Part shown: positions 1-64,000 of the stretch, one piece after another
Position numbering within the stretch: position 1 is the stretch's first letter
Layout: every line of letters begins with the position of its first letter
The notes under the pieces: generated by a model
What the model was told of the DNA's origin: nothing
What the model saw: the letters and a program-made list of their open reading frames with translations, nothing else
Database searches by the model: none
Translations under genes and position numbers: made by a program
DNA from: Natrialba asiatica DSM 12278
Lineage (GTDB): Archaea > Halobacteriota > Halobacteria > Halobacteriales > Natrialbaceae
NCBI RefSeq assembly: GCF_000337555.1
Contig: NZ_AOIO01000007.1
Coordinates: 84,293 to 148,292 of the forward strand
DNA length: 64,000 nucleotides
Direction: 5' to 3'

Positions 1-446
1 CAGAGTGCGCCCTGGTCGTGCTTGTCGACGACGATATTGCGAAGCTGGTTGCTAAAGGAGTCGTAGACGAGGAGCGCCCAGCCACCTGCAGCGGAGGCGG
101 CGGCCTCAAACTCTCCCTTCCAGGCTTCGTAAGAGCCAAAGTCCGCTTCGATGCGAGCCGCGAGGTCGCCCGTCGGCTCGGCACCGCCTTCCGGGCTCAT
201 CGACTGCCAGAAGAGGTCGTGGAGAACGTGGCCGGAGCCGTTGTGCGTTACGTTCCGGATCGCCCCCGCCGACGAGGAGAAGTCGCCCGCTTCGCGGTTT
301 GCTTCGAGGGTTTCTTCGGCGCTGTTCCAGCCGTTGACGTAGCCCTGATGGTGCGTATCGTGGTGCCAGTTCAGAACCTGTTCGCTAATGTGTGGTTCGA
401 GCGCGTCGTAGTCGTACGGAAGCGGTGGTAGTTCGTGATTGCTCAT
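1..446 (-). CDS. sod: Superoxide dismutase (Fe/Mn family), 3' end cut by window
   Basis: Converts superoxide to peroxide and oxygen in the cytoplasm. Read on the minus strand from the ATG at 446, it begins MSNHELPPLPYDYDALEP, the classic Fe/Mn-SOD N-terminus. A helix with LNWHHDTHHQGY follows (metal-ligand and active-site histidines around residues 28-33). GSGHVLHDLFW carries the second histidine and GWALLVYD starts the C-terminal domain. About 148 residues are visible. The last third of the usual roughly 200, including the Asp/His ligand pair, lies outside the window. Metal preference (Mn or Fe) cannot be told from this part. No partner gene is visible. Confidence 0.95.
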   Translation of the reverse strand, partial: MSNHELPPLPYDYDALEPHISEQVLNWHHDTHHQGYVNGWNSAEETLEANREAGDFSSSAGAIRNVTHNGSGHVLHDLFWQSMSPEGGAEPTGDLAARIEADFGSYEAWKGEFEAAASAAGGWALLVYDSFSNQLRNIVVDKHDQGAL

Positions 447-733
447 GTTTCTCGCATACTCGACTATACGCGGAGCGGATATGAATGTTCGCTGTACTGC
501 ATTCAAGTAACAATACTGCCATCTCCACCTGAGGCGGAAACACGATCATCTGCTTCGAAATCGAGAATAAATAGACTATGTATGGGAAATGCGACAGATA
601 CCGTGTTTCTGCCGCTGCAAATACCCCAGATCTATGCACGAGAGAGTCGCCTCAGCATCGAGATGTCTGTGTCAGAGTTAAGGAACAATTCCAACACAGT
701 AGCGTCGAATCATCCCAATAAATTAGCTTTCAT

Positions 734-1288
734 TTATTTGCGATTTTGCCACTCTTGACGGAGCAATCCGTACTGGAACGTATCGCGGTACTCACCGTCG
801 ACGAAGCGGTCCTTCCGCATGCATCCTTCTTTGGTGAACCCGAGCGATTTTAGCAGACCACGGGAAGCGTCATTGAAATCGTAGACTCTCGCACCTACGG
901 CAGGGGTGGCGTACACCCGGAAAACGTACTCGATGACGAGAGAGACGGCCTCTTGTCCGTACCCTTCGCCGTGGACCTCCGGAACCAGCCAGTAGGAGAG
1001 TTCGGGTCGCCGCCAGTCGGCGTCCTTCAGCGAAATCGCGCCGATTGGCCGTACATCGTCCTCATTAGGTTGACCGGGGTCAGCATGATCCTCGTCGAGA
1101 CAGACGAGGAATTGATCCCCGCTGTTCTCCTCGTGCCAATCTTCTAACTGCTCTTGATTCCGGAGGGGGACGCCTCCGGGGTAGCGAATCTCGGGATTCG
1201 CATACGCGCGCTGAACGAACGGGATGTCCTCGTGTTCGAGTGTCCGAAGTGTGACCCGCTCGCCGCTCTCGATGCGTGCTCCTGGCAT
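734..1288 (-). CDS. GNAT-family N-acetyltransferase (RimJ/RimL-like)
   Basis: Predicted acetyl-CoA-dependent N-acetyltransferase of 184 residues. It starts [20 protein letters not shown] and has the RimJ/RimL-type layout: an N-terminal beta-strand ([18 protein letters not shown]), a central strand with [11 protein letters not shown], then [19 protein letters not shown], which holds the acetyl-CoA-binding loop. The C-terminal part, [15 protein letters not shown], is typical of the fold. The open frame reaches further upstream, but the ATG at 1288 fits the family start and has a TATA-like AATAAAT about 30 bases upstream. Substrate unknown; ribosomal protein, antibiotic or small-molecule acetylation are all possible. 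It is a single gene with no operon partner. Confidence 0.85.
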
Positions 1289-1685
1289 GAGTACCTCACA
1301 GATGAGTTTACCGGGAAATAAATGCTTGCAGAACGCTCGGCTTGGCAACTCTTCGTTACGTTCGCTGACTAGTCAGCGAGCAGTAGGTACTGAGACCGAA
1401 CGGCGGTTCCGAGTGCACTCCTGCTGTTTTTCCTGTGCTCGGAGCGTCCTCGTCGGCGTCGGAACACGCCTCGGAAAGGGCTGTACGTCGGGCCACGGCG
1501 CTTGCGGAGTCGGCTCGCTGTCGAACACGTCGGTCACCCAGTACCGAGAGCACTCCCGAGACAGCGTCTAGCTAACTCCGTCGATCGATCGGCTCCGTTC
1601 AACCCGTGCGGAGCTACAAGTTCGGTCAGTAGTGTGACCGAACGCAGACTCTCCCGAGTTCACAGTCGTTTCGGATCGTAGAGGC
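1289..1685. other. Intergenic region with no convincing gene
   Basis: About 400 bases between the acetyltransferase start and the end of the DUF1801-type gene. It holds the promoter of the acetyltransferase at its left edge and the 40-base repeat copy at 1591-1630. No frame in it reads like a haloarchaeal protein. Confidence 0.6.
1591..1630 (+). repeat. GGCTC...TACAAGTT repeat, copy A
   Basis: A 40-base intergenic sequence starting GGCTCCGTTCAACC and containing GGAGCTACAAGTT. It matches a second copy at 16470-16510 in the blocks GGCTC, GTT, AACC, GGAG, TACAAGTT and CAGT, in the same orientation and register apart from a small indel. The GGCTCyGTTsAA start resembles insertion-sequence termini. 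No transposase lies next to this copy, so it may be a solo end or a small non-autonomous element remnant. That interpretation is inference. Confidence 0.5.
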
Positions 1686-2492
1686 TCACCAGCCCATCCC
1701 CGGATCATCGGCGGCCTGCCGGACCCAGGAAGCGACTTGCTCCTCGTCCAGCGTGTCCGTCTTCTTCAGGTCCAGTGCCTGTCTATCCGGGCCCGTCCCG
1801 CTGGGCGGCTCTGGATCGAGGTACGTTTCACACACGAATGTCAGTTTCACGTGTTTCGAGAACGCACTGAATGACGCGAACCATCCTTGGTCCTCGACGC
1901 CGTAGAACGGCTGGTGATACTTTACGGCGCGACGCACATGGGGCGCTTCCTGCTGAACGATCTGGTCGAATTGTGCCGCAACTTCATGCTTCCAATCCGG
2001 CAGCGCTGCAATGTACGCCTTCACCGCTGCCGATCCATCGGTATCATCCTTCCTCCGCGTCGCCTGGTATCGTTTCCTCCGTTCCTCCCATTCCTCCTCC
2101 GTCGGGACCTTGTCCGACAGCTCGATTTCCCCGACGTTCTCGTCCACGATGGTTTTCTCTCCCTCTCGACCTGATATCGCGGTCACGACCAAGATTTCGT
2201 CTGGCTCTTCGGGAGCAGAAAACAGGTCGAAGTCCAGCCGCAACGTCCCTCCTCGCCAGTGGCGGGCAAAGCCAACCCAGCCGTCGGGGTGGTCGTCCCG
2301 GGCGTCTTGTTCGACCCGGAAAAGCCCCATCAAGGCTGGAATGGCGTCGGCACCCCATTGAAGTCCCCGTTCCAGATCCGTGAAACGAACCCCTTCGTCG
2401 TGGTCGGCACGGTAGTTGGGCGCTCTGATTGCCCGATTCGCCATCACGAGTTCGGAGACTCGCTGGGTCGTAAGTGAGTCAGACACACTCAT
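1686..2492 (-). CDS. Haloarchaeal protein with C-terminal DUF1801-like domain
   Basis: A 268-residue acidic cytoplasmic protein. The C-terminal half (roughly residues 145-265) has the DUF1801/YdhG pattern: DGSAAVKAYIAALPDWKHEV, then HVRRAVKYHQPFYGVEDQGW, FSAFSKHVKLTF and a closing LKKTDTLDEEQVASWVRQA. Family members include proteins described as putative iron chaperones, but biochemical function is poorly known. The N-terminal half (GVRFTDLERGLQWGADAI...) is not recognised. The ATG at 2492 is preferred over the GTG at 2498 because a TATA-like TTGATAAACT lies about 27 bases upstream, as for leaderless haloarchaeal transcripts. Function uncertain. Confidence 0.75.
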   Translation of the reverse strand: MSVSDSLTTQRVSELVMANRAIRAPNYRADHDEGVRFTDLERGLQWGADAIPALMGLFRVEQDARDDHPDGWVGFARHWRGGTLRLDFDLFSAPEEPDEILVVTAISGREGEKTIVDENVGEIELSDKVPTEEEWEERRKRYQATRRKDDTDGSAAVKAYIAALPDWKHEVAAQFDQIVQQEAPHVRRAVKYHQPFYGVEDQGWFASFSAFSKHVKLTFVCETYLDPEPPSGTGPDRQALDLKKTDTLDEEQVASWVRQAADDPGMGW

Positions 2493-2816
2493 AGTCACTC
2501 ACCTACACGTGGTAGTAGTTTATCAATATTCCCCGGTTCTGGGGGAGCGGAGAGCCGTATTCCTCCTGGTGGGACAGAAAAGCAGACTTCACGGGAGTGC
2601 AATCCCCAAGCGATCCTTGCCGCCGGAGCCGTAGATCGTCACGACTCGCCTTATAAGGAGGGAAATTTCAATAGAACCGATCGATTCTGCCCCTGCCATA
2701 GCACAACGGGCGAGTGAACCTGGCCCGCTATCTCGCCTGCTCTCGTCGCTCTATTGCCAGTATTGTGCTCTTTATGCGAATACTTTTGAGCGCCGCGACC
2801 CTAGTACGGGTAACAG
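2493..2816. other. Divergent intergenic region
   Basis: About 320 bases between the divergent DUF1801-type gene and the HTH gene. It holds the minus-strand TATA near 2519 and a plus-strand ATACTTTTGA at 2781-2790 about 30 bases before the HTH start. No gene seen. Confidence 0.6.
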
Positions 2817-3251
2817 ATGGCTGACTCAATGAGCGAAATGCTCCGCCAGGACATGCAGTGTGAGGGGCTGCTGGAGTGTTTCCACGACCTCAAGGAGATT
2901 GACAAGGAGGTATTCCAATTGCTCAGCGACGAAGCGGAGCCGCTGACGGTCGACGAAATCGGCGACCACATCGATCGTGAGCGCTCGACGGCCTATCGCT
3001 CCGTCAACCGCTTGCTACAGGCCGGCTTCCTCCAGAAGGAGCAGATCAACTACGAACAGGGCGGATACTATCACGTCTATCACCCGCGAGATGCCGAGGA
3101 CATCTCCCAGGAGATGCAACGACTGCTCAACGACTGGTACGCAAAAATGGGCCAGCTGATCGCCGAGTTCAGCGAGACGTACGCCGTTGAACCGGAACCG
3201 GAATCGGAGTCAGAATCAGAATCTGAGCCGGTTGCATCTGCCGACCAGTAG
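2817..3251 (+). CDS. TrmB-like winged-helix transcriptional regulator
   Basis: A 144-residue DNA-binding protein. A winged helix-turn-helix covers about residues 35-85 (DKEVFQLLSDEAEPLTVDE, then STAYRSVNRLLQAGFLQKEQ), the arrangement used by TrmB-family and related archaeal regulators. The remainder is a helical DAEDISQEMQRLLNDWYAKM segment, likely for dimerisation, and a low-complexity acidic tail of repeated ES/EP residues ending near residue 138. It lacks the sugar-binding domain of full-length TrmB, so the effector is unknown. Stand-alone gene; the target could be itself or distant genes. Confidence 0.8.
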   Translation: MADSMSEMLRQDMQCEGLLECFHDLKEIDKEVFQLLSDEAEPLTVDEIGDHIDRERSTAYRSVNRLLQAGFLQKEQINYEQGGYYHVYHPRDAEDISQEMQRLLNDWYAKMGQLIAEFSETYAVEPEPESESESESEPVASADQ

Positions 3252-3412
3252 CTGTCGTGCTTCCTATCGTCACTACTCTACTGTCTCCGGTACTCCCTGT
3301 TTCCACGATATCCACGGCGGCGACGATAGCGATTTCCGAATGCTGTCCTCGTCCGCGGATGATCGCCCGTGGAGTCGAGGCGATCATCGTTAGCCACTAC
3401 TCACGGCCGATG

Positions 3413-4288
3413 CTACTCGCTCCGATCGATCCGATCGGACTGACCGAAACCCCCGTTAACCCCCGGTAACGTCGTCTGCGTGCCCCGCTGAAAGCGTCCC
3501 GTCTCCTTGACGTCGTAATTCATCACCAATCGCTCCGTCGCCGCCGTCGACCGACTCGCGTCGTCGTGTTGCTTGTTCATAAACTGCGAGCGGTCCTGTT
3601 CGACGACCGTATACTCCTCCAGCCGCGCCGGTAACCGCTGATACGATACTGCCCACCGTCCCTCGAGTTCACAAAGCGTCTCGACGAATCGCTCGTGATC
3701 GAACTCGCCGTGGCGATACAGGATGTCGCCCTCGTCGACGTACGGTGGATCGGCGTAGAAGAACGTCTGCTCCCCGTCGTACTGGGCCATGAGCTCGGCG
3801 TAATCGAGGTTCTCGATCTGCACGTTCTGAAAGCGCTCGGCGAACTCGTGGAGGTGTTCGGTCGCGTTGCGAAACTTGCGGGCCTTGTTTCGCTGGTTGG
3901 CGGCGGCGAAGCCGGAAGCGGTTCGGTACTTGGCGGCGTACTGGGAGTATCGGAGATAGAAGAAGCGTCCGGCGCGCTCGATGGGGCCGTCGGGTCGCTC
4001 GCCGTCGTAAAACGCCCGTTTCCACGCTTCGTGTTGTTCGCGAGCGTAGGGCGTTTGCTGGAGCCATTCGACGAGTTCGTCCTCGCGCTCGCGGAGGACG
4101 GTAAAGAACTGGACCAGATCGCCGTCACGGTCGTTGTAAACTTCGATGTGGCTCTCGTCTTTGGTGACGAGAACTGCTGCGCTGCCGCCGAAGACCTCGA
4201 CGTAGCACCTGTGGGGCGGAATGTGGTCGATAATCCACGGGGCGAGGTATGATTTGCCGCCGGGATAGGGGAACACCGACGTAGTCAC
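3413..4288 (-). CDS. DNA adenine methyltransferase, D12 class (Dam-like)
   Basis: Transfers a methyl group from S-adenosylmethionine to adenine in DNA. The protein has the D12-class order: FPYPGGKSYLAPWI near the N-terminus (SAM-binding FxYxGGK), CYVEVFGGSAAVL (motif I), and ADPPY (catalytic DPPY motif IV). The frame stays open upstream, but the GTG at 4288 is taken as start: it puts VFPYPGGK at the N-terminus, as in the family, and lies 27 bases from a TATAAT box at 4313-4318. That gives 291 residues. No restriction endonuclease is visible next to it, so it looks like an orphan methyltransferase; recognition sequence unknown. Neighbours give no functional clue. Confidence 0.88.
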   Translation of the reverse strand: MTTSVFPYPGGKSYLAPWIIDHIPPHRCYVEVFGGSAAVLVTKDESHIEVYNDRDGDLVQFFTVLREREDELVEWLQQTPYAREQHEAWKRAFYDGERPDGPIERAGRFFYLRYSQYAAKYRTASGFAAANQRNKARKFRNATEHLHEFAERFQNVQIENLDYAELMAQYDGEQTFFYADPPYVDEGDILYRHGEFDHERFVETLCELEGRWAVSYQRLPARLEEYTVVEQDRSQFMNKQHDDASRSTAATERLVMNYDVKETGRFQRGTQTTLPGVNGGFGQSDRIDRSE

Positions 4289-4310
4289 AGCGGTTTGTTT
4301 CGGGCCCGCC

Positions 4311-4320
4311 GTTATAATCC
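4311..4320 (-). promoter_or_regulatory. TATA box of the adenine methyltransferase
   Basis: GTTATAATCC (plus strand) centred 27 bases from the GTG at 4288, the spacing expected for a leaderless archaeal transcript. It decides the start codon choice. Confidence 0.6.
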
Positions 4321-4513
4321 CTCTCTTCGCCCGTCTTCGGTAGCGTGTTCCGCTGGCAGCGTGTGAGGGAGTCGGGATTCGCATCTCGGTCGCCGAGGTA
4401 ACGAGCAGAAGGCACGTGATTCGACGTTTGCAAGGGTCACTACTATTCCGAAACCCGCAGTACTTTTCGCCGTACGTCCGCCTTCTGGACAGCCTGCCCT
4501 CAAACGACGATCG

Positions 4514-5809
4514 ATGCCGAGTTCACTCCGTATGCAAGAGTTAAACATCGCACTCGTTACGATCGGTGCGCTCACACTGCTATTAAGCCTCGTTGCTGGA
4601 CTGATGCGAAACAAGGTCTACGTCGTTTCTGAACCGATGGCGGCGGTGATTCTGGGAATGGTGATCGGTCCTTTCGGTGTGGATCTTCTCGCGCTTGCAG
4701 GGTGGGGAGATCCGTTCACGATTCTGGAACAGTCCGCTCGGCTTACGGTGGGATTGGCCGTCATGGCCGCGGCGCTCCGGCTTCCACGGCGATATTTCAG
4801 AGCGAACGTGCGTCCGATGGCGGTCGTTCTTCTCCCGGGAATGATCGTGATGTGGCTTGTGAGTGGGATACTCGTTTATCTCTTCCTGAACGTCCCGCTC
4901 TGGACCGCGTTGCTTATCGGGGCGATCGTCACGCCCACCGACCCGGTTCTCGCGGGAACGATCGTTACGGGATCCGTAGCGGAGCAGGATATTCCGGCAT
5001 CGATCAGAAATTTTCTCAGCGGTGAAGCGGGAGCCAACGACGGACTCGCGTATCCGATCGTGTTTCTCCCGCTTCTCGTCCTCCAGCACTCGTCGGAGCG
5101 AGCGATTACCGAGTGGTTGTTCTCGACGTTGCTCTGGGAAGTCGGTGCCGCCGTGGTGATCGGCGCTACCGTCGGGACGGTTGCCGGCCGGATCGAACGC
5201 AAGTCCCGCGAGCACGATTTTCTCGAGGAGACCTCGTTACTTAGCGTAACTGTCGCCTTCACGTTTACCGTCCTGGGCGGAGTCAAACTGCTCGGAAGCG
5301 ACGGGATCCTGGCGGCGTTCGTAGCCGGGTTGTTGTTCAACCGGTTCGCAGATGCCCGCGATGAGGCCGACGAGCAAAAGGTCCAGGAGACGGTGCTTCG
5401 GCTGTTTACGTTCCCGATATTCGTCTTCTTCGGGATGGCGATCCCGATATCCGAGTGGCTTGCCCTAGGTTGGGCGGGAGTCGCCCTCGCGGCAAGTATC
5501 TTGCTCCTACGACGACTGCCGATGATGCTCTTGTTCCACCGGTACATTCGTCCGATCAACGACAGTCGTGATGCGCTTTTCGCGGGCTGGTTCGGCCCGA
5601 TCGGCATCGCGGCGCTCTTTTACGCGACGGTGGCCCATCGGATCCTCGGTATCGAACTCGTCTGGAGCGTGGCAACTCTCGTCATCGCGAGTTCGGTGCT
5701 GGTTCACGGCGTTACGGCGACGCCGTTTACGAAACTGTACGGACAGGTGATCGACCGCGATCATCCGCAGGCGGCCGACGACCAATCGTCGGCGTTCGCG
5801 GAGGGATAA
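4514..5809 (+). CDS. Na+(K+)/H+ antiporter, CPA1/NhaP family
   Basis: Membrane exchanger expected to expel sodium or potassium in return for protons. The 431-residue protein has 12 or so hydrophobic segments and ends in a short acidic tail. Family motifs are clear: AIVTPTDPVLAGTIVTG in the ion-translocation region and SGEAGANDGLAYP, whose Asn-Asp pair is the transport site of CPA1 exchangers. LLGSDGILAAFVAGLLFNR is a further conserved segment. A second ATG at 4532 (MQELNIALV) gives an equally plausible start. There is no regulatory TrkA-C domain. Such exchangers are common in haloarchaea for salt and pH balance. Confidence 0.9.
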   Translation: MPSSLRMQELNIALVTIGALTLLLSLVAGLMRNKVYVVSEPMAAVILGMVIGPFGVDLLALAGWGDPFTILEQSARLTVGLAVMAAALRLPRRYFRANVRPMAVVLLPGMIVMWLVSGILVYLFLNVPLWTALLIGAIVTPTDPVLAGTIVTGSVAEQDIPASIRNFLSGEAGANDGLAYPIVFLPLLVLQHSSERAITEWLFSTLLWEVGAAVVIGATVGTVAGRIERKSREHDFLEETSLLSVTVAFTFTVLGGVKLLGSDGILAAFVAGLLFNRFADARDEADEQKVQETVLRLFTFPIFVFFGMAIPISEWLALGWAGVALAASILLLRRLPMMLLFHRYIRPINDSRDALFAGWFGPIGIAALFYATVAHRILGIELVWSVATLVIASSVLVHGVTATPFTKLYGQVIDRDHPQAADDQSSAFAEG

Positions 5810-5870
5810 TGCACTTGAGAGAACGGATAGGGATATCGACGATTCTCAGAGACGGTGGTACGATCCGATC

Positions 5871-6080
5871 GTGCGAAATGTCGGTGTGGTCCTGACCAGG
5901 TTCGCCGTCGCCGTTTTGAGTCTCGTTGTGGTCTCGGTCATCGGGGTCGAGTACTACGCGATTCCGGCCGAGTTGCTCTCAGCGGCGATCGTCTTCGGCG
6001 TCGGCAGGATACTCCGCTACGGTACGTCAGACACCGAGTCAAGACGCTACGTAACCTCCCCGGCGCGAATGCAGTCTTAG
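5871..6080 (+). CDS. Small hydrophobic membrane protein, unknown
   Basis: A 69-residue protein starting with GTG (MRNVGVVLTRFAVAVLS...). Two hydrophobic stretches, about residues 5-28 and 33-48, suggest two membrane helices, followed by a short charged tail. It sits 60 bases after the antiporter on the same strand and could be co-transcribed. An overlapping frame starting at 5855 encodes an Arg-rich sequence typical of a shadow and was discarded. No family recognised. Confidence 0.5.
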   Translation: MRNVGVVLTRFAVAVLSLVVVSVIGVEYYAIPAELLSAAIVFGVGRILRYGTSDTESRRYVTSPARMQS

Positions 6081-6191
6081 AGGAGATGCGTCGATCTCTA
6101 TTGCTGTTCTGAACCGTAACCGAATACCGGCGGTAGATCGCTATTATTTGATTGGCATGATTCATATCGACTTGTAATAGGATGTTTACTA

Positions 6192-6198
6192 ACTATAT
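6192..6198 (+). promoter_or_regulatory. TATA box of the M14 peptidase
   Basis: ACTATAT-type box centred 27 bases upstream of the ATG at 6222, supporting that start and a leaderless transcript. Confidence 0.5.
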
Positions 6199-6221
6199 CG
6201 CCGCGGTTGACTTTCTCCGGA

Positions 6222-7529
6222 ATGAAAGATACGATCAGCACTGAACTCGACCGACGACGATTCCTTCGTAGGACGACTGTGGCGGGTCTCACGGGTGCAG
6301 TAGGGATGAGTGGTATCACAAGCGGAACCGAGGATGGAACTTCGATAACTGCGACCACGGACTTCGATTCGGGCGGCGGCGTTGAAATCGATCAGGAAAA
6401 TGGGTGCGTAGAATTAACCAATATCGACGACGGAGGATACAGTTACCTCGGGTATATGCATTTCAGGCTTGAAGGAGCAGCGAACTCTGATATTTCCTTT
6501 GAGATCACAAACCTCGATGAGTCGAGAATGCCTGCGAACTACAGGCTTCTGTATACGTCGAGCCTCGAATCCGGAGACTGGACCCGGATGGACGATGAAG
6601 TCGGGGACGGTTTTTCCCAGACGTTCGACTCCGATGAGGTATATATATCGAGCTACAGAGCCTATCCGTATCAGCAGACGGTGCAGCGAGTGGCTGAACT
6701 CGAGCGTAAATATCCGAGATTTGTTGAAACGGATGTGATCGGCCAGAGTGCGAATGGCCGGGATATGCACGCAGTTCGTATCACTAATCCGACCGTCCCC
6801 GACGAAGAAAAGGCGGATATCATTTCTATCGCGAGACAACACCCCGGAGAAGTGGAGGGATCGTGGCATATGGATGCCGCGATCGACTACGCGCTCGAAA
6901 CCCTCCGTAGTACGAAGACTACGTTCGAAGACGAGTTCTGCTTCCACTTCATTCCGAATGCGAATCCAGACGGAATGTACGAGGGACATCACAGGCACAC
7001 TCCGCAAGGATACGATTTGAACCGTGAGTGGCATACGGAGTCACCGGTTGAAATCGAGAACATGACATCTTATATGCGGGAGAATCTGGACGATGTCCAT
7101 TGGGGATTCGACTTCCATTCGACAACGAACTCCGACTGGGATGCCGTAGTCTACGGCGAGGATGCTGTCGATGACGACGATCTCGACACGATCGACTCGA
7201 TCGCGTCTCATTCACTCTCGTATCCAGATACGACACGGTCGAGCAGCACAGACGGTACCGCGTACGCGTTCATCAACGACGAGTTCGATGCTGTGATGGT
7301 CGTGACCGAAGCGTGGACGTACCGCGAGTACTCGGCCGCAGAATTGGCAGCGGAAGGACGAAACTTCTTCAGCGAAGTTGCTCCACGAGCGGATTCCCCG
7401 CCGGGTGGTCGTCGACCGCCGAAAAATACCTGTCCATCAGGCCACTGTGGTGAGAATTCACGTCCGGTTAAACTACCCAGTAGTCTTCCGTGGGGAACGA
7501 ATTTCGACCCGAGAAAGTATTTCCGCTGA
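6222..7529 (+). CDS. Secreted M14-family zinc carboxypeptidase
   Basis: Predicted exported metallo-carboxypeptidase of 435 residues. The N-terminus has a twin-arginine signal (DRRRFLRRTTVAGLTGA), so export as a folded enzyme is expected. A beta-rich domain (about residues 40-140) precedes the peptidase domain, the order seen in cytosolic-carboxypeptidase-like M14 enzymes. Zinc-site motifs are visible: RQHPGEVEGSW (HxxE), NANPDGMYEGHHR, GYDLNREW and FDFHSTTN (third ligand). The catalytic glutamate is probably in VVTEAWTYREY. The last 50 or so residues (after FFSEVAPRA) are rich in Pro and Arg and unlike the family, which may mean a recent frameshift near the 3' end. Confidence 0.85.
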   Translation: MKDTISTELDRRRFLRRTTVAGLTGAVGMSGITSGTEDGTSITATTDFDSGGGVEIDQENGCVELTNIDDGGYSYLGYMHFRLEGAANSDISFEITNLDESRMPANYRLLYTSSLESGDWTRMDDEVGDGFSQTFDSDEVYISSYRAYPYQQTVQRVAELERKYPRFVETDVIGQSANGRDMHAVRITNPTVPDEEKADIISIARQHPGEVEGSWHMDAAIDYALETLRSTKTTFEDEFCFHFIPNANPDGMYEGHHRHTPQGYDLNREWHTESPVEIENMTSYMRENLDDVHWGFDFHSTTNSDWDAVVYGEDAVDDDDLDTIDSIASHSLSYPDTTRSSSTDGTAYAFINDEFDAVMVVTEAWTYREYSAAELAAEGRNFFSEVAPRADSPPGGRRPPKNTCPSGHCGENSRPVKLPSSLPWGTNFDPRKYFR

Positions 7530-7722
7530 TGTGAGGATCCGTGGAAACGCTAAACACTACGAGTAGGTGGGTGACAGAGTAATAACTGGTTCCTCGATGG
7601 CTGTCAATGCGTGTGGTGAATTCAGGGATTCTTCAGGACCATCGGTTGCGGCTGTTTGTCCGTTTTGAATCTCCTCCTAACGGCAGTATACGGCCCGTAC
7701 AATCCAGAGCGCAGACCTTCAA

Positions 7723-7878
7723 TTATGATTCGTCTAGTGAAACGTCTTCCCCTGTGAACGCACACGTCTTAGTTGTGTCCTGATTGGTCGTTCGATGCGT
7801 GACTATCCGATCCAATCTCTCGGCCGAACCTGCGGGGATGACCAGTTCGTCTCCGTCTTCTGTTGGATACTGTTCCAC
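7723..7878 (-). CDS. Small acidic protein, unknown
   Basis: A 51-codon frame starting with GTG and reading MEQYPTEDGDELVIPAGSAE, then LDRIVTHRTTNQDTTKTC, ending DVSLDES and a TAA. The composition (acidic, few Lys) and codon use look like haloarchaeal coding sequence rather than a shadow. The same frame stays open for more than 60 bases upstream of the GTG without an ATG. It is divergent from the aminotransferase gene, so its promoter would overlap that one. No family recognised; it could be a real small protein or a remnant. Confidence 0.35.
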   Translation of the reverse strand: MEQYPTEDGDELVIPAGSAERLDRIVTHRTTNQDTTKTCAFTGEDVSLDES

Positions 7879-7907
7879 TATATCTATCCATTTAGAATAA
7901 GAGCCAA

Positions 7908-7914
7908 CTATATG
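7908..7914 (+). promoter_or_regulatory. TATA box of the class III aminotransferase
   Basis: CTATATG centred 28 bases before the ATG at 7939, consistent with a leaderless mRNA. Confidence 0.55.
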
Positions 7915-7938
7915 TGGGTTGCGTGAGATCGTTTTGGT

Positions 7939-9312
7939 ATGCCTATCGGTCCAGCAATCGACGACCTACACTTCAGTGACGAACCCGCCGTCGACGACGT
8001 TCCCGGTCCTCGATCAACCGACCTGTTAGAGCGCCAGCGCGAGGTCGATAGCAATGCCGTTGCGTATCCGCGCCGGATTCCCATCGCACTGGATGAAGCA
8101 CGCGGTGCGACGGTCCGTGACGCCGACGGGAATACGTTCCTCGACTTCTTCGCCGGCATCGGCGTGTTGAACGTCGGTCACTCCAATCCCTACGTTCTCG
8201 ACGGCGTCAAAGACCAGTTAGACGCCGTTACGCACACGATCGACTTTCCGACGGAGGCGCGGATCGACCTCATCGATAAATTGCGCGAAATCGCCCCCGG
8301 TGGGCTTCGGGGATCGAGCAACGTCGTCTTCGGCGGTCCGAGCGGGAGCGACGCCATCGAGGGCTCGATCAAACTCGCAAAACAGCACACCGGTCGCCAC
8401 GGCCTACTGGCGTTCGAAGGGGCCTACCACGGGACGACTGCCGGCGCGCTCAGCCTCACCGCCGCCAAGAAGTACAAGACCGATTACAGCCCGCTGCTCG
8501 CCGATGCCGTTCACGTGCCCTACCCGGACGCGACTACCGGGACGGACGGCGATGGCGAGGACGTCTCCTGTTCCCGAGCACTCGACGCCGTCAAACGAAA
8601 ATTCGAGGACCCGTACGGCGGTCACGAATCCCCCGCCGGAATCTGGGTCGAACCGATCCAGGGCGAGGGTGGTATCAACGTCCCCCCGGCCGAGTTCTTG
8701 GGCGGCCTTCGGGACATCGCCGACGACAACGATGCGCTGTTGATCGTCGACGAAATCCAGACCGGACTCGGCCGCACGGGCGAGTGGTTCGCGTCCGACC
8801 ACTTCGACGTCACCCCCGACGCCATCACGATGGCCAAGGCTCTCGGCGGCTCCGGACTGCCGATCGGTGCGATGCTCTATCACGAGGACTTCGACACGTG
8901 GGGGGCCGGCGGCCACGTCGGCACCTTCCGCGGTAACGCGCCCGCGATGGTCGGCGGTATTCGCGCCATCGAATACATCCAGGAACACGATCTGCTGTCC
9001 CACGCGACGAACCTCGGCGAGTTCATCCGCGGTCGATTCGCGGAACTCGCCGAGACGACGCCCGAAATCGCCGCCGTTCGCGGGAAGGGCCTGTTCATCG
9101 GCGTCGAGTTCGTCGACGACGATGGCAGTCCCGCCGATGAACTCGTCAAAGCGGTCCAGACGAACTGTTACGAGAACGGCGTGTTGGTGTGGAGTGCGGG
9201 GCGTCACGGCAACGTCTTGCGATTAATTCCGCCGTTGGTGCTCACCCGGCGACAGGCCGAGGTCGGAACGGAGATCATCTGTGAGGCGATCGAGGAGTGC
9301 ACCCGAGGATAG
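7939..9312 (+). CDS. Class III (ornithine/GABA-type) PLP aminotransferase
   Basis: Pyridoxal-phosphate enzyme that moves an amino group between an omega-amino donor and a 2-oxo acid. The 457-residue protein has the class III signature: DADGNTFLDFFAGIGVLNVG near the N-terminus, FGGPSGSDAIEGSIKLA (phosphate-binding loop), YHGTTAGALSLT, and LLIVDEIQTGLGRTGEWF. It continues through DAITMAKALGGSGLPIG, where the Lys of MAK binds PLP. 4-Aminobutyrate, acetylornithine and diaminobutyrate aminotransferases are close relatives and cannot be separated here; GABA or diaminobutyrate type seems likeliest. An SDR gene follows about 60 bases downstream on the same strand, with its own possible promoter. Confidence 0.9.
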   Translation: MPIGPAIDDLHFSDEPAVDDVPGPRSTDLLERQREVDSNAVAYPRRIPIALDEARGATVRDADGNTFLDFFAGIGVLNVGHSNPYVLDGVKDQLDAVTHTIDFPTEARIDLIDKLREIAPGGLRGSSNVVFGGPSGSDAIEGSIKLAKQHTGRHGLLAFEGAYHGTTAGALSLTAAKKYKTDYSPLLADAVHVPYPDATTGTDGDGEDVSCSRALDAVKRKFEDPYGGHESPAGIWVEPIQGEGGINVPPAEFLGGLRDIADDNDALLIVDEIQTGLGRTGEWFASDHFDVTPDAITMAKALGGSGLPIGAMLYHEDFDTWGAGGHVGTFRGNAPAMVGGIRAIEYIQEHDLLSHATNLGEFIRGRFAELAETTPEIAAVRGKGLFIGVEFVDDDGSPADELVKAVQTNCYENGVLVWSAGRHGNVLRLIPPLVLTRRQAEVGTEIICEAIEECTRG

Positions 9313-9371
9313 CGTGCGTTCATCACCACCGGTAGAATAGTTATCCCGGACGCGAAACAGACGGGATACAA

Positions 9372-10130
9372 TTGTCTGAGAGTAATAGAGTCGTTGTCGT
9401 TACCGGCGCGAACGAGGGTATCGGTTATCACATGCTCACGTCGCTGGTCGCCGACGGCTACCGGGTCGCTGGGCTGGACAGTAGCGTCGCAAACCTCGAA
9501 TCGCTCCAGGAAACCGAACCGAAGCGCGTCCGGTACTACGAATGTGACGTGACGAATCCGGACGACGTACGAGACGCCGTTTCCGGCGTCATCGAGACGT
9601 GGAATCGGATCGACATTCTCGTCAACAACGCCGGAATCTCCACCGTCGCTCCGTTCGGCGAGCTGGCGATGGAGGAGACGCGTCGCGAATTCGAGGTGAA
9701 CTTCTTCGGCTATTTGCGGATGATTCGGGCGGTACTCCCACATATGCGTGAGCGTGGCGACGGTATCATCCACAACATGGGGTCCGGGACGGGCGATGTC
9801 GGTCATCTCGGACTGTCAGGGTATGCCGCCACGAAGGGAGCGATCAAGGCGTTCGTTCGTTCACTACGGCTCGAACTGCAACACACCGGCGTATCGTGTA
9901 CCCTGATGGTGCCACCGACGACGAATACGCGGATGGTGGCCGGACTTGAATACCCGTCGTGGATGACGTCCGAACCCGATGCGGTCGGTCGCAAGTTGGC
10001 CAGTAACGTCGAATCGACGCAACCGGTAATCACGCCCGATCGGAAAACAACGCTCGGCCTCTTGCTCATCGAACGGTTCTCACCACTCTGGCGAAAGATC
10101 ACGGACCGATTCGTCGAGTCTCCTGACTAG
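9372..10130 (+). CDS. Short-chain dehydrogenase/reductase
   Basis: NAD(P)-dependent oxidoreductase of 252 residues starting with TTG. VVVVTGANEGIGYHM is the Rossmann TGxxxGIG motif, ILVNNAGIS is the NNAG motif, and GYAATKGAIKAF holds the YxxxK catalytic pair; the catalytic serine is in the preceding HNMGSGTGD region. Coenzyme choice is suggested as NAD by the Asp in VAGLDSS after the second strand, but this is inference. The TTG start has a TATA-like TAGTTAT at 9338-9344 about 30 bases upstream. Substrate unknown; it may work with the preceding aminotransferase. Confidence 0.88.
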   Translation: MSESNRVVVVTGANEGIGYHMLTSLVADGYRVAGLDSSVANLESLQETEPKRVRYYECDVTNPDDVRDAVSGVIETWNRIDILVNNAGISTVAPFGELAMEETRREFEVNFFGYLRMIRAVLPHMRERGDGIIHNMGSGTGDVGHLGLSGYAATKGAIKAFVRSLRLELQHTGVSCTLMVPPTTNTRMVAGLEYPSWMTSEPDAVGRKLASNVESTQPVITPDRKTTLGLLLIERFSPLWRKITDRFVESPD

Positions 10131-10599
10131 CTATGCGTGAGTTACTTGGCGGCGATAACAGGCATGCGGGCGGGGAGTAATGCACTTCGTGGCAGGTGAG
10201 GGTATCCATCTTGTCTCGCGCCACTCACCCGTTGTGTTTCTCACCAAGGCCGAGTGAGTAGCCTGTTCGACTCGACAAGTGGCGTACTGCGTGGTCTTGT
10301 GTTGTCTTCAATCTCTTTCGGCCTGCTTTCCTCGCCAGAGGTGTGACTTTGCTCCTCTCCTGCGTTGCGGGGGTGTGACTCCATCCACGATCCGATCACG
10401 TGATGTCGTCCATTGGATATCAATGGGCATGTCTAGACAGAATTGGTAATTCAAATTTCCGTTAATTATATCACCCAGTTCGTGATTCCCTCCGAGTGTG
10501 ATCACGCAGTGTGAAATAACAGCAGTAAATCAATAATACCCGAAGAGACGTGAGGTCCGCGTTGTGTGGCAATTACTGGGATTCAAGAGACACATCTAC
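10131..10599. other. Intergenic region before the subtilase
   Basis: About 470 bases, becoming AT-rich after 10430. It contains two copies of GGTGTGACT about 36 bases apart (near 10341 and 10373), which may be chance. Short minus-strand frames of 60-65 codons here lack coding character. The TATA-like ATAATACCC near 10535 could serve the subtilase gene. Confidence 0.5.
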
Positions 10600-13500
10600 A
10601 TGACAGACACACGAGAACGGTTCATGGCTGTGGTGCTCTCCGTGCTACTGGTGCTTTCGCTCGTCGCGATCGCCGGTGCCGGACTAGCAGGCAGCGCAGT
10701 CGCAACAGAGGGAATCGAGACACAATCAACCGATACATCGGCCTCCCCCGCAACGGTCGATCCTGCGCTCGAAACTGCGGAGGGAACCGAGGAAGTATAC
10801 ATCATCCTCGATCAGTACGACGGTGAACTCGGCGACGACCGCGAGCAGGCGATCGCCCGCCTCAAGGAGTTCGCGGCGGAGTCACAGGCCACCGTGACGG
10901 CGGATTTAGACACTCTGTCCGGCGTCGAGGTGATAAACACCTACTGGATCACGAACGCCGTCCGCGCCGAAGTCGATACGACCGCCGTCGACACGGCTGA
11001 ACTCGCGTCGATCGAGGGCGTGCGGACGATTCAGCTCAAGCCGGAGTACCAGGTGCCGGAACCGGCCAACCAGTCCGCCGCCGACGTAACTCCCGACGCG
11101 GACGAGTTCACCTACGGTCTCGAACAGGTCAACGCGTCCGAGACGTGGAACGACTTCGGCACGCAGGGCGAGGACGTCAAGGTCGCAGTGCTCGACACCG
11201 GCTTCGATGTCAGCCACCCGGACCTCGATCTCTACACCGAGGATGCGGACGATCCGACGTATCCGGGCGGCTGGGTCGAGATCGGCCCGGACGGTGAGCC
11301 GATCGAGGGCTCCGAGCCGCACGATACGCACTATCACGGAACGCACGTCGGCGGTACGGTCGGTGCCGATGCGCCGACCGACGGCGAGACGCCCGCGTAC
11401 GGCGTCGCACCGAACGTCGCCTTGCAGCACGCACTCGTCTTGCCCGGCGGGTCGGGAGCCGACTCGGACACGCTCGCCGGCTTCGAGTACGTCATCGAAG
11501 AGATGGACACCGACGTCGTCAGCATGAGCTTCGGCGCGGGCTGTGGCCTCTTCGGCCCGGTCTACGACGACGCCTGGATTCCGGCGATTCAGAACGCCAA
11601 CGACGCCGGCGTCGTCGCAGTGACCTCGGCCGGCAACTCCGGTGAGGGCTGTGTTAGTTCGCCGGCGAACATCTACGACTCGTTCGGCATCGGTGCCTCC
11701 GACGAGGACGGCAACATCGCCGACTTCTCGAGCGGCGACACGATCGCGGGCGACAACTGGGACGAACCGGATCCGGAGTGGCCCGACGAGTGGATCAAAC
11801 CGGACGTCTCCGCCCCCGGCGCGGACGTGCTGAGCGCCGCACCCGGCGGCGAGTACGACACGCTCTCGGGCACGTCGATGGCCGCCCCGCACACGTCGGG
11901 CGTCATCGCGCTCATGCTCGGGGCGAACGACGATCTCACCGCCGAGGAGGTCCAGTCGACGCTCGAAGAAACCGCCTGGAAACCCGACGACGCGCCCGAC
12001 GAGAAAGACGTTCGCTACGGCCACGGCATCATCGACGCCCACGCGGCCGTCGACGAGGTCGCTGCAGGCGCGCTCGAGTACGAACTCGGCGACGTCGATC
12101 AGGACGAATCACTCACCGTGCAGGACGTGCAGCTGACACAGCAGTACCTGCAGGATATGGAGCCCGAACCGTTCGCCCAGGATCTCGGCGATCTGGACCG
12201 TGACGGCGAGGTCACCACGACCGACCTGAACCTGCTCCAGCAGAAGGTCCAGGGCACCCTTGCGGAGGGCGAGATCACGATTTCCGACCTCGACGTTCCC
12301 GACGAGGTCGACCAGGGCGAGACGCTCGAGGTCACCGCCGACCTCGAAAACCCCGGTGACGAAGGGGCAGTACAGGAGCTCACCCTCTCGCTGAACGACA
12401 CGAGCGATGAGCCGGTCGCAACCGAAGTCGTCGACGTGGCCGCACCCGGCGTCGACGATCCCGTCGACCACCCGGCCGAGACGACGATCACGATCGAACT
12501 CGACACCGCGGCCATGGACGGCGATACCTACACCCTTTCGCTCACGAGCGAGGACGACGACGCGTCCGCCGAGTTCACCGTCCGGGCTTCGAACTTCGAG
12601 GTCACGTCCCTCGATGCGCCGGCCGAAGCCGACCGCGGCGAGCAGATTACCGTCAACGCGACGGTCGAAAACACGGGGAACGTCGATGACACCCAGTCCG
12701 TCGAGTACCGGTTCGACGACCTGGACGACGCGCTCCTCGCACAGAACGTCACGCTCGCACCCGGTGCCGACACGACGGTCACCTTCGAAGCTGACACGGC
12801 GAACGTTTCGGCGGGTACCTACGATCACGGCGTCTTCACCGAGGACGACGCGGCGACGGACGCGATCGATATCCACGAAGCGTTCTTCAGCGTCGACATC
12901 ACCGACGCGCCGGCCGAACTCGCGCCCGGCGAGTCCTACAACGTCAGCGCCGTCGTCGAGAACACCGGCGGCGCACCGGGCGACCAGGAGGTCGTCTACG
13001 AACTCGGCGAGGGCGGCGGCGACGTCGCCGTCGTCGACGTTGCAACGGACACCACGCAGGGTGAGGCCGTCGCTAGCGTGCTCGACGAACGGCTCAACAA
13101 CGACACCTACTCGGTCGATGTCGTCACTGCGGATACGCTGCTCGACGCGATGGACGACTACGATACGTTCGTCATCCAGCGCTTTGGCAACGACACGATC
13201 GCTTCGGACTTCCTCGACGAACTCGAGGAGACCCAGAGCGCGGTCTACCTCGACTCGCACCAGGGCGGCACGGCAGCGACCTACGCTGACGGCGTCTTCC
13301 GTCTTAACAACGTCCGCGAAGATCCCGCCGAGCGCGACTCCGAGGGACTCGGCACGTCGAGCGATCCCGTCACGATCGACATCGACCAAGACCACGCCAT
13401 CTTCGCCGGCGTCGGCGAGCCCGGAGACGCGGTCGAGATGTACACCGGGACCACGACCTGGGGAAGCTGGTTCGACAACTACAGCGGGACGACGCTTGCG

Positions 13501-15660
13501 ACCGCCGACTACGGCGGCGACTACGGCGGCCCGTCGGTCGCCGTCAGCGACGACGGCAGCGAAGTCTTGCTCACCGCGGCCGGCCGCGACTACTTCACCA
13601 ACGAACCGGACTTCACCGACGAGGCCAACCAGTTGCTGACAAACGCCGTCGAGTTCGCCACGACCGGCGGCGTGACGGCCGAGGCCGAGACGGTCGACAA
13701 TACGACCCTCGTCTCCCTGGAGCCGGGAGAGGTCGAACAGCTGACGTTCTCGGATACCGTGCCCGCTGACGCCGAGGCGGGCGATGCGAGCCACATCGTG
13801 GCCAGCGAGGACGAACAGGACTTCGTCTCGGTCACGATCGACGACGGTCCGAACTGGTCCGTCAAGGGAACGGTTACCGACGCTGCGTCCGACGAACCGA
13901 TCGCAAACGCCAGCGTCGAACTCGACGCCGGAAACGAAACCTTCTCGAACGTGACCGACGCCGACGGACAGTACGGGCTCGCAAACGTCCCCGCGGGCGA
14001 ACACGAGCTCACGGTCACGGCCGAGAACTACGCGGAACGGACCGTCTCCGTCGACGTACCGGAAAACGAGACGGTCACGAAAGACGTCGCCCTCGACACG
14101 CTGTCGGGAACGATCAGCGGCGAGGTCACGGCGAGTGACGACGGCGAACCCGTCGAAAACGTCACGGTCGTCGCCGAGAACGGCGACGGCGAAGTCTACG
14201 AGACGACGACCGACGAGAACGGCACGTACGAACTCGACGGCGTCTCGGCCGGCACGTACGTCGTCGATGTCGCCGACACGCCGCCGGGCTTCGAACCTGA
14301 GGAAGTCATCACCGTTGCACCCGGCGAGCACGTCGACGGCGTCGACTTCGAGATCGACCGCACCGCCGGCTCGATCGAGGGTTACGTCACGAACGCCGCC
14401 GGCGTTCCGATCGCAGACGCGAACGTCGTCGACGCCGACGACGGCGCGTTCAACGCGACCACGAACGAGAGCGGCTACTACGAAATCACGAACGTCACGC
14501 CCGGCACGAACGCGCTCCGGGCGACCGCCGACGGCTACGACGACTCGAACGTCGAGTTCGTCGAGGTCGAGACCGGCGAAACGACGACCGCCAACCTCAC
14601 GCTCGGCACCTACTTCGAGGTCGGCGACCTCGCGGCACCCGAGACCGCTGCACCGGGAGAAAATATCACCGTCAATGCGACGGTCACCAACACCGGCGAG
14701 CAGACCGACACCCGAACGGTGTTCTACTTCCCGCCGGGTACCGACTTCGGTCCCGACGTGATCGACACCCAGAACGGACTGTCCGAAACGGTCACGCTCG
14801 AGGGCGGCGACTCGACGACGGTCGAGTTCACCTACGGGATTCCCGCCGACGACGAGCCGGGCGAGTACGAACACGGCATCTCGGCCGACGAGGTCGAGTC
14901 GACGACGATCACGATCGAAGGCGACGACGGCGGCGACGCAACCTTCGACGTGAGTGAACTCGACGCGCCCGCGACGGCCAACCCAGGCGAGACCGTGTCG
15001 GTCAACGCCACGGTCGAGAACACGGGTGACGCTGCCGGAACGCAGAACGTGACGTACGCGTTCGATAACGAAACCGTCGACGAGACGACCCTCTCGCTCG
15101 ACGCGAACGAGACGGCGATGCTCGAGTTCACCGCCGACCTTCCAAGCGCCGAGGGAACGTACGAGCACGTCGTCGCCTCGGCAAACGCGTCGGCGACCGC
15201 ACAGACGACCGTCGAGAACGACAGCGAGCCGGACCCGGCGTACTTCGAAGTCACCGAACTCGACGGGCCGGATGTCGTCGATGCTGGCGACGAACTGACG
15301 ATCAACGCGACGATCACCAACACCGGCGACGAACTCGACGAACAGGACGTGTTCCTGTTCTGGAACACCACGGCGGCCGAGATCGATCTCGAAGACGGCG
15401 ATCGCTCGGCCGACGAACGCCGCGAGGCCGGCGCCGACTCGATGGCGACGGTTGAACTCGACGGCGGCGAATCGGAAACGGTGTCGCTCTCACATGCGGT
15501 CGAGAACGACACCGAACCGGGTGCCTACCAGTACACGGTCTCCACGCTGCAGGAGATGGTCGACGGCGAGGTTACCGTGGAAGCGCCCGATGACGTCTCG
15601 ATCCTTCCGGTCCGCGGCGGGCACGGAATGCAGTCCGTCGGAACCGCGCTGCTCGGCTGA
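10600..15660 (+). CDS. Large secreted S8 subtilase with dockerin-like, CARDB and carboxypeptidase-regulatory-like domains
   Basis: A 1686-residue extracellular serine protease. The ATG at 10600 begins a Sec-type signal (MTDTRERFMAVVLSVLLVL...). A propeptide precedes the S8 domain, whose catalytic residues are Asp199 (VAVLDTGFD), His246 (HGTHVGG) and Ser426 (SGTSMAAPHTSG). About residues 495-560 form a dockerin-like pair of calcium loops (DVDQDESLTVQD, DLDRDGEVTTTD). Three CARDB-type repeats follow. The third seems interrupted by about 220 residues (about 804-1024) resembling a glutamine-amidotransferase/ThuA-like fold. Then come three carboxypeptidase-regulatory-like repeats and three more CARDB repeats. 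No C-terminal membrane anchor or sorting motif was seen. The role is protein degradation at or outside the cell surface. Confidence 0.92.
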   Translation: MTDTRERFMAVVLSVLLVLSLVAIAGAGLAGSAVATEGIETQSTDTSASPATVDPALETAEGTEEVYIILDQYDGELGDDREQAIARLKEFAAESQATVTADLDTLSGVEVINTYWITNAVRAEVDTTAVDTAELASIEGVRTIQLKPEYQVPEPANQSAADVTPDADEFTYGLEQVNASETWNDFGTQGEDVKVAVLDTGFDVSHPDLDLYTEDADDPTYPGGWVEIGPDGEPIEGSEPHDTHYHGTHVGGTVGADAPTDGETPAYGVAPNVALQHALVLPGGSGADSDTLAGFEYVIEEMDTDVVSMSFGAGCGLFGPVYDDAWIPAIQNANDAGVVAVTSAGNSGEGCVSSPANIYDSFGIGASDEDGNIADFSSGDTIAGDNWDEPDPEWPDEWIKPDVSAPGADVLSAAPGGEYDTLSGTSMAAPHTSGVIALMLGANDDLTAEEVQSTLEETAWKPDDAPDEKDVRYGHGIIDAHAAVDEVAAGALEYELGDVDQDESLTVQDVQLTQQYLQDMEPEPFAQDLGDLDRDGEVTTTDLNLLQQKVQGTLAEGEITISDLDVPDEVDQGETLEVTADLENPGDEGAVQELTLSLNDTSDEPVATEVVDVAAPGVDDPVDHPAETTITIELDTAAMDGDTYTLSLTSEDDDASAEFTVRASNFEVTSLDAPAEADRGEQITVNATVENTGNVDDTQSVEYRFDDLDDALLAQNVTLAPGADTTVTFEADTANVSAGTYDHGVFTEDDAATDAIDIHEAFFSVDITDAPAELAPGESYNVSAVVENTGGAPGDQEVVYELGEGGGDVAVVDVATDTTQGEAVASVLDERLNNDTYSVDVVTADTLLDAMDDYDTFVIQRFGNDTIASDFLDELEETQSAVYLDSHQGGTAATYADGVFRLNNVREDPAERDSEGLGTSSDPVTIDIDQDHAIFAGVGEPGDAVEMYTGTTTWGSWFDNYSGTTLATADYGGDYGGPSVAVSDDGSEVLLTAAGRDYFTNEPDFTDEANQLLTNAVEFATTGGVTAEAETVDNTTLVSLEPGEVEQLTFSDTVPADAEAGDASHIVASEDEQDFVSVTIDDGPNWSVKGTVTDAASDEPIANASVELDAGNETFSNVTDADGQYGLANVPAGEHELTVTAENYAERTVSVDVPENETVTKDVALDTLSGTISGEVTASDDGEPVENVTVVAENGDGEVYETTTDENGTYELDGVSAGTYVVDVADTPPGFEPEEVITVAPGEHVDGVDFEIDRTAGSIEGYVTNAAGVPIADANVVDADDGAFNATTNESGYYEITNVTPGTNALRATADGYDDSNVEFVEVETGETTTANLTLGTYFEVGDLAAPETAAPGENITVNATVTNTGEQTDTRTVFYFPPGTDFGPDVIDTQNGLSETVTLEGGDSTTVEFTYGIPADDEPGEYEHGISADEVESTTITIEGDDGGDATFDVSELDAPATANPGETVSVNATVENTGDAAGTQNVTYAFDNETVDETTLSLDANETAMLEFTADLPSAEGTYEHVVASANASATAQTTVENDSEPDPAYFEVTELDGPDVVDAGDELTINATITNTGDELDEQDVFLFWNTTAAEIDLEDGDRSADERREAGADSMATVELDGGESETVSLSHAVENDTEPGAYQYTVSTLQEMVDGEVTVEAPDDVSILPVRGGHGMQSVGTALLG

Positions 15661-15700
15661 GCGGGTTCTGACACACCACCCGTTCACCCGTTTCGACGCC

Positions 15701-15710
15701 GATTTTTTCG
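15701..15710 (+). terminator. T-tract, candidate terminator after the subtilase
   Basis: GATTTTTTCG, a six-T run about 45 bases after the stop codon. Archaeal termination often uses such T-tracts. No strong hairpin precedes it. Confidence 0.3.
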
Positions 15711-15820
15711 CGACTTGTGACGGAACGAAGTCCCGTTAGCCGTGAGTCCGTTTGGATCGGTCATGCGTTCGGCCGCGTGCGTCCGCCGGCTCGCGCGGGT
15801 GGCGATTTGTGCGACGGCTG

Positions 15821-15827
15821 ATTTTAT
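15821..15827 (+). promoter_or_regulatory. TATA box of the TehB-like methyltransferase
   Basis: ATTTTAT centred 28 bases upstream of the ATG at 15853, which decides between that start and the further-upstream open frame. Confidence 0.5.
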
Positions 15828-15852
15828 CCCCTCTCCCGTGAAACCGGCTGGT

Positions 15853-16467
15853 ATGAATTTCGCAGACAGAGAGCGAGTTTACGGGCAAGCGGAGTACTAT
15901 TGGGGAACGGAACCGAACGAGATGGCGGCACAAACAGTCGAGTTCGCACCGGAAACGGCCGATTCGATAACGGCGATCGATCTCGGTGCCGGCGAAGGAC
16001 GGGACGCCGTGTTCTTCGCCGAGCAGGGCTGGGACGTCTGTGCGGCGGATGTTTCCCCGAACGGCCTTCGGAAGACTCAGCGACTCGCCGACCGGCGGGG
16101 CGTGACGGTTCAGCCGATCCGGGCCGATGCGAACGACGTTTCGATCTCGGGTCCGGTCGACGTGATCTATTCGGCGGGTGCGATCCAGTATATCGTCCCG
16201 GAAAATCGTCCCCAACAGTTCGCTCACCTCAAACGGAACACCGCCGAAAACGGAATCCACGCGATGTTCGCGTTCGTCGATCACCCCGACGTGCCGACGC
16301 CGCCGGACTGGACCGAAAACGAGTTCTTCTACGCACCGGGCGAGTTGCTGGAGTACTACGACGGGTGGACCGTCCTCGAGACGGACCGTCTCATCTTCGA
16401 CGACGATTCCGGGGATGAACCCCACCAACACGCGGCCGAACTCGTGTTTGCACGGAACTCGAACTGA
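15853..16467 (+). CDS. Class I SAM-dependent methyltransferase (TehB-like)
   Basis: A 204-residue cytoplasmic methyltransferase. TAIDLGAGEGRDAVFFAEQG is the SAM-binding motif I, followed by WDVCAADVSPNGL (acidic residue after strand 2), VIYSAGAIQYI (motif IV region) and a C-terminal beta-hairpin with HAAELVFAR. The pattern is close to tellurite-resistance TehB-like and related small-molecule methyltransferases, but the acceptor is unknown. The start at 15853 is supported by the TATA box 28 bases upstream; the longer open frame adds an Arg/Cys-rich stretch unlike the family. Repeat copy B follows three bases after the stop. Confidence 0.85.
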   Translation: MNFADRERVYGQAEYYWGTEPNEMAAQTVEFAPETADSITAIDLGAGEGRDAVFFAEQGWDVCAADVSPNGLRKTQRLADRRGVTVQPIRADANDVSISGPVDVIYSAGAIQYIVPENRPQQFAHLKRNTAENGIHAMFAFVDHPDVPTPPDWTENEFFYAPGELLEYYDGWTVLETDRLIFDDDSGDEPHQHAAELVFARNSN

Positions 16468-16469
16468 CC

Positions 16470-16510
16470 GGCTCTGTTGAACCTCTTGGAGAGTTACAAG
16501 TTAGACCAGT
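16470..16510 (+). repeat. GGCTC...TACAAGTT repeat, copy B
   Basis: Second copy of the repeat at 1591-1630, starting GGCTCTGTTGAACC and containing GAGTTACAAGTT. It directly follows the methyltransferase stop codon and marks the left edge of a decayed stretch. An insertion-sequence terminus is the simplest reading, but no matching inverted copy was found nearby. Confidence 0.5.
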
Positions 16511-16767
16511 CGGTTATCCGAATACAGTCCCGGTCGGCAGATACGTTATCTACGTCTGATTTTGAGGAGATACCGATAGGGCGTGAACAATACGGACTGG
16601 AGGCGGCCGCGGAGCCCCGTTTCACTGGCATACACGAGTACCGGGAAATCAACGTGAGACGACCGTTGAACGACCCGGTCAGCGTTGCTTCCGAAGACGG
16701 TCACAGATAGGGAAACCAGTCATTCCGATAAGAACACATATCCTGGTGGGGTCGGAACACGTTCAGC
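16511..16767. other. Intergenic stretch, left part of decayed region
   Basis: About 260 bases. A 77-codon frame beginning at a TTG at 16477 runs through it, but its sequence resembles no protein I recognise and starts within the repeat, so it was not called a gene. Confidence 0.4.
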
Positions 16768-16968
16768 ATGCAGCGCCGGTCCGTTCTCGCTTCTATTGGA
16801 CTCGGTATAACCGCGGGTAGCGCCGGTTGTGTGGAACCTTCCCCTGATATGGTTGATAGTTCAAGCAGAATCGGCTGGATCGGTGTAAGTAACTACGATG
16901 ATAGATCTCATCAGCTTGAGGTACTTAATGGGCCAATTGACCCACCTCTCAGTCCATGGCGGTTCTAG
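16768..16968 (+). pseudogene. Truncated Tat lipoprotein gene
   Basis: The N-terminus MQRRSVLASIGLGITAGSAG followed by Cys is a typical haloarchaeal twin-arginine lipoprotein signal with an AGC lipobox. The mature start, RIGWIGVSNYDDRSHQLEVL, resembles a family of small secreted haloarchaeal lipoproteins with a beta-rich fold. That similarity ends at LNGPIDPPLSPWRF, and the frame stops after 66 residues, far shorter than expected. The downstream sequence does not resume the family in another frame, so a rearrangement rather than a point frameshift is likely. It could still be expressed as a short lipoprotein. Confidence 0.55.
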
Positions 16969-17687
16969 TACTCCGTACCGAAGTACACACGCCTCTGTGT
17001 CCGTGTAAATGCAGCGCTGCTAGCCACTACTAGCTGAGCGAGATTGCGAACGTCGTGAGACTGCCAGCAGCCGATGGAATTGCGACGCGGTCGGACCGAC
17101 TTTTTGAGACGCGTCGGGCATCGTGCCGTCGGCTAACGCCCAAGCATTGTCCGCCGGCAAAGGCGCGAATCACCGACGTCGGTTCCAGTGATGAAGGGAG
17201 TAACTCTACCTTCTATCCATCTCTCAGTGCGACTGTCGGATCTCACCAATGACTTGAAACATGGTTGTTTCACGAAGTCGACCAGCATTCACGACTGGTC
17301 CAGAAAGCAAGTATAAAGACCGGGATAGTTATATAATAGGGGGTAAAATGAATATTGTGGCATCTAATAAGGGTATTTTTGGTCAAAGAAAACATTAGCG
17401 CATATAGTGGGGATGTCTATTGGCATGGGCGTATCCACGATAATACACTCACTCATGGATGTAACAAACATCATAGCAAAAATCACAATATCCGTCGTAT
17501 GTATGTATGTATTGATCGCTATTTTAGAACGGGCTATCACAATCGAAAATACTACCTAAGATAATCCGTTATAATGGTAGCAACGTGGGTTTGTTATATC
17601 GGGGCGGATTTAGAGGGCCGATATCATCCGGTTCACCGGCTTAGCGTGGCTCGGCTGTGGTGAATCGCCATGCAGCGTAGGATTTGT
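16969..17687. other. Decayed AT-rich intergenic region
   Basis: About 720 bases with falling GC content to the right (17280-17580 is strongly AT-rich). Apart from the possible short membrane peptide at 17455-17559, nothing resembles a gene. It lies between a truncated lipoprotein gene and a deleted transposase, consistent with past insertion-sequence activity. Confidence 0.5.
17455..17559 (+). CDS. Possible 34-residue single-pass membrane peptide
   Basis: The frame reads MDVTNIIAKITISVVCMYVL, then IAILERAITIENTT and TAA. Residues 5-24 are hydrophobic enough for one membrane helix. The codons are AT-rich, unlike neighbouring genes. The segment coding YVLIAI shares 17 identical bases (TATGTATTGATCGCTAT) with a second intergenic site at 59055-59071. 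It may be a genuine micro-protein, a fragment, or chance. Confidence 0.25.
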   Translation: MDVTNIIAKITISVVCMYVLIAILERAITIENTT

Positions 17688-17801
17688 CTAGCTCATAGCA
17701 CGCTTGATGTCGTAGGCGGCACACAGCGGGACGATTTCACGGAACTCTCGATGCTTGATCAGCGGTCTCGCGTCTTCTTCCCGGCGTTTATCACGGACCA
17801 T
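17688..17801 (-). pseudogene. IS5-type transposase remnant with internal deletion
   Basis: The minus strand reads MVRDKRREEDARPLIKHREF and then REIVPLCAAYDIKRAMS and TAG. The first part matches the RDKLREEGVRPLIKHREF region of haloarchaeal IS5-group (ISH-type) transposases. The second matches their C-terminal QFREIVLKCAV...ER region. The 50 or so residues that normally lie between (including the YHQRS..E catalytic segment) are missing, with the junction at a shared REF/FRE. The N-terminal part is absent or unrecognisable beyond the upstream in-frame TAG. It cannot encode an active transposase. The element ends were not identified. Confidence 0.6.
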
Positions 17802-17984
17802 CTATCCGGACAATCGTGTACGGCAATAATCGTTCTCCTGTCGTTCGTCGTTACTAGCCGATACTGACTAGCAGTACGTTCGAAATGACGATGCCCGTCG
17901 CGGGTTCAGAGGGGAACTGGATGCGCTGATCACGCTACAAAAACGGGGGTACGTCTCGGGGGTGGCCCCGAGGCAGTTTGCGTG

Positions 17985-18770
17985 CTAGATGTCCCGTCGC
18001 TGGAACAGCACCTGACTGATAAGGAGTAACACGACGAAGGCCACGAGTAACACGCCAGTATCAAGTAGTTCGTACGAACCGTCGATGAGGATCGGCGTCG
18101 GATCGTAGTAATACGTCGGGCTTATATACTGAATCCACTCGAACTCGCTCGCCCCGCCGACGACCGATTCGACGAGGAAGAGCACGAATATGAGTCCGAT
18201 GGCGGCCCGCTCTGCGATCGCCGCCCGATCGACGAGGACCGAGAGGACGACGCCGATCGCGATACAGACGAGTAGATACGGGATTGACAGCGCGTGAGCC
18301 AACACGAGGTACATCGGATCGATCGACTCGCCGATCGCCTGGACCAGCACGTAGATGACGGCTCCAACGACGACGTTGAGCGTGACGAGCGGGAGCAGCA
18401 ACGAGAGCGTCTTCTCGACGAGCAGCCGCGAGCGAGACACCGGAAACGAGAGCAACAGGTCCATGCGCTCGTGTTCGATATCACCCGCGATGAGCCCTCC
18501 TGCCGCGTACGCGAAGTACAGTCCTAGCCCGAGCAACCACACGAAGTTGTATATTTGCGTCCCGAGGAAGCCGCCGATCGTCGCTAGGGCCTCGATTCCA
18601 AACGCCTCGATCATCGCCGGCGGCATCGACTCGAACACGGCCTCGTAATCGACGCCCTCCAGGACGGTGAAATACCAGACGATAAAGGCAGCATAGAGGC
18701 TGATCGCGATCGTGAGGATCGCCGTTCCTCGCACCCGCCGACTCGCCTCGTACCGCGTCGTCTCAAACAT
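17985..18770 (-). CDS. ABC-2 type transporter permease
   Basis: Membrane subunit of an ABC exporter, 261 residues, with six hydrophobic segments in the ABC-2 layout. A short cytoplasmic N-terminus (FETTRYEASRRVRGTAILT) leads into helix 1. A central conserved stretch, IAGDIEHERMDLLLSFPVSR, is typical of the family, where permease and ATPase meet. Its start overlaps the 3' end of the ATPase gene by 8 bases (18763-18770), so the two are translationally coupled. The pair probably exports a lipid-soluble or toxic compound and is likely repressed by the divergent TetR protein. Substrate unknown. Confidence 0.88.
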   Translation of the reverse strand: MFETTRYEASRRVRGTAILTIAISLYAAFIVWYFTVLEGVDYEAVFESMPPAMIEAFGIEALATIGGFLGTQIYNFVWLLGLGLYFAYAAGGLIAGDIEHERMDLLLSFPVSRSRLLVEKTLSLLLPLVTLNVVVGAVIYVLVQAIGESIDPMYLVLAHALSIPYLLVCIAIGVVLSVLVDRAAIAERAAIGLIFVLFLVESVVGGASEFEWIQYISPTYYYDPTPILIDGSYELLDTGVLLVAFVVLLLISQVLFQRRDI

Positions 18771-19680
18771 TGGATTCTACCTCCTGGCCGCTCTGCGCCG
18801 GTTCGCCGTCGCCGTAATAGTGCATGAACACGTCTTCGAGCGGCGGCTCACTGATCTCTATCTCGCGAACGTCGTGGGCCGCAAGCTCGCGGAGTAGCGT
18901 GTTGTAATCGCCGGTGTAGATGAACTGCACGCCGTCGGCGAACGAGTTCACGTCGACGACTCCGTCGAGAGCCGGCAGCGCCGACTCGAGGTCGTCGGTC
19001 GTCTCGACCTGGACCCGCTTGCCACCCTGGTCGAGTAACGTCTCGATATCCTCCAGTCCGACGAGTTCACCGTCGCGGAGGATGCCGACGCGATCGCAGA
19101 CGCGTCGCACCTCGCTCAGGACGTGCGACGAGAAGAAAATCGTCGTTCCGCGCTCGCGTTCGCTGCGAACGAACTCGTTGAACTCTTCTTGTTTGAGGGG
19201 GTCGAGCCCGGCGGTCGGTTCGTCCATGATCACGAGTTCGGGATCGTGCATGAACGCCTGGACGATGCCGAGCATTCGCTCGTTCCCGGTCGAGTACTCT
19301 CGAATCGGACGCTCGACGGGCGGCGTGAATATCTCGAGGAGTTCGTCGCGGCGACGATCGCCTTTGACCGACGCGTGGTAGTCGAGGACCTGTTCGCCGG
19401 TCACTTCCTCGTTGAACCCCAACTGTGCCGGGAGGTACCCGATTCGTTGTTTTGCGTCGATGAACGCGCCGTCATCGCGAACGTCTGCACCGAGTACCGT
19501 CGCGGTTCCGGCGGTCGGGGCGAGCAATCCTAGAAGCGTTCGGATCGTCGTCGTCTTTCCGGCCCCGTTAGGCCCGAGAAAGCCGAATATCTCCCCCCGT
19601 TCGACGGTGAACGAGACGGAGTCGACGCCGAGAACGCTTCCGTAATCCTTCGTCAGATCCGTCACTTCAATCGTCGCCAT
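18763..19680 (-). CDS. ABC transporter ATP-binding protein
   Basis: ATPase of the ABC-2 exporter, 305 residues. Walker A is GPNGAGKTTT near residue 36, and Walker B is LVIMDEPTAGLDP. FFSSHVLSEVRRVCDRVG is the switch histidine region. The signature loop reads YSTGNERMLGI instead of LSGGQ, a variation common in ABC-2 subfamilies. The C-terminal 80 residues form the regulatory extension usual in these ATPases. The ATG at 19680 lies right at the operator region, so a leaderless transcript controlled by TetR is likely. Works with the overlapping permease gene. Confidence 0.92.
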   Translation of the reverse strand: MATIEVTDLTKDYGSVLGVDSVSFTVERGEIFGFLGPNGAGKTTTIRTLLGLLAPTAGTATVLGADVRDDGAFIDAKQRIGYLPAQLGFNEEVTGEQVLDYHASVKGDRRRDELLEIFTPPVERPIREYSTGNERMLGIVQAFMHDPELVIMDEPTAGLDPLKQEEFNEFVRSERERGTTIFFSSHVLSEVRRVCDRVGILRDGELVGLEDIETLLDQGGKRVQVETTDDLESALPALDGVVDVNSFADGVQFIYTGDYNTLLRELAAHDVREIEISEPPLEDVFMHYYGDGEPAQSGQEVESNV

Positions 19681-19697
19681 ACGCGTTCAGAGGGGCT

Positions 19698-19752
19698 ATA
19701 ACTAAATACCGTTTTCGGTTATGGAGTAATAACTGAAAACCGATTTGGTTAT
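19698..19752. promoter_or_regulatory. Palindromic operator between tetR and the ABC exporter
   Basis: The core inverted repeat is CCGTTTTCGGTTAT (19709-19722), a 6-base spacer, and ATAACTGAAAACCG (19729-19742). Extra half-sites flank it: ATAACTAAATACCG at 19698-19711 and CCGATTTGGTTAT at 19740-19752. The array sits in the 97-base gap between the divergent starts, where both core promoters must lie. Binding by the TetR protein encoded next to it, with auto-repression, is the natural inference. Confidence 0.7.
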
Positions 19753-19777
19753 GGGTTTGTAGCGCGGTTGTATAGAC

Positions 19778-20416
19778 ATGCGTACATTCAGTGACGAAGA
19801 GCGAGAGCAAATACGAGAGCAGCTCATCCAGACCGGACAGGAACTGGTGCTTACGTACGGCCCGACGAAAACGACCGTCAAAGACATCACTGACCCGGTC
19901 GGGATCGCCAAACCGACGTTCTACCAGTTCTTCGACGCCAAAGCGGACCTTTATCTCGTCATCCTCGAGCGAGAGAGCCGGACGTTTATCGAAAACGTAC
20001 ACGACGCTCTGGACGGGGTCGAGGATCCGCAGAAGGGGCTCGAACGACTGTTCTGGTGTTACGTCGAGTTCGGTGAGGAAAACCCGTTTATCCAGCAACT
20101 AGTCATCGAGGGGAACTACCAGGATATCATCGGCGATGGCTCGTGGGACACACTCGACGACATTCAACAGGAGATGTGGTCGGAGTTAATCCCGCTGATC
20201 GAAGACCTCCAAGAACGGTGTAACGGTCCGCTTACCGAGATGGATCTGCTCACGATCAACGGGCTCATGTCCGCCTCGCTCGGCTGGTTGATGGTTCACA
20301 AAGCGGAGTACAAGCAGTACGAGGCTGAACTCGAAATGATAGACGAGGGCTATTACGAACACATTCAGGAGACGATGATTTCCGTTCTGGCAAACGGGCT
20401 TACATCTCCTGTGTAG
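19778..20416 (+). CDS. TetR/AcrR-family transcriptional regulator
   Basis: A 212-residue helical repressor. The N-terminal HTH (about residues 10-55) shows the family pattern TTVKDITDPVGIAKPTFYQF with FFDAKADLYLVIL following. The C-terminal ligand-binding domain is helical and includes LERLFWCYVEFGEENPF. It is divergent from the ABC exporter, with a palindromic array between the start codons, so it most likely represses both transcription units until its ligand, probably the exported compound, binds. Ligand not predictable. Confidence 0.9.
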   Translation: MRTFSDEEREQIREQLIQTGQELVLTYGPTKTTVKDITDPVGIAKPTFYQFFDAKADLYLVILERESRTFIENVHDALDGVEDPQKGLERLFWCYVEFGEENPFIQQLVIEGNYQDIIGDGSWDTLDDIQQEMWSELIPLIEDLQERCNGPLTEMDLLTINGLMSASLGWLMVHKAEYKQYEAELEMIDEGYYEHIQETMISVLANGLTSPV

Positions 20417-20426
20417 CGATCGGCCT

Positions 20427-21404
20427 TCAATTTCGATCGAGTACTCGCCTGATTCCCGCCTCGATTCGATCCGCGTCGGGGAGGTACGCGTCTTCGCGAG
20501 CGAACAGCGGGACAGGGACGTCGTAGCCGGTGATTCGTTCGACTGGTGTCTCGAGATAGTAAAACGCGTCCTCGGTGATACGCGCGATGATCTCGCCGGC
20601 CATTCCGGACGTTCGCGGGGCTTCGTGGACGACGACGCAGCGGCCGGTCTTTCGGACTGACTCGACGATCGTCTCCGTGTCCAGCGGGTAGATCGTCCGC
20701 GGATCGATCACTTCGATATCGGCGTCGAGTTCAGCGGTGGCCGCGAGCGTTTCGCGAAGCATCGACCCCCAGGCGACGATGGTGAGATCCTCGCCGGAGT
20801 CGACGATCCGCGCCTCGCCTAGCGGGAGTTCGTCATCGGCCGGAACTTCCTCGCGGAACGATCGGTACAGTCGCGTCGGCTCCAGGAAGATGACTGGATC
20901 GGGAGAGCGAACGGCGGCGGTGAGCAAACCGGCGGTTTCGGCCGGGGAAGCGGGCACGACGACCGTGAGGCCGGGAACGTGGGCGAATCCGGCCTCGAAG
21001 CTCTCGGAGTGCAGTTCCAAAGCGTGGATGCCGCCGCCGTAGGGCGTCCGGATCGTCATCGGACAGGTGACCGTACCCCGCGTTCGGCTTCGGATTCGGG
21101 CGACGTGCTGGGCGAGCTGGTGAAACCCCTGATAGAGAAAGCTTTGGAACTGAATTTCGGCGACCGGACGGAGTCCCGTGGCGGCGAGTCCGACGCCGAC
21201 GCCGACGATGCCCGCCTCCGCGACAGGCGAGTCGAAGACGCGGTCCGGATACGCTTCCAACAGCCCCTCGGTCGCTCGGAAGACGCCGCCGGCGCGACCG
21301 ATGTCCTCGCCGTAGACGACGACGCTGTCGTCGCGTTCGAGTTCGGCGCGGAGCGTCTCGCGAACTGCCTCGACCATCCGGAGTCGATCAGCCATCGCGA
21401 TCAC
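20427..21404 (-). CDS. 2-oxoacid dehydrogenase E1 component, beta subunit
   Basis: Beta subunit of a thiamine-diphosphate-dependent 2-oxoacid dehydrogenase, 325 residues (or 322 from the second Met). Recognisable parts are VVVYGEDIGRAGGVFRATEG, FDSPVAEAGIVGVGVGLA, a conserved TPYGGGIHALELHSES and the C-terminal transketolase domain EVIDPRTIYPLDTETI. It overlaps the alpha-subunit gene by 17 bases. The complex would decarboxylate a 2-oxo acid (pyruvate or a branched-chain analogue). No E2 (lipoate acyltransferase) or E3 gene is adjacent. A second E1 pair occurs at 48992-51186. Substrate unresolved. Confidence 0.9.
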   Translation of the reverse strand: MIAMADRLRMVEAVRETLRAELERDDSVVVYGEDIGRAGGVFRATEGLLEAYPDRVFDSPVAEAGIVGVGVGLAATGLRPVAEIQFQSFLYQGFHQLAQHVARIRSRTRGTVTCPMTIRTPYGGGIHALELHSESFEAGFAHVPGLTVVVPASPAETAGLLTAAVRSPDPVIFLEPTRLYRSFREEVPADDELPLGEARIVDSGEDLTIVAWGSMLRETLAATAELDADIEVIDPRTIYPLDTETIVESVRKTGRCVVVHEAPRTSGMAGEIIARITEDAFYYLETPVERITGYDVPVPLFAREDAYLPDADRIEAGIRRVLDRN

Positions 21405-22467
21405 CCTTCCTCTCGAACGCCGCGGCCTGTCGCTCGAGTTCGGGCGGTTGCTCGGCGTAGACGTGCCGGAACATGTCCGCGGGATCGAGTTCGTCGCGGG
21501 CCGCGTTCGCCCGGTCGATCGCGTCGGCGATTTCCGATTCCACCCGCTCGTCGATCGTCGCCTTCGTCTCCTGGTCGAGCAGCCCCCGGTTCTCTAAGTA
21601 CACCTGGAAGCGTACGATCGGGTCGCGGGCCTCCCACTCGTCCTCCTCGGCAGCCTCGCGGTAGACGGACGGGTCGTCGGAGGTCGTATGCATCGACCGG
21701 CGGTAGGTCAGCGCCTCGACGAGGGTCGGGTCACCGTCTCGCGCCCGCTCGATCGCCTCGGAGACGACGCGGTAGACGCCCAGGACGTCGTTGCCGTCGA
21801 CTCGAATGCCGTCGATACCCGCCGCGATCGCCTTCTGGGCGAGCGTCTCCGCCGCGGTCTGATCCTCGAGTCTGGTCGAGATCGCGTACCGGTTGTTCTG
21901 ACAGAGAAAGACCGTCTGCGCGCCGTAAACACCGGCGAAGTTGAGCGCCTCGTAGACGTCTCCCTCGCTGGTCGCGCCGTCGCCGAAGTACGTGAGTGCG
22001 ACGTTCGGGCTATCCTGGATCGCCTCGCCCCAGCCGACGCCGGCGGCGTGAAGCGGCTGGGTCCCGACGGGAATCGCCGGCGGAAGCGCGTGCTCGTCGG
22101 CCGGAATCTCGGCCCCTTCCTCCATTCCCATCGCGTACTCGAGGATCCGCTGCGGTGGCGTTTCGCGAACCATGAGCGCCGATTGCTCGCGAAACGAGGG
22201 GACGATCCAGTCGTCTTCGTCCATCGCGAACGCGCTGCCGACCTGCGCCGCTTCCTGGCCGATCGCGGGGGCGTACGTCCCGAGTTCACCGCGGCGTTGC
22301 AACGAAATCGCGCGCTCGTCGAGTCGGCGGGCGCGTTTCATCGCTTCGTAACAGTCGAGCAGTTCGTCGTCGGAGAGCGACGGAGCCAAGTCCTCGTCGA
22401 CCGTCCCGTCCTCGGCGAGCACCTGCACGGACCGGATCGTAAACTGTGCGATGTCCTCGCGTGGCAT
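21388..22467 (-). CDS. 2-oxoacid dehydrogenase E1 component, alpha subunit
   Basis: Alpha subunit, 359 residues. The thiamine-diphosphate motif runs from YFGDGATSEGDVYEALNFAG to LCQNNRYAIS, and the phosphorylation-loop equivalent is TYRRSMHTTSDDPSVYR. The N-terminus (about 25 residues) precedes the usual family start LSDDELLDCYEAMKRARRLD. It is the first gene of a two-gene unit with the beta subunit. The product assembles as alpha2beta2 and uses thiamine diphosphate and magnesium. Haloarchaea oxidise pyruvate mainly through a ferredoxin oxidoreductase, so the role of this enzyme is open; branched-chain 2-oxo acids or acetoin are candidates. Confidence 0.9.
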   Translation of the reverse strand: MPREDIAQFTIRSVQVLAEDGTVDEDLAPSLSDDELLDCYEAMKRARRLDERAISLQRRGELGTYAPAIGQEAAQVGSAFAMDEDDWIVPSFREQSALMVRETPPQRILEYAMGMEEGAEIPADEHALPPAIPVGTQPLHAAGVGWGEAIQDSPNVALTYFGDGATSEGDVYEALNFAGVYGAQTVFLCQNNRYAISTRLEDQTAAETLAQKAIAAGIDGIRVDGNDVLGVYRVVSEAIERARDGDPTLVEALTYRRSMHTTSDDPSVYREAAEEDEWEARDPIVRFQVYLENRGLLDQETKATIDERVESEIADAIDRANAARDELDPADMFRHVYAEQPPELERQAAAFERKGDRDG

Positions 22468-22605
22468 AGTCCGGATACGCCACCGAGCGAGTTAATGCGA
22501 CACCCGGTGCACGACGGCCCCGTCGTTCTATCAACAATGATCATCACTGTTGGCAATACAGTCCGCTGTCCCGACATTGAATAGCGGAGCTGGGGTACTA
22601 CGGAT

Positions 22606-23055
22606 ATGAACGACTCACTCACACCTCCTCCAGAAGCGTACGAACAACCGGTATACGCCGTCTTCCGCGTTCTCGTCGGACTCCTCTTTTTCCAGCACGG
22701 CGCACAGAAACTGCTCGGGCTGTTCGGCGGCGTCGACGGCAGCGGCGCGACCGCCTCGCTAGCCAGCATGTACGGTGTCGCCGGCGTCGTCGAACTGCTC
22801 GGCGGCCTGCTCATCGCCCTCGGTGTCCTCACTCGAGTCGTCGCCGTCGTGACGGCCGGACAGATGGCCGTCGCTCAGGTCCTCGAACACCTCCCGGAAG
22901 GGGTCGTTCCCATCCAGAACGGCGGCGAACTCGGCTTGCTTTACACCGCAGCGTTTCTCGCCCTCATCGCGTACGGCAGCGGGCGGTACAGCCTCGACGC
23001 CCTCCTGTTCGACCGCGACTCCGCGACCGAGAGCCGGGCGTCGGTTAGCTCATAA
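22606..23055 (+). CDS. DoxX-family membrane protein
   Basis: A 149-residue integral membrane protein with four hydrophobic segments. FRVLVGLLFFQHGAQKLLG is the first helix with the family's conserved His-Gly-Xaa-Lys pattern. GVVELLGGLLIALGVLTR and GELGLLYTAAFLALIAYGSG follow. DoxX relatives have been linked to thiosulfate:quinone oxidation or redox protection, but most members are uncharacterised. Its 3' end overlaps the end of the convergent ureF gene by 11 bases. The last residues (ESRASVSS) are probably cytoplasmic. Confidence 0.85.
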   Translation: MNDSLTPPPEAYEQPVYAVFRVLVGLLFFQHGAQKLLGLFGGVDGSGATASLASMYGVAGVVELLGGLLIALGVLTRVVAVVTAGQMAVAQVLEHLPEGVVPIQNGGELGLLYTAAFLALIAYGSGRYSLDALLFDRDSATESRASVSS

Positions 23056-23806
23056 ACAGCCGTCTACCGGCCCGTTCGTGACGCATACCCATGATCTCGG
23101 CCATCGGTGCGAACGCGGCCATCGTCGTCACGTCGTCGTCGACGTGGCGCTCGCAAACGTCGGTAATCACCGGTTCTAGCGATTCGAGCACCGACTGTAT
23201 CTCGGTGTGACTGAACCGACCGAGTCGCTGTGCCGCCCCGAGCAGTCCCGTAACAAACGAATATGCGTGCGCGAGGCAGGCCGACAGTTGCGGGAGACCG
23301 CGGGCCGCGGCGACGACGCCGAAGACGACCGGATAGTTCCCCGGCGTCGCGTCGCTGTCGATTGCGTCGGCAAACGGGACCACGAGATCACCGTCCTCGG
23401 CGACCGACGACCCCGTTTCGGCTGACAGATCCTCGCGCCCATCTGCAGACGGGCCAGTCGCGGTCGTCGCCCCGAAGAGTTCACAGAGCTTCGCCCCCGC
23501 CTTCGTCGAACTCTCGCGGAACTCGCGCGGCATCGTCACCGCGTGCAGGCGCTCGTCGACCGCGAACAGTCGTTCGATATCGCCCGCAGCGGCCGCAGCG
23601 TGGGCGTTCGCCAGCGCGACGGTTTCACAGGGTCCGACCACGCGCCGGAGGTAGGCCGCGAGCAACGCTTGAAGGTCCTCGCCGTCTTCGAGCCGATCCT
23701 CGTTGAGATACTGCTCAACCCCGTAGGAGGCCGTGTACCCCCCGACCGGAAGAAACGAGTCCGAGAGCCGGAGTGCAGTCAGAAACGAACTGGGATCAGG
23801 TGTCAT
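23045..23806 (-). CDS. ureF: Urease accessory protein UreF
   Basis: Last gene of the urease operon, 253 residues. UreF binds UreD (UreH) on apo-urease and recruits UreG for nickel insertion. Diagnostic features are LTALRLSDSFLPVGGYTASY at the N-terminus, CETVALANAHAAAAAGDI, REFRESSTKAGAKL and YPVVFGVVAAARGL. The open frame extends 43 codons upstream, but the ATG at 23806 (MTPDPSSFLTALR) fits the family. It overlaps the end of ureE by 11 bases, indicating translational coupling. The 3' end overlaps the convergent doxX-like gene by 11 bases. Confidence 0.92.
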   Translation of the reverse strand: MTPDPSSFLTALRLSDSFLPVGGYTASYGVEQYLNEDRLEDGEDLQALLAAYLRRVVGPCETVALANAHAAAAAGDIERLFAVDERLHAVTMPREFRESSTKAGAKLCELFGATTATGPSADGREDLSAETGSSVAEDGDLVVPFADAIDSDATPGNYPVVFGVVAAARGLPQLSACLAHAYSFVTGLLGAAQRLGRFSHTEIQSVLESLEPVITDVCERHVDDDVTTMAAFAPMAEIMGMRHERAGRRLFMS

Positions 23807-24479
23807 GCGTGTCAGTGTTCCCGTCGTGTTCGTAGTCGTGCTCGGTGCCGTGCTGGTGGTCTCTGGTATGACTGTGCTGGTGATCGGTATCGTGACTGGT
23901 GTGACCAAGCCCGCGCTTATGCTGGTGGCCTCCATCGTGAGTATGCTCGTGGTCGTGCTCGCCGCCGTGAGCGTGACCGTCGTTTCCTTCCTCGCGGTCC
24001 GTCACGAACAGGTCGGCGTCGACCGTCGTCTTCCGGATGTCCGCATCGGGAGCAACATCGGTGATGACGCGCTCGATGATGTGCTGATCCGCCTCCAGCG
24101 GGACGTAGGCTACTCCGTCTGTGACGGCAAGACCCCAGTGGCGGTTTCCGAGCCGATGCCCGAGTTCGATCGCCGTCGATACCGCCTCCGGAGAGGCTTC
24201 GGGAAGCGAAATCCCGATCGCCTCGCGGGGCTCGAACGCGATGACGATCATTCGATCGTCTTCGACGAGCAGCACGTCCCCGGCCGCCACTGTCGGGGCG
24301 TCGACGACGACGCCGAGATCGGTTCCCCCATCGGTCGTCGCTCGGAACCGGGATCGACGGCGGTTTTCGGCGTCGATGACGACCCGTTCGAGGGTCCCGT
24401 TCTCCTCGTGGGTCGCACGAAGCGTCGCGAGTTCGTCATCGGCGTGGACGTTGCCGACGATGGTGTCGATGCGCTCCAT
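23796..24479 (-). CDS. ureE: Urease nickel metallochaperone UreE
   Basis: A 227-residue nickel carrier. The N-terminal domain includes RVVIDAENRRRSRFRATTDG and LGVVVDAPTVAAGDVLL; the metal-binding domain includes AIELGHRLGNRHWGLAV with the conserved GHxxGNxHW. The final 60 or so residues are extremely histidine-rich (about 18 His among Asp, Gly, Glu and Thr), a nickel store like that of Klebsiella UreE. The final 11 bases overlap ureF, and the start shares its first base with the last base of ureD (24479). Function is to deliver Ni to UreG for loading the urease active site. Confidence 0.92.
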   Translation of the reverse strand: MERIDTIVGNVHADDELATLRATHEENGTLERVVIDAENRRRSRFRATTDGGTDLGVVVDAPTVAAGDVLLVEDDRMIVIAFEPREAIGISLPEASPEAVSTAIELGHRLGNRHWGLAVTDGVAYVPLEADQHIIERVITDVAPDADIRKTTVDADLFVTDREEGNDGHAHGGEHDHEHTHDGGHQHKRGLGHTSHDTDHQHSHTRDHQHGTEHDYEHDGNTDTHDT

Positions 24480-25468
24480 CAGTATCGCCGGTCGGCGGGT
24501 ACGCCGACGCCGAGTGTCCGGTGTCTGATTTCGTCCCGGGCTTCGCGGAGGAGTTCGGTGACGTCCGCTTCCCGGTGGCCGAGGAGGCGAACAATTGCGC
24601 CGGCGTCCGCTGGCAGCCGCGATACGCCGGCCCGAACGCGCTCGCGGTCGCCGATTCGCTCACGGAGTGCGTCGACGAGCGGTTCGAGGGCCGGCCGATG
24701 CGTATCGGCAGCCGTTTCGGCGGCCTGCTCGGTAGCAGTCCCGTCCTCGCTCGGCGCGAAAACGTACAGCGACCCGACGACGCTGAACTCGCCGATACTG
24801 GCCGGATCCCGCGGGTCGCGCTCGGCCGGCCGAAGATCGACGGCGTCGGCGCAGACCAGACGGCCGTCGTGTTCGGCCTCGACGCGCGCGTGGTAGTGAT
24901 CGAAGCCGAACGATTCGTGATCGGTTAAGCCGTCCGGAACGAGCACGTCCGCGACGACGACTACCGCCTCGTCGGCGAGATCGACCGTCACCGTCTGGAG
25001 GCAGCGGGCGTCTTCGTTGACGATCGTCGGTCCCGGGATGTACTCGAGGTAACTTCCCGCCGCCGCTCGGAGCGAGGCGTCGAGGTGGGCGTAGTTTGCC
25101 GCCATGCTGTGGACCTTCGTCGCACTCTGGGTCGTTACGTGCACACGAGCGCCGGGGTGTGCGTCGATAGCCATTCGGTGGCGGTCCCCCTGTGCGACGC
25201 CGCCGGTTGGCTCCTGCGCGATCAGCGTTGCGAGCCCCGGTGCCGGATCGGTGTCGAGGGTGCCGGTCAGATGATACGGCACCTTCACGCGGTCCCGAAT
25301 TAGCCGCGTCGGCCCGTCGCCGGCGCGGGCGACCGTCGCCTCGAGCAGGCCGTTCTTTCCCGGCCCGCCGGCGGGTGCCTGCGCGAGAGATTCGTCGGCG
25401 TAGTCCTCGAACGCCGGAGGGAGTCGCGCCGAGTCGACCGTCCCCACGCTCGACCCGCCCGCCCTCAC
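24479..25468 (-). CDS. ureD: Urease accessory protein UreD (UreH)
   Basis: A 329-residue scaffold for urease activation that binds the apoenzyme and UreF. Family features include [19 protein letters not shown] (conserved GGxxxGD), [13 protein letters not shown] and [19 protein letters not shown]. The start is GTG at 25468 overlapping the ureG stop by four bases (GTGA). The C-terminal half (after about residue 200) contains an acidic, Ala-rich insert. Order within the operon is ureB-ureC-ureA-ureG-ureD-ureE-ureF, the arrangement typical of haloarchaea. Confidence 0.9.
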
Positions 25469-26085
25469 GCGAACAACACCTCCCGCTCGACGTGCTCGAG
25501 CACCGCATCGACCCCCTCCCCGTCCTTGCAGTTCGTGAAGACGAACGGGTCCTCACCCCGGACCGCTGCGGCGTCCTCGTCGATCACGTCTAGATCGGCA
25601 TCGACGTGGGGCGCAAGGTCCGTCTTGTTGACGACCAGCAGATCGGCCTGCGTGACGCCCGGTCCCCGCTTTCGCGGAATGTCCTCTCCCTCTGCAACCG
25701 AGATGACGAACAGGAAGTAATCGGCCAGTTCCGGATTGAAGGTCGCAGCCAGGTTGTCGCCGCCGCTCTCGATCAGCACCACGTCCAACTCCGGATGGCG
25801 CTCGGTGAACTCGTCGATCGTCGCGAGGTTCATCGACGGGTCCTCGCGGATACCCGTGTGCGGGCAGGCGCCGGTTTCGACGCCCTCGACGAGTTCGTCC
25901 GGGATCAGTCCGTCGAAGGATTCCCGAAACACGTCGGCGTCCTCCTGGGTCATGATGTCGTTGGCGATGACGCCGACCTCGTAGTCGCGCTCGACGAGTT
26001 CAGGGACGAGCCGGCGAACCATCGCAGTTTTGCCCGAGCCGACGGGGCCACCGAGTCCGACTTTTGCGACATCGCGGTAGCCCAT
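25465..26085 (-). CDS. ureG: Urease accessory GTPase UreG
   Basis: SIMIBI-class GTPase, 206 residues, that couples GTP hydrolysis to nickel transfer into urease. The P-loop is GGPVGSGKT (residues 12-20). The metal-binding Cys-Pro-His is residues 74-76 in [12 protein letters not shown]. Walker B is [15 protein letters not shown] (near 102-116), and NKTD (153-156) gives guanine specificity. It overlaps the last base of ureA (26085) and overlaps ureD by four bases, so translation of this operon is tightly coupled. Confidence 0.95.
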
Positions 26086-26519
26086 CAGCGTTCCCCCCGT
26101 GGCGTACCAGTGCCACCGGTTTCTGGCGTCTCTCGGTCTCTCGCGCTGCGCTCGTCGGCTGGCTCCCGTTCTTCGCCCGGTCGCGGACGGTCCATCTCGA
26201 GTTGCTCGGGACTGTCGGCCCGGATCGGATCGTGAACGGTGACGAGCTTGGTGCCGTCCGGGAAGACTGGTTCGACCTGAATCATCTCGATCATCTCGGG
26301 AACGCCGTCCATGACGTCCTCGCGTGTAAGCAGTCGGGCCGCCTCAGTGCGAATCTGTGAGACGGACTTGCCGTCGCGGGCGGCCTCGCAGGCCCAGTCC
26401 GAAATGTAGGCGACCGACTCCGGATGGTTGAGCTTCACGCCGCGGTCCTTGCGCCGCCGGGCGAGTTCGGCAGCCATGAAGACCGTCAGACGCTCCATCT
26501 CCTTCGGCGAGAGGTTCAT
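26085..26519 (-). CDS. ureA: Urease gamma subunit with extended C-terminus
   Basis: Small structural subunit of urease. Residues 1-100 match the family ([68 protein letters not shown]). Typical gamma subunits end at about 100 residues; here about 44 more, charged and Pro/Glu/Arg-rich, follow. The ATG at 26519 is the first usable start. Upstream, the frame is open without a start codon for 52 codons back to the ureC stop codon. Confidence 0.93.
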
Positions 26520-26675
26520 CGGCGACGACGCACCTCCGCCTGGGTCGGCGACTGAACTCGTCGAGTCGCGGGTTCCGATCGTGTCGCGGGGACTGATTGC
26601 GTCGTCGATGCGGTCGTGATCGTCGTCGGTGCCGGTGTAATCGTCGGTGTCAGTGTGTGGGTGGCAATCATTGAT
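26520..26675 (-). other. In-frame open His/Asp-rich linker between ureC and ureA
   Basis: The gap is exactly 156 bases (52 codons). Read in the shared frame of ureC and ureA, it has no stop codon after the ureC TGA and no ATG, GTG or TTG. The translation begins [20 protein letters not shown] and continues acidic, then Ser/Gly-rich, ending ASSP just before the UreA Met. Third positions are almost all G or C, as in coding sequence. It may be a relic of a fused alpha-gamma gene, a read-through linker, or a non-canonical extension of ureA. Confidence 0.5.
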
Positions 26676-28382
26676 TCAGAGCAGGTACCGCTGTGCGAGG
26701 GGGATTTCCTCGGCGGGGTCGCAGGTGACGTGTTCGCCGTCGACCGCTACTTCGAAGGTCTGGGCGTCGATGTCGATGTCGTCGGGGCAGCGATCGTTGT
26801 GAAGCATGTCCGATTTCCCGACGGAACGTGTACCGCTAACGGGCCGGACCGGCGTTTTGAGATCATACGTGTCGCCGACGTCGTTCTCGTACGCGGCCTC
26901 GCTCACGAAGGTGAGCGAGAGGTCGTGTTTCGCTCGGCCCTGTGCGCCGGCGCGTTCGCGGCCCACGACGGGTTCGCAGGTCATCAGCGAGCCGTTGGCT
27001 TCGCCCATCTGGGACCAGACCGGGAAGCCGCCCTTGATGACGGTCTTGGGCTTAATGCCGAAGAAGGCCGGATCCCACAGGGCGATGTCCGCCAGTTTGC
27101 CCGGTTCGAGCGAGCCGACGTAGTCGTCGATCCCCGCGGTGATCGCGGGGTTGATCGTGTACTTGGCGATGTACCGTTTGATGCGAGCGTTGTCGGCGTC
27201 GGTCCCTTCGTCCGACTCGAGCGCACCCCGCTGTGCCTTCATCTTGTGGGCGGTCTGCCAGGTACGACAGATCAGTTCGGCCATCCGACCCATCGCCTGG
27301 GAGTCCGTCGTCATCATCGAAATCGCGCCGGTGTCGTGTAGCACGTCCTCCGCGCCGATCGTCTCCGCGCGAATGCGCGATTCGGCGAAGGCGACGTCTT
27401 CGGGAACGTCGGGATTGAGGTGGTGACAGACCATCACCATGTCCAGGTGTTCGTCGAACGTGTTCTCGGTGTAGGGCATCGAAGGGTTCGTCGACGACGG
27501 GAGCATGTGCTCGTGGCCGATCAATTCGAGCACGTCGGGCGCGTGGCCACCCCCGGCACCCTCGATGTGGAACGTATGAATCGCGCGGCCGTCGATCGCT
27601 GCGAAGGTATCTTCGACGAACCCCGACTCGTTTAACGTATCCGTGTGGATACAGACCTGCACGTCTTCCTCGTCGGCGACCTCGAGACAGGTGTCGATCG
27701 CGGCGGGGGTCGACCCCCAGTCCTCGTGGAGTTTGAGCCCGGCCGCACCGGCCTCGATCTGTTCGACGAGCGCCTCGGGCTTGCTACTGTTCCCCTTTCC
27801 GTAGAAGCCGACGTTAACCGGCCAGTCCTCGGCGGCCTGGAGAAACCGCTGCACGTTTTGCGGCCCGGGGGTACAGGTCGTCGCGCCGCCGCCGAAGCCA
27901 CCGCCGAGCATGGTCGTAATTCCCGACGCGAGCGCGTGTTCGACCAGTTGCGGACTGTTGAAGTGAACGTGGATGTCGAGTGCCCCCGGCGTCGCAATCA
28001 ACCCGTCCGCCGGAATCGTGTCCGTGCTCGGACCGATCACCATGTCGACGCCGTCCATCGTATCGGGGTTGCCGGCCTTCCCGACGCCGGCGATTTTCCC
28101 GTTTCGGACGCCGATGTCGCCCTTTCGAACGCCCAGTACGGGATCGATGAGCACGACGTTCGTAAAGACCCAGTCGAGAGCTCCGTCGGCCTGCGTCGTA
28201 CCCGATTGCATCCCCATCCCGTCGCGCATCGTCTTTCCGCCGCCAAAGACCGCTTCTTCGCCGGGGACGGCGTGATCGGTTTCGATCCTCGCCAGCAGAT
28301 TCGTATCGCCGAGCCGAACTCGATCCCCTTCGGTCGGCCCGAACAGTTCCGTGTACTCTTCTCGCGGGAGTTCTCGACTCAC
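26676..28382 (-). CDS. ureC: Urease alpha (catalytic) subunit
   Basis: Catalytic subunit, 568 residues, which hydrolyses urea to ammonia and carbamate. Active-site residues are in place: His138 and His140 (ALDIHVHFN), Lys217 ([11 protein letters not shown], the carbamylated lysine), His246 (CIHTDTLNE), His272 ([12 protein letters not shown]), Cys319/His320 ([10 protein letters not shown], mobile flap) and Asp360 ([11 protein letters not shown]). The C-terminus LAQRYLL is canonical, so the stop codon is genuine. The start overlaps the end of ureB by four bases. The frame continues open beyond the stop into ureA (see the linker entry). Confidence 0.97.
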
Positions 28383-28768
28383 TGTCTCCCCTCCGCGGAT
28401 AGATACCCTCGTTCTCGGGCGCGCTCGAGCGCCGTTGCTTTCACGTCCTCGTCGTCGAGTTCACCGTCGACCAGGCCGCCCATGCCGTGGACGATTCGAT
28501 CACCGCCGATGTCGACGAGGTCGACGTCGCGTTCGCAGCCCGGTTCGAATCTGATGGCCGTCCCCGCGGGGATGTCGAGTCGCATTCCGTAGGCGGTTTC
28601 CCGGTCGAACGCGAGGCCCGGGTTAACCTCGAAGAAGTGAAAGTGCGAGCCGACCTGGACGGGCCGGTCGCCGGTATTTTCGACCGTAACGGTCGCCGTC
28701 GGTCGCCCGTCGTTTATCAGTAGCGGCTCGTCGGCCGGAAGTATCTCGCCCGGGACGAACGCGGTCAT
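28379..28768 (-). CDS. ureB: Urease beta subunit
   Basis: Structural subunit of urease, 129 residues from the ATG at 28768 ([20 protein letters not shown]). Family motifs are [40 protein letters not shown] and [23 protein letters not shown] at 28798 would add ten residues ([10 protein letters not shown]) and lies closer to the TATATCG box near 28831, so the start is not settled. First gene of the seven-gene urease operon and divergent from the urea transporter operon, with 450 bases of regulatory space between. Confidence 0.95.
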
Positions 28769-29216
28769 TCGCTGATCGCTCCGATACCGTGTTCCCACCG
28801 GATGACGAGACGTCGTTTAGTATCGACCATTATATCGCGTAGTATCGGGACAATCAACGTAAGCATTCCCGTGATCGACAATACTTGCGTAGTTAACCGT
28901 TGATTTGGATTAATAATAGGGGCCGTTGCTTCGGCGTCGAACAACCGCGTGTCGATCCGCGGCTTTCACCTCGATTCACAATCGTCCACTAGCTACTACC
29001 GTGATAGCGCGCCCTTTTCGAGCCACACCGTGAGCGCGACGCTGATCGAGAATATAAATACCGCTATCTATTCGACAGTATGGTAGACATTCACCGATTA
29101 TACTAGGAGGGGAAATGAGACACTATCTGGTTAGTCACCCCTCTGATACAGGATAGAATTTGTAGTATCTGTAGGGAATACTTTTATATTAGATCGGGAT
29201 TCGCAGCGTGTAGACG
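28769..29216. other. Regulatory intergenic region between ure and urt operons
   Basis: About 450 AT-enriched bases containing TATA-like boxes for both divergent operons (TATATCG near 28831 for ure, TTTATATT at 29183 for urt). A short inverted repeat GAGGGG...CCCCTC spans 29107-29143 with a 25-base loop, possibly a regulator site. No gene seen. Confidence 0.5.
29183..29190 (+). promoter_or_regulatory. TATA box of the urt operon
   Basis: TTTATATT, a strong archaeal TATA element. It lies about 30 bases before the ATG of the 29-codon leader ORF and 117 bases before the urtA GTG, so the mRNA would start almost at the leader ORF. Confidence 0.6.
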
Positions 29217-29306
29217 ATGTTTGGACGTTCATTGCTAGTTTCCGTGGTAGCGTTCCCTACTGTACAACTATTGGGTGGCGGAACCGGCAGGGGTGACCGC
29301 GAGTGA
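29217..29306 (+). CDS. 29-residue leader ORF overlapping urtA
   Basis: ATG at 29217, about 30 bases from the urt TATA box, opens a frame of 29 codons: MFGRSLLVSVVAFPTVQLLG, then GGTGRGDRE and TGA. The stop overlaps the urtA GTG (GTGA at 29303-29306), the classic arrangement for translational coupling. The first 20 residues are hydrophobic. urtA has no good Shine-Dalgarno site for its GTG, so coupling could be how it is translated. Whether the peptide has its own function is unknown. Confidence 0.5.
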   Translation: MFGRSLLVSVVAFPTVQLLGGGTGRGDRE

Positions 29307-30568
29307 CTCGGCGCTCGATCTCCCGTCGCTCAGCACTCGCTGGCGGTGTCGCTAGCGGACTGGCCGCGATCGGCGGCTGCCTTTCCGAGGGCGGGATTCT
29401 CAACGGCTCGGGCGGCTCCGACGGGCCGATGATCGGCGTTCTCGAGGACCGCTCGGGCGAGTTCGCGCTCAACGGGACGGCCAAGTGGCAGGCGTCGCTT
29501 CTCGCCGTCGAAGAACTCAACGCGGACGGTGGCGTCCTCGGCGAAGAACTCGACGTGTACGATCCCGATCCGCAGTCGGATAACCAGCGCTATCAGGAAC
29601 TCACACGTGAAGCCCTCAATCGCGAGGGCGTCGACGCGCTCTGGGCGGGCTACTCGAGCGCGACCCGCGAAGCGATCCGCCCGATCGTCAACGAGGAAGA
29701 GCAACTGTACTTCTATACCACCCAGTACGAGGGCGGCGTCTGTGATCGGACCACCTTCGCGATGGGTGCCACCGCTCGCCAGCAACTCGGCGCGGTGATC
29801 CCGTACATGATCGAGGAGTACGGCCCCCGAATCTACACCATCGCCGCCGACTACAACTTCGGACAGATCTCGGGCGACTGGGTCCGACTGCTCGCCGACG
29901 AACACGACGCCGAGGTCGTCGGCGAAGAGTTCATCCTGCTCGGCGAGACGGATTTCGGGTCGACGATCAACGCAATCCAGGGCGAGGACCCCGACTTCAT
30001 CGCCTCGATGCTCGTCGGCAACGGTCACGCCAATTTCTACGAACAGCGTGCCGACAACGAACTGGACGTTCCGATGGCCTCGTCGACGACGATGGCCCAG
30101 GGATACGAACATCGACGGCTCGACCCGCCGGCACTCGAGGATATGTACGTCGGCGTCAATTACATGGAGGAACTCGAGACCGACCGCAACGCGGCGTTCG
30201 TCGACGCCTTCTACGAGCAATTCCCCGACGCCGACTACCTCAACCAGGAAGCGCAGAACAATTACTTCTCGATCCACATGTGGGCCGAGGCCGTCGAGGC
30301 AGCTGGCACCTTCGACCAGGAGACCGTCATCGCCGAACTCGAGGACGGTATCGAAGTCGAAGCGCCGGAAGGCGACGTTGAACTCGATCCCGAAACACAT
30401 CACATGACTCATCATATGCGGATCGGTCGCGCTGACGGGGAGCACGAGGTTACGTTCAGTGACGAACAGTACATCGAACCGTCGTTCCTCCACGAGGTAG
30501 GCTGTAATCTGCCCGATGACCCGGAACAGACCCAGTACGAACCGGACGAGTTCTACGACGAGATCTAA
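29303..30568 (+). CDS. urtA: Urea ABC transporter substrate-binding lipoprotein
   Basis: Cell-surface receptor for urea uptake, 421 residues from a GTG. A Tat lipoprotein signal (TRRSISRRSALAGGVASGLA, then AIGGC) anchors it. The mature protein matches the UrtA/FmdD branch of type I periplasmic binding proteins: MIGVLEDRSGEFALNGTAKW, LYFYTTQYEGGVCDR and IYTIAADYNFGQISGDWVR are typical. An in-frame TGA upstream excludes a longer start. It leads a five-gene operon and is divergent from urease, which settles the substrate as urea with good confidence. A short-chain amide is the alternative. Confidence 0.93.
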   Translation: MTRRSISRRSALAGGVASGLAAIGGCLSEGGILNGSGGSDGPMIGVLEDRSGEFALNGTAKWQASLLAVEELNADGGVLGEELDVYDPDPQSDNQRYQELTREALNREGVDALWAGYSSATREAIRPIVNEEEQLYFYTTQYEGGVCDRTTFAMGATARQQLGAVIPYMIEEYGPRIYTIAADYNFGQISGDWVRLLADEHDAEVVGEEFILLGETDFGSTINAIQGEDPDFIASMLVGNGHANFYEQRADNELDVPMASSTTMAQGYEHRRLDPPALEDMYVGVNYMEELETDRNAAFVDAFYEQFPDADYLNQEAQNNYFSIHMWAEAVEAAGTFDQETVIAELEDGIEVEAPEGDVELDPETHHMTHHMRIGRADGEHEVTFSDEQYIEPSFLHEVGCNLPDDPEQTQYEPDEFYDEI

Positions 30569-30569
30569 T

Positions 30570-31460
30570 ATGAACGGCTACGAACTACTAAACGTCACGT
30601 TCCAGTTCCTCGAGAGTTTCGCGTTTATCGTTCTGGCGACCGTCGGGTTGGCCGTCATTTTCGGGATGATGGGCATCATCAATCTCGCTCACGGCGAGTT
30701 CATCCTCGTGGGTGCGTACGCGACGACGTTGTCCGCCCATCAGGGGCTCCCGCTCCCGGTCGCGATGCTCGTCGGGGTCGTGGCGACGACGATCTTCGGG
30801 ATCGTTCTCGAGCGAACGATTATTCGCCGTCTCTACGGCCGGTTGCTCGACTCGATGGTTGCCACATTCGGGATTAGCCTCGTACTAGTGCAACTGACCC
30901 GGATACTGTTCGGGAACTCGATCGATCAGGTTTCGACGCCGTTCGGCGCGATCAGTTACGGTTCCTATTCGTACTCGCTGTACCGGGTGCTGTTAGCGGG
31001 GGCTGCGATCGCAACGCTGCTCGTGCTCTATATCCTGTTCACGCGAACGGCATTTGGAATTCGTGCACGAGCGACGATTCAGGACGAAGAAACGGCACGG
31101 AGCATGGGTGTCGATACCGATCGGATGTACATGTCGACGTTTGCGATCGGCTCTGCGCTGGCCGGGCTGACGGGTGCGCTGTACGCCCCGGCCAGAGCGA
31201 GTCCGACACCGGAGTTCGGCTCGGAGTTCCTGGTCGATGCGTTCGTCGCAGTCGTCGTCGGCGGGCCCTCCGTACTGGTCGGCACGCCGCTTGCCGGCGG
31301 GTTTCTCGGCCTGATCGAGGCGTTTTTCACCTTTCAGTGGACGCAGTTCATCGGCACCGTTGCGATGCTCGTCGCCGCAATCGTCATGATTCGGTTGTTA
31401 CCCGACGGATTTAGCGGACTCGTCGAGTCCGTTCGTACCTCATGGAGGGAGTCAGAATGA
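30570..31460 (+). CDS. urtB: Urea ABC transporter permease UrtB
   Basis: LivH-type membrane permease of 296 residues with about eight hydrophobic segments. VIFGMMGIINLAHGEFILVG is the family's conserved N-terminal stretch, and RATIQDEETARSMGVDTDRM is the cytoplasmic coupling loop that contacts the ATPase. The ATG at 30570 lies one base after the urtA stop codon. Its end overlaps urtC by four bases (ATGA). With UrtC it forms the membrane channel. Confidence 0.93.
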   Translation: MNGYELLNVTFQFLESFAFIVLATVGLAVIFGMMGIINLAHGEFILVGAYATTLSAHQGLPLPVAMLVGVVATTIFGIVLERTIIRRLYGRLLDSMVATFGISLVLVQLTRILFGNSIDQVSTPFGAISYGSYSYSLYRVLLAGAAIATLLVLYILFTRTAFGIRARATIQDEETARSMGVDTDRMYMSTFAIGSALAGLTGALYAPARASPTPEFGSEFLVDAFVAVVVGGPSVLVGTPLAGGFLGLIEAFFTFQWTQFIGTVAMLVAAIVMIRLLPDGFSGLVESVRTSWRESE

Positions 31461-32551
31461 GTTCGGAGCCGAACTCGTCGCTGCTCGAGCGCGTTCGATC
31501 CCCGTTCGAGGGACCGAATACGCTCGGGAACTCGAACGGCTTCTGGCTGACCTTCGGCGTTGGCGTCGTCTCGCTAGCGCTGTATCCGGTTCTGTTCGGT
31601 ACGTACGCAGCCGGGGAGCGGGCGGTGTTTCTCGTGTATGCACTCCTGGGCGTGAGTCTGTGTTTCGTCTGGGGGTTCTGCGGAATTCTCAGCTTCGGCC
31701 AGGTAGCGTTCTTCGGCGTCAGCGGGTACACCTTCGGTATCGTCGGACTCAACGTCTCCTCGTACACGGGCGTCACGCTCGGGATCGTCGCCGGCATCGC
31801 CGTCGCCACGCTGTTTGCGGCCGCACTGGGCTACTTCATGTTTTACGGCGGCGTTCGCGACGTCTACGTGACGATTATCACGCTCGTCGTCGCCCTCGTG
31901 TTGAAAACGTTCATGGACCAGACGGCCGGCGGCGAGTGGGCCATCGGCGAGGCCGAACTCGGCGGGTTCAACGGAATGCGCAACATTCCGAACCTGGCGA
32001 TCGGAGTCGGCGATGTCGGAATCGACGTTAGCAGAGCGATGCACTACTACGTCGCACTCGCCGCGTTGATCGCCGTCTATCTCGGCCTGCGCGTTCTCGT
32101 CAACGGTCGATTCGGATACGCGATGGTCGCGACACGCGAGGACGAAACCCGAACCGAGATGTTCGGGTACAACACGACGCTCATCAAGTTCGTGACGTTT
32201 ACGCTCGGCGGAGCACTTGCCGGACTCAGCGGTGTCCTGTACGTAACCTGGGGTAACTACATCGATCCACAACAGTTCGCAATTACGGCCGCCTCGATGC
32301 CGGTCATCTGGGCCAGTATCGGCGGTCGCGACTCGATCGCCGGCACGATGGCCGCAGCAATCGTCCTGCAGTGGATCGAACTCCAACTCACCGGCGAATG
32401 GGCGCTCGTCATCGTCGGTTCGCTACTGGTATTTGTCATCCTCGCCATGCCGGAGGGAATCGCACCGCGGCTTCGGACCTTCGTCCTCGACCGACAATCG
32501 TCGTCCGAGCCGGCGACGGCGCCTGCGACGACTGAGGAGGTGACGGACTAA
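31457..32551 (+). CDS. urtC: Urea ABC transporter permease UrtC
   Basis: LivM-type permease of 364 residues with about ten hydrophobic segments. CFVWGFCGILSFGQVAFFGV and AMVATREDETRTEMFGYNTT (coupling loop) are family marks. The start at 31457 is chosen for its ATGA overlap with urtB and for a short, polar N-terminus (MSSEPNSSLLERVRSPFEG). The C-terminal tail is Pro/Ala/Thr-rich. Its last base is shared with the first base of urtD (32551). Confidence 0.93.
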   Translation: MSSEPNSSLLERVRSPFEGPNTLGNSNGFWLTFGVGVVSLALYPVLFGTYAAGERAVFLVYALLGVSLCFVWGFCGILSFGQVAFFGVSGYTFGIVGLNVSSYTGVTLGIVAGIAVATLFAAALGYFMFYGGVRDVYVTIITLVVALVLKTFMDQTAGGEWAIGEAELGGFNGMRNIPNLAIGVGDVGIDVSRAMHYYVALAALIAVYLGLRVLVNGRFGYAMVATREDETRTEMFGYNTTLIKFVTFTLGGALAGLSGVLYVTWGNYIDPQQFAITAASMPVIWASIGGRDSIAGTMAAAIVLQWIELQLTGEWALVIVGSLLVFVILAMPEGIAPRLRTFVLDRQSSSEPATAPATTEEVTD

Positions 32552-33330
32552 TGGCGGCGAGCGATCCGACCGTCAAGACCACCCGGGCCGTCGACGAGAC
32601 GGGTGAGCGATCCTCGCGAATCCTCCAGACTCGCGACCTCCACAAGGAGTTCGGCGGCCTCACCGCGACGGACACGGTCGATTTCGCCGTCGAGGAAGGC
32701 GAATTGCGCTGTCTGATCGGCCCGAACGGGGCTGGCAAGAGTACCTTTCTCAACCTGATTACCGGCCAACTCGAACCGACCGCGGGATCGATCTACTACG
32801 ACGGGATCGACATCACGCCGCTCCCCTCCCACGAACGCGTCGATCGCGGCATTAGCATGAAGTTCCAGGTTCCGACTCTCTACGAGGACCTGACCGCCCG
32901 CCAGAACCTGCGGATTCCACTACAGCGCATCGTCGACGCCGACGAGTTCGAAACGCGAACTCGTGAACTTCTAGCGCAGTTCGATCTGCTGGCCGAGATC
33001 GACGAGACGCCGGCGGCCCTCTCGCACGGCCAGCAACAGCGCCTCGAGATCGCCATGGCGATGGCTCTCGAGCCGACCCTCATGTTGCTCGATGAGCCGG
33101 TTGCCGGGCTCTCGGTCGAAGAAACGGCCGAGGTTGCAGAGCTGTTACGAACGATTCAGGCCGAGGAGGGGGTCGCGTTCATCGTCATCGAACACGATAT
33201 TGACTTCGTTGAGACGATTGCAGATCGCGTTACCGTGCTCGATCAGGGCAGCATCTTCACCGAAGGGACGATCGAGAAGGTCAAAACCGATCCGGCGGTC
33301 AGGCGGATCTATCTGGGGGAGGAGAGGTAA
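32551..33330 (+). CDS. urtD: Urea ABC transporter ATPase UrtD
   Basis: LivG-type ATPase, 259 residues. Walker A is GPNGAGKSTFLNLITGQL, the signature is LSHGQQQRLEIAMA and Walker B is LMLLDEPVAGLS; the switch His is in FIVIEHDIDFV. A 30-residue N-terminal extension precedes the nucleotide-binding domain. Start and stop share single bases with urtC and urtE, so translation of the operon is coupled throughout. Confidence 0.93.
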   Translation: MAASDPTVKTTRAVDETGERSSRILQTRDLHKEFGGLTATDTVDFAVEEGELRCLIGPNGAGKSTFLNLITGQLEPTAGSIYYDGIDITPLPSHERVDRGISMKFQVPTLYEDLTARQNLRIPLQRIVDADEFETRTRELLAQFDLLAEIDETPAALSHGQQQRLEIAMAMALEPTLMLLDEPVAGLSVEETAEVAELLRTIQAEEGVAFIVIEHDIDFVETIADRVTVLDQGSIFTEGTIEKVKTDPAVRRIYLGEER

Positions 33331-34028
33331 TGCTCAATCTCACCGACGTACACGTCTCGTACGGCACGACTCCGATCCTCCACGATATCGATATTACCGT
33401 CGACTCCGAGGAGATCGTTGGCATCATGGGCAAGAACGGCGTCGGCAAGACGACACTCATCAAAGCCGTCATGGGACTGCTCGAAGTCGATACGGGCACG
33501 ATTACGTTCGACGGTGACGATGTTACGTCGACCGGCGCAGATGTCCGCGCTCGCCGTGGGATGGGATACATTCCGCAAGGAAGAGACGTCTTCCCCGAAC
33601 TGACCGTCGAGGAGAATCTCCGAATGGGAGAGACGATACACGCTGCCGACAATAGTCTCCAATATGAGGCCGTCTACGACTACTTCCCCATTCTCACGGA
33701 GCGCCGGACCCAGACCGCGGGGACGCTGAGCGGCGGCCAACAGCAACTGCTCGCGATCGGCCGCGCACTGATCGGGAACCCCAAACTGCTGGTCCTCGAT
33801 GAACCGTCCGAAGGCGTTCAGCCATCGATCGTTCAGGACATCACTCGCGATCTGCAGCGGGTCAACGAAGAACTCGAGACGACGATCATCTTCGTCGAAC
33901 AAAACCTCCACGTCGTCCAGCATCTCGCCGAACGCTGTTACGCCATCGACAAGGGAATGATCGTCGATGAACTCGGTTCCGATCGTCTCGACTCGCGCGA
34001 AGCCGTCACGGAGTATCTGGCGGTCTAG
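33330..34028 (+). CDS. urtE: Urea ABC transporter ATPase UrtE
   Basis: LivF-type ATPase, 232 residues, last gene of urtABCDE. Walker A is GKNGVGKTTLIKAVMG, the signature LSGGQQQLLAIGRALIG and Walker B LLVLDEPSEGVQPSIV. The Glu-Gly-Xaa-Gln-Pro-Ser pattern after Walker B is usual for UrtE/LivF. With UrtD it energises urea import; ATP use makes sense when urea is scarce. No glutamine synthetase or nitrogen regulator is next to it. Confidence 0.93.
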   Translation: MLNLTDVHVSYGTTPILHDIDITVDSEEIVGIMGKNGVGKTTLIKAVMGLLEVDTGTITFDGDDVTSTGADVRARRGMGYIPQGRDVFPELTVEENLRMGETIHAADNSLQYEAVYDYFPILTERRTQTAGTLSGGQQQLLAIGRALIGNPKLLVLDEPSEGVQPSIVQDITRDLQRVNEELETTIIFVEQNLHVVQHLAERCYAIDKGMIVDELGSDRLDSREAVTEYLAV

Positions 34029-34141
34029 CAGACGCAGCGATTGTCTGCCCTCCACGCCGACGTGGAAGCACCGATTCGTTCACGTTTGGTATTACGATCG
34101 CGAAACGAGTTCGCGGCGGCTGCTCGAAGTCGATTCTGCGG

Positions 34142-34301
34142 TCAGTCGTTCGATGCGGTCCGATTGTGGTCGAAAACGTTGCGCAATCGTCCGGAGGCCG
34201 CTCCGATACCGAGGCCCGCGGCGAACGAGAGGAGGCTCGGAAGGAGTACCCAGACGAGATTCGGGTGTTGTGAACCGGTGTGCAGTACTGTATCGATCAT
34301 C
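34142..34301 (-). pseudogene. Frameshifted small membrane-protein gene
   Basis: From an ATG at 34301 the minus strand reads MIDTVLHTGSQHP. One base later the adjacent frame continues NLVWVLLPSLLSFAAGLGIG, then AASGRLRNVFDHNRTASND and TGA. Joined, this is a coherent 52-residue protein with one membrane helix and a basic, polar tail. The break is at an AAA run (34260-34262 on the plus strand as TTT); removing one base restores the frame. Either a fresh mutation or a sequencing error in the homopolymer is possible. Convergent with urtE. Confidence 0.4.
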
Positions 34302-34718
34302 CACCCGTATACTGTCGGATGATAGCCCTTAATATCATGATGACGGTCATATTTACCCCGCTTTCGACGGGTTCCTGCTACTTGTCCGCTCTATTCGGCT
34401 ATTATTTGGATTTCTAGTGTCTTTCCGGAGAAGTTCACTCGAACAGCAGACGGGTCTCGTCCCCGGATAGTCGCGGTATTTCACCGGAAACCCGGTGTGG
34501 GGCCGCGTCGAAGTGCCGTCTGTAACCGAAGTATTCGGTTTTGGCCTCCGGAATTACCGGTCGGCTTCACGAGAGCGATCTGCCACCCGTAGTGATCGGC
34601 ACAGCCGTCCAGGCCGGCAGGCCGAGTACGCGCCGTCTCGTCTTGCGGACCCTCCACGTCGCGCGTCTGTCGGCAGCGCCGGGATTTATGTCGTCTACGG
34701 TAAATACAGTACTTATTC
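34302..34718. other. Intergenic region before the M24 gene
   Basis: About 420 bases. The left part is AT-rich (34320-34420); the right part is GC-rich without a good frame. No gene or RNA recognised. The promoter of the M24 gene is presumably near TACGGTAAATACAG, about 25 bases before its start. Confidence 0.5.
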
Positions 34719-35993
34719 ATGACGTTTTACGACAGGGAGTTCATGGAAGGTACCCGCGGCACGCAGGCCGTCGACTGGGAACAGCGCATCGACACTCAGC
34801 GACTCCGCGAGGAGCGCACGGAAAAGGCGCTCGAGCGCCTTCGGGAAACTGAACTCGGCGCGATATTGCTCGTTTCGGACCCGAACATTCGGTACGTCAC
34901 GGGGCTGGCGATGACCGGCGGCAGCGGCGCGGACCATTACACGCTGTTGACCGAGAACGGCGACATCGTCCACTGGGATACCGCGGACCACGCGAGCAAC
35001 CAGCGGTTCAACTGTCCCTGGCTCCACGATATCCGGTATGCCTGTCCGGGACTGGGGAACGTGCCGCGGGCCTCCGGGAGTTCCTCCGCCCGCGAGTTCT
35101 TGCGCTCGAAAATGGCCGAGACCGTCACCGAGGCCATGGACGACTACGGCGTCGCCGACGAGACGCTCGGGATCGACATCGGCAACGGAAGCCTGGTTTC
35201 GGCGTTCGAGGACCGCGGCGTCTCCGTCGATGTCTCCACTGCGCAGGCGGTGATGGAAGACGCCCGGAAGATCAAGACCGACGACGAAATCGAGTGTTTG
35301 CGGATGGTCGCCGCGATCTGCGAGGCGGGTTTCCAGACGATTACGGACACTGCGAAGCCGGGAATGCGCGAGACGGAGGTCTGGGGCGAAGCCGTTCGTG
35401 AACTCTGGCGTCACGGCGCGTTCGTCGGTGGCGGCTACGTCACGTCGGGGCCGAACACGTGGCCCAAACATCAGGCGAATACTACCGATCGGATGATCCG
35501 CCCCGGCGACCTCGTCTATGCCGACTTCTACAACATCGGCTACCTCGGCTACCGGTCGTGTTACTATCGAACCTTCTCGATGGGCGAGCCGACGCAGGCC
35601 CAGCAAGAGGCCTACGAGAACGCGCGGAACGATCTCTACGATGTGCTCGAGCGCATCGAACCCGGGGCGACGACCGACGAGATCTGCCAGGAATTCCCGG
35701 ACGAGGAGGGCGAACACATGGACTGGTACGACGCCGACGAGTTCTGGCAGATGACGACGAACCACTGGGCACACGGCCTCGGGTTACAGCTCTACGAGGT
35801 GCCGTTGATCTGGCGCGGCCTCTCGCCCGACCACCCGATCGAGATCGAGGAAGGGATGACGATGGCCGTCGAGACGATGCAACCGGCCGACAGACAGGGC
35901 GTTCGCGTCGAGGAGATGGTCGTCGTCCGTGAGAACGGCGTCGAAATCTTGAGCCAGTGGCCCGTCGAGGAGATTACGGTGATCGATCACTGA
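34719..35993 (+). CDS. M24-family (Xaa-Pro dipeptidase/creatinase-like) protein with an altered metal site
   Basis: A 424-residue pita-bread-fold protein. The N-terminal creatinase-type domain includes ILLVSDPNIRYVTGLAMTGG; the C-terminal M24 domain includes DLVYADFYNIGYLGYRSCYY, TNHWAHGLGLQLYE, EIEEGMTMAVETM and RVEEMVVVREN. Four of five metal ligands of Xaa-Pro peptidases are recognisable (Asp in YADF, His in AHGLG, Glu in VET, Glu in VEEM). The second Asp (canonical SDxxRTF) is replaced by Cys in SCYYRTF. A peptidase, a creatinase-like hydrolase or another M24 hydrolase are all possible. It is a single gene with no operon partner. Confidence 0.85.
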   Translation: MTFYDREFMEGTRGTQAVDWEQRIDTQRLREERTEKALERLRETELGAILLVSDPNIRYVTGLAMTGGSGADHYTLLTENGDIVHWDTADHASNQRFNCPWLHDIRYACPGLGNVPRASGSSSAREFLRSKMAETVTEAMDDYGVADETLGIDIGNGSLVSAFEDRGVSVDVSTAQAVMEDARKIKTDDEIECLRMVAAICEAGFQTITDTAKPGMRETEVWGEAVRELWRHGAFVGGGYVTSGPNTWPKHQANTTDRMIRPGDLVYADFYNIGYLGYRSCYYRTFSMGEPTQAQQEAYENARNDLYDVLERIEPGATTDEICQEFPDEEGEHMDWYDADEFWQMTTNHWAHGLGLQLYEVPLIWRGLSPDHPIEIEEGMTMAVETMQPADRQGVRVEEMVVVRENGVEILSQWPVEEITVIDH

Positions 35994-36174
35994 TGGGCCT
36001 GCGAACGGCTCTCGTGGCGGCACCGACTTTTGGGTCCCAGCGAGTTGCAGACGAGCAGTCGCCTTCTCGCGTTCGTACCCGTCTCTCAATCTTTCGACCT
36101 GCATCGTCGTACCTGCCTAGTCGCTGAACTCATCAGATGATCATTCTTATGTATTACCGGAATAATTCGGATTT

Positions 36175-36336
36175 ATGAGTAATTCTGGAATCGGGCGGCG
36201 GACCGTCCTCATCGCCGTTTCCGGGGGGTACGGTGCGCTCGCTGGATGTTCGAGCGGCGACGTATCGGAGTCAGCTGAACGTGCCAGTCGATCCGGATAC
36301 GGAACGGCGTACGGACGGGGGTACGGCACTACATAA
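36175..36336 (+). CDS. 53-residue Tat lipoprotein-like ORF upstream of the beta-helix gene
   Basis: Starts MSNSGIGRRTVLIAVSGGYG, followed by ALAGC, a complete twin-arginine lipoprotein signal and lipobox. The 28 residues after the Cys are Ser/Gly/Tyr-rich (SGYGTAYGRGYGTT) and end at TAA (36334-36336). The next gene's ATG follows one base later. It may be a stand-alone tiny lipoprotein, or the signal peptide of the next protein separated from it by a frameshift. The downstream protein has no signal of its own. Confidence 0.45.
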   Translation: MSNSGIGRRTVLIAVSGGYGALAGCSSGDVSESAERASRSGYGTAYGRGYGTT

Positions 36337-36337
36337 T

Positions 36338-37843
36338 ATGGGGGACCAAACGCCGCGTCTCGGACTCGGGACGTACGAAGCGGGGGAATCGTGGGACCAC
36401 ACCGACACGGTCGAGGCGGTCGACGAGCACGCGATCGTGCGCGGTCCGATCGCCGACCGCCCGGCGACGGGCGAGTACGACGACGAACTCTTCCACGCGA
36501 CCGATCAGGGAATCACTTGGCGGTGGGATGCCGCGAGCGATGACTGGGTCTATTTCAGCGGCCGGGGATGCGCGGAACAGCCGGTCCCGGGAACGAGTCA
36601 CTTCGAGGCGGCGACCGTCGTCCACGCCCGGACCGAGGAAACTCCCGTATGGAACGTCGAGGCCCACGGGATCGAGGGGGACGGAACCACCGAAGTCGGA
36701 CGGGCCGTCCACGAACTCCTCGAGACGGTCGCCCGGGCCGGCGGCGGGATCGTGTACTTCCCGCCCGGTCGATACCTCTTCGAGCGGACGCCGCTGATCG
36801 GTGACGATACGATCCTCCTCGGCGCGGGTCGCTCGACCGTTTTCGAGGGACCGCGTCCCGACGGTACCGAGGGTCGAGCGCTTCTCTCTAACCGGGGCTA
36901 CGACGCGACCGGCTACGACGGCGCGTCGAACTGGGGCGTTTGCAACGTTCGAATCGACGCCCCGGAATCGACCGGTATCATGCCCGCTCACGCGGCAAAC
37001 GTCAGCATAGAGAATATCTACGGCGACGCGATATACTATCATCACATCGACATCGTCTCCTCGAAAAACGTCGTCGTAGACGGCTACTGGGCGACCCGCG
37101 GCGGCGAGGGCGACTCGAACGCACCGGTACAGTTTGACAGCCAACAGTCGGGAACCGGCTGGAATAGCGTCTGGACCGGCAGCGACGATGAACTCGTTAC
37201 CGACGACGATACGCCGTCCGAGAATTGCACTCTCACGAACTTCCAGATCGATCCAACGAACGGCCCCGAGTACGGTATCCACCTGCACCGGGGGCCGAAC
37301 AAATCGATCACGATCAAAGACGGCTATATCACGGGGTGTCAGTACACGGCGATCAGAGTCGATCCCGGTGAGGAAGTCAAGAACCTGACCATCGACGACG
37401 TTTCCTGCATCGACAACACGAGAGGAATCACGCTGGGTCACAGCAAGGGTGGACGGCGCGATCTGACGATCAGTAACGCGACGATCAGAACCGATGACAG
37501 TGGAGTCGCCGGCGGGTCCGGGTTGTACGCGAGCGGGTTCGATGGCGCTGCGATATCGAACGTCACCGTGGACGGTCCGTTCACGAACGCGATAATCTTC
37601 GACGACATGGCCGACCTGAAGATGAGTACCGTAACTGCAACCGGCGCGGACGACCAGGCGTTCCGGTTCCGTGAAAACGTCGACGTCACGCTCACAACCG
37701 CTCGCGCGGCGAATTGTGGGAGTACCGCCGTCTATGCCGGGGCTGGTAGCAGTGTTTCCTACGGCGGTGTCACGTTCGACGACGTGGGACGGCGGGTCGA
37801 GGTCGATGCGGATGGAGAACTTCGGGAATGGGCTACCTCGTGA
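36338..37843 (+). CDS. Right-handed beta-helix (pectate-lyase-3-like) protein
   Basis: A 501-residue protein from the ATG at 36338 (MGDQTPRLGLGTYEAGESW). Residues about 1-110 are a leader domain. The rest is a parallel beta-helix opening with VEAHGIEGDGTTEVGRAVHE and IVYFPPGRYLF, the hallmark of pectate_lyase_3 and glycosyl-hydrolase-28-related proteins. Repeating strands follow (VDGYWATRGG, IDDVSCIDNTRGITL, ISNVTVDGPFTNAIIF). The catalytic type cannot be fixed; polysaccharide binding or cleavage at the cell surface is likely. No signal sequence is present in this frame; one is encoded just upstream in another frame. Confidence 0.75.
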   Translation: MGDQTPRLGLGTYEAGESWDHTDTVEAVDEHAIVRGPIADRPATGEYDDELFHATDQGITWRWDAASDDWVYFSGRGCAEQPVPGTSHFEAATVVHARTEETPVWNVEAHGIEGDGTTEVGRAVHELLETVARAGGGIVYFPPGRYLFERTPLIGDDTILLGAGRSTVFEGPRPDGTEGRALLSNRGYDATGYDGASNWGVCNVRIDAPESTGIMPAHAANVSIENIYGDAIYYHHIDIVSSKNVVVDGYWATRGGEGDSNAPVQFDSQQSGTGWNSVWTGSDDELVTDDDTPSENCTLTNFQIDPTNGPEYGIHLHRGPNKSITIKDGYITGCQYTAIRVDPGEEVKNLTIDDVSCIDNTRGITLGHSKGGRRDLTISNATIRTDDSGVAGGSGLYASGFDGAAISNVTVDGPFTNAIIFDDMADLKMSTVTATGADDQAFRFRENVDVTLTTARAANCGSTAVYAGAGSSVSYGGVTFDDVGRRVEVDADGELREWATS

Positions 37844-38771
37844 GTATCTGAACCCTGCGACCAGCTCAATTCTCGGGAAATTGTCTATTTTAGACTTCTG
37901 CTGGCGATTGTCTACCGAGTGATTTTCACGGTCGTTACGCATTATAGTAGTGTGCAAACAGTACATGAATACGTCTCCCACTCGACCAACTATCCACCTA
38001 CGAGTTGTGGAACCGGTTACCTCACGTCTCGAACGTATGTAATCACTTTTCGATTTATTTCCAGCATATGTGTCGAAATAACCGATATTAATCGAAGAAC
38101 AATAATTAAATAGCCACAAAACGGTGGTAATACTGTTTCTATATTGCCTTTTTCCTGCTGAGTGATACGGAAACACCGCGGTCTGGTCCAGGACGCTCCG
38201 TTTGAATCGTATCCCGTTGGAAACGAGTCCACTATATTATTTCACGCTTTATGCAAGATACCTCGGTGCCTTTCTAATCAAAGTTATTACTAGTGACCTC
38301 TCGAGGAGCCAACCTACTGCTGATATATACTACAGCAGACAGGTGTCCAACCCAACTTGAGACCGCTCGCTTCAGAATAAGTTCGTACTGGAGAACCGCA
38401 CCCGCTCACCAGCTGCGTGGTTCTGAACCAAGTGTGTTCCAAACGGTCAGGGATGTTCCCGAAGAGCCGATGAAGACTGCACTTGGGACGGTAGTAGTGA
38501 ACACCAGCCGGAACACAACAATCTTGAACGAGGGATGCACAGTAGGAATAATTCACCCCCTAATTGGTAGATATCAATAATTCTTCGATTTGAGTCGCGT
38601 ATAATCGTGGGATCGTGCTGAGAATATTGACAGTACGGACAGGGGAATTACAACTGTATGAGTGTAAAGAATGTGCATTGATATCGACGTGAGCAGAATC
38701 GGTTTAGTAAGAGTTCAATATCGTTGAACAGCCAATGAGATCACGCATATCAGATAGCGGGAAGCCCGAGT
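37844..38771. other. Long AT-rich intergenic region
   Basis: About 930 bases of low GC between the beta-helix gene and the IclR-type regulator. A 95-codon plus frame at 38293-38580 has no recognisable similarity and contains Cys/Arg-rich shadow-like sequence; it is not called. A perfect inverted repeat GTTCAA-TATCG-TTGAAC lies at 38713-38729, and its first ten bases (GAGTTCAATA, from 38711) recur at 38769. No RNA gene recognised. Confidence 0.5.
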
Positions 38772-39551
38772 TCAATAGTGCGAGTAGCGAAGTTCGATCA
38801 CGTTCGCCGCCTTCTTGACTGCTGCGACGAGTTCTTCGAATCGATTGTTGTCGTCCAGGTGGTTCTTCGGTCCGGATACCGATACCGAACTGATGACCTC
38901 GTCCGATTGCCGATCTACGATCGGGGCGGCGATCGTGAGCACGCCGTGTCTTCGATCCTGATCCTCCACGGAGTAGCCGCGTTCGCGGATGTCCTCGAGT
39001 TCCGCGACGAGTTCGTCTGTATCCGTGATGGTGTGCTCGTTCGCACGCGGTAATCCGTGGGTGTCGATGATCGACTCGACGCGGCTCGTCGGGTAGTGGG
39101 CCAACATCGCCTTTCCGAGGGCCGTCCAGTGCATGTGCGCGTACTCTCCGATCGGGGCGTTGTCGTGGATCGCCTCCGGCCCCTCCGACTTGTAGAGGAG
39201 CACTCGAAGTCCGTTCTCTTCGATACCGAGGTTTGCCACCTCGCCGGTTTCGGACGCGAGCTTGTCTACTTCCGGTCGCGCGACTTCGTACAGCCGCGAT
39301 CGATTTCTGTGCTCGCCGCCATACTCCAGAAACCGGTAGCTCAACGCGTACTCGCCGTCGTCTTGGACGACGAATCCCTGCTTCCGTAGCGTCTGCAGAT
39401 AGATGTGAATCGTGCTTTTGGGGATCTCGAGTGCCGTCGCCAGCTCGGAGACCCCGATCGTCCCCGATCGCCTGAGCTGTTCGAGGATGGTGAAGGCTTT
39501 TTCGACCGATCCGAGCGTGTTGTTCGTCGACTCGGGTGCGTTGTCGAACAT
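38772..39551 (-). CDS. IclR-family transcriptional regulator
   Basis: A 259-residue regulator. The N-terminal winged HTH (about residues 10-70) reads VEKAFTILEQLRRSGTIGVS, ELATALEIPKSTIHIYLQTL. The C-terminal effector domain includes GEYAHMHWTALGKAMLAHYP, ERGYSVEDQDRRHGVLTIAA and VISSVSVSGPKNHL, typical for IclR proteins that sense small organic acids or sugars. The ATG at 39551 is chosen over the far longer open frame because the HTH begins just after it and TTTAAC lies 27 bases upstream. It probably controls the neighbouring dehydrogenase and ABC transporter genes. Confidence 0.9.
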   Translation of the reverse strand: MFDNAPESTNNTLGSVEKAFTILEQLRRSGTIGVSELATALEIPKSTIHIYLQTLRKQGFVVQDDGEYALSYRFLEYGGEHRNRSRLYEVARPEVDKLASETGEVANLGIEENGLRVLLYKSEGPEAIHDNAPIGEYAHMHWTALGKAMLAHYPTSRVESIIDTHGLPRANEHTITDTDELVAELEDIRERGYSVEDQDRRHGVLTIAAPIVDRQSDEVISSVSVSGPKNHLDDNNRFEELVAAVKKAANVIELRYSHY

Positions 39552-39575
39552 ATCTCCGTCATCGACTCGCACACC

Positions 39576-39581
39576 TTTAAC
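39576..39581 (-). promoter_or_regulatory. TATA box of the IclR-type regulator
   Basis: TTTAAC (plus strand) centred 27 bases from the ATG at 39551, giving the regulator its own promoter in addition to possible read-through from the dehydrogenase gene. Confidence 0.45.
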
Positions 39582-39670
39582 GATGCCTCTCGGCGACGAA
39601 CGCGACGGTGTTCCTGGGTATTTGAATCGGAGTTCCGAATTCGCCTTCGATCGTCGGCTCGCGGCGTCGA

Positions 39671-40636
39671 TCAGACGAGATTCGTGAGGGTTTCCGTGTC
39701 GCCGGTTTCGGACAGTTCCGTTACGTTTCCGGCGACGATATCGGCCAGCCGGTCCCAGTGTTTCGGGCTGTGACCGGCGTTGTGCGGGGTGATGATGACG
39801 TTCTCGAAGTCCCACAGCGGGTGATCCGCGGGCAGCGGCTCGGGGTCGGTCACGTCGAGTGCGGCCCCGTCGATCTGATTCGTCCGAATCGCGGACACGA
39901 GCGCGTCGGTGTCGACGATCTTCCCGCGGCCGACATTGATCACCTTCGCGTCCGGCGGCAGCGTCTCGAACTCGGCGCTTGCGAGCAATCCGCGCGTCGT
40001 CTCCGTCAGCGGCGCGGCGACGATCAGATACTCGGTTCGCGCCAGCGCGTCGTGGACGGCCCGTCGGTCGAAGCCCACGACGTCGTCCGTCGGGCCCCCC
40101 TTCTCGGGCGTGTATCGAATGCCGATCGTCTCGACGTCGAATCCGGAGAGTCGTTCGACGACGGCCGTCCCGATCGCGCCGAGGCCGACGACGGTGACCG
40201 TACTTCCCATCAGTTCGTCGCCCTGATAGTGGCGCCATTCGTGGCGATTCTGCCGCCGTAGCCCCTCCTGCAGCCGCCGCGAGAAGGTCAGTACGTATCC
40301 GACGACCTGCTCCGCGATATTCGGCGCGTGGATCCCGGAGGCGTTGGTGACGGCGACGTCCATCTCGCGCAGGGTATCGAGCGGCAGGTGGTTGTAACCC
40401 GCGGCGATGCCCGCGAACAGTTCGAGATCTTCCGCGCGCTCTAGCAGCGTCTCGTCGATGTCGACGCCGGAGACGACGGTGGCGTGTTCGATGTATTCGC
40501 GCTCTTCGGCCGGCGTCCGGGCGAGTCGCACGTCGTGATCCGGAAGCTGTTCGTCGAGCAGGTCGGCGTACTCGCGCGCTGGCAGTCCGTGCGTATCGGA
40601 GCGGAGGACGAGAACGTCCGGTGTATCGTTGCTCAT
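39671..40636 (-). CDS. D-2-hydroxyacid dehydrogenase
   Basis: NAD(P)-dependent oxidoreductase of 321 residues in the phosphoglycerate-dehydrogenase/glyoxylate-reductase superfamily. GSTVTVVGLGAIGTAVVERL is the dinucleotide-binding loop. KVINVGRGKIVD, ALDVTDPEPLPADHPLW and NVIITPHNAGHSPKHW contain the conserved Arg, Glu and His that form the catalytic set. The start at 40636 (MSNDTPDVLVLRSD) fits the family. It precedes the IclR gene on the same strand and diverges from the sugar-type ABC operon. Glycerate/hydroxypyruvate or a related sugar acid are reasonable substrates, but this is inference from context. Confidence 0.9.
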   Translation of the reverse strand: MSNDTPDVLVLRSDTHGLPAREYADLLDEQLPDHDVRLARTPAEEREYIEHATVVSGVDIDETLLERAEDLELFAGIAAGYNHLPLDTLREMDVAVTNASGIHAPNIAEQVVGYVLTFSRRLQEGLRRQNRHEWRHYQGDELMGSTVTVVGLGAIGTAVVERLSGFDVETIGIRYTPEKGGPTDDVVGFDRRAVHDALARTEYLIVAAPLTETTRGLLASAEFETLPPDAKVINVGRGKIVDTDALVSAIRTNQIDGAALDVTDPEPLPADHPLWDFENVIITPHNAGHSPKHWDRLADIVAGNVTELSETGDTETLTNLV

Positions 40637-40756
40637 TGGTAGACTCCGCCGCCGGGAGATCGAGTGTACCCCGCGACAGCGTCCTACCAAACTTGCGGTG
40701 GGGTTATTAATTCTGGCCAATCGGCACGCGCTGTGAGCGATCGGTCCGCTATAATT

Positions 40757-40771
40757 GATTATGATCTAATC
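40757..40771. promoter_or_regulatory. GATTA-TGATC-TAATC inverted repeat in the divergent promoter
   Basis: Perfect 5-base arms with a 5-base spacer, in the 171-base gap between the dehydrogenase and binding-protein starts and just upstream of the latter's TATA box. A candidate site for the nearby IclR-type regulator; arms are short and AT-rich, so chance is not excluded. Confidence 0.35.
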
Positions 40772-40777
40772 CAAATG

Positions 40778-40783
40778 TTTATT
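40778..40783 (+). promoter_or_regulatory. TATA box of the ABC operon
   Basis: TTTATT centred 27 bases upstream of the ATG at 40808, supporting that start codon and a leaderless transcript. Confidence 0.45.
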
Positions 40784-40807
40784 GGAGTCGATACTGCATG
40801 TGGCTGT

Positions 40808-42193
40808 ATGGCAAGCCAGATGCCGAGACGCCAGTTTATCATAACTGCTGGTAGCGTCGGGGCTGCAGGCTCAGCGGGCTGCCTCAGCGATATCGTCGAC
40901 AGATCAACCGGTGCGGGGAATACCAACGAGTACTGGGAGTACTTCCACTCGCAATCGGAAGTCGCCGCGGAGTTGATGGAAACGTCCGTCGAGGAGTTTC
41001 AGCGCGAGCAGGACGCGCAACTCGAGATGAACTGGTCGACCTGGGACGACATCAACGGCGGCAAGTGGAAGAACAACATCCAGAACGGCAATCGGCCGCT
41101 CCTCTACGACTCGACGAACTCGCTCACCGGTCAGTTCATCGAACCCGGCTGGGTCAAGCCCGTCAGCGAGTACAGGGACAGGCTCGACGACGAGGCGCTC
41201 GAGAACGTCGAGTGGGCGCTGGAGATGGCCCGGAGCTGCTATCGCGGGTTCGACGAAGCGTTGTACGAGATTCCGATCGGTCTCGAAGTCGGGGCGCCGT
41301 TCATCGCCCGGGCGGATCACTTCGAAGCGGCCGGTCTCTCGATCGAGGACGATTTTCCCCCCGAGAATTACGAGCATCTCGTCCAGGTGGCGACGCAGCT
41401 TCAAGAGGAGGGTCCGGGCGAGTACGGGTTCCAGATCTACGGCGAGCACGGAGACGTTACCGACGAGGCGCTCGTGACGTGGACCGCCTCCAAGGGCGGG
41501 TACGACGGGACGTACCTCGACGAAGAGTGGTCGGACGTCAACTACGACAACGACATCTGGAAGGAGGCGACCGAACAGTACGTCGACCTCTACCGGGAAC
41601 ACGGACTCTCCTCCGAGAAGGCGGCGACGGCATCGAACGAGGGTGCCGCCCAGATGCTCATTCAGGGAGAGGTGAGTATGTACCAGGGGAGCACGAAGGG
41701 CTTCGGGCAGTTCATGAGCCGCGCGGAGGAGATGATTAGGGACGGAACCATCGTGTTCGGTCCGTCCTGGGAGGGCGATGCGGGCAATCGCGGCGACTTC
41801 TTCACGCAGTGTGTCGCGCTCATGCGAAAGCCCGACGGCGTCCCGGAAGAGGCCTGGCAAGAGCGCGAGGAGATGGCTATCCAGTGGATTAACAAACTGC
41901 TCTCGGCGGACTTCCAGGCGGAGGTGCCGAAGTCACTGGCGACGCTTCCGGTTCGAAGGGACGTGTGGTCGGACCTCGAAGAGGACGAGGCACTCTCCCA
42001 GAGTAATTACATCTCGACGCTCGAGACGACCGTCGAGGGAATGGAACACGGCTGGTCGAGCCACCCCAAGATGAACGCGATCCAGTACAATATCGCCGGT
42101 CCGCGGTTCCAGGAGGCTATCCGTGGGAAGATCAGCGCCGAAGAGGCGTGCACTCGAACTGCCGAAGAAATACGCAACCAGGTGGACCTCTGA
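40808..42193 (+). CDS. ABC transporter solute-binding lipoprotein (carbohydrate type, family 1)
   Basis: A 461-residue extracellular receptor. The signal PRRQFIITAGSVGAAGSAGC is a twin-arginine lipoprotein signal with an AGC lipobox. The mature protein follows the family 1 (maltose/glycerol-3-phosphate) binding-protein pattern, including EQDAQLEMNWSTWDD near the start, YEIPIGLEVGAPFIARADHF, GEYGFQIYGEHGD and GEVSMYQGSTKGFGQFM. The longer open frame upstream lacks family features. First gene of a binding protein-permease-permease-ATPase-phosphatase operon. The ligand is probably a sugar or sugar derivative but is not identified. Confidence 0.9.
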   Translation: MASQMPRRQFIITAGSVGAAGSAGCLSDIVDRSTGAGNTNEYWEYFHSQSEVAAELMETSVEEFQREQDAQLEMNWSTWDDINGGKWKNNIQNGNRPLLYDSTNSLTGQFIEPGWVKPVSEYRDRLDDEALENVEWALEMARSCYRGFDEALYEIPIGLEVGAPFIARADHFEAAGLSIEDDFPPENYEHLVQVATQLQEEGPGEYGFQIYGEHGDVTDEALVTWTASKGGYDGTYLDEEWSDVNYDNDIWKEATEQYVDLYREHGLSSEKAATASNEGAAQMLIQGEVSMYQGSTKGFGQFMSRAEEMIRDGTIVFGPSWEGDAGNRGDFFTQCVALMRKPDGVPEEAWQEREEMAIQWINKLLSADFQAEVPKSLATLPVRRDVWSDLEEDEALSQSNYISTLETTVEGMEHGWSSHPKMNAIQYNIAGPRFQEAIRGKISAEEACTRTAEEIRNQVDL

Positions 42194-42194
42194 T

Positions 42195-43124
42195 ATGTCG
42201 ACACGACGCCTCTTCGATATCGACGGGAGAACCGAACGCTACCGATCGATTCTCAGGGAGAACTGGTTCACCTATCTGTTGATAATGCCGGTGTTGCTGT
42301 TCCTGATCGTGCTCATGTGGCTTCCCTTCCTGCAGGGTATCTACATGAGCTTCAACGAGTGGCCCTTCGGCGGCGATCCGACGTGGATCGGGGCGGCGAA
42401 TTACGAGTTCTTGCTGAACTGGGAGCCGTTCTACACGTCCCTGAAGGCGACCGCGATCTTCTCGCTGACGACGGTGTTTCAGCTGGGTGTCGCACTCGCA
42501 GCGGCGCTCGCCGTGCGGGAACTCCGCCGCGGAAAGAGCTTCGTCAGTGCGGCGTTTCTGCTCTCCTACACGATGCCACCGCTGGTCATCGGGACTATCT
42601 GGGCGTACCTGCTCGAACCGGACTTCGGGCCCGTCTTCGGCTATCTCACCGAGTTGAACGTTCTCGAGGAGACGATATACTGGGGTAGCAGCGGTCCCAT
42701 GTCGCTCGCGGTCGTGATGTTCGTGACGACCTGGACCTTCTGGCCGTTCATGTTTCTCATCATCTCGGCCAGCCTCGAGAGTATCCCGGAGGAACTGTAC
42801 GAGAGCGCCCGTATGTACGGTGCAGGACCGGTCCAGACGTTCCTTCGCGTGACGCTCCCTCAGCTGAAAAGCGCCATCCTGGTCGCACTGAGTATCCGAA
42901 TCATCTGGAACATGACGAAGATCTCGCAGGTGCTTCAACTCACCAACGGCGGGCCGGGATACGATACGTCCATCCTGGCGGTGTTACTGTACCAGTTCGC
43001 TTACGAGCGAGGGCAGATGGGCATCTCGTACGCTATCGGGATCATCTTGCTCGTGATGACCCTCGGCTTCGTCTTCGTGTTCATTCGCGAGTTCGAGCGC
43101 GCGAGTGAGGGGGCGGGAGCATGA
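42195..43124 (+). CDS. Carbohydrate ABC transporter permease (MalF/UgpA type)
   Basis: Membrane subunit of 309 residues with six hydrophobic segments. WFTYLLIMPVLLFLIVLMWL is helix 1, and ASLESIPEELYESARMYGAG is the EAA loop that docks to the ATPase. The ATG at 42195 lies one base after the binding-protein stop codon, and the end overlaps the next permease by four bases. It is the MalF/UgpA-side half of the translocation pore. Confidence 0.9.
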   Translation: MSTRRLFDIDGRTERYRSILRENWFTYLLIMPVLLFLIVLMWLPFLQGIYMSFNEWPFGGDPTWIGAANYEFLLNWEPFYTSLKATAIFSLTTVFQLGVALAAALAVRELRRGKSFVSAAFLLSYTMPPLVIGTIWAYLLEPDFGPVFGYLTELNVLEETIYWGSSGPMSLAVVMFVTTWTFWPFMFLIISASLESIPEELYESARMYGAGPVQTFLRVTLPQLKSAILVALSIRIIWNMTKISQVLQLTNGGPGYDTSILAVLLYQFAYERGQMGISYAIGIILLVMTLGFVFVFIREFERASEGAGA

Positions 43125-43954
43125 GTACGACCGGCTACGATGCGACCGGCGTGACGCTGAAAGCGACTGCGTACGGCGTCGTCGCGTTTCTCGTGCTCGG
43201 GAACCTCGTTCCGTTTCTGTTCATCCTCTCGGTGTCGTTCATGCCGCCGAGCGAGTTCTTCACCGACCCGCACCTCGTGCCGTACGAGCCGACGCTGGAA
43301 GCGTGGACGAGCGGGTTCGAGGAACTACGGGGCAATCTCGTCAACAGCTTCCTGATCGGTGCGGGCACCGCGTTGCTGGCGCTGGCCATCACGATCCCCG
43401 GCGCTTACGCGTTCGCCCGGAAGGAGTTCTACGGGAAAACGGCCGGGTTCTACGCGATCATCTCGGCGATGATGTTCCCCTACATTCTCCTGGTCATCCC
43501 GATCATGGACCTGTGGACCGCTCTGGGAGTGTACAACACAATCTTCGGAATGATCCTCGCGTACCAGGTGTTCGTCACCCCGTTTTCCATCTGGATCCTC
43601 CGAGATTTCTTCGAAAACCTCCCGACGGACATCGAGGAGGCCGCACAGGTGTACGGATGTACGCAGTTCACGGCGTTCGTTCGCGTTATTCTGCCGCTGG
43701 CGGCGCCCGGGATCGTCGCCGTCGGATTCCTCGCGTTTCTCACGGGATGGAACGATTTCCTCTTCGCCAATCTCTTGACCACCGGCACGGGGCCGGTTCC
43801 AGCCGTGCCGGTACTGTACGGTACCATCGGCGGCGGGTCGGGTGAGCGCGTCTACTGGGGGAAACTGATGGCCGAAACGCTCATCATCGGTACTCCACCG
43901 ACGATCATCTACCTCGTCGCGCGTAACTACCTGGAAAGTGCGTTCAGCGTATGA
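43121..43954 (+). CDS. Carbohydrate ABC transporter permease (MalG/UgpE type)
   Basis: Second membrane subunit, 277 residues with six hydrophobic segments. NLVPFLFILSVSFMPPSEFF in the first helix and loop and NLPTDIEEAAQVYGCTQFTA as the EAA loop are characteristic. It overlaps the preceding permease by four bases (ATGA) and the following ATPase by four bases, so the operon is translated in a coupled way. Confidence 0.9.
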   Translation: MSTTGYDATGVTLKATAYGVVAFLVLGNLVPFLFILSVSFMPPSEFFTDPHLVPYEPTLEAWTSGFEELRGNLVNSFLIGAGTALLALAITIPGAYAFARKEFYGKTAGFYAIISAMMFPYILLVIPIMDLWTALGVYNTIFGMILAYQVFVTPFSIWILRDFFENLPTDIEEAAQVYGCTQFTAFVRVILPLAAPGIVAVGFLAFLTGWNDFLFANLLTTGTGPVPAVPVLYGTIGGGSGERVYWGKLMAETLIIGTPPTIIYLVARNYLESAFSV

Positions 43955-45147
43955 GTCGAGAACCCATGAAACAGACAGAAGATACCAGTTCGGATACCCA
44001 ACCGAAGCGATCGGAAGCATCGAGCGGTAACCAGAACGCCGTCGACGCGAGCGTCTCGGGCAACCGAATTCGACTCGACGGCGTTCGAAAGACGTTCAAC
44101 GAGGGTTCGGTCGTCGCCTGTGACGACGTGAACATCGAAATCGACGAGGGCGAGTTCGTCGTGCTCGTCGGTCCCTCCGGCTGCGGCAAGACGACGACGC
44201 TCCGGTGTATCGCCGGGCTCGAGGAGCCGGATCGGGGGTCGATCACCGTCGACGGCGAGGATATCACCGGGTTGAAGTCCAAAGACCGGAACCTCGCGTT
44301 CGTCTTCCAGAGTATCGCGCTGTTCCCGCACATGAGCGTCCGAAAGAACATCCGCTTCGGACTGGACATGAACACCGACCTCTCGAGCGAGGAGAAGCGA
44401 CGCCGCGTCGAGGACGTCGCGGAGACGCTCGGGCTTTCCGAAGCCCTCGACCGGAAGCCCTCAGCGCTGTCGGGCGGCCAACAGCAACGCGTCTCGCTCG
44501 GGCGTGCGATGGTGATGGAGCCCGCGGCGTTCCTGCTCGACGAGCCGTTCTCGGCACTGGATGCGAACCTCCGCGATCACATGCGCGTCGAGGTCAAGAA
44601 GATCCAGCGGGAGTTGCACACGGCGATGATCTTCGTGACCCACGACCAGGAGGAGGCCATGACGCTGGGAGATAAGATCGTCGTAATGAACAACGGGTAC
44701 GTCCAGCAGATCGGCACGCCATACGAGATTTACAACGAACCAGCGAACCGCTTCGTCGCCGGATTTATCGGTTCTCCGTCCCCCAATCTCGTCGAATGTA
44801 CCGTCGAACGGACGGCCGATGGAATCGCGCTCGCGTCCGACTTCTACACGATTCCGGCCACGGAGACGCAAGCCGAACGCCTCGAGTCGCTCGTCGGCGA
44901 GACGGTCATCTACGGAATCCGCCCGGAGTACCTGGACCTCCAGATCGACCGCGGCGCGTTCGTCGCGGACCTCGACGTCGTCGAACCGCTCGGCGATCGG
45001 GACGCCGTCCACTTGTCCGCCGGCGGTACCGATCTGTCGGCGGTCACGCCACAGGGCGAAATCGCGAGGGATACCGATCGAGTTCACGTCGACATCCAGA
45101 CCGAGGAGGCGTGGTTGTTCGAGGAGGACGGGACGCGAATCGTCTGA
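43951..45147 (+). CDS. Carbohydrate ABC transporter ATPase (MalK/UgpC type)
   Basis: ATPase of 398 residues. Walker A GPSGCGKTTTLRCIAGLEEP, signature LSGGQQQRVSLGRAMVM, Walker B AAFLLDEPFSALDAN and the switch IFVTHDQEEAMTLGD are all intact. After about residue 270 comes the OB/TOBE-type regulatory domain of the MalK/UgpC branch (IYGIRPEYLDLQIDRGAF). A 30-residue Ser/Thr-rich stretch precedes the nucleotide-binding domain; the Met at residue 6 is an alternative start. Confidence 0.92.
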   Translation: MSREPMKQTEDTSSDTQPKRSEASSGNQNAVDASVSGNRIRLDGVRKTFNEGSVVACDDVNIEIDEGEFVVLVGPSGCGKTTTLRCIAGLEEPDRGSITVDGEDITGLKSKDRNLAFVFQSIALFPHMSVRKNIRFGLDMNTDLSSEEKRRRVEDVAETLGLSEALDRKPSALSGGQQQRVSLGRAMVMEPAAFLLDEPFSALDANLRDHMRVEVKKIQRELHTAMIFVTHDQEEAMTLGDKIVVMNNGYVQQIGTPYEIYNEPANRFVAGFIGSPSPNLVECTVERTADGIALASDFYTIPATETQAERLESLVGETVIYGIRPEYLDLQIDRGAFVADLDVVEPLGDRDAVHLSAGGTDLSAVTPQGEIARDTDRVHVDIQTEEAWLFEEDGTRIV

Positions 45148-45208
45148 TCTCTCCCCGTGGAGTCACCAACGTTTAGGACACTGCCTCACGACTATCGACC
45201 CACCCACA

Positions 45209-45994
45209 ATGTCACGATATAATACAGCGTACGAAGCGGCGATTTCGGGGTCCGAGATCGCACACGAGCGCTTTCGCACCGACTTGGACGTCGCGACCAA
45301 GAACTCGAAGATGGACTTCGTTACCGAAGCCGACACCGAGACGCAACACCGCGTTATCGAGGTCGTTCGCGACGCGTACCCGGATGCGACGATCGTCGGC
45401 GAGGAAGAGGACGAGCTGAAGTCCGTTCCCGAGGACGGCAACGCCTGGGTGATCGATCCGATCGACGGGACGACGAACTTCGTCCGCGGCGTTCCGCTCT
45501 GGACGACGACGGTCGCCGCCGTCCGCGACCACGAAACCGTCGCGGCGGTGACCGTCGCCCCGGCGCTCGGCGAGACGTTCGTGGCGGATTCCGCCGATGC
45601 AACGCTGAACGACGAGTCCATCTCCGTCAGCGATCAGGCGGATCTCGAGCGGTTCGTCGTCGCGCCGATCCTTCGATACGGGTCCGAACGCGACCGACAG
45701 TTCGGCAACCTCCTTCGGGAGTCGATACTCGAGTTCGGCGATCTGCGTCGATTCGGCTGCGCTCAAGTGACGCTTGCAATGGTCGCCCGCGGCACGCTCG
45801 ATGCGGCCGTGTCGCCTCAACCGGAGCCGAACCCGTGGGACACGATCGCCGGCATCGCGCTGGTCGAACGAGCAGGAGGTGTGGTAACCGATCTCGGTGG
45901 AAACCCGTGGAAGCCGGGTTGCGAGGGTCTCGTCGCATCGAACGGGAGCGCCCACGACGAAATCGTCGAACGCGTGCGGGCTGCGGTAGCGTAA
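45209..45994 (+). CDS. Inositol-monophosphatase-family phosphatase
   Basis: Mg2+-dependent sugar-phosphate phosphatase of 261 residues. The metal-binding signature is WVIDPIDGTTNFVRGVPLW, with the upstream acidic ligand in IVGEEEDEL and the second signature in NPWDTIAGIALVERAGGVV. In archaea this family includes inositol-1-phosphatase and fructose-1,6-bisphosphatase activities. The ATG at 45209 starts MSRYNTAYEAAISGSEIA. It follows the ATPase by 60 bases and probably ends the operon, suggesting that the imported compound is, or becomes, a phosphorylated polyol or sugar. Confidence 0.88.
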   Translation: MSRYNTAYEAAISGSEIAHERFRTDLDVATKNSKMDFVTEADTETQHRVIEVVRDAYPDATIVGEEEDELKSVPEDGNAWVIDPIDGTTNFVRGVPLWTTTVAAVRDHETVAAVTVAPALGETFVADSADATLNDESISVSDQADLERFVVAPILRYGSERDRQFGNLLRESILEFGDLRRFGCAQVTLAMVARGTLDAAVSPQPEPNPWDTIAGIALVERAGGVVTDLGGNPWKPGCEGLVASNGSAHDEIVERVRAAVA

Positions 45995-46921
45995 ACAAAC
46001 CTTCGCTTTCTCGCCGGAGGACGCCTTCCCAAGGCGCGTAGAATCGGTACTCCAGTCACCTGATAACTCTCCAGATCCGAGGGCGTTCACGAGGGCAAAA
46101 CTCTTGTGTAACCTGTCCTCAATTGGTCCCCTCTGAAGACGACAAACATACCACAGGTAGGAATGATACTACTATCCGGTCATTATATATGTTCTTTAGT
46201 ATTGTGTAAATATCGCAATAGACGGTGGGTCCAATTTGTTCCTCGATGGCGTCGTCTGTAGGCATCCAAGTGCCGATCGAGCCGCCGTATTTCTACATAA
46301 ATGACCGCGGACCACGATCCCCTTGAGACCCGTGTTCTCAACGATAGCGACGAATACTAGCTATATAAGGTTTCTTAATCCCATTTCAACTTCAAATATA
46401 TTAATTAAATATATTTAAAACTAGTTTCACATCCATCCCGTTTTCGCCGATCCCTTCCAGAACTCACGGCCAGGAAGTCGAGCAACAATCTACTTTTATA
46501 TTGTCCAATTAGAACACTACTATAATAAAAATCACTAGAGATACAACATTCTTGGTGAAAAATAGCGGAGGCGGTAGACGAGATCGCGTCGATTCAAAGC
46601 CTCATCGTATCTGCTAGCAATCGGGATCCGCGTATTCGAACTACTGCGTCAGTCTTTGGTTTCCCATCGGTTTCTTCTCTTCGGGTGAGAACGCCGAACG
46701 ATACGTTTCACGACGAAGCGGGCTCGTTTCGGAATAGTTCGTTGATACCGTGCTCGTTGACCGTGAGTGGTCGGAACGTGCTGTGCTTCTTTCCGTCGCC
46801 GTTCCCTGAGAAGAGCCATCACAGTGCTCCCAGAACAGCGGTCGAGTTCCGTTTGAATGGACGGCTCTCCCACCAGATCGACAGAAATACGTATTTGGTC
46901 AGCGTTCCTACCCTTTCGCAC
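45995..46921. other. Long AT-rich intergenic region
   Basis: About 930 bases. The stretch 46180-46560 is markedly AT-rich and includes a near-palindrome AAATATATTAATTAAATATA at 46395-46414 continuing to 46417. Frames crossing 46685-46921 in front of the next gene are Arg/Ser-rich and unlike coding sequence. No gene, tRNA or other RNA recognised. Confidence 0.5.
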
Positions 46922-47722
46922 ATGGGTTCGGAACTGACGCGAACGCATACGCTCGAATGCGATCGGTTTGCCGACGAGTTCAGTTCGGTCGTCGAGCTGG
47001 TGCTCCCCGAGACGACGACGGCTCGGCTGTACATCGATGAAGCTGAACTCGGGATGGACCCGGACGGCGGCGCGTGTCGCCGCGCGTGGGGTGCGATCCG
47101 CCCGCATCTAGATCGCGTTCCCGGGGCGGACCGGAACGGGACGGTTGCGTGGACATGCCCGACGACGACCGAGCAGGGGCGAGAACACCTCTTCGATCTC
47201 ATCGCACTCACCGATGGAGTCGCCGGGGCGCACTTCGTCTTTCGAGTCGAACTCCACCGGACCGACGCGCCGGTTCTCGAGTCGATTCCCCACCATTCGG
47301 CTGTCGGACTCGATGCGACACTGCTCGGCGAGTGGATTCGCTCCGGCGAAATCGTCGACCTCCCCGGAGAAACGGCGTGCCTGGTCCCGACCGAAACGAA
47401 GTTCGAGTGGACGGCCGAACAGCGTCGCTGGCGAATAGCGGGCGGCTCGCTCTGCGTCGAGACGATCGACAGCCGAAAAGCGAGTTGCTACGGGCTGACG
47501 AACCTCCGACAGGCGAGGAAAAGCGACGACGGAACCGGTCTCGGTCTCGCTTGGGAGCCGGACGACCTGCCGGACGATGCGATCGGACGGGTGCTCTCGT
47601 GGACGATGGATAAACTGTATACGCCGCCGACGGCGGTACCGTGCGAGACGGCGGCTCGGGCGACGGCGGTCCGAGCGCACGTACAGGAGATTCTCGAGGC
47701 GTACGATGGCCGCGAGCTATAG
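46922..47722 (+). CDS. Unrecognised acidic protein
   Basis: A 266-residue cytoplasmic protein starting MGSELTRTHTLECDRFADEF. No signal peptide or membrane segment. Repeated beta-strand-like segments (VVELVLPETTTARLYIDEAE, AHFVFRVELHRTD, GETACLVPTETKFEW) alternate with helical stretches. The C-terminal helix reads AARATAVRAHVQEILEAYDG. I do not recognise a family. The ATG at 46922 is chosen because TATTT lies about 28 bases upstream and the protein becomes acidic exactly there; the open frame further upstream does not look coding. Neighbours give no clue. Confidence 0.65.
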   Translation: MGSELTRTHTLECDRFADEFSSVVELVLPETTTARLYIDEAELGMDPDGGACRRAWGAIRPHLDRVPGADRNGTVAWTCPTTTEQGREHLFDLIALTDGVAGAHFVFRVELHRTDAPVLESIPHHSAVGLDATLLGEWIRSGEIVDLPGETACLVPTETKFEWTAEQRRWRIAGGSLCVETIDSRKASCYGLTNLRQARKSDDGTGLGLAWEPDDLPDDAIGRVLSWTMDKLYTPPTAVPCETAARATAVRAHVQEILEAYDGREL

Positions 47723-48023
47723 CGCTCGCCGATGTGAGTCACTATCGCAGCCGCCTGAATCGTGCTTCTGGGATCTGTAGTGAACCGTCGATGCCCACTT
47801 CGCCATAGCGTAGACCGGTCGGGTACCGACTCAATATTGAACTGGTGACACAGTGACGGCGGTTGGAAGCGGACTCGACAGGGGTTGTCTCACGATCCCA
47901 CACGGACTGAACTCGCGCTAATCTCTCGGGTACCGTTCGAAACTATAGCTAGTTCAAAAAGCGGATGGATACAGAAGGTGGCAAAATCACGTCTTGCAGA
48001 CGTTACTACGGAGAGGGCGGGTA
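47723..48023. other. Intergenic region, convergent
   Basis: About 300 bases between the ends of convergent genes. Nothing recognised. Confidence 0.5.
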
Positions 48024-48302
48024 TTATCTCGTCCCGAATTCGTTCGACAGTGCCGCTGCGTTTTGCGATATCTCAGTCGAGAGTCGCTCATCGATCGCGT
48101 TTTTATCGACACCGGATACATGCCTGCAGACGATGTTTCGAAGCCCGATGCGACCGCCCGCCGTTCGCGGATCCGCGCTGGTTTCGTACTGGGCGACCTG
48201 TTCTCCCTCGTGCATGACCGTATACTTGCACGGCTTTGAATCTCCCGTCGTCATTTCGACGGAAATGGATCCTTCCAACTCGACGACAACCACGGTTACC
48301 AC
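48024..48302 (-). CDS. Possible small protein downstream of the MOSC gene
   Basis: A 92-codon frame from a GTG at 48302 inside the end of the MOSC gene (overlap 48296-48302). It contains SVEMTTGDSKPCKYTVMHEG and EQVAQYETSADPRTAGGR, which read like real acidic protein, and ends AALSNEFGTR. The overlap suggests co-translation with the MOSC protein. A plus-strand frame over the same bases is Arg/Ser-rich and looks like the shadow. No family recognised. Confidence 0.35.
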   Translation of the reverse strand: MVTVVVVELEGSISVEMTTGDSKPCKYTVMHEGEQVAQYETSADPRTAGGRIGLRNIVCRHVSGVDKNAIDERLSTEISQNAAALSNEFGTR

Positions 48303-48781
48303 CGAACCTCGTCATCGATGGCGATCGGACCAGACTCGACGACGTTCGCATTCAGCCCACCACGGTGGACGAGCGCTTTCGAGAGTTTTTCCTCTCCGAC
48401 GAGCGACTGCATGTACCCACACGGTTCACACAGCTGGACTCCTTCGCAGATGGCATCACCGACCGTGAACGTTTGGCCCACGAGGTGGTTGAGCGGGGCA
48501 TTTTGAGTCGTCACGTTTCGACGGTGTGCACCCGTCGGGATCTCGATTCCGGCATCCCGTTCGACTGCTGCCAGCGCCTCGGCTTCGATGAAGGTAATAT
48601 CGCTTGCTTCCTGTACCTCTCGGTCCGGGTCTTCGTCGAGAAAGTTCCACAGACCACGCCCTTCGAAATACCGGTCGCCGCGGAGCCCGCGTTCGGCGAC
48701 TGCGTCGACGCTTTGTCGTGCTTGCATCGGGTCACCACTATCGGGAGCAATGTGGAGCTGTGTAACTCTGCCAGTTCCCAT
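48296..48781 (-). CDS. MOSC-domain protein
   Basis: A 161-residue protein built almost entirely of a MOSC domain (named for the molybdenum-cofactor sulfurase C-terminus). RVTQLHIAPDSGDPMQARQS and AERGLRGDRYFEGRGLW are the N-terminal family motif, THRRNVTTQNAPLNHLVG-like sequence (GAHRRNVTTQNAPLN) is the core, and GVQLCEPCGYMQSLVG contains the conserved Cys that may carry sulfur or bind the cofactor. Stand-alone MOSC proteins such as YiiM act in molybdenum-dependent detoxification of N-hydroxylated bases. A sulfite-oxidase-like molybdoprotein lies in this window at 61639-62241. Confidence 0.88.
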   Translation of the reverse strand: MGTGRVTQLHIAPDSGDPMQARQSVDAVAERGLRGDRYFEGRGLWNFLDEDPDREVQEASDITFIEAEALAAVERDAGIEIPTGAHRRNVTTQNAPLNHLVGQTFTVGDAICEGVQLCEPCGYMQSLVGEEKLSKALVHRGGLNANVVESGPIAIDDEVRW

Positions 48782-48991
48782 ACATTTGTTTCGTGAACGT
48801 AGATATTATACATTTTGAAAGAAGAGGGAGACATCCCTGATTCGCGAAGCCTATTCGAGACCACTGTTGGTTCTAGTGAACGAGGATTTATCTATCACAA
48901 TCGTCTGCATCGAGAACCGCAATCTCAACTCTTGTGCCGGTGAGTCAGGCACAGTCGGACTGTCGGTGGATGATGAACCCCCGATCCCGCG

Positions 48992-50041
48992 CTAGAACGA
49001 TACCGTCTCGCGGATCGCCTCCTCGATCCGAATCGCCTGTGGCAGGTAGTACTCCTCGAGTTCGTGTAGCGGCATCGGTACGTCGTAACCGGTGACGCGC
49101 CTGATCGGGGCCTCCTGGTAAAGCAGCGCTTCCTCCTGGATCGTTGCGGCGATTTCGGCCCCGACGCCGGCGGTTTTCGGCGCTTCGTGGGCGATAACGG
49201 CCCGGCCGGTCCGCTCGAACGAGTTCACGATCGTCTCGGTATCGAGCGGCGACAGCGTTCGCAGGTCGACGACTTCCACGTCGATGCCCGCTTCGTCGGC
49301 GACGTTGTCCGCGGCGATAAGCGTCGGCTGGATCATCGCGCCCCACGTGTATACCGTCACGTCGGTCCCCCCACGGCGGACGGACGCCTCGCCGAGGGGC
49401 ACTTCGTAGGCGGCCGTCGGCACGTCTTCCCGGAACGCGCGGTAGATCAGTTTCGGTTCGAGGAAGACCACCGGGTCCGGGTCGCGGATCGCCGCGATCA
49501 ACAACCCCTTCGCGTCGGCGGGTGAACTCGGGACGGCGACTTTCAACCCCGGTTCGTGGACGAAGAAGGCCTCCTTGGACTCGGAGTGGTGCTCGGGCGC
49601 ACGGATGCCGCCGCCGTAGGGCATGCGGATCACCATCGGAACCGAGTACTGGCCGTTGCTGCGGCTTCGCAATCGAGCCGCGTGACTGACGAGCTGGTCG
49701 AACGCGGGATAGGAAAATCCCATGAACTGCAACTCCGCGACCGGCCGCAGTCCGCTCAGCGCGAGGCCGATCCCCGTGCCGACGATCCCCGATTCCGCGA
49801 GCGGCGTATCGACGACGCGCTCGGCGCTGAACTCGTCGACGAGTTCGGCGGTCGCCCGGAAGACGCCGCCGTTTTCGCCGACGTCCTCGCCGAGAATCAT
49901 GACGCGTTCGTCGAGCGAGAGCTCGGTGTAGAGGGCGTCCCGGACGGCTTCGACGAGAGTTAGCGTGTCGGTTTCGTCTGTTTCCGCGTCCGTGTCCGTA
50001 TCGGCTTCGGCGGTCCCGTCGTCCGCCGTCGTGGAGCTCAC
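48992..50041 (-). CDS. 2-oxoacid dehydrogenase E1 component, beta subunit (second copy)
   Basis: Beta subunit, 349 residues. After an acidic Asp/Thr-rich N-terminal extension of about 25 residues comes VMILGEDVGENGGVFRATAE, TPLAESGIVGTGIGLALSGL, MPYGGGIRAPEHHSES and EVVDLRTLSPLDTETIVNSF. The His pair in PEHHSES is the usual form, in contrast to LELHSES in the first copy (20427-21404). It overlaps the alpha gene by four bases. Likely oxidises pyruvate or a branched-chain 2-oxo acid. No E2 or E3 in the neighbourhood. Confidence 0.92.
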   Translation of the reverse strand: MSSTTADDGTAEADTDTDAETDETDTLTLVEAVRDALYTELSLDERVMILGEDVGENGGVFRATAELVDEFSAERVVDTPLAESGIVGTGIGLALSGLRPVAELQFMGFSYPAFDQLVSHAARLRSRSNGQYSVPMVIRMPYGGGIRAPEHHSESKEAFFVHEPGLKVAVPSSPADAKGLLIAAIRDPDPVVFLEPKLIYRAFREDVPTAAYEVPLGEASVRRGGTDVTVYTWGAMIQPTLIAADNVADEAGIDVEVVDLRTLSPLDTETIVNSFERTGRAVIAHEAPKTAGVGAEIAATIQEEALLYQEAPIRRVTGYDVPMPLHELEEYYLPQAIRIEEAIRETVSF

Positions 50042-51186
50042 TCTAACACCTCGGAAAAGGCGTCGTCGCCGTATTTCTCGCGGAGCGCGCGCAGGCGGTC
50101 GCGCTGGTTGCGAAGTCGATCCGGGAGCTCGGCGTAGACGTGATCGAACATGGAGTCGGGATCGGTCGTCGCGTTTTCGACGGTTTCGACGGCGTCGGTG
50201 AGCCGTGACTCGATGCGGTCGTCGATCTCGGCCTCGAGTTCGTCGTCGAGGATGTCGGTGGCAGTCAGGTAGTTCTGCAGTCGGTCGAGTGGGTCCTTTT
50301 CGCGCCAGGCATTTGCCTCGTCTTCGTCGCGGTAGGCGGAGGGGTCGTCAGCGGTCGTGTGCGCGCCGTAACGATATTGGACGGACTCGATGAGGGTTGG
50401 TCGGCGGTCGTCTTCGGTGGGATTTTTCGCCTTCTGTAGTGCTGCGCTGGTCACCGAGTACATCGCCAGCGGGTCGAGTCCGTCGACGCGGATGCCCTCG
50501 ATGCCGTAGGCGGCAGCTTTCTGGGCGATGGTTTCGCTGGCGGTCTGGTGGTCCCGCGGGACGGAAATCGCCCACTGGTTGTTGTTACAGACGAAGACGA
50601 CGGGGACGTCGAAGACGCCGGCGAAGTTCAGTCCCTCGTGGAAGTCGCCTTCGGAGGTCGCCCCGTCGCCGAAGTGACAGAGGGCGGCCCTCTCGGGGTT
50701 TCCCTGGAGTCGGTTCCCCCAGGCCATCCCCGTTGCCTGCGGGATCTGTGTCGCGATGGGGATATACTCCGGCATGATGGGAACGCCGTCGGGGATCGCG
50801 TACCCGTCTCGATGGCCACAGAGCGGTTTCAACAGCGACTCGAGTTCCATTCCGTGGACGTACTTGGCGGCGTGTTCCCGGTAGGTCGGGAACAGCCAGT
50901 CCTGGTCGTCGAGCGCGTAACTCGTCGCAACCTGTGCGCCTTCTTGGCCCGTCATCGGCGCGTACGTCGCGATACGCCCCTGTCGCTGGAGGCTGATCGC
51001 CCGTTGGTCGAATTTCCGGGCGAGTTTGATGTCCTCGTACATCGAGACCAGTTCGTCGGCCGAGAGGTCCGGTACCTCGGCGTCCGGGAGGACGGTGCCG
51101 TCCGTATCGAGGATTCGAATCGGCTTGTCATCGCCGTAGGTCGTCGCGCTATGCCCGTGCTGCTCCGCGTCCTTTTGGGTGCTCAT
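50038..51186 (-). CDS. 2-oxoacid dehydrogenase E1 component, alpha subunit (second copy)
   Basis: Alpha subunit, 382 residues. ADELVSMYEDIKLARKFDQR is the family N-terminal helix; HFGDGATSEGDFHEGLNFAG to VCNNNQWAISVPRDHQTASE is the thiamine-diphosphate motif; QYRYGAHTTADDPSAYRDED is the regulatory loop. It resembles the pyruvate-type PdhA more than the copy at 21388-22467. A 25-codon frame (51183-51260, Gln/His/Arg-rich) overlaps its ATG but looks unlikely to be functional. Confidence 0.92.
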   Translation of the reverse strand: MSTQKDAEQHGHSATTYGDDKPIRILDTDGTVLPDAEVPDLSADELVSMYEDIKLARKFDQRAISLQRQGRIATYAPMTGQEGAQVATSYALDDQDWLFPTYREHAAKYVHGMELESLLKPLCGHRDGYAIPDGVPIMPEYIPIATQIPQATGMAWGNRLQGNPERAALCHFGDGATSEGDFHEGLNFAGVFDVPVVFVCNNNQWAISVPRDHQTASETIAQKAAAYGIEGIRVDGLDPLAMYSVTSAALQKAKNPTEDDRRPTLIESVQYRYGAHTTADDPSAYRDEDEANAWREKDPLDRLQNYLTATDILDDELEAEIDDRIESRLTDAVETVENATTDPDSMFDHVYAELPDRLRNQRDRLRALREKYGDDAFSEVLE

Positions 51187-51893
51187 TGTCGTGGTCGTAG
51201 TCGTGGTACAGAGACCTGCCGCTGCTTGTGATGCTGCCGCTGCGTTGTGTCCGCCGTCATGGGCACGAGTTCATGAACGTCCTATCGATGGTCGGCGGGA
51301 CGGTGTGCCCGTCTCCGAGTCGGTTTCGGTCCCGATCGTGAACGCCGGTGTGAGTTCGAATTTGGAACCGTCGCCGTCCTCGCTCGTGTCCGCTGCGAGG
51401 ACCGTAGTCCGTCGTCCAGCGCCGACGAGGTGCCCGCCAGTGTGGGTGTCCGCGTCGCTGTAAATGTAAAAGATGGAAACAGTGTCTGGAAGAACCGCGT
51501 GTTCAAGTCGACAGTGAGTGGTTGGGATCGGTCACTGACGCTGCGTCCCTCCAGTGTACTGGCGGGTGCCATACGAAATATAGATTCCAGTCATATACTT
51601 AATAGTACTGTGTGACTCACTCACACTGTGTGGGCTTATTTTGGGACATTACCTGGGTTTTTCTCTGAATAATACCAAACGTTCAAGGTACCTTCGTCGA
51701 TGGCTAGAGTAGTTCACGCGCAGTACGAGTCCGCTGTTTCAAATTGACGAAACGTTTTAGACCGGGGATGCACAATTCAGCGTTGTCTCTTTCAGCCCGT
51801 CCGATTCAACAGACCTGTTTCCGATGGTAGTAACGATGAATAGTGGCTCGAAATCGGAATCACAACGGTTAACTCGAGGAGTGATACACAACC
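51187..51893. other. Divergent intergenic region
   Basis: About 700 bases between the E1 alpha gene and the divergent methyltransferase. Open frames here are Arg/Ser/Thr-rich shadows. The region 51590-51640 holds a TATA-like AAGTATATGA (minus) and two overlapping palindromes. No gene recognised. Confidence 0.5.
51609..51632. promoter_or_regulatory. Overlapping palindromes, candidate operator
   Basis: TGTGTGA-CTCAC-TCACACT (51609-51627) has 6 of 7 matching arm positions, and CACAC-T-GTGTG (51622-51632) is a perfect 5-base-arm palindrome overlapping it. A minus-strand TATA-like element lies close by. Could control the E1 pair (with a long leader) or the methyltransferase; no regulator is adjacent. 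Confidence 0.35.
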
Positions 51894-52622
51894 GTGTTCA
51901 TGCCACCTGATGAGAGCCCCACCGTAACGGACGCATACGATAAATTGGCGCAGACGTACAAGACGCAAGAAGAGGATCCCTACTGCGCGGACCTAGAATT
52001 TCCTGCGATGACGGAACTCGTTCCACCCATCGAGGGTAAACGAGTTCTTGATGCGGGTTGTGGACACGGTCGGTACGCAGAGTGGTTGATCGAGAGGGAA
52101 GCGGATGTCCTCGCTGTTGACAAGAACGCCGAGATGCTCGAACAGGCGAGACGACGAATCGGCGACCGAGCAAAAATTCGCCGAGCCGATATCACGGAAC
52201 CCCTCACGTTTGTCGACAACAGTGAGTTCGACGGTGTCATTTGCGGTCTTTCGCTCCACTACGTCGAAGACTGGAGACGGCCCTTCAGGGAGTTCGCTCG
52301 TATCCTCCGGCCGGGTGGATTCCTCGTGTTTTCGGCCCAACATCCAGTTGATGAGTACGTCGCGTTCGAGGCCGAGAACTACTTCGAAATCGAACAGGAA
52401 CGGATGACGTGGTCGGCCTCCGGCGAGGAAATTGCTGTCCCGTTCTACCGCCGGCCATTTTCTGAGGTCATCAACCCACTCATCGAAACTGGGTTCCAAC
52501 TGGACGAACTGGTCGAACCGAAGCCGAAAGAGTCGTTCAAAGAGAAGAAGCCGGAATCCTTCGAGAAACGGTTGAAATACCCGACGTTCCTGTGTGTCCG
52601 AGCGTCAACATCCGAACGGTGA
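51894..52622 (+). CDS. Class I SAM-dependent methyltransferase
   Basis: A 242-residue methyltransferase starting with GTG at 51894 (or ATG at 51900, MPPDESPTVTDAYDKLAQTY). KRVLDAGCGHGRYAEWLIER is motif I, DVLAVDKNAEMLEQARRR motif II, and FDGVICGLSLHYVEDWRRPF motif IV, followed by EFARILRPGGFLVFSAQHP. The C-terminal domain carries PFYRRPFSEVINPLIETGF and a Lys/Glu-rich stretch. Family members include UbiE/COQ5-like and biotin-synthesis-like methyltransferases; the acceptor is unknown. Stand-alone gene. Confidence 0.87.
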   Translation: MFMPPDESPTVTDAYDKLAQTYKTQEEDPYCADLEFPAMTELVPPIEGKRVLDAGCGHGRYAEWLIEREADVLAVDKNAEMLEQARRRIGDRAKIRRADITEPLTFVDNSEFDGVICGLSLHYVEDWRRPFREFARILRPGGFLVFSAQHPVDEYVAFEAENYFEIEQERMTWSASGEEIAVPFYRRPFSEVINPLIETGFQLDELVEPKPKESFKEKKPESFEKRLKYPTFLCVRASTSER

Positions 52623-52852
52623 CCGACTGCGGGGGTAAACCAAGAGAGACGTTTCTGATTGCTCACTTCGTTCTCTTCTTCGTTCGGCGATATATTTGCC
52701 CGAAGTTCATCTCCGTATCTCCGATAGATTCGCACATCTACTGAACGGCTGTTCTAGCGACGAGAGTGCCGATCTAATGGGGTTTCAACGGAGCCACCTC
52801 ACTCGTTAAAGACTTCAACATCTCCACACAAGCAGCAACCCGTCTGTTCCCG

Positions 52853-54280
52853 TCAATCCGCGGTTTCGGCGTTCGTCGGCTGGACGCCCCGCTCGGACCA
52901 GTGAATGAGCGCGACGAACGCGCCGGCCGTCACGAGCGCGAGTGCGATCAGTACCGTCGCGCTCGGTTCGTATCCGAGCAGCAGCAGGCTGTCCGCGTAG
53001 AACGTAAAGAGGAGAAACGTCGGGAACACCGTGCCGATCGCGTACCGCCACGGCAGTGCCAACGTCCGTGCAACTACGCCCGCACCGTTCGTGAACTCCT
53101 CGACGCCGTCGGGGCCGAGCACCCACGCGACGTAGAACATGAACCCGGTGAGCCCGAGCGTCAACAGCAGGTCGACGAGCTGGTCGGCAAAGAGCGTGAA
53201 CACGTCGGCGCTAAAGGCGTTGAACGCGCCGGTGACGGTAATCACGCCGAAGAGTGCGACCGTTGCGGTCCGCCGCTCGATGTCGAACTCGTCGACGAGG
53301 AACGCGACGGGGATCTCTAACATGCTGATCAGGCTCGTAATCGCGGCGAGCAAGACGACGAGGAAGAAGACCGCACCGACGAGTTCACCGGCGGGAAGGT
53401 TCGCGAACGCGCCGGCGATGCCGACGAAGAGCGCTCCGGGACCGCCGCTTGTCGGGCCGCCGGCAAAGGAAAAGAGCAGCGGGAACAGAACCAGCCCGCC
53501 GAGGATTCCGATGCTCAGGTTGAGTCCGGCGATAGCCGACGCGTCGAACGGCAGCGACCGATCGTCGTCGATGTACGAGGCGTAGGTGATCATGGTTCCG
53601 CTGCCGATCGAGAGCGTAAACAGCGCCTGCCCGGCGGCCGCCCCGAGCACCGACAGGAAGTTGTTTGTGAGATACGCGCCGTCGAAGCTGAGGAAGAACT
53701 CGTATCCGGCGCTTGCGTTCGGTTGCTGTGTCGCCCAGAGGGCGAGTCCGACGAGCAAGAGTGCGATGCCGGGCATCATGACCTTCGTTGCAGTCTCGAT
53801 CCCGCGTCGGACGCCGGCCATCACGATCAGCGCAGTTATGCCGAGTACCAGTAGCTGATAGCCGAACGCGGCCAGCCCGTAGTCGATCGCTGCGAAGTGA
53901 GTGCTCGGATCGGCGAAGTACGCTCCGGTGAAACTCTCCACGAAGTATCGCAGAATCCACCCGCCGACGACGCTGTAGAACGAGAGCAACGCCACCGCAG
54001 TGACGACGCACAGACCGCCGAGCAACATCCAGCCGCGAGACCCTCGAAGAACCGTAAACGCGCCGATCGGGTTTCGTTTCGATCGGCGGCCGATGACGAA
54101 CGCGGCCATCAGCCCGGGGACCCCAACCCCGAGAACGATCAACAGGTACATCACCAAAAATGCGCTCCCCCCGTTTTCTGCGGTCATCCACGGGAAACGC
54201 CAGATGTTCCCGAGTCCGACCGCACTCCCGACAGCGGCCAGTATAAATCCGATCCGACTGGCCCACGTCTCTCGTGCCAT
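52853..54280 (-). CDS. Neurotransmitter:sodium symporter (NSS/SNF) family transporter
   Basis: Sodium-driven amino-acid transporter of 475 residues with about 12 membrane helices. The N-terminal SRIGFILAAVGSAVGLGNIW, RFPWMTAENGGSAFLVMYLL is the defining NSS motif (unwound helix 1 with the Na+ and substrate sites). Further matches include QALFTLSIGSGTMITYASYI (helix 6 region) and TSLISMLEIPVAFLVDEF (helix 8 region). Bacterial and archaeal members such as LeuT and MhsT import hydrophobic amino acids or tryptophan. A CTATAAG box lies about 30 bases upstream of the start. Confidence 0.93.
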   Translation of the reverse strand: MARETWASRIGFILAAVGSAVGLGNIWRFPWMTAENGGSAFLVMYLLIVLGVGVPGLMAAFVIGRRSKRNPIGAFTVLRGSRGWMLLGGLCVVTAVALLSFYSVVGGWILRYFVESFTGAYFADPSTHFAAIDYGLAAFGYQLLVLGITALIVMAGVRRGIETATKVMMPGIALLLVGLALWATQQPNASAGYEFFLSFDGAYLTNNFLSVLGAAAGQALFTLSIGSGTMITYASYIDDDRSLPFDASAIAGLNLSIGILGGLVLFPLLFSFAGGPTSGGPGALFVGIAGAFANLPAGELVGAVFFLVVLLAAITSLISMLEIPVAFLVDEFDIERRTATVALFGVITVTGAFNAFSADVFTLFADQLVDLLLTLGLTGFMFYVAWVLGPDGVEEFTNGAGVVARTLALPWRYAIGTVFPTFLLFTFYADSLLLLGYEPSATVLIALALVTAGAFVALIHWSERGVQPTNAETAD

Positions 54281-54498
54281 CCTGTCTCATGGGACCATCT
54301 GGACCGCTATAAGCCCTTCCATCGAGTAGGTGTGATCGATATATGATGATTATCGACCGTGCCATATTTCGGGCGGAGTATCGCGGTCTCCGATGATACT
54401 GCCACCGACCGACGGATCGCTCTTCGATCCTATCACAATCCAGTACTACCATCGTCGAATATCCGGCCTCCGGGACGGGTCGCCACTCCCCGCTCGAC

Positions 54499-55686
54499 TC
54501 AACGGGACGACGTTCCGGAAACGACCGCCCAGAACGAGACGAGCGTAACGGCAAGCGTCAGCAGAATTGCGACGGTGTAGCCATCGGTGTAGTCGACGCT
54601 CGCCGTCCCGAGCGGTGGCATCGCCAACGCTCCGAGCCCGCCGCCGACGTTGAAGATACCGATGATCGCGGTATCCTTCTCGGAGCCGTATATCTGTAAC
54701 AACAGCGGAATGTAAAGCGTCGCACACCCGCCCAGCCCGAGTCCGACCAGAAAAATCGCGACTGCGAGTACCGAATACTGGGGCGCGAGCAACAGGCTGA
54801 TTCCAACCGCCGCACAGCCGAGCGACGAGAGAAACGCCCGCCGTGATCCCATCGCATCGGCGAGATAGCCACCGCCGATCCGTGAGATGATGCTCACCCC
54901 GCCGATCAACCCGAACATCGTCGACGCTTCCGTCCCCGTCAATCCCCGGGCAACGAACAGATCGATCGCGTAGGCCGCCAGCAGTTGGTACCACGCAAAC
55001 GCGAGCGCCAACCCGACGAAGAGCAGCTGAAACGTTCTCGTTCTCGACAGCTGTCGGACCCACGAGAGCAGCGCCGCCGTCGTCGGCGTCGACTGCGTCG
55101 CCCACCGCGGCCGCCGGCACAGTGAACTCGCGAGTAAGAACGCAAGCGCCGTCACTGACATGATCACGAGAAAGCCACGACGCACCCCGAGCGTCGTGAT
55201 CGCGGTCTCCCAGATCGGCGGGAGCAAGAACAGCCCGAGGCCATTCCCGACGAAGATCAACCCTGTTGCAGCCCCGCGGCGCTCCTCGAACCAGCGCGGA
55301 ATCACCGAAGCGATCAACACGAATACCGTTCCCAGCGCGAGCCCGAGTATCGCGAAGACGACCGTCAACCCGAGATACGACTCGACCGCGTACAGCGACG
55401 GCGCGAGCAACCCCGTTGCGACCGTACAGACGAATAGCACGCCCCGGATCGGCAACCGCGCGGAGAAGACGCCGATGATCCCGGATCCGATGAAGAACGT
55501 ACACAACATCACGGAGAACACGCCCGAGAGGACGACCGGAGACACCGCAAAGGCCTCGCTAAAGGGCTGTCGGAAGATGCCGTACGAAAGCGGCGTTCCG
55601 AACGTAAACACCATCCCGATCGCGCCGGCAAGTGCGACACCCCAACTCCGAGGACTGTCGGGCGTTTCTGCTACCGAATTCGACAC
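54499..55686 (-). CDS. MFS transporter (OxlT/monocarboxylate-like)
   Basis: Major facilitator of 395 residues with 12 hydrophobic helices. GIFRQPFSEAFAVSPVVLSG and ASVIPRWFEERRGAATGLIF are the helix 1-2 and helix 4-5 motifs of the OxlT/MCT branch (FxxRRGxAxG). GGYLADAMGSRRAFL is the second-half counterpart of the DxxGRR loop. This branch typically moves organic acids such as oxalate, formate or pyruvate; substrate is not predictable here. It follows the NSS gene on the same strand with a 218-base gap. Confidence 0.88.
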   Translation of the reverse strand: MSNSVAETPDSPRSWGVALAGAIGMVFTFGTPLSYGIFRQPFSEAFAVSPVVLSGVFSVMLCTFFIGSGIIGVFSARLPIRGVLFVCTVATGLLAPSLYAVESYLGLTVVFAILGLALGTVFVLIASVIPRWFEERRGAATGLIFVGNGLGLFLLPPIWETAITTLGVRRGFLVIMSVTALAFLLASSLCRRPRWATQSTPTTAALLSWVRQLSRTRTFQLLFVGLALAFAWYQLLAAYAIDLFVARGLTGTEASTMFGLIGGVSIISRIGGGYLADAMGSRRAFLSSLGCAAVGISLLLAPQYSVLAVAIFLVGLGLGGCATLYIPLLLQIYGSEKDTAIIGIFNVGGGLGALAMPPLGTASVDYTDGYTVAILLTLAVTLVSFWAVVSGTSSR

Positions 55687-55821
55687 GTCAGCGCGTAAGT
55701 CGACTGATAGCGAAAAGCTTCCGTTTCCGTCCCATTCGTCGTCTCGAAACTACATTCGTACTCGCTTCCGTAACGATCTCTCCGTCTCGAGCGCAGACTC
55801 CTCCGTTCTTCCAACGTCTTC

Positions 55822-56577
55822 TTAAAACGTGACTAGAATAGCCGCGTAGACGAGTGCCCCGGAGACGAACGCCCAGAATCGACTCTCCCGAGTTCGTGGC
55901 AATTCGTCTTTGATCGCGTTGAACACGACGCCGCCCGTCAGGAGTCCGAGGAGGATCGTAAACAGCGCGTCATCCATCGTATAGACGGCTCCAATGACGG
56001 CTCCGACGACGACCGCGCTCGCGAGAATCCAGCGCCCCCGCTGCCTGTAGAGCATCTGGTAGTGCTGTTCCAGCGCCTCGTCGTTTCCGAAGAGGTGAAA
56101 CGCCATCGCAAACGCAAACAGCACCGTATTCTCCGTTCCCGTCTGCCCCTGAACCAGCACGTAGCCGATAAAGGCGTTGTAGACGACGAACCCGCCAATG
56201 TGAACCCAGAAGACGGGCTTGGAGATACCGACCTTCGACGCGACTGGGAGGGTATCCACGACGGTTGCGATCCGTTCGAGGCCGTAAAAGAGTGCAACAC
56301 CGACGAAAACGAGGATGTAGATGTGGTGCTCGGTGAGCGTTGCAATACCGAGTTCGACGCCGGCGAGCGACCCTCTGTGCGCATCGAGTTCAGGAAAGAG
56401 GTGGAGGAAGGCGTACACGAGCGAGATGCCGCCGGCTATCGAGAGGATACTGTGCCGAGAGATGCGCGTCGTTTCCGAGCGTATATCGGGCAGGAAATGA
56501 GCGAGCGCCACGCCGATGACGAGCAGGACGGTAAGGAGTGAACCACTCGTAGTGGTCGCGACCGCGGATGCATCCAT
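55822..56577 (-). CDS. ZIP-like integral membrane protein
   Basis: A 251-residue protein with about eight hydrophobic helices from the ATG at 56577 (MDASAVATTTSGSLLTVLLV). The arrangement resembles ZIP metal transporters: SLVYAFLHLFPELDAHRGSL holds a His/Glu cluster after an early helix, and HIGGFVVYNAFIGYVLV corresponds to the helix 4 region. The exact HNxxDG motif of ZIP proteins is not present, so transport of zinc or another divalent metal is only suggested. A repeat-rich site resembling DtxR-family operators lies about 240 bases upstream. Confidence 0.65.
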   Translation of the reverse strand: MDASAVATTTSGSLLTVLLVIGVALAHFLPDIRSETTRISRHSILSIAGGISLVYAFLHLFPELDAHRGSLAGVELGIATLTEHHIYILVFVGVALFYGLERIATVVDTLPVASKVGISKPVFWVHIGGFVVYNAFIGYVLVQGQTGTENTVLFAFAMAFHLFGNDEALEQHYQMLYRQRGRWILASAVVVGAVIGAVYTMDDALFTILLGLLTGGVVFNAIKDELPRTRESRFWAFVSGALVYAAILVTF

Positions 56578-57046
56578 CGGATGATACCCTTTGCGGTGCG
56601 TGATGCTCTCTCTTTCGGTGCGAATGCGGGTTAGTGCCGGACTACTGCTTCGTCTCCGTCGTCCCACCCCTGTAACCTGGTTTCTTTGTCGCCTTCCTTT
56701 CGTGGCGGACGACTAGTGAACTGATGAACTCGTGAACGGGAAGTACTTGCAGCGAACGCAGACTGACCAGTATCGCTAGTACGTGTTGGTACCCGATTCG
56801 GCTCAGTAGACGTATGAGTTAGGCTAACTAATTGGACTAATTGGTCAATCTAACTAATCAACATGCCTCTATAATCTTTCATCGAAATCGCTACACAGAG
56901 CAACGATCTGGTTGATTTGTCGCAGACGGCGTCGCAACCTCCTCATTTTGGCACCCGATCTCGATTAGTTCGTTCCGATTCGGGCGGTCGACGTGGTATG
57001 TTTTGCAAGCAGGCGCTTCTTCGTCCTTGTCGTGGAAGGTGAACTC
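56578..57046. other. Divergent regulatory region
   Basis: About 470 bases between the ZIP-like gene and glycerol dehydrogenase, which share it as a promoter region. Its middle (56818-56863) contains the repeated CTAACTAAT elements described separately. No gene seen. Confidence 0.5.
56818..56863. promoter_or_regulatory. Tandem CTAACTAAT / TTAGGCTAAC elements, candidate metal-regulator operator
   Basis: The site includes a perfect palindrome GTTAG-G-CTAAC (56818-56828), a near-palindrome GACTAATTGGTC (56835-56846) and two direct copies of CTAACTAAT (56824-56832 and 56850-56858) 26 bases apart. TTAG-N5-CTAA is the kind of pattern bound by DtxR/IdeR/SirR-type regulators. Location upstream of a possible metal transporter supports that, but no regulator gene is adjacent. 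Confidence 0.45.
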
Positions 57047-58138
57047 GTGATTCGATCGTTTAAATCTCCGATGGAGTACGTCCAAGGACGCGACGCGCTA
57101 CGTCAGCTCGGCGACCAAGTCGCACCGATCGCGGAGACGGCGCTGGTGATCGGCGATTCGGACGTTCTCGGGATCGTCGGCGACCGAGCCGAAGCGAGTC
57201 TCGAGGAAAGCGACGTCGATGCGACGCTCGAGGAGTTCGGTGGGGAGGCCTCCGAGACGGAGATCGACCGGATAACGGAGGTCGCCCGGGAGATCGACGC
57301 GGACGCGATCGTCGGTGCCGGCGGCGGGAAAGGGCTCGATACGGCCAAAGCCGTTCGGGAGAACGTGGGCGGGGCGATGGTTTCGATGCCGACGATCGCC
57401 TCGACCGATTCGCCGACCTCGAGCCTGTCCGTGATCTACTCCGAAGACGGCGAGTTCGAACGGTACCGCTTCTACGAGTCGCATCCGGACGTGGTGCTCG
57501 TCGACACGTCGGTTATCGCCGGTGCGCCCGTTCGATTCCTCACGTCGGGGATCGCGGACGCGATGGCAACGTGGTTTGAGGCCGATGCGGTTCACAGGAC
57601 CGGCGGCGCGAACTTCTTCGACGAGGATCCCACCTACGCCGCACACTCGCTCTCGAGCCTCTGCTATGACCTGTTGCGGGATCACGCCGTGTCGTCGATA
57701 CGGGCCGTCGAAAACGGCATCGTCACCGAGAGCGTTGAAGCGGTCGTCGAGGCGAACACCCTGCTGAGTGGACTCGGATTCGAGAACGGCGGTCTCGCGG
57801 CCGCCCACTCGATCCACAACGGACTCACACAACTCGAAGATACTCACCACGCAACCCACGGCGAGAAGGTGAACTTCGGGACGCTCACGCAACTCGTCCT
57901 CGAAGGACGAAGCAACGCCTTCATCGAGGACATCATCGACTTCTCGGTAGCCGCCGATCTTCCCGTGACGCTCGCCGAACTCGGCGTCGACAACCCCTCA
58001 CAGGACGATCTCGACCGCGTTGCGCAGGCGACCGTCGCCGACGAGGAAACCATCCACAACGCGTTCGACGTCAGCAGCGACGAGGTCCGCGACGCGATGA
58101 TCGCGGCCGATGAACTCGGCTCCAAACGGCTGGCGTAG
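57047..58138 (+). CDS. gldA: Glycerol dehydrogenase (iron-containing ADH superfamily)
   Basis: NAD-dependent oxidation of glycerol to dihydroxyacetone. The 363-residue protein has GAGGGKGLDTAKAVRENVGG (NAD-binding GGGKxxDxAK), MPTIASTDSPTSSLSV, and zinc ligands in SGIADAMATWFEAD (Asp), AAAHSIHNGL (His) and HATHGEKVNFG (His). The GTG at 57047 is chosen because GGAAGGTGA, a good Shine-Dalgarno match, lies a few bases upstream; this is rare in the window. A GTG at 57032 is an alternative. Glycerol from Dunaliella is a known carbon source for haloarchaea. An aldehyde dehydrogenase gene lies 1.2 kb downstream. Confidence 0.9.
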   Translation: MIRSFKSPMEYVQGRDALRQLGDQVAPIAETALVIGDSDVLGIVGDRAEASLEESDVDATLEEFGGEASETEIDRITEVAREIDADAIVGAGGGKGLDTAKAVRENVGGAMVSMPTIASTDSPTSSLSVIYSEDGEFERYRFYESHPDVVLVDTSVIAGAPVRFLTSGIADAMATWFEADAVHRTGGANFFDEDPTYAAHSLSSLCYDLLRDHAVSSIRAVENGIVTESVEAVVEANTLLSGLGFENGGLAAAHSIHNGLTQLEDTHHATHGEKVNFGTLTQLVLEGRSNAFIEDIIDFSVAADLPVTLAELGVDNPSQDDLDRVAQATVADEETIHNAFDVSSDEVRDAMIAADELGSKRLA

Positions 58139-58162
58139 CTCGGTTATTCTCTTTCAGAAGTA

Positions 58163-58170
58163 TTTATATA
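58163..58170 (+). promoter_or_regulatory. TATA box of the Spo0M-like gene
   Basis: TTTATATA about 32 bases before the ATG at 58198; the gene would have a leader of only a few bases. The remaining promoter shows the deleted gene may still be transcribed. Confidence 0.55.
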
Positions 58171-58197
58171 CTAACGAGAGACACGTCAAAACGGAGT

Positions 58198-58677
58198 ATG
58201 AAGAATGTCCTCGCGAGCATCGGTATCGGCAACGTCACTGTAGACACCGTCCTTCCGACGGAAACGGAACTCGATATCGATCTCGCCGTCGATCCCGAAG
58301 ACAAAGATTACCTCACCGTCAAGCCCACACCCCGCCTTCAGACCGTCTTCGACGCGATGGACGACCTCGGCTTTTCCCTCCGAAGTGCAGAGTGTGAGGC
58401 GGATCCATACGGGCGGTACACAAGCGGCCGTCGGTTCGTCCAGGAATTCGAATTCCGGCCCGAGTCGGGCCGATTCCGCGACAGCCTCGACGAAGTCGAA
58501 CTCATCGCCAAGCCCGGCCCGGATGAACTCGAATTATTCGTCGAGGTCGATCGCCGGGGCGGCCTTCTGAGCGAAATGACTGATACGGACGAACGCAATG
58601 CACGGACGACGATTCGCTCAACGGATCGAAAAACGATTCGTGACGAATTGGCCGCGCTCATCGAAACACACGCCTGA
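58198..58677 (+). CDS. Spo0M-family (sporulation-control-like) protein with internal deletion
   Basis: A 159-residue protein. The N-terminus MKNVLASIGIGNVTVDTVLP and the second half (AVDPEDKDYLTVKPTPRLQT, RFVQEFEFRPESGRFRDSLD, ELELFVEVDRRGGLLSEM) match Spo0M. That family has an arrestin-like fold and members of about 250 residues. The roughly 95 residues that should lie between VLPTETE and LDIDLAVDPED, which form most of the first beta-sandwich, are missing. The reading frame is maintained. Function of Spo0M in archaea is unknown; with half of the first domain lost, this copy is probably impaired. Confidence 0.8.
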   Translation: MKNVLASIGIGNVTVDTVLPTETELDIDLAVDPEDKDYLTVKPTPRLQTVFDAMDDLGFSLRSAECEADPYGRYTSGRRFVQEFEFRPESGRFRDSLDEVELIAKPGPDELELFVEVDRRGGLLSEMTDTDERNARTTIRSTDRKTIRDELAALIETHA

Positions 58678-59335
58678 CGCGGACTATCAGGTACGTGCCG
58701 TAGGGAGGGACTCTGGACGAAGACGCGTTTATTGAACTCGTCGTCTCGGCTCTGTCGCCCACCCGGCGAAGTCCGCAAGCGGATCGTCCGATCATATCCG
58801 TCTCGGTACTGAATAATCCGTTTGTACCGTTCGTTGCATCCTACTACTCGTATTTACTATATGTATGTGTACTAGGTATGGTCTACTTATATAACATTAT
58901 TTCATTCAGTAATATAAATAATTTCACCTCTAAGAAGCCTCTCTGACGGGAATACGACGTAAATTAAATGAAACTTTATGGAAGAGCGATCGAAAACACT
59001 GCTCTTCGTTAATATCTAATTCTCTATATAGTGTACGTCAAATCAGAATTTCGTTATGTATTGATCGCTATCTTTGAGCGCGGTCAAGAAACATCTCTCG
59101 CGATCACGACGCCGTCTCGGAACAGGCGCTTCGCGCGTAGACGAGTTCGTTTTCCTCGTACGTCGTCCGCCGTCGATCGCGAACGAGCGAGCGTGAGTCC
59201 GGTGGTGATCGCTGTAGCCCGCCGATTCTCGCCTTGTCGTATTATTGTCTCCGTTACTGTCCGAGCGCTGTAAACCGGCGCCGATTTCCCCGTTCTCGCC
59301 CCTTTTCCCTGCTCAGACCGTTTGATAACATACCG
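58678..59335. other. AT-rich intergenic region
   Basis: About 660 bases; 58850-59040 is very AT-rich with several TATA-like runs. It contains the 17-base sequence shared with 17506-17522 (at 59055-59071). No gene recognised. Confidence 0.5.
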
Positions 59336-60826
59336 ATGTCGGACGAGATCACAATCGACGAGGACTGGGATACACTATACGTCGACGGCGAATGGATCCC
59401 GAGCGAGAGCGGTGAAACGATTTCCGTCGAGGACCCCTCGACCCGTGAGGAGATCACGGAGGTTCCCGCTGGGACGGACGCAGACGTCGATGCTGCATAC
59501 GAGGCCGCAGCAAACGCACAGACCGAGTGGGCGGCCCACCCTCCGGCACGTCGCCAGGAGGTCATCGAACAGTTCCTCCGCGTGATTCAAGCGCACCGGG
59601 AAGAGATCATCGAACTGCTGGAGTACGAGGTCGGCGGCTCGCGCATCATGGGCGAAACCTCCCTCCAGATCGCCTCCGATCACGCGAGCGAGGCTGCGAC
59701 GCTCCCGCGTCGGATGAAAGGCGAGCACGTCGCGTCTAACATCCCCGGGAAGGAAAACCTCGTCCAGCGCGAACCCACGGGCGTCGTCACGGTAATTTCG
59801 CCGTGGAACTTTCCGCTGAACCTCTCGATGCGCGCCGTCGCGCCCGCCATTGCCGCCGGCAACGCGGTCGTGCTCAAGCCCTCGACGAACTCGCCCATCA
59901 CCGGCGGGCTCCTCTTCGCCACGCTCTTCGAGGAAACGGACCTCCCGGATGGCGTGCTGAACGTCGTCACCGGTCGCGGCTCCGCCATCGGCGACCGCGT
60001 CGCCAGCCATCCCGAGAGCGACGTCGTCGCCTTTACCGGCTCGACCGAAGTCGGTCAGCACGTCGCCAGCCTCGCGGGAGAGAACCTCGCCGTCCCCGCG
60101 ATGGAACTCGGCGGGAACAACGCTCACGTCGTCACCGCCGACGCCGACCTCGACCGCGCCATCGACGGTGCGACGTTCGGGTCGTTCGTCCACCAGGGAC
60201 AAGTTTGTATCAGTATCAATCGCCACATCGTCCACGAGGACATCTACGACGAATACGTCGATCGTCTGACCGAGCGCGCGGAGGCGCTTCCGGTCGGCAG
60301 CGCACACGACGAGGAGACGATCGTCGGGCCGATCATCGACGAGTCACAGCGCGACGAGATGCTCGGCTACGTCGAGGAGACCGTCGACGCGGGTGCAACG
60401 CTCCAGACCGGCGGCGAAACCGTCGCCCTCGATGACGGCGCAGACTCTCTCGTCGTCGCGCCCACCGTCCTCTCCGGCGTCACCAACGACATGGCCGCCG
60501 CGTGTAACGAACACTTCGGCCCGATCGCCCCGGTCATTCCGTTCTCGGATATCGATGAGGCCGTCGCACTCGCTAACGATACGGAGTTCGGTCTCTCGGG
60601 TGCAGTCCACGCCGGCGACCTCGAGGTCGCAAAGGAGATCGCCGACCGAATGGAAACGGGGAACGTTCACATTAACGACCAACCCATCAACGACGAAGCT
60701 CACGTCCCCTTCAGCGGTATCGGGGCCTCCGGGATGGGAACGTACAACAGCGATGCGTTCCTCCGCGAGATCACCGAGACGAAGTGGATCTCGATCCAAC
60801 ACGAGTCTCGAGATTACCCCTTCTAA
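59336..60826 (+). CDS. Aldehyde dehydrogenase (NAD(P)-dependent)
   Basis: Oxidises an aldehyde to the acid (496 residues). Motifs in order are VVTVISPWNFPLNLSMRAVA (coenzyme binding), VVAFTGSTEVGQHVA, AMELGGNNAHVVTADADLD (general-base Glu), GSFVHQGQVCISINRHIV (catalytic Cys in GQVC) and FGPIAPVIPFSDIDEAVAL. The start at 59336 (MSDEITIDEDWDTLYVDGEW) is the family start; the longer open frame is not coding-like. Relatives include vanillin/benzaldehyde-type and lactaldehyde-type dehydrogenases. It may act with glycerol dehydrogenase nearby, but this is speculative. Confidence 0.9.
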   Translation: MSDEITIDEDWDTLYVDGEWIPSESGETISVEDPSTREEITEVPAGTDADVDAAYEAAANAQTEWAAHPPARRQEVIEQFLRVIQAHREEIIELLEYEVGGSRIMGETSLQIASDHASEAATLPRRMKGEHVASNIPGKENLVQREPTGVVTVISPWNFPLNLSMRAVAPAIAAGNAVVLKPSTNSPITGGLLFATLFEETDLPDGVLNVVTGRGSAIGDRVASHPESDVVAFTGSTEVGQHVASLAGENLAVPAMELGGNNAHVVTADADLDRAIDGATFGSFVHQGQVCISINRHIVHEDIYDEYVDRLTERAEALPVGSAHDEETIVGPIIDESQRDEMLGYVEETVDAGATLQTGGETVALDDGADSLVVAPTVLSGVTNDMAAACNEHFGPIAPVIPFSDIDEAVALANDTEFGLSGAVHAGDLEVAKEIADRMETGNVHINDQPINDEAHVPFSGIGASGMGTYNSDAFLREITETKWISIQHESRDYPF

Positions 60827-61130
60827 GGGGCCCTCGGCCGTCATCCCGTCTCTCGTATTCGGAACACTGGATCGCTCCCCTCGCTAGCAGTGTGAGTACG
60901 ACCGGAGAGAAATCCGTTTTTTGACGTCGACTCTCGAGATACCACGGCGTACTGCTTCGGTTTCGAACGGTTTCAGGCTCCGAGAATTGGCGACTCCAGA
61001 ATCGTACTACAAACGAAATACGGCACATAAGGCCCCAAAAGGGGATCGTTAACGGAATAGAGTTCAGTAAGTGTGCCGCTGCTACTCCCGTTTATGACGT
61101 TTATTGTCGCCGGTATAGCGTGTACGTAGC
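60827..61130. other. Intergenic region after aldehyde dehydrogenase
   Basis: About 300 bases with a T-tract (60917-60922) that could terminate the aldehyde dehydrogenase transcript. No gene seen. Confidence 0.5.
60917..60922 (+). terminator. T-tract, candidate terminator
   Basis: TTTTTT about 90 bases after the aldehyde dehydrogenase stop; candidate archaeal T-rich terminator without a preceding strong hairpin. Confidence 0.3.
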
Positions 61131-61383
61131 GGGCATCTCACTCTCACTCTCCGACGCTACGCCGTTCTCGCGGTTCGGTGGTGGCTCGTCGAGGGCCTCA
61201 GTGGTCTGATTCCGCTTGCGGTCGTCACGAACCCGCCGGAGTTCGTCATCGCGACCAGCGCGGCGCTCAGTGACAATCTGCCTTGGCCACCGGGAACATC
61301 CTCGGCCTGCTGTTCGTTACTTCCTGATCTCGCTATACGCAGCAAGACACCTGCCGAACACAGTGAACCAACGCCGCCTGTGA
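61131..61383 (+). pseudogene. Frameshifted remnant of a CaCA-type cation exchanger
   Basis: Three consecutive pieces in different plus-strand frames read as one membrane protein. The first is LVEGLSGLIPLAVVTNPPEF with VIATSAALSDN, the second ALATGNILGLLFVTS (from 61280), and the third LISLYAARHLPNTVNQRRL and TGA (61381-61383). Joined, they resemble the alpha-repeat of Na+/Ca2+ exchanger-family proteins, where a GTSxPE helix leads into a GNxxGSN helix. Two single-base losses (near 61280 and 61321) break the frame, and the rest of the gene is absent upstream. Non-functional remnant. Confidence 0.5.
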
Positions 61384-61638
61384 TCGATTCATCCGTCACA
61401 GATACGTGCGCTGCCGTCACTACGGCTTCGCTTCCCTCCCCGGTGGCTGATACCCTCAGCTGTCGTTCGCCATCCATTCTCCGAGGTGTTATTGGGAAAA
61501 TAACGAAAACAACTCCACTCTCGTCGATGGCGGCACAGATCGACCGTTTCTGCTCGGTCTCTCCCCATCCGGAACGCAAGTTCCGATGGCGCGCCGGTTC
61601 GCACGGATCCGTTCTTCCCCTGCTTCACGTTCGAGCGG

Positions 61639-62241
61639 CTATAACGTACTGTATCGTTCTTCCTCCCATGGATTTGCGGTATTCGAGTAGCCCCGTTTCT
61701 CCCAGTAGCCTTGCTTCGGTTCGGAACGAAACTCGACGCCCGTCACCCACTTGGCACCTTTGTAGGCGTATAGCTGCGGCGTCACGACGCGAAGGGGCCC
61801 GCCGTGTTCCGATGGCAGGGGCTGTCCATCGAGTTCGAGCGCAAACAGCACCTCGTCGCGCAGACACTCATCGAGCGGAAGGTTCGTTGTGTATCCATCT
61901 CCCGCGTGAAACAGAACGTGCTCGGCCTCGTCTCGAACGCCAGCTCGTTCGGCGAGCGTCGGGAACGGGACGCCGGTGAACTCGTTGTCGAACCGACTCC
62001 AGCCGGTTACACAGTGAAAATCCTGACGCTGAGTTTCTCGGGGAAGCTCGTTGAACTCGTCCCACGAATACGACAGTTCGTTTTCGACGGCACCAGTAAC
62101 GGTGAACTCCCACGTCTCCATATCCTGCGGGGGCGTGCCGCTCTTCGAGAGCACCGGAAAGCGGTTCGTTCGGCTCTGTCCGGGCGGTAACCGATTCTCG
62201 CCAAACTCCTCGTAAATGGACGTTACGTTCCTATCCACCAT
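61639..62241 (-). CDS. Sulfite-oxidase-like molybdopterin oxidoreductase
   Basis: A 200-residue protein consisting of the molybdopterin-binding domain of the sulfite oxidase family (YedY/MsrP-like). METWEFTVTGAVENELSYSW and ELPRETQRQDFHCVTGWSRF are diagnostic; the Cys of HCVTGW is the molybdenum ligand. PLPSEHGGPLRVVTPQLYAY, KGAKWVTGVEF is the conserved C-terminal part. No signal peptide or dimerisation domain is present, so it is probably cytoplasmic. Physiological substrate unknown. Molybdenum-cofactor genes are not adjacent. Confidence 0.9.
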   Translation of the reverse strand: MVDRNVTSIYEEFGENRLPPGQSRTNRFPVLSKSGTPPQDMETWEFTVTGAVENELSYSWDEFNELPRETQRQDFHCVTGWSRFDNEFTGVPFPTLAERAGVRDEAEHVLFHAGDGYTTNLPLDECLRDEVLFALELDGQPLPSEHGGPLRVVTPQLYAYKGAKWVTGVEFRSEPKQGYWEKRGYSNTANPWEEERYSTL

Positions 62242-62371
62242 ATCCCGTTTCAGCGGCGGACGCTATAAGAATCCCTGCCCGACAATCGTCACCCTCTCAT
62301 ACGCGTTCGATGTGCGGCGTCGCAGGGGGTGGTATTTTTTTGCTGGCGTTCGTGAATAGCCCCGAATCACC

Positions 62372-62626
62372 ATGCCGCTCATTCACTTCGAAATGGCCGA
62401 TTCACCCGAACGAACGCAGATCGGAGAGGGACTCGTTCGGTTTGCCGTCCAATCGGGACGCCTGGAAACCGGACGGAACGACGGGAAATACTTCTTACAC
62501 CACGCGGACGGGTGTGATGCCGATGGGAAACGAATCAAACCGGGCGACGGGTTCTTTTTCGATACGAATACGGGGGATATCCTCTGTGAAGAACACGGAA
62601 AAGACCGAAGCGAAGCTGATGCATAA
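62372..62626 (+). CDS. Small haloarchaeal protein, unknown
   Basis: An 84-residue soluble, acidic protein: MPLIHFEMADSPERTQIGEG, then RFAVQSGRLETGRNDGKYFL, and FFFDTNTGDILCEEHGKDR. Short beta-strands and two Cys (residues about 48 and 71) are visible, but no established family. A GGTATTTTTT box lies about 36 bases upstream of the ATG. Its last bases overlap the start of the next small frame by 8 bases, suggesting a two-gene unit. Confidence 0.6.
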   Translation: MPLIHFEMADSPERTQIGEGLVRFAVQSGRLETGRNDGKYFLHHADGCDADGKRIKPGDGFFFDTNTGDILCEEHGKDRSEADA

Positions 62627-62741
62627 TCTCGTTCCCGTTGAGATTATTCCGTCGGAAGAACGGGCTCGTCTCCGGATCGAGCAGTCACACAACGGCCTCT
62701 GGCTGCGATACTTCGTTTCGACGGGCCGCCGATGCGCTTAG
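62619..62741 (+). CDS. Possible 40-residue protein coupled to the preceding gene
   Basis: Starts at an ATG (62619) inside the end of the preceding 84-residue gene. It reads MHNLVPVEIIPSEERARLRI, then EQSHNGLWLRYFVSTGRRCA. The order acidic-basic-aromatic and the strand-like spacing look more protein-like than a shadow. The 8-base overlap would couple its translation. No family recognised. Confidence 0.35.
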   Translation: MHNLVPVEIIPSEERARLRIEQSHNGLWLRYFVSTGRRCA

Positions 62742-62802
62742 AGCGGGAACGGTCTCCGATTCCATATCGGCGTTGACGGCCAGTACAGCCACCAGTGACT
62801 AG

Positions 62803-62810
62803 TTTATATA
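62803..62810 (+). promoter_or_regulatory. TATA box of the peroxiredoxin-dsbA unit
   Basis: TTTATATA centred about 36 bases before the ATG at 62843, giving a short leader. It would drive both the peroxiredoxin and the overlapping DsbA-type gene. Confidence 0.55.
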
Positions 62811-62842
62811 CGCAGCGGACGTAACGCTCTCGAGGCTTCAGT

Positions 62843-63373
62843 ATGAGCACCGGTCATTACGCTATTTCGGCGGGAGAAATCCACCGCGAGCCGCTGTCGG
62901 CGGGGACGCGTGCACCGGAGTTTACGCTCCCAACGACCCCGGACCAAACCGTTTCGCTGAGCGATTTTCACGGTCAGCCGGTCGTACTCGCGTTCTACCC
63001 GGCCGATTGGAGCCCTACCTGTGGCGGCCAGCTATCGCTGTACAACCAGCTCCTCCCGGAGTTCCAGGCCCACGGTGCGCAACTGCTCGGCGTCTCGGTG
63101 GACGGCGTCTGGTGTCACCGTGCCTTCGAGGAAGACAGGAATATCCACTTCCCACTACTCGCCGATTTCGAGCCGAAAGGTGCCATCGCAAAAGCTTACG
63201 GCGTGTATCGTGATGCCGTCGGAACGAGCGAACGGGCGCTGTTCGTTATCGATGCCGGCGGTATTATTCAGTGGAGTTACGTCTCTCCGATCGGAATCAA
63301 CCCCGGTGCCGACGGTATCCTTCGCGAACTCGAGGCCCTTTCCACGACCGTCGATATGGAGGAGAGTCGATGA
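62843..63373 (+). CDS. Peroxiredoxin (AhpC/TSA, BCP-like)
   Basis: Thiol peroxidase of 176 residues. LSAGTRAPEFTLPTTPDQTV and SLSDFHGQPVVLAFYPADWS lead to PTCGGQL, where the Cys after Thr is the peroxidatic residue. A second Cys in GVWCHRAFEEDRNI could be the resolving one. The family normally reads TPxCTxE; here Gly-Gly follows the Cys. It reduces hydroperoxides using a thioredoxin-like partner, and the next gene, overlapping by four bases, encodes a thioredoxin-fold protein that could serve that role. Confidence 0.88.
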   Translation: MSTGHYAISAGEIHREPLSAGTRAPEFTLPTTPDQTVSLSDFHGQPVVLAFYPADWSPTCGGQLSLYNQLLPEFQAHGAQLLGVSVDGVWCHRAFEEDRNIHFPLLADFEPKGAIAKAYGVYRDAVGTSERALFVIDAGGIIQWSYVSPIGINPGADGILRELEALSTTVDMEESR

Positions 63374-63936
63374 GTGGCGACCCGACTCGATCTGACGTCT
63401 CCCAACTGGTTGTTCCCGTGACTGAGGACGACCACCGGCAGGGCCCCGACGATGCCGCCGTCACGCTCGTCGAGTACGGCGACTACCAGTGTTCGCATTG
63501 CGGGCAGGCGTCCCCTCTCATCAAGGACGTGCAGGAACAGTTCGGAGACGATCTGCGGTTCGTCTTTCGGAATTTCCCGCTCACGTCCATACATAAGTAC
63601 GCCCAACACGCCGCCGAGGCAGCCGAAGCCGCCGGTGCGCAGGGCGAAGAGGAATTTTGGTCGATGCACGATCTGCTTTACGAAAACCAAGACGCTCTCG
63701 ACGACGAGTCGCTGATTACGTACGCCGAACAACTCGGTCTCGATCCCGAACGGTTTCGGAGCGACTTCGCAAGTCACGCCTTCGAAGATCGAATCCACGA
63801 ACAGTTCGTCGGCGGGGCTCGTTCGGGAGTCAACGGAACACCGACGTTCTATATCAACGGCGAACGCTACGACGGCTCGTGGTCTCCGTCCCCACTATCG
63901 ACTGCAATTCAGCGAGTACTTTCATCTAGTCGGTGA
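63370..63936 (+). CDS. DsbA-family thioredoxin-fold protein
   Basis: A 188-residue protein from the ATG at 63370 (MSGDPTRSDVSQLVVPVTED). VTLVEYGDYQCSHCGQASPL holds the CxxC active site (Cys-Ser-His-Cys), and GVNGTPTFYINGERYDG holds the cis-proline loop. The helical insert (YAQHAAEAAEAAGAQGEEEF) is typical of DsbA/DSBA-like oxidoreductases. No signal peptide, so it is probably cytoplasmic. ATGA overlap with the peroxiredoxin gene suggests the two work together in peroxide defence or disulfide turnover. Confidence 0.9.
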   Translation: MSGDPTRSDVSQLVVPVTEDDHRQGPDDAAVTLVEYGDYQCSHCGQASPLIKDVQEQFGDDLRFVFRNFPLTSIHKYAQHAAEAAEAAGAQGEEEFWSMHDLLYENQDALDDESLITYAEQLGLDPERFRSDFASHAFEDRIHEQFVGGARSGVNGTPTFYINGERYDGSWSPSPLSTAIQRVLSSSR

Positions 63937-64000
63937 TGGGACTGCCGATATCTCTACCAACGCGTGTACAGTCGTCCCAAACACAGTACTACTGTAAAAT

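Follow-up and report, generated by a model that had tools for sequence, protein, structure and literature searches.

A Spo0M gene of Natrialba asiatica that lacks 86 codons, in frame, from its arrestin-like domain

The 64,000-nucleotide stretch of Natrialba asiatica DSM 12278 DNA analysed here (the window) contains a spo0M gene with an in-frame deletion. Its product joins an N-terminal stub of 21–23 residues to the intact C-terminal domain of Spo0M. The best explanation, which we hold to be probable though well short of certain, is that a gained spo0M gene lost 258 bp in one recent deletion between repeats, and that its normal role has most likely gone. The features of the locus are collected in Table 1.

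Table 1. Coordinates of features at the spo0M locus (window positions)
Feature	Position	Strand	Remarks
Iron-containing alcohol dehydrogenase family gene (upstream neighbour)	56993..58138	+	Start codon not settled
TATA-like box, TTTATATA	58163..58170	+	Sequence, and alignment with four relatives
549-bp stretch holding spo0M	58167..58715	+	Absent in the closest congener, G005
Truncated spo0M reading frame, 159 aa	58198..58677	+	ATG at 58198, stop at 58677; reading frame, Pfam search, alignment
Deletion junction, GAAACGG	58261..58267	+	258 bp missing, residues 24–109 of full-length relatives
Aldehyde dehydrogenase family gene (downstream neighbour)	59336..60826	+	

The first-pass annotation was right about the reading frame itself: its coordinates, length and identity are borne out, with a score of 128.2 bits against the Pfam Spo0M model PF07070 (cut-off 23). 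In a profile search of the genome the match does not cover the whole 213-position profile. It consists of two stretches in the same frame, profile positions 1–22 and 115–213. The annotation had also claimed an in-frame loss of about 95 middle residues; the single in-frame gap is there, but it is smaller, exactly 86 codons in nine of nine comparisons with close full-length relatives. A single gap likewise appears in a DNA alignment of the window gene with four of the nearest spo0M genes. Searches of the genome for a full-length paralogue, a check that the annotation had proposed, found none: besides the gene itself, the protein query returned one match at E 0.277, and the Pfam model returned one other match (E 0.0125), below the cut-off.

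Comparison with related genomes indicates that spo0M is probably a newcomer in the window's lineage. A family search found no Spo0M in any of six congeners. In the closest of these, G005, the upstream flank is identical to the window at 1123 of 1173 bases, and the sequence then passes from window position 58166 to 58716 with one base between. Past 58716, identity to G005 is just 75% over the next 124 columns, after which the two sequences part, making this a variable site. (Window positions 58836–61456 are replaced in G005 by about 760 bp of different sequence.) Eight further family loci carry an alcohol dehydrogenase gene 79–90% identical to that of the window; none has spo0M in the roughly 1.5 kb downstream, and the 29 family genomes with a Spo0M match include none of these eight. 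The closest spo0M genes come from two further genera of the family (L072 and L076). They resemble the window gene in their leader and in the C-terminal part (83% identity), but encode 245 residues at full length and have other neighbourhoods: one is near a tRNA-synthetase-like gene, the other between MutS and NucS genes. We infer that the window's lineage more likely gained the gene than G005 lost it. Loss keeps some standing, since the surroundings of the 549-bp stretch show no sign of an insertion; the longest word shared there is 5 bp.

Two other ideas about the locus were set aside. A functional link with the neighbouring dehydrogenases was dropped because no alcohol dehydrogenase gene was found near other spo0M genes, and a viral origin was dropped because no relative occurred among 14 pattern-matching stretches of viral contigs. 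Plasmid relatives do exist, in 22 records; the best two by identity are from Halocatena salina (73.2%) and Halorarius halobius (71.3%), over 86–87% of the query. The intergenic stretch between spo0M and the aldehyde dehydrogenase gene is AT-rich at window positions 58750–59124, with a GC content of 0.37–0.41 against 0.58 in spo0M and 0.64 in the aldehyde dehydrogenase gene.

The junction suggests how the deletion may have arisen. At the join, the window reads GAA ACG GAA CTC, for Glu-Thr-Glu-Leu. The C-side end in relatives encodes Glu-Thr or Asp-Thr; the N-side end encodes, in the same phase, Glu-, Asp-, Ala-, Ser- or Thr-Thr in most relatives, although Natrinema-like genes differ. Shared sequence at the two ends was evaluated in a set of 59 relatives, kept after 17 loci lacking a gene by the start and length pattern, together with repeats, had been dropped; 50 of the 59 have the junction pattern, and 35 have a spacing of exactly 258 bp. 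The short direct repeats that the first-pass annotation had advised looking for are present in many relatives, with 4–8 bases in common. At least four bases are common to both ends in 25 of the 50 relatives and one base or none in the other 25, while six of the 50 share seven or eight (eight, for example, in Haloferax elongans, L018). With 258-bp spacing, at least four bases are shared in 24 of 35, and the mean shared run is 3.8 at the junction compared with 1.04 elsewhere at the same spacing, figures that come from relatives that are not independent. The junction is not unique in this respect: exact repeats of at least 8 bases at in-frame spacings of 240–275 bp occur in two of 3,814 site pairs in L018, and once, away from the junction, in L017. 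Among the three nearest relatives, L076 shares four bases at the ends, and L072 and L017 just one; a repeat is therefore a plausible cause, and the actual ancestor need not have carried a longer one.

These observations suggest a model in which the window's lineage gained a Haloferax-type spo0M beside the alcohol dehydrogenase gene, and in which one deletion of 258 bp between short direct repeats took place either after the gain or already in the donor. The route might be replication slippage or microhomology-mediated end joining. Haloferax volcanii is described as joining cut plasmids through 3–5 bp of microhomology, with deletions of 6–977 bp (PMC2700283). This species, one of the control genomes in the family search, also has a Spo0M match. 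Loss of the arrestin-like domain would most likely have ended the normal Spo0M role, and the frame would still be open for want of time since the deletion. The first-pass annotation read the preserved frame as a hint of function. This argument fails: because both ends are in the same codon phase, any deletion between the repeats preserves the frame automatically, and an open frame carries no information on function.

The promoter is likely intact. Alignment places the TATA-like box and the leader before the start codon at the same position as in four relatives, and the first four bases of the box belong to sequence common to the window and the congener that lacks spo0M here. A scan for bacterial-type promoters and terminators, whose scope does not extend to archaeal promoters, gave chance numbers, and no RNA families were found in 56500–60000.

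What was lost is nearly the whole arrestin-like N-terminal domain; what was kept is a separate alpha/beta C-terminal domain. The modelled full-length relative L018 (mean pLDDT 82.3) has an N-terminal beta domain followed by the alpha/beta domain. This model has seven strands up to residue 113; five fall wholly within the deletion, and a sixth is cut. The L018 N-terminal domain matches Vps26 (3lh9_A: Z 12.9, rmsd 2.4, 117 residues) and arrestin (1jsy: Z 12.2, rmsd 2.5, 125 residues), but two other beta-sandwich proteins score nearly as well: protein 4.2 (7uzs: Z 12.0, rmsd 2.8, 109 residues) and RbmA (4be6_A: Z 11.7, rmsd 2.6, 106 residues). The fold by itself thus does not single out arrestins. 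A published sequence comparison places Spo0M in the arrestin clan, as its archaeal and bacterial branch (PMC2515105).

The short protein was modelled with a mean pLDDT of 76.9. Residues 1–30 fall under 50, whereas from residue 41 the ten-residue blocks mostly lie at 83–97, with dips to 72 and 69. The modelled product would thus consist of the C-terminal domain on its own, preceded by an unfolded head. Its C-terminal domain matches the Bacillus subtilis Spo0M structure 5cl2 (Foldseek E 1.0e-7), with which the short protein also shares its start and the conserved residues of that domain. The short protein aligns to 5cl2_A at Z 13.5 (rmsd 3.5, 131 residues) and full-length L018 at Z 23.6 (rmsd 2.6, 225 residues); the difference from B. 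subtilis Spo0M is the absence of 86 residues, almost the whole arrestin-like domain. B. subtilis Spo0M is described as controlling sporulation and as occurring in one complex with FtsZ (PMC5325327). By calling the lost part the first arrestin-like domain, the annotation implied a second. The name holds for the lost domain, but among the matches listed the retained one has only Spo0M and, weakly, proteins other than arrestins, although it may still have a remote arrestin link. Model residues 43–159 weakly resemble the FP dimerisation domain (Fbxo7, PI31) and actin capping protein, at Z of about 6–7: Fbxo7 4l9h, Z 7.0, rmsd 3.3, 93 residues; CapZ 8f8q_G, Z 6.8, rmsd 3.5, 91 residues. Common arrangements also score in this range.

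Sequence comparison in three samples indicates that the short form is a derived state. Spo0M matches occur in 92 of the 392 genomes of the order sample, and among the matches listed the window holds the sole short form without a stop or insertion. Stop-to-stop frames of these listed matches are at least 243 aa, the exceptions being the window (187), the interrupted gene of G029 (226) and the gene of G252 (137), which contains one TAG; in G289, a TGA occurs in two copies. Frame length is a mere stand-in for presence of the N-terminal half, and profile searches agree with it. In the family sample, 29 of 125 genomes match, and the best match falls short of the near-full profile in the window and G029 only. 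In the phylum sample, where 15 of 392 genomes match, the other 14 span the profile from 1–4 to 212–213 and the window alone is short.

The broken genes of the haloarchaea G029, G252 and G289 resemble the window gene in that an accessory gene has lost its intact frame. They differ in the manner of breakage: by an insertion with a TnpB-like reading frame in G029 and by internal stops in G252 and G289, against a clean in-frame deletion in the window. In G029 (locus L102, C2:715500-722500), the split gene is at 1594-4581, and the insertion, with its TnpB-like frame (PF07282), leaves profile positions 1–49 on one side and 47–213 on the other. Two other genomes of the family have paired adjacent spo0M genes (G061 C1:390434-391883; G065 C1:2312654-2314064).

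The retained half of the window gene appears to be under no clearly relaxed constraint, which speaks against long neutral decay. Conservation and the protein tree were evaluated with 56 relatives (L012, L013 and L044 were left out of the 59). With a threshold of 98% of these or more, 37 positions count as conserved, and the window gene has changed at just one of them (A13V, in the stub); with this one change it ranks second among the 57 sequences by number of changes, where the others average 0.23. When the threshold is 90%, it shows one change at 50 positions and ranks 14th of 57 (others average 0.98). The dN/dS set comprised 15 relatives picked as near ones. Values of the window to L072, L076 and L017 are low, at 0.113, 0.129 and 0.134, slightly above those among the three themselves (0.109, 0.105 and 0.084), ratios that are rough because dS to these relatives is already 0.81–0.86. 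No significant acceleration emerged in any of 15 relative-rate comparisons (chi-square at most 1.80). Branch lengths in the protein tree are 0.115 for the window, 0.066 for L072, 0.059 for L076 and 0.127 for L017, with weak support nearby (44–88). Since most of this divergence may predate the deletion, constraint fits either a recent deletion or a working short protein and cannot separate the two.

The absence of visible decay in the C-terminal part, by conserved positions, dN/dS and relative rates alike, counts against a recent deletion with loss of role, and lends some weight to a functional short protein, a possibility we regard as considerably less probable. Here the C-terminal domain would work alone, for example as a competitor of contacts like those of full-length Spo0M, or as an unregulated form; its conserved residues, its good model without the N-terminal domain, and the TATA-like box and leader all agree with this. 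However, a clean short form is known from one genome only among the matches listed in the family, order and phylum samples, the stub is altered at an otherwise conserved residue, the dN/dS values just given lean slightly upward, and all six congeners manage without any Spo0M. A recent deletion remains our first choice over a working short protein.

An ancestral short form, or one that makes up a separate old family, is very improbable: all 27 relatives in the set of the nine close ones are 241–247 aa (one alignment, A1, used 25 of them, without L030 and L042), no second clean short form appeared among the matches listed in the three samples, and the protein tree places the window beside full-length L072, L076 and L017, if with the weak support noted. 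The set of 59 relatives, at 241–256 aa, is not separate evidence on length, because only frames of 201–289 aa were accepted. Improbable too, if somewhat less so, is an error of assembly or consensus, in which the gene is really full length, or a cell carries the two forms side by side. The draft assembly has 49 contigs, and haloarchaea are often polyploid. But about 91 kb separate the gene from the nearer end of its 233,812-bp contig, and an assembler working with usual word lengths would not be misled by shared ends of no more than 7–8 bp.

On the preferred account of gain and recent deletion, genome evolution here would be ordinary: an accessory gene was probably gained, then trimmed by a deletion between short repeats. 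Most probably the change is an isolated, local one in a single gene, and no new type of system is involved. Among the literature matches listed, no title names haloarchaeal Spo0M work or a truncated Spo0M. To our knowledge, the division of work between the two Spo0M domains is not settled, and a natural one-domain deletion provides a ready tool for probing what the remaining domain can do by itself. A free-standing Spo0M C-terminal domain, still expressed and under selection, is rather unlikely here; were it so, the domain could act without its arrestin-like partner.
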